Positions 1 through 27,903 of a stretch of DNA of 27,903 nt are shown piece after piece. The position numbers and the translations under genes were made by a program. The stretch comes from Spirogloea muscicola. Its lineage: Eukaryota; Streptophyta; Zygnematophyceae; Spirogloeales; Spirogloeaceae. The notes below the pieces were generated by a model. That model made no database searches. It saw nothing but the letters and a program-made list of their open reading frames with translations, and had not been told where the DNA came from. The stretch is taken from positions 60,237-88,139 of the forward strand of contig WELB01000151.1 in assembly GCA_009602725.1 (NCBI GenBank). Reading direction: 5' to 3'. How positions within the stretch are numbered: position 1 is the first letter of the stretch; every line of letters begins with the position of its first letter.

Positions 1-364
1 AGGCTGCTGCAAGGGCACGACCAGCGCGGCGATGCAAAGCAAGCGCTTGGGAACGCTGTAGCGACATAGACAAACGCACACGGCAGCAGGAAAGGAGAGG
101 AGCCAGGGGTTTATGCAGGCGCCTGTCCCCCACCCCCCAGCCTCCCTCACCCTGCAGCCGCCATTGCCGCCGCCGCTTCTGCTGCCGCACTGCGGAGAAG
201 GCTACACCGCCGCGGCGGCGCGACGCGAGCGCGACGCCACATTGTCCGGCCTCGGCTCAAGGTGCCCGGAATCCCCCCGGAGCCGGGCGTCGCCGGCGCC
301 ATATCCGGGCTGCTCGCCGGTTCGGTGCTGCTGTGGGCCACTCTGGGGGGCCCGGGCGCGGGCC

Positions 365-1592
365 ATGGACGTGATCGTGCTGGCGGGGCAGAGCAACATG
401 GCCGGACGGGGCGGAGTGGCAGTCCAGCCTGCTGACGGCGACGGCGGCGGCGGCGGCGGCGGCAGGCGGCGCACCAAGGCGTGGGACGGCGTGGTGCCGT
501 CCGAGTGCGCGGCGCCGCCGGGCGCCGTCCTGCGGCTCTCGGCGGCGCGCGCGTGGGAGGACGCCCGAGAGCCCCTCCACTTCGACGTTGACAAAGGCAT
601 GCCGCACCCCCGCCCAGCCCCGGCCCTCGGAGGCAGCCCTTCTGCCATCATTCACGTCATGAAGCGAAGCCTCTGAGCCCAAAGGCTACAGTCCCAAGCC
701 TGACGCGACGCGTTCGTTTGCGAGCGCTTAGGCAAGGTCTGCGGCGTGGGCCCGGGGCTTGTCTTCGCCGCGGAGCTGCTGAGGCTGCAGGGCCAGGGCG
801 CCTCCGCCGTCGTCGCCGCCGTCGATGGGTTGGCCCGCAAGCCGAGCGCTGCGACTGTCGGCCTGGTCCCCTGCGCGATCGGCGGCAGCGCCATCGACGA
901 GTGGAGTAGGGGCGGCGAGTACTACCAAAGCATGGTCGCGCGCACGAAGGCCGCCCTCGAGGCTGACGGAAGCCAGCTGCGCACAGTGCTGTGGTATCAA
1001 GGCGAGAGCGACTGTGGTTCGAAAGAGCTGGCGGAGGGCTACGCTGTCAAGCTTGAGAGCCTCATCGCAGCGCTGCGCGAGGACCTAGGCTGTCCGGACC
1101 TGCTGGTCTTCCAGGTTCGCTTGCGTATTGCTGGTCATGTGTCGTGTAGATATCTATATCACTTTGACAACTCATTTAGGATGTCAAAGCCTATCTGCCT
1201 GTTGCACCATCAAGAAGCCAAAAGAAAGACCTGTTGACCCTTGCACCTTAAGAACTGTGTATTGGCCTGCAGCTTGGCCCGATCAGCTCTGCTGCTGCCA
1301 GCCACAGCTTGACAGAGGCCCATGGGTGAAGCAGAGTCTTCACTGAATTAGCACCGTAGTGTGGCTTGCGCAGGTCGGAATCGTTACAGGGAAGCTTGAC
1401 TCAACAGCCTACCTGGAGCAGCTACGGCTGTCGCAACGAAAAGTTGTGGTGCCCGGCCTGCACCTTGTCGATGCCTGGGGCCTGGAGCTCAACGCTGACG
1501 ACCACCTGCACCTCACCACGGACGCCCAAGTGCGACTGGGGCGCTCCTTGGCCAGAGCTTACGTGGATGTCACACGCAGAGAGCCTCCTTAA
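365..1592 (+). CDS. Carbohydrate esterase, sialate O-acetylesterase/DUF303 family (SGNH-like), 3 exons
   Basis: Exons 365-596, 732-1114 and 1374-1592 give 277 aa ending in TAA. The product resembles plant probable carbohydrate esterases of the At4g34215 type, which are thought to remove acetyl groups from carbohydrates; the substrate here is unknown. Seen: block I GQSNMAGRGG with the presumed nucleophile Ser10, the WYQGESD block at about residue 165, and DDHLHLTT near the C-terminus with the presumed catalytic Asp248 and His251. All three blocks of the fold are present, so the gene looks intact. I chose the ATG at 365 because it lies in a GCCATGG context just before block I. The frame is open back to an ATG at 113, which would add 84 low-complexity residues. 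Intron 1 (597-731) needs a GC donor to give the family-conserved DKGKVCGVGPG join; intron 2 (1115-1373) is GT-AG. A GGC run in exon 1 encodes poly-Gly. Confidence 0.85.
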
Positions 1593-2228
1593 GTTGATGC
1601 TCCCTTGTGCCGGGTCAAACGGGGTTGCATGGCATGCTCCATGACCGCAGCCTGCAGCAGTCTGCAGACTGTCAATGAGCTGTCCCCAGGAGATCTCTCA
1701 CAGTTGGCTGGGGTCGTTGCCTGACCAATTATCACGGCTAACTAAGTGCAGCAGTCCCATTAGCGACAAGAGAAGCTCTTGCGGCGAGCTCTGTGCGCTT
1801 TGCTGTCGGCAGAGGTCACTGGCACATCCCACAGCCTATTGAGTGCAGCAGCCACAGTAGTAACAAGGGAAGCACCTTCAGCACAGAGAAGCTACGAGCT
1901 TCTTCGTGCTCTGTGCTGTCGGCAGAAGCCACTGCCAAATCCCAGACCTGCTGGGGTCTAAGGCTTGAGGTTTGGGTTGAGCTGGTCACTGGAGATGGGC
2001 TGCCAAGAACGTACAGAGCTGGCGCATAAGTGGAGGGACGGTGGTCGTAATATGCTAGCGAGATGGCAGATAAACGTCGGCGCTGTCCACCACATGCTTA
2101 GCCAAGAATAGTTGCCCTCCTGTTTTAACTTGGAGTCCCTTCACTATTTAGCTCACTAAGCGACCTGAGCCCTTCTGGCAAGTGGCCTCAGCACGGTTGT
2201 GTCGCCACGTGTACGCTCGCCCTGTCAC
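1593..2228. repeat. Gene-free stretch with an imperfect tandem duplication (about 1745-1841 and 1842-1960)
   Basis: A block starting AGTGCAGCAG and running through GCTCTGTG..GCTGTCGGCAGA to a CACTGCCA-type end is present twice in direct order. The second copy carries about 20 extra bases (TTCAGCACAGAGAAGCTACG). No gene or RNA is recognised in the rest of the interval. Confidence 0.6.
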
Positions 2229-2345
2229 CTTGTTCACTCCTATTGGGCTGGCATCTCACAGCCTTTGCCCATTGACCTTGTCCTTTCTCTTCGGGCTGGC
2301 TTTTCACAGCCCTCGCCCCTTATAAATGATCTTGATCTCCGGCCC
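2229..2345 (+). repeat. Two hairpin-repeat units
   Basis: Two copies of the dispersed stem-loop unit occur side by side, with cores at 2245-2263 and 2293-2312. The second core is GGGCTGGCTTTTCACAGCCC, the best match to the window consensus. Each is preceded by a CTTGTTCA or CTTGTCCTTTCTCTTC variant of the conserved TTGTCAATTCTTTT lead-in. Confidence 0.75.
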
Positions 2346-2570
2346 TTACTTTGGAAGAGCTGTGCCTTGTAACAGCCCCTCGTAGCCAAGGGCTTCACTT
2401 TGTATAGCCCCTTACTGATGCGCCATGGACATATCCAGCGGCTACGGAATGAAGTGGTCTTCCCTCCTCCATCGCCTGGCACTGCATGTCGATGCCCGCC
2501 GATGTAGTCGGGCTGGTAGGTTAGGGCATTCTAGCGTCCCGCAAGCCATTGTTGCATGCTATAGAATGCG

Positions 2571-2727
2571 GCTAACTTTGAGTCTAAAGCGCTCCCAGGC
2601 ACTCACGATACACCAGCGTGCTGGGCGTGCATTAGGCCAGGCTAATGGCCTTCATGGTGGTGGTTTTGCTCCTCAGCTTAGCTTGTCAGACATGCATGTG
2701 CTCACTCAGGGGTATTTAGTGTCCCCT
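2571..2727 (+). repeat. Degenerate element remnant encoding an IHQRAGRAL..SDMHVLTQGY-type peptide
   Basis: Read on the plus strand, the frame gives IHQRAGRAL, a variable spacer, then SDMHVLTQGY and a Leu-Val extension. The same two peptide blocks recur in diverged copies at 4.85-5.05 kb, 8.8 kb, 27.1 kb and 27.7 kb. The recurrence suggests an old coding element; no intact gene is present. Confidence 0.5.
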
Positions 2728-2781
2728 TTAGCCAGGTCATTACCCCGTAAACAAGACATTTGTAAGGCTAGAATCTGCCCC

Positions 2782-3013
2782 CCTTTTGATATCATGCGCA
2801 CCGCGCGCGTTCTCTCTTTGCACCAGTCCTTGCGATCTTCGCATCATTTCATCCTGAACAGCGTATGCCACCCTTGTCTTTCTTTCTACCTTAGCCACCT
2901 CAGCCGTAGGGCCTCGTACACATGTAGCCCCACTTTTCGCACTAGCTTTTGCCTGAAAGTGTATTGGCTTAGTTTGGCCGCCCTTCCCGTTTCATGCGCA
3001 CCGCCCGCCCTCT
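2782..3013 (+). repeat. Two copies of a 38-bp CATGCGC module
   Basis: At 2782-2819 and 2981-3013 the sequence matches a module built around TTTCATGCGCACCGCGCGCC followed by a CT run. Other copies lie at 3768-3804 (+) and 27223-27259 (-). In the 27.2 kb copy the module sits directly beside a hairpin unit, so it is probably part of the same composite repeat. Confidence 0.6.
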
Positions 3014-3049
3014 AACTTCCTTTACCCATCCTACCCCAGTTCTGGATAG

Positions 3050-3170
3050 CGCACGTGGCCCCTTCGAACCTTGTCAATTCTTTTCGGGCTGGCATACACA
3101 CAGCCCTTGCCCCCATTCTTCCCAACGTAAGAGTGGTTCTTCCCAATGGAGCGCTATCCCACTGGTTCTT
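3050..3170 (+). repeat. Long hairpin-repeat unit
   Basis: The unit runs from GGCCCCTTCGAACC through TTGTCAATTCTTTTC to the stem-loop at 3086-3106 (GGGCTG..CAGCCC) and on to TTGCCCCCATT. The CCCTTCGAACC lead-in recurs, in one strand or the other, at about 4172, 8356 and 27881. Confidence 0.7.
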
Positions 3171-3404
3171 CCCACGAGCGCTATCTCAGAACTGGTGTCC
3201 ATCACTGCATACACACTCCTGGACGGCCTCGTCGCGCCTTCGCAGTCGTCACTCGTCATCAGCAGCCGGCTCGGTGACGCGTGCAGTCGCCGGACGTCAG
3301 CCAGCTCCGGGCTTGCCACGCGTCACCTTCGTCCGCCCGCTCGCCTTGGGGCTTCGCAGCCCGCCACGTGTCTTTGTGGCAGTAGCATCAGCAGGCCCGC
3401 CCGT

Positions 3405-3406
3405 CT

Positions 3407-3452
<46 letters not shown>

Positions 3453-3453
3453 T
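3405..3453. repeat. (CCG)n microsatellite
   Basis: About 15 uninterrupted CCG/CGC triplets lie inside a GC-rich stretch (about 3190-3500) between hairpin repeats. Open frames across it are homopolymeric (poly-Arg, poly-Ala or poly-Gly) and are not taken as genes. Confidence 0.9.
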
Positions 3454-3600
3454 GACGCCGCCGCCGCTACCTCCGTCATTGCGCGGGCGACACGAGAGGG
3501 ATGGCTGTGATTGGCCAGCTCCCAAAGGACGAAACGGTAGACAAACACTACTGGGACCTTGTCCACATCCTGGGAGCTGATTGTTCACAGGGAAATTCTG

Positions 3601-3804
3601 GCCTTTTGTCAATGCTTTTTGGGCTGGCTTTTCGTAGCCCTTGCCCGCATTGGGAGTGCCACTTCTCTCTACTCCTTCGGGCTGGCCTCTCCCAGCCACC
3701 AGTAAATCTGGCCGCCCTTGCTTGCTTAAAAGCATGGGAAAAGAGAGATGTAGCCCTTCCCTTTCTTCCTTTTGATTTCATGCGTTCCGCGCGCCCTCTC
3801 TCTT
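3601..3804 (+). repeat. Two hairpin units plus a CATGCGC module
   Basis: Hairpin cores at 3621-3640 (GGGCT..AGCCC) and 3679-3697 (GGGCTGG..CCCAGCC) are followed at 3768-3804 by the CCTTTTGATTTCATGCG module. The order hairpin, hairpin, module is in direct orientation. Confidence 0.7.
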
Positions 3805-3889
3805 CTCCAGGAAAACATTCGTGAATTCTCCAAGGGGGGCCGAGGGCTGTGAAAAGCAGAAATAAAGAACAGCTCTTCCAACGAAAGTC

Positions 3890-3995
3890 AATGGTTGTGA
3901 GCGGCCAGCCCAAAGTAATGTGTACAAGGTTAGAAAGGGCCGGATGGCGCAAAAAACAGAATATCGGCTGCAAAGAGTTCAGCAAGTGGGCTCTC
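3890..3995 (-). repeat. Long hairpin-repeat unit, reverse orientation
   Basis: Starts at the hairpin half GGTTGTGAGCGGCCAGCCC (3893-3911) and continues through ACAAGGTTAGAAAGGGCC and ATGGCGCAAAAA-CAGAAT. About 105 bp can be aligned by eye with 16195-16302, which shows that the mobile unit is longer than the hairpin alone. Confidence 0.65.
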
Positions 3996-4110
3996 GATCT
4001 AACTAGAGGGCGGGAACTAGATGGCAGAAAAGTGTCGCCCTGACAAACTTGGCAGCAGCAGCCAAGGCGCTAGCTTGCACGCAAGTGGACGGCAAAGGCT
4101 AAGAAGAAAA

Positions 4111-4469
4111 ACGCTTCCAGGAGAGGGCGGTGGCTGGGAGAGGCCAGCCCAATAACAATAATGAATAAACTTCGAAGGGGCCAGGGAAAACGCTAAAACA
4201 TACACGGAATCAAGTAGTTGCGAAACTCTCAGTAAGCCCTACTAAGCCCCTATTCTCAATGGGCGAGCACTTTCTACTAAGCAGCCGCAGGTCGGAGAAA
4301 TTAGTCTCCTGGTAGCGGTAAAGGCTAAGGATCTCTGCAGCAGGACTTACTGAGTGTTCGTAGCTCCTTGGTTCCCTGCGTGCTTCAGGGCTTTCTCTGG
4401 CCTCCTTTCGAACTTTATTCTTATATTTTGGCGGCTGGCCTCTCCCAGCCACCGCCCTCCTGGAAGCGT
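4111..4469. mobile_element. Foldback (large inverted-repeat) element, about 359 bp
   Basis: The ends are near-perfect inverted repeats. The left end starts ACGCTTCCAGGAGAGGGCGG and runs to GGCCAGCC. The right end is its complement, finishing CTGGAAGCGT. Complementarity continues inward with more divergence: the left arm carries GGGGCCAGGGAAAACGC and CTCTCAGTAAGCC, the right arm carries GGCTTTCTCTGGCCTCC and GGACTTACTGAG. Hairpin-unit cores (4132-4150 and 4433-4450) form part of the arms. A 31-bp piece of a hairpin unit (about 4246-4276) appears inserted in the left arm between two ACTA copies. I find no clear target-site duplication around the whole element and no transposase. Confidence 0.7.
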
Positions 4470-4510
4470 CCTATCTCTGCAGGGAGATTGCCAGATTGCT
4501 GCTTGCTCAA

Positions 4511-4568
4511 GCGTACAGGATGCCAGGCGCATCAAGTGTACAGGATGTCAGGCGCAACCTGTACACTT
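4511..4568 (+). repeat. Short tandem repeat of TACAGGATGCCAGGCGCA
   Basis: Two 18-bp copies (TACAGGATGCCAGGCGCA and TACAGGATGTCAGGCGCA) lie about 27 bp apart. A third copy is found at about 5442-5459 beyond the family A element. Confidence 0.75.
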
Positions 4569-4758
4569 TAACAAGCGACCCGGCGACATTGGAGCCGGGC
4601 TGCTCGCTCTGTTGTCCTTGGCGGCGGGACACAGCACGACGCGCAAGTCGCTGGAGGAGGTCGAGCCGCCGAGTTCCAAACGCCACGTCGACTGCAAGCG
4701 CGATAAATCCTGTCGCCAGCCCACATTGATTGAAGTAACAGCTCTCCCAAAGGAAGAC

Positions 4759-5060
4759 CGTGTACTAGAAAGAGATGTAGGCCAAATGGCCAGGTACAAA
4801 GGCAAGCACATCTAAAGATCTACATAACCTACAGCAGATTGACCCGCTCAATAACCACGGGTCAAAACATGAAGTTCACTACTCGATGCATGAATACTAG
4901 ATGCCAGGAACGGAGCCCTTCTGCCACCTACTAGAGCTCGCCCAGCTTTCTGGTGCAAGGCACTAGCCTGAGCACGCTGCAAACAGGCCGAAACTCGTCG
5001 TCGCAAGAGCGACAGATATGCAGCTGGCAAGCCCATCTCAGCCGAAAGGGACAAGGCCTG
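4759..5060 (-). mobile_element. Dispersed repeat family A, copy 1
   Basis: About 300 bp shared with 8790-9078 (opposite orientation) and, in part, with 26994-27175. One edge is CCGTGTACTAGAAAG followed by ATGTAGGCCAAATGGCCAGG. Read on the minus strand it has an open frame of 68 codons (4848-5054) containing LLRRRVSACLQRAQASALHQ, KAGRAL and ending ELHVLTRGY-stop. Copy 2 has a frameshift and stop in the same frame, so this is probably a degraded element. A pair of inverted W-boxes (TTGACCCG..CGGGTCAA, 4839-4865) overlaps the end of the frame. Confidence 0.7.
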
Positions 5061-5290
5061 TCAACAGCCAGCCCGAGAAGAATGGACACAAGAGAGACTC
5101 TTCGAGAAGAGGGCGATCGCTGTGATTGGCCAGCCCAAAGATGAAGAATGAAAGTGGAACTTACAAAAGATGGGATTGCTCAGTCTCTTGTGGAAAGCTC
5201 GGGCCAAAAGCTGGCGACAGTATTAGTGCCTCCCAAATAGTAGCTCCTGAATATGTAAGGTAATGGCTGTGAGAGGCCAGCCCAGATAAA
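5060..5290 (-). repeat. Three reverse-oriented hairpin units
   Basis: A half-hairpin CAGCCAGCCCGAGAAGAATGG (first 20 bases diagnostic) lies at about 5059-5078, followed by fuller cores at 5116-5136 (CGCTGTGATTGGCCAGCCC) and 5265-5283 (GGCTGTGAGAGGCCAGCCC). Confidence 0.65.
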
Positions 5291-7489
5291 GTGAGCCTAT
5301 GGAGGTATAGGCCGGAGGGCCGGAGGGCTGCAGAGGCCTGCAATGGAACAATGGCGAAGGGGGAGGAGGTAGGAAAAGAAAGAGAGAAGAATGCAGCTGC
5401 TAACATAAAGAGAGCAATACTAAAGCCAGCTATACAGGATGCCAGGCGCAACGAAAATTTGAAGATGCACTTTGGCCTGCAGGGGGCGTTTGCAGTGACC
5501 AATTAGCTCAAGCTTTCCTCGACCCCACAGGACTTGTCCACTGTACTGTGGTTGGCCTTTGAACAGCCGTCACCCTCTACAGAAGACTATTTCTCTTTCA
5601 CAGCCATCGCTCACCTCTGAAAGGCCTTCCAAAATAAGAAGACTCGGAGTAGACTCGAAGGGCGGGGAGGCACAAACTTCGCAGCTGCGCTAGTGGCTAC
5701 ATGAGGAGGTGCTCAGTAGCCCCACGCTTCCATGTCCTTGCTGCAACGTCTCTACTGGGGCTGGCTACTGAGTCGTTGCCCCTCCCCAACCCCCCGTTCC
5801 TGGTCCTGGCAGGGTGAGTCGGGCTAACCTCTCCTCGCCTGCTCCATGGGAGGGTGCTCTTTCAAGGGAATATGTGTGCTGACGCAGGGCGGCCCACAAA
5901 TTGGAGGAGCGGCACCAACAAGACAGGGACTCGTCAGATGTAGCGCCTTCTATGACGTGATACTAAGCAGTCATTGCCACCCCTTCTATGTCAGCGTGCA
6001 CATAGAAGGTGCAGCAGCTGAAGTTCAGACATATAAATGGCAGAAGCTACTTGCCCCTGCAGAAGGTTGAAGCAGCAGCCAGAGCCTGCCAAAGTGCAGA
6101 GCATACGCCTGGGATATTACTGACGAGCCCAAGATGGTATGTGATACAGCTGCGCAAGGGATTGAGCTCGGCACAGAAAGAGGGGTCTGGCTACCATGTT
6201 GCTCGAATTGGCGCACCTTAGCATCCGAAGACAGCAGAAGGTCCAAGCAGCTCAGAACGCCTCGTGCATATCCACCCCTGTGAGGAAGAACATGCTGTGT
6301 GTTTGGGCTGACCCCTTCCAGTCATGCACTTGACAGCGCAACTTGACAGCGCCACACGATCTGATCAATGTAGAACAGGCTGAACTGTATATCGTGCAAG
6401 TGTTTTGGAGTAAAAGCGCCAGTGGCAGCAGAAGGAGAGGGCCAATACTCCCATATCCTCGAGCTAAAATACCACGGCTCTTGCCCTCACTAGAATTTAC
6501 CCAAGTGAAGAAGAATGTGGGCCTCACCAGCTTAAACATGTGAAGCAGATTGCGAAGTTGTGGGGAGTCAGATACTTCTCTACATCTATCAAGCTTACTT
6601 ACAAGGACGAGGACAAGGGAAGGTATGGAGCGGGGAGGTATTACAGCATCACCTTGCCTTGACTACTCTCGATGTAGAGCGCACTTAGCTTGCTCTTGCT
6701 TGATCGTGCATAGTATCAGTGTGCTGGACCCTAGGCCCACCACCTGGTGCAGATCCTCCTTCTGAGGGATCAAACTGCTTCTGAAAGCCAGCCCCGAAAA
6801 TGAAAGAAGATCGCAGGTTTAGGGAGTGATCTGAAGCTGCTGTAAGTAAATGACAGGACACTGGCCAACATCATGCAGTTGCTCTGGACAAACAGAAGTA
6901 AGCAAAAGAGAAGCAACGTACTTGGCAAATCCAAATTAATGAGGACTGCATGGTGAGTGACCGTCTTGTAAATGACTGGACGTTTGGGCTCTTACTACTC
7001 ATAGTTATTCATGCCCAATAATCATGTGATTTCTTGAGTAGGCAAACCTGAGTTATGATCTGCAGTGCCTGCCTGGCCCCATATGGCAGACAGGGGGTCG
7101 TGGTGATTCGATCATGGCACCCCCCGCAAGCAGCCATTGGACACCTGGTGGCACAGATGTATAAGCTTCCGGCCTTATAGGCTATTTGCGATATGCCTGC
7201 GTTAGCCAAAGTCGACCAATATCAGGCGCCGATCAGGAGGTGCATGCTGATCTTCCTGATGCTTACCACGCTCCCTCAACTATGTCCACCCTTGCTGCCA
7301 TGGTGGAAGCAGCTTTGACGCAAAAAGAGAAAAGTGTCTGCGGCATGCATGGCACGGAAATTGGCCGTCTGACGACTGGTATATAGTGAAAGTTCTGCCA
7401 GGCTTACCACGAGCAAAGCGGCTGCTGCGGGCTGAGGCGTTGCTTGTGGCCGGCCACTACCTACTACTCTTGCTTACCGCCCCCAACCC
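5291..7489. other. Gene-free stretch, nothing recognised apart from a small hairpin
   Basis: Only short open frames with no familiar motif. A perfect 10-bp stem (CCTTCTATGT / ACATAGAAGG, 5982-5991 and 6000-6009) with an 8-nt loop is present near 6.0 kb. A weaker inverted repeat around CTCAGTAGCCCC (about 5711) and GGGGCTGGCTACTGAG (about 5757) is also visible. Confidence 0.5.
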
Positions 7490-7620
7490 TCATTTTGGGC
7501 TGGCCTTTCACAGTCTCCACCCCCATTTGGGGAAGCTGCTTCCACTCTTCTTGCCTCCTCCTTTGTCAATTCTTTTCGGGCTGGCTTTGCACAACGCTTG
7601 CCCCCATTGGGAGAAGCGCT
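7490..7620 (+). repeat. Two hairpin-repeat units
   Basis: Cores at 7497-7513 (GGGCTGGCCTTTCACAG) and 7578-7598. The second is preceded by the conserved TTGTCAATTCTTTTC and followed by GCTTGCCCCCATTGGGAGAA, the fullest form of the downstream arm. Confidence 0.75.
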
Positions 7621-7639
7621 TCTTCCTTCTTCGCTCCCC

Positions 7640-7730
7640 CTCGCTCGCTCTCGCCCTCTCTCCTCCATCTCTCCACCTCTCCACCTATTCCACCTGCCTC
7701 TCTCCCTCCCTCCCTCCCTCCCTCCCNGAG
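7640..7730 (+). repeat. CT-rich low-complexity tract with an N
   Basis: An almost pure pyrimidine run ends in (CCCT)n and then N at 7727. The N marks an unresolved repeat length. No gene start is supported downstream; a 17-codon frame after it (ATG at about 7822) has no recognisable content. Confidence 0.8.
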
Positions 7731-8109
7731 CCCAATTGACTCTAAGAAGACTCTCGCATTCTCCTTGATGCTCCAAACTCTCTGCTGGTCAGTAAGTGAG
7801 AGTGTGGCCATAGCAGACACCATGCCTCCTCCTTGCAAAGCTACATCTTTAGGCCCTGTGGACGTCCCAACTTGAGCTGAAGTGCTCCTTACTCGCCTAT
7901 TTTGGAGCTCGTGCTCGTCTGCCTCTTCTTCAGAAGGCAGAACATTGTCTATGAATAAAGGTCGGGGGCGTGTACGCTGCTTCCAGAGATCCTCCATTTG
8001 CAAGGTCCTGCTTATGTTCGCCCCCCCCCCGGCCTCAGCTCCCTATTTCCTCATTGTCGCTTCTTCTAACCAAAGTGACTATATTCATCTCCTGCGTCCT
8101 ACCCGCTTC

Positions 8110-8480
8110 TCGTCTTTTGTGGACCTTGTCATTCTTCTGTGGGCTCGCTCGTTGCATACCCGGCCCCTTCGGAAGAGCTGCTTTTCCCAACAAGGTCAGC
8201 TCGTTGCATGCGGCTCTTCAATATCCTGCAGCGGCCCATGGCCCACGCTTTGCATCTGCGAGCTGGCCATGCTCTAGCAGCCGGCTCTAGCTATCAGCAT
8301 GCGGCTGCTAAGTATAGGTTACTTAGCAATCATCGTTTGTGGTATTTCCTTGTGATTGAGCCCTTCCGAACCCTGTGGACCTTCTGCATAGTTTTCGGCC
8401 TTCACATCCCTTGCCCCCTCTGCCATGAGCTTAGTTTTACCAACAAGAAGCAGCTCTTTCAAAGGGGGCGGGGGCTTCTC
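8110..8480 (+). repeat. Degenerate hairpin units with an HALHLRAGHAL-type remnant
   Basis: Diverged lead-ins (GGACCTTGTCATTCTTCTGT at 8120, then GCCCTTCCGAACCCTGTGGA at about 8358) flank a frame reading HALHLRAGHALAAGS (about 8230-8280). This matches the HALHLRAGRALAAGS read at about 27.7 kb. No intact gene is seen. Confidence 0.5.
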
Positions 8481-8789
8481 TCTTATGGCTCTCGCTGGTA
8501 GCTGTGTGGTATAGCCCTTTCCAGCCCCTTGTTGAATGTGATTTGGGCTGATCAGCAGCCAGTGGAGTTGACCAGCAGGTCGACCCGCCTTGCCACCTAT
8601 CGAAGAGAGGGAGGGCCATTTTGCTTTTCACAGCCGCTCTCTCTCAATATCAGTAGCCGCATTCTTCTCCCGCTCTCTCTCTCCTTCAGCTCCTGCCAGC
8701 CGCAATCGACATCTTTGGCTGTCTGGGTCCTCGTTTCCACACTATCCTTCAAAACATTGCCAATCTAGGCTACACTCGACGTGCAGATG

Positions 8790-9080
8790 TGTTTCCGGCT
8801 GAGATGGGCTTGCCAGCTGCAAATCTGTCGCTCTTGCGACGACGATTTTCGGCCTGTTTGCAGCGTGCTCAGGCTAGTGCATTGCACCAGCAAGCTGGGC
8901 GAGCTCTAGTTGGTGGCAGAAGGGCTCCGTTTCTGGCATCTAGTGTTAATGCATCGACTTAGTGACCCTTATGTATTGACCCGTGGTTATTGAGCGGGTC
9001 AATCTGCTGTAGGTTATGTAGGTCTTCAGATGTGCTTGCCTTTGTGCGTGGCCATTTGGACTACGTTGTTTCTTACACGG
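8790..9080 (+). mobile_element. Dispersed repeat family A, copy 2
   Basis: Reverse complement of copy 1, from GGCTGAGATGGGCTTGCCAG to the edge TTTCTTACACGG. The plus-strand frame reads LSLLRRRFSACLQRAQASAL, then HQQAGRALVGGRRAPFLASS, but a base change and insertion near GCATCGACTTAG put the LTRGY ending out of frame. The inverted W-box pair is kept (TTGACCCG..CGGGTCAA, about 8974-9000). Confidence 0.7.
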
Positions 9081-9530
9081 AATTTTTCTTGAGGGGGGCT
9101 CAGCAGACGGCGTCAGCACCTGCCGAGGAAACGCATAGGAAAGGGCTGGGTGCGAGGGGCGGTGCCGCGACAAGGCAGCGTCTAGTTTACGTCAAGCAGC
9201 CGGGTACGCCGCGAACGTGGGGCGCGACGTCGCGGCTGTGACGTCGGCGGCCTGGCGTCACGCCGTGACGCCTGCTCTCGCCGTCAAAGTACAGTGACGT
9301 AGCCCCCCGGCCTGACGGCAGCCGTCCCGTTTGCCGCGCGGGCGCTTCGGTCAACGGGCCGGCCCCCCGAGGTGCGACTTCGGCGCCCGGCTGCCCACGT
9401 AGGCCCCAACCACCTGACCACGTGATATTGCCAGGTGCCAGGTGGAGTGCTCGGACAAGGGCACGGCTGTGGAGTGCGCGGAGGAGGCGGTGACCGATAG
9501 AGGCGGTGACAGATGAAAGTGAAGTAGCTC
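9081..9530. other. GC-rich island between repeats with an exon-like fragment
   Basis: This stretch is much richer in G+C than its flanks and carries several TGACGT/ACGTCA and ACGTG motifs (for example around 9224, 9239, 9294, 9396 and 9419). At 9435-9516 a possible acceptor (ATATTGCCAG) is followed by a frame reading CQVECSDKGTAVECAEEAV and then a stop. It looks coding, but I do not recognise the family and find no partner exons. It may be a captured or decayed gene fragment. Confidence 0.3.
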
Positions 9531-9665
9531 CAGGCCAGCCCAACAAGAAGCAGCTCTTCAAAAAGGGGGCGAGGGCTGTGAAAAGAGAAAGTGCTCGTCC
9601 ATAGAGAAGAGGGGCTGGCAAAGCCAGCCTAAAAAGAGTGGACAATGTCCATGTCAAAAGTCAGC
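9530..9665 (-). repeat. Hairpin-repeat units, reverse orientation
   Basis: Contains AGCAGCTCTTCAAAAAGGGG, GAGGGCTGTGAAAAG, AGAAAGTGCTCGTCCATAGA and the perfect stem GGCTGGCAAAGCCAGCC (9613-9629). AAAAAGAGTGGACAATGTCC follows. About 65 bp closely match 21640-21705. Confidence 0.75.
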
Positions 9666-10501
9666 CCAAGAGCTGAAAGGCTGCAAGATTTTAACAATCC
9701 TCAACGAGCAAAAGCGGCTCCCTGATAGGTGTCATTAGCACGACGGCGAGGCCGGCCCTAGGGCCGCTTCCACCAAAAAGCAATTGAGGGCGGGCTCCTC
9801 TGCCGTCTCTCAGCTGCGGCCAGCCCTGGCGACGGTCCTCGCAAAGTATAGCGGCAAAGATGTCAAACCCCCAGGCAAGTAAGAGAGAAGGACGCTCTCG
9901 CTTCCAGGAGAGGGCAAGTAACATTCAGTTGACAAGCCGATGTAGTCCTTAAGCGAGAAATCGCTAACGGGAAGCCTTGGCTGACTGGAGGTTAGCTAGA
10001 AGGCGGCAGAAGCTGCTAAGAGTTCCCGTCCCCCTCCCTTCCAAAATAGTTTAGGGGCGGTGAGTGGTTTCGCGAAGGCGGAGCAGCACCTGCGTCACCT
10101 GCTTGGTGGGCGGCGGCAAACCGCGTTCACCCAACAAGCAGCTCTGTCAGACACTTGGGGCGTCCGCCCTCCCGGGCTCCCCGACATCTAAATAACCACG
10201 GCACCAGCCCAGTCCTCAGCGCGGGGTCAGTTTTAGCATACTGGCCCAAGCCCCGCCTCTCTGCCCGCTCAACGCTCCATCTCCCCTTACCTCTCAGTGG
10301 CTCTGCCCAGCCGCTGGCACGCCGTTCGGCCTTCGACAATCTTCCGCTGCTAATGGTAGCCGACCATGGCTGCTGTTAACCAATCTGTCCTTCAGCCGAC
10401 GGCTGTGAGCCAACACGCTTGGCATGACAGCCGGTCAGCACGTGGAGGCCGCTACTTGGATGTCCGAAGACCGGACCGCAAAGCCTCTGCTGCCACCAAC
10501 C
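9666..10501. other. Gene-free stretch, little recognised
   Basis: The TIR-like end CGCTTCCAGGAGAGGGC of the 4111-4469 foldback recurs at about 9899-9915 without its partner arm. An LHVLTG-like remnant is readable on the minus strand near 10.43 kb. Nothing else is supported. Confidence 0.45.
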
Positions 10502-10872
10502 AGAAGAAAGTGCTCGCCCATTGAGGATAGGGGCTGGAAAAGCCAGCCCAAAAAAGAATGAAGAGAGTACAGCCAGGGGAAGCGCTAAGAAAAACAAGCA
10601 CACAAAGAAACTAAGCAGCTACGAATCACTCAGTAACCCCTGCTAGGCAGCCGCAGATCAGAGATGCTGGGCTCCTGGAAGAGAACAAGAGCTCCCCTAG
10701 CGTCTCTGACCTGAGGCTGCTTAGCAGGGGTGACTGAGTGATCCATAGCTGCTTTGTTTCTTTGTGCCTTTTTCTTAGCGCTTCCCCTGGCCCCCCTCGT
10801 CCTCTGTTGATTGTATTTGGGCTGGCTTTTCCAGCCCCTATTCTCAATGGGCGAGCACTTTCTTTCTGGTGC
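10502..10872. mobile_element. Foldback element, about 370 bp palindrome
   Basis: Left arm: AGAAGAAAGTGCTCGCCCAT, hairpin core 10531-10549 (GGGCTGGAAAAGCCAGCCC), CAGGGGAAGCGCTAAGAAAA, CACTCAGTAACCCCTGCTAG. Right arm: the same blocks in reverse complement, ending CAATGGGCGAGCACTTTCTT with core 10819-10837. Pairing continues almost to the centre (about 10675-10690). Each arm ends inward with the peptide remnant SDLRL-[PL]-SRG (10630-10662 on minus, 10705-10737 on plus). No transposase is present. It ends about 25 bp before the first W-box upstream of the WRKY gene. Confidence 0.75.
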
Positions 10873-10895
10873 AGAGCGCCCGCGCCCGCGTACGG

Positions 10896-11184
10896 TCAAA
10901 TACGGACAGATCTTTTGGAGTGCGGAGAGGGGCTGAGACGAAAAAGGGGCGAGGGGACACGACTGGCGGGCCTTTGACCCGGGGCGCTGACCGGAAACGC
11001 AATGGGCGGTCCGGTCAAGTAATAGGCCGAGACTCTAGGGCTTTGACCGGGTCACGGCGCTGACCGAGGGGGGTGCCCGTCACCAGTCAAAGGCCGGCGC
11101 GCTGACCGGGAGCACGGCACGGGCGGGGGAGGCCTGGGCGGCGGCACTTAGAGCCCACGGGTAAGGCGGCGGTCAAAGGGTCAA
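10896..11184. promoter_or_regulatory. Cluster of seven W-boxes upstream of the WRKY gene
   Basis: TTGAC[CT] occurs at 10974-10979 and 11043-11048 (+), and as its complement at 10896-10901, 11013-11018, 11085-11090, 11171-11176 and 11179-11184. Three GCGCTGACCG blocks (10984, 11057 and 11097 approx.) alternate with them, so part of the array is a diverged tandem repeat. By chance about 0.3 such sites would be expected in this length. W-boxes are the classical WRKY target, so auto- or cross-regulation by WRKY proteins is a reasonable inference. Confidence 0.7.
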
Positions 11185-11283
11185 CGGTCAGCGGGGGCCC
11201 CCGCGCGCAAGGCGACAAGAAAAGCGCGCCACGCCGAGGCGTACGGCCGCTTCGCCGCCCGGCTTGCTGGGCAGCTGCCCGCC

Positions 11284-11359
11284 CCCTTCCCCCCTCCTCC
11301 CTCCCTCCTCCCTCCCTCCTCCCTCCCTCCTCCCGGCAGCTGCCGCCCGGCGCCGGCAG
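11284..11359 (+). repeat. Pyrimidine-rich (CCTCCCT)n leader and N upstream of the WRKY start
   Basis: A CCTCCCTC run of about 50 bases lies 110-160 bp before the first possible WRKY ATG. The tract is followed by N at 11360 and GCC repeats. Its position fits a 5' leader or Y-patch. Confidence 0.6.
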
Positions 11360-11444
11360 NGCCGTTGCCAACTCTGGCGCCGCCGCCGCCAGCTCTGGCG
11401 CCGCCGCCGCCGCCGCCGCCGCCAAAGCCGCCATTGCCGCCGGC

Positions 11445-14400
11445 ATGAGTCCCCCCCTCCTCGGGAACCCGTCCGGGCCGCGGAGCCCCGCATTGGTCCC
11501 CCTCGTCGTCGCCGCCGCCTGCGAGCCCACTTGGGCGCCCACCAAGAGGTTCCCCCCGCTGTTCAAGACCAACTGCGGCGGCGCCCGCATGGAGCCGGCG
11601 GCGCAGCCCGCCGAGCTGTCCGAGTACGAGGTGGCGCTGGTGACGGAGGCCATCCGCTATGTAGAGCGCCAGCGCAGCGGCGGCAGCGACGGCGCCGAGA
11701 GCTCGCCCGGCAGTAGCGGCAGCCAGCCGGACGCTCGCCGCTCCTCCGACCTCGTCAACAAGCTCGCCGCCACGCTCCGCCAGCTCTCTGCCAAGAAGAC
11801 GGCGGCAACAGCGGCTCAGGCTGGCGCCTCGGCCTCCTCGGCTTCTCCAGAGCCGCAGGCCCCGCCGCCGCCCACGACCTCGTCCATGGCGGCCACCGCC
11901 GGCGGCGCTGGCGCCCGTGAGAGCTTCCTCTCGCTGCCAGACCTGCAGAGCGAGGCGCTGCCGCTGGGGCCCAGCTTCGCGGCGCCGTGGGGGGACCTCG
12001 CCGGCGGCTTCTCCCTCGGCCCCAGCGGCGGCAGCGGCGGCAGCGGCAGCTTCCGCTTGGAGGATTACCTCGCCACCGGCCCCCCGGCGACGGCGGAGAG
12101 CGCCGCCGCGGCCGCCATCAATATTTCCACAACGGCGACCCCCGCTGCCGCTGCCCAGCCAGCTGTCGCCGCGGCGTCGGCGACGTCCCCGCCGGCGGCA
12201 GGCAGCTCCCCGCCGCCGCCGTTCCACGGCTTCAACCCCCTCATGGACGGCTACAGCTGGCGGAAGTACGGCCAGAAGCCCATTATCGGCGAGCCAGGCC
12301 ACCTGCGGAGCTACTACCGCTGCACACAGGCGAGCGGCTCTCTCACTTGCCACTGGCATCACAATGCGATTCTTCGTTACGGATGACATACATAAGTTGC
12401 TGTCTGAACCTTGTCGTGATCTGAGGCTCTCGGCTAGAGCCCAGCTCTGACAGTGGGTCTGGCTCCACGTGGCATGTGACGATGCAACTCCAGGCTGACT
12501 GCACGGTGAAGAAGATCGTCGAGGGTCCGCGCCACGGTCAGCCTGTCGAGATCGTCTACAAGGGCGTCCACAACCACCCGGTCCAGGTCATCAGGTCAGT
12601 GCACCGCGTCACCAGCACTGGCTGGCATTTGCACGTTGCAACGTCTGAAGCTCTTAAGCGAGTCACTTAAATTGATGACTGATGATGGCCAATCAAAAGT
12701 GTATGCAATCACTCATGAGTCTCATGTTGGACGGGCTTTGCAGGCGCATCTCAGTGGTGACGGGAGGCGAGGTGCGCGTCCAAGAGGTGGGGCCGCAAGT
12801 GGGCGGCGGCGTCGGCACCAGCGTCATGAACTACTCGCAGGGCCAGGCCATCGACCTCTCGCCGATGCTGCAGCCGAAGCGCTCCAGCAGCTTCCATGGG
12901 CTGTCGCCAAAGCAGGAGCCAGACTCGGGGCCGCTCCCCCAGCCCAACAGCGAGCTCGCGCAGCGGCTAGCTGGAGTTGCGGAGCGGCTCGACATCAAGG
13001 ACGAGGCCCCGGCCTTCACTTTCAGCGTGTCGTCGGTGGCTGACAACCCGCAGGCATACGCACTGCCGGAGCTCTCGCCGCTGCTCTCCAAGCTGCCAAT
13101 GGCCGACATAGGTGCGCGCGCATCAATGTCGACGTCCAGCCCGCTTGCGCCACCGATGACCATGGTGCCAACTCCCGGCTCAGACCCCTATCTCGACTTC
13201 CTCCAGAGCCTGAAGCCAGCACCAGAGACCTCCATGGCACCCCAACCTGCTGGTTTCCAGCCTCCCACAGATCCCTCGCCACTGACCTACTGGAGGACCG
13301 GCAGCTATGGAAGCAGTAGCGGCGGCGCAGTGCCGACACCTACCGCAGCTATGCCTTTTGCGCCAGCCTTTCCGCTGCAGGGCATGCCGCCGACGCCCAC
13401 GCTGGGCAACGCCTTCGAGGCCTCCCAGACACAGCCCACTGTCCAGCCCATTGTGACTTCTAACGAGATTCAGCAGCATCAAGTGGCAACATCAGCAAAG
13501 AGCTTCTTCGCATCGGGGCTGAGCGTGGCCCCATCCTCGACATTCCTATCACCAACTGCATCTTCAAGCGGGACTGTGAGCTTGAAGGCCGCGGAGATGG
13601 TCGTGCGCGACAGCAGTTGGACGCACTTGCCAGACGCCTCAGACTTGAGCTCAACTGGGATAGACAGTGGGAGCTCCTCTTGGGAGGGTGTCGACGAGGC
13701 CAACAGCCCCAAGCAGGGGGAGCAGCAGCAGGGTACGTCCTTGACCACGGAGCTACCACTGTTGCTTCTTTAGGAGGAGCCATGGGACCATACCTGCTAA
13801 TCTGCTGCATGATACCTTCAGGTTTCTGTCACTCATCTGACCCATCCTGTTTTGTATTCTGTTCTGCAGCAGGTAGCAGCAAACGCAAGGTTGTAATCGA
13901 CAAGGATGAAGCCTTGACTGCGTTCCCCAGCCCCACGTCACTCAAGTGAGCAACATCCCTTCACATGGACAATCTCTTGTGTCAGATTCACGACCAACTT
14001 TTCGTAGCACCTGTTCCTTCGACTTGTATGATGGATTTGGAAGGGTGTCAGCTGGTATCTCAGCAGCATTATGAAGATAATTTAGGAGCCACACCTCTGG
14101 TGACTGTGAATCGAGAATGTCCATCTCACATTAGCTGCAACACTGCCTACTTCTCTGCAGGAAGGGCAGGTTGATGGATGAAGCAGACCCCGATTCCGTG
14201 AACGAGCGGCTGGTTCTGGAGACGATCTGCGGGCCTGACGAGGTCCTGGAGGATGGCTTCGACTGGGAAAAGAAGGGCCAGAGTACCAGGAAAAGCCCGC
14301 GATCCAGGTAAATGCTTGGGTGGTCAAGCGAAGCTCCACCTTCTCACACATACCATCATTCAGTTATATAGTGGGAGAATGAGCTCTCGGCGATGCCGAA

Positions 14401-14648
14401 TTGGTGGACCTAACCTGAAATTCCTTCGTTTGGCCCTCTGCAGGTCCTACTTTCGCTGCAAGCAGCCAGGATGCCCGATACGGAAATCAGTTTCACGCTT
14501 GCAAGGCGATCCGAGGGTGGTAGTGACCACCTATGAAGGGAAGCACAACCACGGCGTTCCGAAAGATGACCAGTCAGGAGCGAGCTTGACTGAGGCGATG
14601 CCCCAGGCTGAAACTGCCGAGGCTGAGCATCAGCAGTCTTCCACATGA
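11445..14648 (+). CDS. Group I WRKY transcription factor with a divergent C-terminal WRKY motif, 6 exons
   Basis: Exons 11445-12329, 12494-12594, 12744-13732, 13873-13945, 14161-14307 and 14444-14648 give 799 aa. The ATG at 11589 (CGCATGG) would give 751 aa and is equally possible. The role is nuclear, sequence-specific DNA binding. The N-terminal domain (about residues 268-323) has WRKYGQK and a C-X4-C-X22-H-X-H zinc finger. The C-terminal domain (about 714-768) has a canonical C-X4-C-X23-H-X-H finger but reads WEKKGQS in place of WRKYGQK. The last intron splits an Arg codon just before SYFRC, the conserved position in this family, which supports the model. The linker is rich in Ser, Pro and Gln, and SSKRKV may be a nuclear signal. 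Intron 1 (12330-12493) needs a GC donor to keep C-T-Q-A-D-C; the others are GT-AG. Exon 4 could start 3 bases earlier. Confidence 0.88.
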
Positions 14649-16030
14649 TCCCACAAGTCATATCAGGTAGCACCTGATAGTCATTGTGAAGTAGTTGTAC
14701 ACATACATTGATACAGGGGCTTGTCAGAAGCCTCGCCAGCCTTGTCTTTCAAATGCGAGACTTGCCTTAGACGAACGTTACTCAGACTAGCAGTCCTATA
14801 CGAAGTCTTACAAAGTTGGACATGAACATCACTGCATGATGTCAGTTATGTCCAAATTTTGCAGCTCAAGGTATCCTTGAGTTATTGTCGTTTGCTGTAA
14901 CACAATAAGAAGCAGCAGGTTTCACGACAGAAGCACGAAATGCCCTGTCCAGCGTACTTCTTGAAGCCTCTCTTGTGGGTCACCTAAGAAGGGCTATGGG
15001 TCTTATCCCAGTTGACTGACGTGTTCTTATTGCGACGTTCTTGACAATGCACTTCATTCGCATGACAATATGCAACTCCTGAGCATAGAGTTTGGGACAC
15101 AGACCTTCTCTGAGGCCCGGACCTCCAATTGGACAAATAGATGAGCTATTTCGACTAATCAAGATGCCCCATGATTTCTCTTTGTCGTCCTCCGTCTTGA
15201 CCAACTTGCTGCTCTAAGTCGCCATATGTCAGGAGCTGCAACAGGGGACACGAGCACTGCTGGATCTCAAGCATGCACCTGACCTCATTTTGCAGTGCTC
15301 CCAGGCCACTTGCACTTGCACTCTAAGAGATTGAACTCTGACATCTGCAATCTGCCATAAAGACGTTTCTACAACGTGCCCGTTGGAGCTCATGGCTTCT
15401 TGATGAAGGGTGTCAGTCTGCTCACAACCAACCTCTGTCCATGGCGTGCATGCTTGCCTGCCCGACTCCAGCATTCCTCCTTGCCTGTGTTGAAACTTGG
15501 AGTAAGGACCATATGTATGTCATGTCGAGGTCCAGGATGTGCATACCTGCCTAGAACTCTGCTAAAGTTGCACTTTAGACCACAATAAGCTGAACCTCTG
15601 GTGTACTTCACTGAAGTATGTATCTAGTGCTACTTTTGGCCCTTCTTGAAAGTGCTTGAAGACCTGTTTTTGAAACACAATGGAGCACACGTGGCTGAGC
15701 TTTTGCAAATGTACAAGGGGATAAACAGAAATATGAAATACGTTAAGTAATCTTGGCCACGGAAGGGGAAATGAGTGCCGTACAGAAGCTTGTAATGCTT
15801 GCTTCTCCAGAGACAGACACAGTACGACAAAGTAATTTACAAACTTCAGAGGGAGGGACTGCATGACTGACATTGTCGCCATGAGTGACACTACAGGCAG
15901 GTGCATCCATTGCTGCAATCCCACACAAAGGGTCGACTCTTTCTTGTCTGGGGCCTCCCACAGCCACGCCGCCTTTTGAAGCGCGTTAATTACTCCTTCC
16001 TCACTTGCTAAACGGCGTGATTTGCGCTTT
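14649..16030. other. WRKY 3' flank and intergenic stretch, nothing recognised
   Basis: No domain, RNA or repeat family member is seen. A 160-codon open frame on the minus strand (15562-16044) has a basic start but no family resemblance and is not called. Confidence 0.5.
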
Positions 16031-16039
16031 CCGACTTCG

Positions 16040-16305
16040 ACCACCGTTACTCCATTGGGGCTGTTTCATTCTCCTTCTGGGCTGGCCAATCAAAGCCATA
16101 GCCCTCTTCTGGACAAATCTGCCTTCTTTCTCTTTTCATAAGCCACGCCACTGTGTGAATGCTTCTTACTTCAGGAACTGCGCTGCCAAATCAGCTGGTG
16201 GCTGTGAGCGGCCAGCCCAAAGGAATGGACAAGGTCTGAAGAGGCCGAATGGCGCAAAAAGCAGAATAATAAGCGCAAAGACGGCAGCAAGGGGGCTGTC
16301 GGTAA
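16040..16305. repeat. Two hairpin units in opposite orientations
   Basis: A plus-oriented core lies at about 16079-16097 (GGGCTGGCCAATCAAAGCC). A minus-oriented core lies at 16200-16218 (GGCTGTGAGCGGCCAGCCC), followed by AAAGGAATGGACAAGGT. The second aligns with 3890-3995 over about 105 bp. Confidence 0.7.
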
Positions 16306-16696
16306 CCTCTAGTCAGAATAAATAGAGGTAGGGGTCCCGCTCCGCCAAGCCGTGGCGTGGCACGGCAGAGCTGGATCACCGATATCTCGATAAACCTGTG
16401 CGCGTTGCACCGTCGGATGCACCTACGACGGGTCCGATCCGAAGCCGCGGCGGTCTTCGATAAGGTAAACTGCCTCCCTGGCACAACGCCAATGAAGCCA
16501 TCCAGAAGTTGTCGAGGGGCAATAAGCGACCGGGACCTGGCTCCGCCAACTTACAGGTGGTAGCGTCTCGCTAAGTCGCAGATAAGAGTAGTTCCCCCCA
16601 CCTCCCCCCATAACCGCCGCCGCTGCCGCCGTCGCCGTCGCCGCCAGAGCCGCCGGTAGAGCTGCCGCAGGCGCCGCCGCCGCTGCCGCGGGAGCC
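16306..16696 (+). promoter_or_regulatory. Profilin upstream region
   Basis: The 390 bp before the profilin ATG contain a TATA-like AATAAATA (about 16317-16324) and, just before the start, GCC-rich sequence typical of the gene leaders in this window. The TATA assignment is weak; no transcript start can be fixed. Confidence 0.3.
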
Positions 16697-17480
16697 ATGT
16701 CGTGGCAGTCCTACGTCGATGACCACCTCATGTGCGACCTGCCGGGCGGCGGCATGCTCACTTCGGCCGCCATCCTCGGCCACGACGGCGTCGTGTGGGC
16801 CAAGAGCGACAAGTTCCCCGACGTGAGGGCCGCCGCCGCCGCCGCCGCCGCCGTCCGGCAAAGGAAGACGTCCGGCAAAGGAAACGATCGGAAGTGCTGC
16901 GGCTGAGGCTTCGCTGCGTGTGGACTGTGCTCCGCCTGGCGGCGTTGCCTTGCAGGTGACGGCGGCAGAGGTGTCGGCCATCATGGGCGAGTTCAACAAC
17001 CCCGGCCATCTGGCGACGACGGGCCTCTACCTCGGCGGCGTCAAGTACATGATGGTGGCCGGCGAGGCCGGCGCCGTCCTGCGAGGGAAGATGGTGCGCC
17101 AGCGAAAGCCTCTCCTGCGCCTTCTCCATGGCCTCCAGATCGTTAGCCTCTGACGGTAATTCCGTCTCTTCCACCTGTGCGTGGCCAGGGTGCTGGTGGT
17201 ACGACCGTCAAGAAGACGTCCAGGTCTGTCCACCAAGTCCAGGCCACAGCAGCTGGCGCTTTGCACCTCCAACAAATGACTAATCTTACTTGCTCAATGG
17301 TCTCTTGTAATTGCGTAACTATTGCTTTTGCTTAATCTTAAGCTTAATCTGCTGACATTGCGCGTTTCTGTGCCGTGCAGCGCCCTCATCATCGGCATCT
17401 ACGATGAGCCCGTCACTCCTGGCGACTGCAACGTCTGTGTTGAGAACCTCGGCGACTACCTGATTGGCCAGAACCTTTGA
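16697..17480 (+). CDS. Profilin, 4 exons
   Basis: Exons 16697-16822, 16956-17093, 17189-17223 and 17381-17480 give 132 aa, the usual plant profilin length. Profilin binds monomeric actin, poly-proline proteins and phosphoinositides in the cytoplasm. Seen in order: [11 protein letters not shown] with Trp3 and Tyr6 of the poly-proline site and the plant-conserved Cys13, the central [15 protein letters not shown] strand, [19 protein letters not shown], then [17 protein letters not shown] and a C-terminal helix [12 protein letters not shown]. All introns are GT-AG. Introns 1 and 2 fall near the two positions usual in plant profilins; intron 3, splitting the Ser codon of KKTS, appears extra. Intron 1 begins with a (GCC)n run directly after the donor, and retention would add only 26 codons before a stop. 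It is convergent with the EXORDIUM-like gene. Confidence 0.93.
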
Positions 17481-18059
17481 CACGGTGCTCAGTAGGGGCC
17501 ACCAGCTGCATGAGCAATGGAGCATGAGACCTCCACTTGTCAGGGCTTTCACTCCTGTAGAGTTGTCTGCGCAGACTGAGCCTTACGCCCACAAGGCCAG
17601 AAGACTCCAGGGGCCCAGGTGGACTCAAAGCCCTTTCACCTTCAAACCCATATGCCACACCTCGTCATTGGGGCGTTCTACAGTCATCCAATGCTTGCGC
17701 ATTGCTGTCGCCTATGAAGCTACTCTATGCCGGGCGATGATATGAAGCACAGTCCTCATGAATTGTCTCAAGTCTGCTGAGTGATCAGCAAAAAGAATGG
17801 GGAAACTTGCTCGCAGTCAGAAACAATAAGTGCTCGCCAGGCAAGGTAAAGCAGCCCATGTTGTTGTAAGTGTTGCAGAGGCGGCGTATGCCGCTCTTTG
17901 CTGCAAATCATCGGCATGACTGCTAACGACATTGACGTCCCTGCAGAGCCTTTATCAGGCACTGGGTCTGTGATGGAGGCCATACTGGACACCATCTTAA
18001 AATGCGGTGTTAGAAACTAGGTTGCTCCTCAAAGTTAGAAGCCTTATTGTGACACTTCA
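17481..18059. other. Intergenic region between two convergent genes
   Basis: It holds the 3' flanks of profilin (+) and the EXORDIUM-like gene (-). No coding exon, repeat or RNA is recognised. Confidence 0.5.
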
Positions 18060-20904
18060 TCAGGTGTCAAGCCAATTGGGGCCAGCATTGATGACGCACT
18101 TGAAGTGGCGCCGGTTCCAGTTTAGCTGGGCAGGAAATTGAACAGCAAGCAGATATCTGTGAGCATCACTTGACAGCTACCACTGTTTACTTGTCACCAT
18201 GCCCCAAAGCTCAACATGCAATGCAGCTGACCAGGACAACAAGGACCTGGTCAGACTTGTTGCCCGCATCTCTTGCAGGTGCAGAGGAGGGCTTGAGGTA
18301 ACCTGGACAAGGTACTTAGTGTCGTTGACGCCGATGAGATTGTAGTAAGCCTTCTCTGGAGGGTCTGAGTAGCTGATGGGCCCGTATGTCCACTCGCATA
18401 AGTCCGCATTCTCAATCTCCGTTCCCTACTCAAGACAAGACAGACAAATTGGAGAGAGTAGCACAAACATCAAGTTGATTAGGATAGTAACAACCAGCTA
18501 TGCCAGACACATGACAACACAGGGCAGACTTAATATGTTCATCAACATCATCAACATTGTTAAAACAATCATGGTCACGGCGTGCTATCTGGCACATTCG
18601 CCATGCAAAGCAGCATTAAACAGCCACTTTGGATGTAGCACATTAGAAGAGTTGTGTATTAGGACACTGCATTTGACAAGTGAAAGGAGAACCTCATGGT
18701 GAAGTACGCCAGAAGCTTGCACTACAAACAGCTACTTTTCAATTGTTGAGGTGAGTGGAAGTTTGGCCAGAACCTTCACACAGTAGCTGGGCGTGTCCTT
18801 AGGCCCATGGAAGGGGTTGGTTGCAATCTCTGCAAGCTCGTGCGCAAACATGTTAACGACAGCGTCAACGCCGCGGTCGCCATTAGGCGGCACCCATGTA
18901 ATATCAATCTGTGCAAACGTGCAGTAGATGGGGCACTGCGTGATGGGGTTCCCAATCCAGGCATATGCCAGCTTCATGCCCTGCTCAGAGCAACACCAAA
19001 ATGAGCAGCTCTCTGAGAGCACAGGGCCTGCAGAGGGCGCAAACTTGAGCAGGTTATGCTACTGAGACTGTCTAGCAAGGAGTTGGAAGCCGTCCTGCGA
19101 TCCCTTAGCAAACCACAATTACGTTTCCGAAAAACATCACTTCACCCTCACTTTACAGAGGAGGACAAACCAGCTCCATATTAACAGCGTGCTGTGTGAT
19201 AGGAGTTTATTGTCATACATTGATGGGAGCAGACGTGTGGTAGCCGCAGTACACATAGCAAGAGTCCTGGACATACACGTCCGGGCTTGTCAGCACCATG
19301 TACGCGCCCTGCAAGACGAGCGGTCACAAACATCAGCGTCAGAGTGCCCATTGCAGGGCAATATTCTTCGAGGTATGAGGACAAGCAAGGTCTCACATAG
19401 CTTTCTCATTGCATTGAGATCTGTCCGAGGAATAATGGAATATGCACATCTGACTTGGCGGATGCATGAACTGCAGGATGTACGCCAGGATCGAGCGGGA
19501 GGCTCCTCTTGTTGGCACTGTTTGTGGCGTGTGCCACGATTCTCCTAATGTCCGCCTGGCACAGGGCTCCTTGCGCAGATAGACTTAGACAATGGCCGTG
19601 TGCATGCAATGTGACATGCTCATGAGCTGCTCAATAATACACACGAGCATCCTGCTTAACACCTCCAAACATCAATTTGAGCGACTTGCCTGTGTGAGGG
19701 GGCTGGCCTTCGTCCCCGCAGCAGGGTAACATGAATACCGGTCCACGATGTCGGCGGCGTACGTCACATTTGCCGTAACGCGGGTCCCATTGAAATTCTG
19801 ATAATTGTTGACGTTAATGTCCCACCACCCGCGGACCGTGGCTGCGCCGTCGATGTATGGGTTGCTGCGCTCGCAGTGACAAAAACTTCGAATCTTTGGC
19901 GACGAGTAGCGCTTTAACAGATGCGCAAAGCTTGGTCTGCTGAGGGAGCAGACTTTTGACAACGTGCGACTGAATGCTAATTGGTATCTGTTGATTCACC
20001 TCTCAATGCCACGTCACAAGAGTACGAGGCCCAACCTCGTGCCAATGGAGTCGACGAATGTCCGGATAATCTGGCGCTGGTCGCTCTTCCACGCGCCATA
20101 GTAGATGACGTATACGTTGAAGGGTGTAGTATAGAGCTCGCCGCCCTGATACTGCAGGTACGGGTAAAGGCCAGCAACAATGTCTGGCTCGTCCTTGCCC
20201 AGTGGTTCAGTCTTGGCTGCCTCTGCAGTGAATCGCTCAGCAGCCGACACATTGCCCTGTAAAATGCCGTCAAGATGTTGTCAGTGAAATTAGTGATAAG
20301 TTTAGTCTGTCTGTGTTTGCTTGAGGCAAGTAGTGCACAAGCTGCGGCTAGGATGCAGGAGACGTGCACCTGCTGGCTGGCCACGAGAGCGGCGGCAGAG
20401 GCGAGCTGCTCTCGCTTGTACACCGACGAGCCGTGAATGTGGACGTAGCCGTTGCTGGCCTGCGCCAGCCACTGGGCCATGGAGCCCTTAGTCACGCCGC
20501 CGCTGCCGGCGCCGGTGCCGGGAGCGGCGAGCTCCTGCACCTCCACTGGCGGGCCTCCGCCTGCCGCCGGCGGCGGCTGCTGCGGTGTCAGCGGCGGCGG
20601 CGGCGTCGAGCCTTCCACGACGCCCAGCGACGACGGCTCCAAGACCAACCTGCGCATCGAGGAGAAACGCTGCCATAAGCGACGCAGCACGGCGCCCCGG
20701 TGAGATTCACAGCTTTGAGCAAGATGAGTCTGCAGCTGGCGACAGCCCAAGCTCGCCACATTCGCAGCGCGCCGGTCTGACTCAAGTCGCACTTGCCAGA
20801 GATTCTGGCCCAAGTTGCACTCACCAGGATTCCGCGCAAATTGCAGAGCAGAGGAGTGCCGTCGTCGTCGCCACCCCCCAATGCAGTCGCGACATCGACG
20901 CCAT
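18060..20904 (-). CDS. EXORDIUM-like (phosphate-induced protein 1 family) secreted protein, 8 exons
   Basis: Exons in gene order: 20904-20825, 20649-20370, 20256-20036, 19864-19690, 19308-19219, 18980-18780, 18425-18303 and 18125-18060. They give 411 aa; angiosperm members are about 310. The family is apoplastic and linked to growth and nutrient or brassinosteroid responses; its biochemistry is unknown. Exon 1 encodes a clear signal peptide with core VATTTALLCSAICA. Exon 2 is a Pro/Gly/Ala-rich stretch not typical of the family. The family core follows: NVYVIYYGAWKSDQRQIIR, RGWWDINVNNY, VLTSPDVYVQDSCYVYCGYH, AYAWIGNPITQCP, WVPPNGDRGVDAVVNMFAHE, ATNPF, then AYYNLIGVNDTKYLVQLNWN and a final Cys region. 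Intron 4 (19689-19309) needs a GC donor in perfect context (CAG|GCAAGT); the other six are GT-AG. The start is fixed by the signal peptide and phase. The C-terminal exons are the least certain. Confidence 0.87.
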
Positions 20905-21530
20905 CCTCTGGCACTCTCACGATCGCAGGTGGAACAGGAGTCGCAGGCTGGGCAGCCCACAAGCACCTCTGGTACTGGCAGAGATCTCACAGGCAGACAG
21001 AGGTCCGGCTCGCCATGCCCCGCGGGCTCGGCATGGAGGGCCGTGCCGCCGCAGCCGCCGCAGCTGCCGGTGTGGGCGACGGCGCCATGGCGACGATGAA
21101 GGCGACAGCGGCACAGGGCAGAGCTTCTTGGGCGCCGAGGTGGGTCAGCTGTGGGCCGGGAGGAGGGAGGGCGGGGGGGGCCAGCAGCGGCTGCAGGCAG
21201 GCAGGCTGGCGGCTGTAAGTGGGCGGGAGATGCGCCGGCGGCGGGGCAGCTGGGAAGAAGCACAAGCGGCTGCTGATATTAAAAAATCGGCTGTAAACTG
21301 CCAGCCAGATGCATACAGGTGTTCATGACGGAGAAGGGAGGAGGGAGGGAGGAGGAAAGAGAGAGGGAGGCTCTGCCAGTAGAGGGCGAGAGGGGAGGAG
21401 GGAGGAAGGCCAGACGCCGCCACGCCTACTGGTCGCCGTCGCCTGCGACACCACAACGATGGCGACTGGTGCGAGCGAAGCTGACGGCACTGGCCTCCAC
21501 GAGTGAACGAACTGAACAGCTCCTCCAGTG
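20905..21530 (-). promoter_or_regulatory. EXORDIUM-like upstream region with a pyrimidine tract on the sense strand
   Basis: At 21328-21410 the plus strand is almost pure purine (GAGGGAGGAGGAAAGAGAGA), so the sense strand of the EXORDIUM-like gene carries a long CT tract about 430-500 bp before the ATG. It resembles the CT tract before the WRKY gene and may be a Y-patch or leader element. A GCC-rich block lies between the tract and the start. Confidence 0.4.
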
Positions 21531-21531
21531 C

Positions 21532-21862
21532 AAGATTGTGGTTGTGAGACCAGCCCAAAGGAATGTGGACAGTACTTCCACAAGAAGTAAGCTCACAGCT
21601 CCTTGTACAGTAAGAGACTCTTCCCTTCCAGTAGAGAGAAGAGCTCGCCCATAGAGAAGAGGGGCTGGCAAAGCCAACCCAAAAAGAATGGACAATGTCC
21701 AAAGCCAAAGAAAAACGTAGAGGGCGATTGCTGTCAGCTTCATCCGCCTCCCATTCACAGCCATCGCCCCCGTCTGGAGAACTCTTGGACCCGGCAGTGT
21801 TTTCTTTTTGTCCGTGGGCTGGGTATTCACAACCCTTGCCCCCTTCCTTTGGGAGAGCACCT
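21532..21862. repeat. Nest of hairpin-repeat units
   Basis: Minus-oriented cores lie at 21540-21556 and 21662-21680, the latter after CTCGCCCATAGAGAAGAGG and before AAAAAGAATGGACAATGTCC. A plus-oriented core lies at 21816-21835 (GGGCTGGGTATTCACAACCC) followed by TTGCCCCCTTCCTTTGGGAG. Confidence 0.7.
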
Positions 21863-22800
21863 TCGTTTTTCAACACATTGCCCCATCTGTGGAGCTGCTT
21901 CAGCCAGCCATCACCCCTTAAGGACGATCTTTGATCGACCGGAAGTGGCGGGTGAGAGGGAGGAGAGACGGAGTGAGGGAGATAAAGAGAACGGTGGAGA
22001 GAGACCGAGACACATGTTTTGTTCCGAAGGCTCTGCAACAGGACAGGCTAGGAGTTGCCACCCCAAACAGAACGCACGAACTGGAAGTCTGTTGCCAGAA
22101 TCTGATTCCATTGAGCTGCCAATCTCTCAACGTCAGTGAGTTATGGGTAACAATGGCAGCTACCAGGGACGGAAGGGGAGAAATTTGCGTAGGGAAGCGT
22201 AAGGTCCAACATGCTCAAGGTCCTAAATGCAAGCTCTGAGGAACTACCCCTTTAAACGTCATAATGCTGGCACGCGCTGACCCAGTCTGGCATGGCCACT
22301 GTGGTACCTCATTGGTGAGAAAATCTAAGCGAAGACCTGAGCACCTGTGCGGTGAGGTCCATCGAGGCAATGCATTGCTGATTGGTTGGGGAATCAGCAA
22401 ACTGCCAATGTTTGCCAGTATGACTGCAAATGACATTTAGCTGTCCAGAGTACGGCCCTCCCGCTTGCCTCGACTCGGCAACGTTACTTGGGTCTCCATG
22501 ATGGTGTCTAAAGCACTCCAAGCTGTGACCCACTCCCACCTTTGTCCAATTTCCATTGGGCTTGCAACTGGTTACAGTGCATCTTCATATCAGCAACAAG
22601 ACACACTTCTCTTCCTAATTGAGCTCATGCTCTATCTAGGCCAGGTTATTGAGGTGCTCCGTATCCACGTTGCATGAACTAGCCCATGCCATCTGATCAG
22701 TAAGGTGACGCTCTATCTTAAGATGCATCTTAAGCGCAGATCCCAGGACAACTGCCGCCTCTTAATTACTCGCCGATGCGGACAGTCAACACCACGGCAC
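21863..22800. other. Gene-free stretch, nothing recognised
   Basis: Short open frames only. A purine-rich tract (about 21945-22010) is the only compositional feature. Confidence 0.45.
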
Positions 22801-22810
22801 TGGTAGCTGC

Positions 22811-22978
22811 TGACGTGGCACGATGCTGGCCGGTTCTTGGCCAATGGGGACACGTGCTGCCATTCTGGGGGCACTTGGATGGCCGACGTGGCAACCCGCG
22901 AGGGGCAGCACAGTGGCCGCCGCTGATGTGGCATGCCAGCGGGGCCCCTTGAGCTGGCGACGTGGCAGCCAGCGTGGC
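22811..22978 (+). promoter_or_regulatory. Cluster of ACGTGGC / CACGTG motifs
   Basis: ACGTGGC occurs at 22813-22819, 22886-22892 and 22960-22966, with CACGTG at 22851-22856 and near-matches ATGTGGC (22926) and GCGTGGC (22972). This is the ABRE/G-box core bound by plant bZIP factors. It lies 0.4 kb beyond the ClpR1 stop and 1.9 kb upstream of the EXORDIUM-like start, so the target gene, if any, is unclear. It may instead be a diverged tandem repeat of a (T)GACGTGGCA unit. Confidence 0.4.
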
Positions 22979-23371
22979 AGGGAGAACTCCCATCCATGCA
23001 AGGAGCGCACTGTGGCGGCTCTTTCGTTCAGTAGCCTCGTCCTGAAGCTTGTCGAGCACATAGCACATCGCTTCCAATCCTAGTGGCCAGTGGAGCACTT
23101 AGGTAGGAACGGCAGCCATTGGATCGGCCATCTGTTCTACAATGCCAAGATCTGGGGCCGGATTGACTCGTGGCCATCCAATTCTATGGGCCAATTGCAG
23201 TTGGACCCGATCTGGTTTATCCTCACTAAGCTGGGGTCGCCTCATTCTTTTAGTATAGCCTGTTCCCCTGAGCGTACAAATGACAAGTCACCTTAGCAAA
23301 GATCAAATAAATGCCAAGTGACTTGGGCCGGCAACAGGCCTGATCTCTATGTACAGCATTGTCCTTCACTT

Positions 23372-26300
23372 TCAAGGCCTCCCTGAAGGAGCAAACTGAG
23401 GCCCGGCTCTTCCAGCAGCAGCTCTCATCGCCTTAGACTGAGCTAGCAGCTCATCATAGTTCTGCATAAGTAGCAGCAAAATCGGGTCAATTCAATGCAT
23501 CCGCACCTCATACCTAGGTCAAGTGCTGCCTGCTGCCTTCGGTCATGCTGTAGATGCGTTTAAGGAGTTGCTGACTGAACAAGCTCACTGAAGCCTGCAA
23601 CATCTGAGGAGAGACCTACACCCACTCATATCAGTCTCTTTTACACAGCACCTAACTGAAGGCTGGAGTTCGGGAATAACAGCTTTACCTTCTTGTCCAT
23701 GGCAACACCACGGCTTTCAATGACCTTGTCTGCCAAACCATACTCAATGGCCTCCTTCGCACGGAAGTACCTGCACGAAGACGGACCATCACTTCAGCAT
23801 GTAACAAATGTGCAGCTGCTCTCTTCCTCATAAGCTTGTCAAGGATGCCTCATGCCTCAAGCCTCAATAATTCTAGATAATCAAGGAGGTCACTGATCGA
23901 GGCGTCATATAACCTAGGCCTTTGGATGTCCTTTGCTATTTCGTTCCATGGCTTCCCTGTGCCCTGGGCCAGAAGACCAATGTAGTAATTGGTGTTCGCA
24001 TCGAGCTCCTTCGCCTGCAAACAATATTACAGAAGTCTCATGTCAAGTAAATTTCAGAGCTTCATTAAATACACCATAATGTCAAGAACGCAAGCAAGCA
24101 ACAGCAGTGACCAAAGATGCTGCTAAGGGCCCTCATGTCAAGCACAAATATTGATGAGGTATGCTACCTAGAATTCAAGGTGCATACCTTGATCCACATG
24201 TCCGTAGCATTCCCGCTTGACTGGCTAACTTTTGGCGAATACAATTTAGCTGCACAAGCGCGCAAAGATTTCAACAACTCCCTAAGACCATGTAAGGAGG
24301 ACTCAGCGTAGTAATAAGATGGAGCACAGGCAGGTCCAATGCATAACATGGTCAGAGCTTTCAAAGCAGAACTTACTAACAGAGTTGGGTTGCACAGCTC
24401 GGCAACCCTTGTCTCCAATTGTCAGCAGCATAGCCGCTTGGCCAAAAGCCATCCCGCAATTCACAGTGAAGACTTTGGGCTTCACATACTGCAGGTATAA
24501 CCACAAGGACTTCTGTCACTGGGGTGTGCCCTGGGTGCACACTTGGCAAGGTACATGTAATCTAGCATAAGATGATGGCCTCTACGAAGAATGATGACAA
24601 TTGAAGCAACACTTAACAGCATGAACTCCTAGCCCTAGGAGCGCTCAGTAAGATGGTGGCCTCTATGAAGAGGGATAATCATGGACGCAGCACTTCAAGG
24701 CATTGACTTGTAGGCTAGGAGCCCATGCCATGATTTCTCCTGCAGAGACTCTCCTGCACTGACTCTACACTCACCGCAATTGTATCAGCTATTGCATAAG
24801 CCTCAGTCTCAAAACCTATGCTCTCTCTCTTGTCATTCTGCCAGCAACAAAATAACAAATATCAGGACAACTTGACTTCGGCAAGGCACTCATACAAGCC
24901 ATCACATACAGACTGACTAGGACTGTGAGTTCACAGTAGTTGCAGTACAGTACATGTCAACAGCAAAGAATATGTTACCTGTGTGCCTGGTGAGTTGATG
25001 TAGAAGTAAATGGGCTTTTGAGGATTGTCATAGTCCAACCAAAGTAACTCTGCTATGATCAACTCAGTAACAGCAGGAACGATCTGCTCATATGTAGATA
25101 GGCACACCAGGCGAATGTGGTCAGAAGCTTGTCAAGCCGACATTGACAGAGGGTTCTAGATCAATCAGCCTCTCATATACTACAGAATGCTGCCTTGTAT
25201 GGGTGCACATAAGTGGCAGCTCACTGCCACTCTCTAAGCATTGGAGAAACGGTGCCTCAATCGCACGAAGTGTTGATACAATTTTTGTGCTTCGAGTCAA
25301 GAACCTGATACTTCAGCCATGCAGCTTATGAAAGCACAGTTATGTTACCGGCATGCCCAAGTAGCATATCCGTGCATCCAACAGAAGAGAGGGAAGGTCG
25401 GGAGGAGCAGTCTTTGGCCTTCCATAGCCGCCTCCGCCTCTGTACATGTTGACACTCATGCTCAACCGAGATGGTGCATCACTGAGCGTGGACAAGTTCC
25501 ACATGCCTGTTCCCTCCTTGTAATGTCTGGCTGAGGATATAGTCTCCTGCATAAGGACAATTTGATTGTGCTATAAGTGCCAAACGCCTCTCATGACCAT
25601 TGCTTGACACCTCTGTGACTAGTTAATTGACAAGGTGCCAACTAATTGTATTCGCCACTGCTCGGAGAGTTTGCAACCTATGCAGCTGCAGCTGTCTATG
25701 AATGTCACTTCAGAACAGACCAATCTCTTCCTCCCACTAGTATTGTCATGTAGTGCACCAACAACCAGTAGACTGCACTGTGAATGCTTGCTATAACGGG
25801 GCTGGTACAGAGTCATGTAGTGCACCAACAACCACTAGACTGCACTGTGAATGCTCGCTATAACGGGGCGGGTACAGAGATGCTCATAAGGCCAACAGAA
25901 GCAAGTGGTACAGAAGGGGCAGACACTGTTATTTGAGATAGGAGGCTGAGGACAGTACAGGAGTGACAATGTTGCTCTGCCGGGAAATAGGATTGTCCTC
26001 CGTCATGAACATATCCATCTGACTTGCCGTCAAGCCATACAGAGACTGTGGTATATTCTTGAAATTCTCCGCCACTGAAGAAATGAGGGAAGGGGCATGT
26101 CAGTAGGTCAGAGGTTTACGCAAATAAATGATAGTAATATGTGCACTATTATACAGCAATGTATATGCTGAAGAGTCCTCACTGGGAAGGGAAAAAGCTG
26201 AAGGGCTTCTTATGTCCCACAAATTCAATCATTCCGGTCGATAGGAGGATCACATCCATGTTGCAGCATCAACGCGGCTGGCTACACCTTCGTTAATTAA

Positions 26301-26643
26301 CGAGAAAGCACTGACGAGTAGCAGTGACAACCAAATGTGTTAACCGTTAGCCACAGACTGCGAGAGGCGGAGCGCGGTGCAGAGGACTGGCAAGGCGCAT
26401 ACATCCTTCCTTGAGGCTCTCGTGGCGGAACTGCTTGGGCACGTCCTTGAGAGCCGCGCGCACGCCCGTCACACGACTACCGGCGCGGGCGAGCGCGGAG
26501 CGGCGGAGCAGCGCCAGGCGCTGCCCCGCGAAAGAGCTCCCACCAGAGCCATGCACGTTGGAGCGAAGGCCACTGGCGATGGCCACGGCGGCTGGCGCCG
26601 GCGGGGCGCCGCAGCACCGAGCGCTCAGCGCGGCGGCCGCCAT
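23372..26643 (-). CDS. CLPR1: Plastid Clp protease, inactive proteolytic-core subunit ClpR1, 10 exons
   Basis: Exons in gene order: 26643-26403, 26074-25959, 25546-25349, 25083-24979, 24837-24775, 24488-24377, 24249-24188, 24014-23914, 23770-23689 and 23461-23372. They give 389 aa (Arabidopsis ClpR1 about 387). ClpR1 is a structural, non-catalytic member of the stromal ClpPR ring. The first 65 or so residues are Ala/Arg/Ser-rich and lack acidic residues, like a transit peptide, with VRA-A as a possible cleavage site. Diagnostic blocks: DVPKQF, YGLTASQMDMFMTEDNP, MSVNMYRGGGGYGRPKTAPP, DLPSLLLDARICYLGMPIVP, PIYFYINSPGTQ, FTVNCGMAFGQAAMLL, ATDMWIKAKELDANT, and C-terminal NYDELLAQSKAMR. The ClpP Ser motif (GQAAS) reads GQAAM, and the His region reads QPNSVTKLYSP, so both catalytic residues are absent as expected. 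All nine introns are GT-AG. The ATG at 26643 is in ACCATGG context. Confidence 0.95.
24571..24722. repeat. Diverged tandem duplication in ClpR1 intron 5
   Basis: Two copies with a period of about 81 bp (24571-24651 and 24652-24722). Each starts GATG-TGGCCTCTA-GAAGA and ends CTAGGAGC. Confidence 0.7.
25745..25878. repeat. Recent 67-bp tandem duplication in ClpR1 intron 2
   Basis: Copies 25745-25811 and 25812-25878 differ at only three positions (CCAGTAG/CCACTAG, GCTTGC/GCTCGC, GGCTGG/GGCGGG). The copies begin GTCATGTAGTGCACCAACAA. Confidence 0.9.
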
Positions 26644-26993
26644 GGTCCCGGGCGCCAACGACGTCGGCGCTCGTCTGGCTCTGATGAGCTCCGCCGCACG
26701 GCTCCAGTCGTGAACTCGGGTGCTGCGAAAGCGGCGGCGATTGGTCGGGCCTTGGCTCGCAAGCCCTCGGCTGCACAGGGCGCACTGCAGCCCTCGGCTA
26801 CGAAGCCCGCGGCTTGGCTTGCGGCGGCGGCGGGGGCGTTGACAGCGGCCGCCGCGCCCGCGGAACGCGGCGCTTGCTGCGGCGGAGGAGGCGGCGCCGG
26901 GCGAGGAGGCCCTAGGGTATGGAAAGAGCGGCAGACATAGGCTACGTGGAGCATCCAGATATTCCGTCGACTCGGTTCCAAAGCGCTTGCTAG
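26644..26993 (-). promoter_or_regulatory. ClpR1 upstream GC-rich region
   Basis: A GC-rich block with short internal repeats of CTCGG-CTGCACAGGG / CCCTCGGCTACGAAGCC type. A CCAAT box on the ClpR1 sense strand lies at about 26738-26742. The block ends at the edge of a family A repeat (26994), so the promoter is probably confined to about 350 bp. Confidence 0.35.
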
Positions 26994-27175
26994 ACCCCGT
27001 GTATTAGAAAGAAATGTAGGCCAAATGGCCAGGGACAAAGGCAAGCACATCTAAAGATCTACATAACCTACGGCAGATTGACCCGCTCAATAACCACGGG
27101 TCAAAACATGAAGGTCACTACTCGATGCATGAATACTAGATGCCAGGAACGGAGCCCTTCTGCCACCTACTAGAG
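26994..27175 (-). mobile_element. Dispersed repeat family A, copy 3 (left part)
   Basis: Starts CCCCGTGTATTAGAAAG and matches copy 1 nearly base for base to CCACCTACTAGAG. The matching sequence then stops and a hairpin unit begins. On the minus strand the frame reads GGRRAPFLASSIHASSSDLH and VLTRGY-stop. The inverted W-box pair is kept (about 27078-27105). Confidence 0.75.
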
Positions 27176-27592
27176 AAGAAAGTGCTCGCCCATTGAGAAT
27201 AGGGGCTGGAACAACCAGCCCGAAAGAGAGAAGGCGCGCGGGGCGCATGAATTGAAAGGGAGGCCAATTCAAGCCAATACATTGTTCAGGCAGAGTCGAG
27301 TGCAGACTAAACAATGCTACATAATACGGAGACCTAATCTAAGGCACCTAAGATGACCCGAAAAAGAATGAACAGAGTACGAGAAGGGGGCCAGGGGAAG
27401 CGCTAAGAAACAGAAACAAAGCAGCTACGAGACACTCAGTAACCCCTGCTAAGCAGCCGCAGATCAGAGATGCTGGGCTCCTGGAAGTGGGTCCCCTGGC
27501 CAGAGCCAGAGGCAGCAGCGAGGGCTCTGCCGGCACGAAGGTGCAGCGCCCGGGCCATGGACCTCTGCAGCGAGACGGCCAGGCGCATTCGA
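27176..27592. mobile_element. Composite insertion interrupting a family A copy
   Basis: Opens with AAGAAAGTGCTCGCCCATTG and the hairpin at 27203-27221, followed by the reverse CATGCGC module (27223-27259). At 27361-27485 it has a block nearly the same as 10549-10680, with SDLRLLSRGY-stop on the minus strand (27436-27468). The sequence CTACTAGAG lies on both sides (27167-27175 and 27593-27601), and the family A sequence CTCGCCCAGCTTTCTGGTGC resumes after it. This fits an insertion with a 9-bp target-site duplication, though recombination between copies could give the same picture. Confidence 0.45.
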
Positions 27593-27601
27593 CTACTAGA
27601 G

Positions 27602-27903
27602 CTCGCCCAGCTTTCTGGTGCAAGAAGAAGAAAGCAAGGCGGCGCACCCGGACCTGGCCGGCCAGGCGGTATCCTTTCGAGATCCTCGAAAGGCCCACGC
27701 TCTGCATCTGCGAGCTGGCCGTGCTCTCGCTGCGGGCTCTGGCTTTCGTCAGGGTGATAGCTTCCCGGCAGCTAGTCTGTCGGATCTGAGGCTCCTCACT
27801 CGTACTTATTGAGTGATCCATCCTCCCCCTGGTTTACCATTGCATCCTCAGGCCCCTTTGTAGCTGCTCACCGCTCTTAGGCCCCTCTGAACCTTTGTGA
27901 ATT
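27602..27903 (+). repeat. Family A fragment and element 3' end, cut by the window edge
   Basis: After a 23-bp family A piece (CTCGCCCAGCTTTCTGGTGC and AAG), the plus strand encodes AHALHLRAGRALAAGS, a spacer, then SLSDLRLLTRTY and a TGA stop (27810-27812 is out of this count by frame; the stop follows CGTACTTAT). TGAGTGATCCAT follows, and the window ends in CCCCTCTGAACCTTTGTGAA, the lead-in that precedes the hairpin in complete units. The stem-loop itself should lie just beyond the window. Confidence 0.55.

Follow-up and report, generated by a model that had tools for sequence, protein, structure and literature searches.

The WRKY gene and its exons

We analysed a stretch of DNA of 27,903 nucleotides, hereafter the window, and looked at a gene coding for a WRKY protein on its plus strand. 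The gene was modelled with six exons, from 11445 to 14648, which join without an internal stop and encode 799 amino acids. The features on which the analysis relies are listed below.

10894-11190, both strands: W-box cluster ahead of the gene, with 7 TTGACC/T and 11 TGACC sites (assessed by shuffles)
11445-12329, plus strand: exon 1 (continuous frame in the model; GC donor directly after)
12258-12278, plus strand: canonical WRKYGQK of the N-terminal domain (open frame, six-frame and DNA scans)
12494-12594, plus strand: exon 2 (open frame, Pfam and PDB comparison)
12744-13732, plus strand: exon 3, a long linker whose 330 residues include 7 Ser-Pro sites (open frame)
13873-13945, plus strand: exon 4, a linker with the basic stretch SSKRK (open frame)
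14161-14307, plus strand: exon 5, 147 nt, with the flanking strand RLVLETI and the altered heptapeptide (open frame)
14264-14284, plus strand: altered C-terminal heptapeptide WEKKGQS, encoded by TGG GAA AAG AAG GGC CAG AGT (frame through all six exons)
14308-14443, plus strand: PR intron of the C-terminal WRKY domain, phase 2 in a conserved Arg codon (GT-AG)
14444-14648, plus strand: exon 6 (open frame, Pfam and PDB comparison)

The ATG at 11589 could be an alternative start codon. Intron 1 (12330-12493) is GC-AG and the other four are GT-AG. Intron 1 is probably in use, since its removal unites the two conserved parts of the N-terminal WRKY domain; without this less common type of splicing, the domain would not be whole. 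Exon 5 is symmetric (phase 2 to 2), and its skipping would leave an in-frame zinc finger without the heptapeptide strand.

The protein has the architecture of group I WRKY proteins

We compared the protein with Pfam and with the proteins of the PDB. The Pfam WRKY family (PF03106) matched two stretches, at 77.5 bits for the N-terminal domain and 64.2 bits for the C-terminal domain, each alone above the cut-off of 21 bits. NCBIfam, an annotation library for prokaryotes, gave no match. In the PDB, the best matches of the C-terminal domain were the C-terminal domains of group I proteins (AtWRKY4, 74.1 bits; AtWRKY33, 73.1 bits; AtWRKY1, 73.0 bits), as against 63.7 to 48.9 bits for the single-domain WRKY18, 17 and 11 and 43.7 to 47.3 bits for group I N-terminal domains. 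The N-terminal domain was closest to the N-terminal domains of group I (AtWRKY2, 68.4 bits; AtWRKY33, 66.4 bits). Because each domain best matches its group I counterpart, the predicted product has the group I architecture, with the domains in the group I order. Of the features that define this group, we found two WRKY domains, WRKYGQK in the N-terminal one, a CX4-5CX22-23HXH finger in both and the PR intron in the C-terminal one; WRKYGQK or a near variant is missing from the C-terminal domain, where WEKKGQS differs at three positions. By homology, the predicted C-terminal domain is classed as a degenerate, non-canonical WRKY domain.

We searched for relatives with protein patterns in a viral collection, using each domain (24 and 3 matched stretches) and a nine-row alignment (87), and in a prokaryote collection, using the same alignment (16). 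None of these matches was confirmed as a relative.

The N-terminal domain keeps all ten DNA-contact positions

The earlier note on this DNA, made from the letters, had described the N-terminal domain as fully canonical. This is right for the heptapeptide, for the zinc finger (C-X4-C-X22-H-X-H) and for the ten DNA contacts listed by Xu et al., where the aligned domain is identical throughout to AtWRKY1-N, 2-N and 33-N, whose structures are bound to W-box DNA (PDB 6j4e, 6j4f and 6j4g). It goes too far in two respects, since the domain depends on an internal GC-AG intron and its loop from WRKYGQK to RSYY is one residue longer than in these three Arabidopsis domains. Among the 34 positions that are invariant in three Arabidopsis N-terminal domains, 26 are kept, 12/16 and 14/18 on the two sides.

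The C-terminal domain has an altered heptapeptide on a kept scaffold

In the C-terminal domain, three residues of WRKYGQK are replaced: R2 by E, Y4 by K and K7 by S. Each changed codon needs at least two substitutions, which makes at least six nucleotide changes within 21 bases. Between the heptapeptide and SYFRC, the loop lacks one residue in comparison with the C-terminal domains of AtWRKY4, AtWRKY33 and AtWRKY1 (PDB 1wj2/2lex, 8k31 and 2ayd), and the loop preceding the heptapeptide is one residue longer than in AtWRKY33. As in these same group I domains, the zinc finger is C-X4-C-X23-H-X-H, with all four zinc ligands present. The motif TTYEGKHNH is also that of these domains, AtWRKY1 having KHDH, and the flanking strand consists of R followed by three hydrophobic residues, like that of AtWRKY33. 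The PR intron, known for group I (PMC4350883), cuts the conserved Arg codon between AG and G. All this agrees with the earlier note, which had placed WEKKGQS at exactly 14264-14284 with the Arg, the Tyr and the final Lys changed, had seen the spacing to SYFRC as one residue short, and had seen the finger and the phase-2 Arg intron as intact; reading the six-exon frame, aligning the domain with its Arabidopsis counterparts and inspecting the GT-AG borders led us to the same description.

Then, we looked at how the changes are distributed. Of the positions that do not vary among three Arabidopsis C-terminal domains, 8/17 are kept before the PR intron and 18/23 after it, a contrast that is borderline (Fisher p = 0.052) and has three sequences as its reference. 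Other changes, such as Y to F, H to S and E to S, lie outside the heptapeptide. The changes thus seem to lean, at borderline strength, towards the strand that faces the DNA and towards its loop, yet they extend beyond. This extension is what relaxed decay would produce, that is, the degeneration of a redundant C-terminal domain in which the DNA strand goes first and the finger next. Decay also agrees with the C-terminal domain having no known partner, and with binding by the N-terminal domain being able to suffice, for which AtWRKY1-N is a precedent (PMC7026264). Contrarily, the four zinc ligands, TTYEGKHNH, the splice sites of the PR intron and the flanking strand are all intact, and GC3 in exons 5 and 6 (0.776 and 0.609) exceeds the GC content of introns 4 and 5 (0.460 and 0.493). 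We regard decay, which may be recent, as a less likely explanation.

W-box reading by the C-terminal domain is expected to be lost

We wanted to define what the three replacements mean for DNA binding. For this, contact residues, like the docking residues below, were assigned from alignments, using the contact list of AtWRKY1-N (PMC7026264). The C-terminal domain is identical at 6/10 of these contacts; R2, Y4 and K7 are lost and one Lys is replaced by Arg. It retains the Trp, Lys3, Gly and Gln of the heptapeptide, together with two contact residues of the following strand, an Arg and a Tyr.

Published mutants bear on the lost positions. The AtWRKY1-N mutants R2A, K3A and Y4A retained DNA binding, and in the domains mutated at K7 in that study binding was gone with Ala, Gln or Arg at this position, except for a slight K7R band of AtWRKY2-N (PMC7026264). 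In cotton GhWRKY17, Y252A and K255A abolished binding and R250A nearly eliminated it (PMC12905487). The K7 change is the sole one reported as damaging in both of these papers, where the K7 mutants described were made in N-terminal and group IId domains, with no group I C-terminal domain among them and no Ser among the replacements. Going by these mutants of other proteins, a C-terminal domain that combines R2E, Y4K and K7S should be unable to read W-boxes.

Could this domain read something else? A changed specificity would mean that it binds another DNA sequence, or DNA non-specifically. Its net charge (+7 over 60 residues) is like that of the C-terminal domain of AtWRKY4 (+6 over the matching 61), the contact residues listed above as retained would still be available, and altered heptapeptides exist elsewhere, for example WKNNGNT (PMC4350883) and seven C-terminal forms (PMC5112548). 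Nevertheless, the Arg replaced by Glu is one that touches the phosphate backbone, and the base-reading Lys7 is gone, the very residue whose mutants K7A, K7Q and K7R lost W-box binding but for one slight band. We consider a changed specificity improbable.

An error of sequence, assembly or gene model masking a normal heptapeptide is very improbable in spite of the two N of the window, one of which (11360) is near the gene start, because at least six nucleotide changes would have to be explained in a frame that stays intact, because AG and GT splice sites border exon 5, and because the N-terminal heptapeptide was the sole match both in a six-frame scan of the window (at most two substitutions from WRKYGQK-type motifs, Trp kept) and in a DNA scan with degenerate WRKYGQK codons (at most three mismatches). 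The earlier note had said that its reading would fall with a transcript using another exon that restores WRKYGQK; an alternative exon or frame of this kind was ruled out in the window by the same two scans.

A possible VQ-type docking surface stays mostly hydrophobic

SIB1, a VQ protein, binds AtWRKY33 at an extra strand and the loop preceding the C-terminal heptapeptide, which are dispensable for DNA binding (PMC11088704). More generally, Arabidopsis and soybean VQ proteins bind group I proteins at the C-terminal domain and group IIc proteins at the one domain that they have (PMC5052590). The corresponding strand is recognisable here, RLVLETI as compared to RIVVQTT in AtWRKY33. In the alignment, 9/10 of the docking positions named for AtWRKY33 are hydrophobic, and the tenth, the equivalent of I358, is Asp. 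Changing both I358 and I360 of AtWRKY33 to Ala abolished SIB1 binding, and I358D was still able to bind a SIB1 peptide in which an Arg compensated for the change (PMC11088704). A search of the six frames of the window for the VQ pattern gave no match. These alignments are suggestive of a C-terminal domain that may serve as a docking platform for VQ-type partners. The recruitment of this domain for another function, raised in the earlier note, is in line with the nine hydrophobic positions and is weakened by the Asp at the key one.

A cluster of W-boxes lies upstream of the gene

Seven W-boxes within about 290 bases, at 10894-11190, make this the densest spot of the window. In 2000 local dinucleotide shuffles, none reached 7 TTGACC/T or 11 TGACC sites (means 0.17 and 0.50). 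As the interval had been chosen by eye, the whole window was also shuffled in 500-base blocks (n=500) to allow for this choice, and the maxima per 320 bases were 5 TTGACC/T and 7 TGACC. Neither TTGACC/T nor TGACC sites were found at 16051-16695, before the ATG (16697) of the profilin gene. The cluster fits a control of the gene by WRKY proteins, possibly by its own product, and it could serve other WRKY proteins.

Comparison with other altered WRKY proteins

In a word search of the papers available to us, the heptapeptide WEKKGQS did not occur. Two-domain proteins of diplomonads have a C-terminal WKKYGHK, also off WRKYGQK, and are excluded from group I by the authors (PMC4350883). In plants, the altered C-terminal forms WRKN, WRKD, FRKY, WIKY, WRIY, WWKN and WWKS are reported in a paper that calls single domains C-terminal too, so that these seven forms need not come from two-domain proteins (PMC5112548). 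WEKK is absent from that list, and here three positions are changed, including the last Lys. Altered C-terminal heptapeptides are already on record, and WEKKGQS adds a further form to those cited here. In rice WRKY102/103 and O. barthii WRKY96, the N-terminal reader alone is left in a former group I protein; there, the C-terminal domain is wholly lost, whereas here its scaffold is kept (PMC8295372). Finally, the two domains diverge unequally in the WRKY genes of the green plant Prasinoderma coloniale, as they do here, but it is the N-terminal domains that diverge, the reverse of the present pattern (PMC7455551).

A proposed division of roles between the two WRKY domains

Altogether, we favour, with a probability of about 0.6, a group I WRKY factor, from a plant-type eukaryote, whose N-terminal domain is left to read W-boxes sequence-specifically and whose C-terminal domain is kept as a module. 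The C-terminal domain still has its zinc ligands and a basic charge, as well as most of the edge on which cofactors would dock; three side chains that read DNA are gone, the most important being the last Lys of the heptapeptide. To judge from the mutants of other WRKY domains, it would be without useful W-box affinity. It would probably still fold. The N-terminal domain would bind W-boxes, possibly those of its own promoter (autoregulation), and the C-terminal domain may have been retained for VQ-type partners or for weak non-specific contact with DNA. A stricter split of jobs, with an N-terminal domain reading W-boxes that include the seven of its own promoter and a C-terminal domain turned into a dedicated non-reading, cofactor-docking zinc scaffold, is a tentative proposal, which we hold doubtful in this full form.

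The C-terminal domain is usually viewed as the main DNA-binding domain of group I WRKY proteins, and the earlier note started from this view to propose a swap of roles. AtWRKY1-N, however, has an affinity for W-box DNA about 13-fold that of AtWRKY1-C (0.1 vs 1.3 uM; PMC7026264). Going by this pair, C-terminal dominance in DNA binding is not general among group I proteins. The proposal is supported as regards the C-terminal loss predicted by the mutants and the ten N-terminal contacts; the word swap is overstated, because AtWRKY1-N already outbinds AtWRKY1-C. What happened in this lineage may be no more than the loss of a second DNA reader, with an N-terminal domain that was perhaps sufficient beforehand. 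To our knowledge, the reason why group I WRKY proteins have two domains is not settled. With a canonical N-terminal domain and a C-terminal domain predicted to be reader-less on an intact scaffold, this protein would be a natural case, needing no mutagenesis, in which the reading of DNA is uncoupled from the docking of cofactors, and it would allow the two to be measured separately.

Neighbouring genes and repeats

The profilin gene lies downstream of the WRKY gene on the same strand, at 16592-17153, with PF00235 in two open frames. A carbohydrate esterase of the sialic-acid type (PF03629) was found at 62-1237, and a Phi_1 fragment (PF04674) at 18732-19058 on the minus strand. Profilin and Phi_1 matches next to a WRKY gene point to a green plant as the probable source of the DNA. 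An inverted repeat with 49-nt arms (98%) is located at 10504-10864, directly upstream of the W-box cluster; it has relatives at 4245, 9583, 21633 and 27174, and together they are perhaps a small family of DNA transposons. A DNA pattern derived from a repeat had 0 matches in the viral collection. Moreover, a direct repeat of 179 nt is present at 4758-4936 and 26997-27175 (97% identity), with inverted relatives near 8793-9067, and a tandem duplication of 67 nt, 96% identical, lies at 25745-25878.
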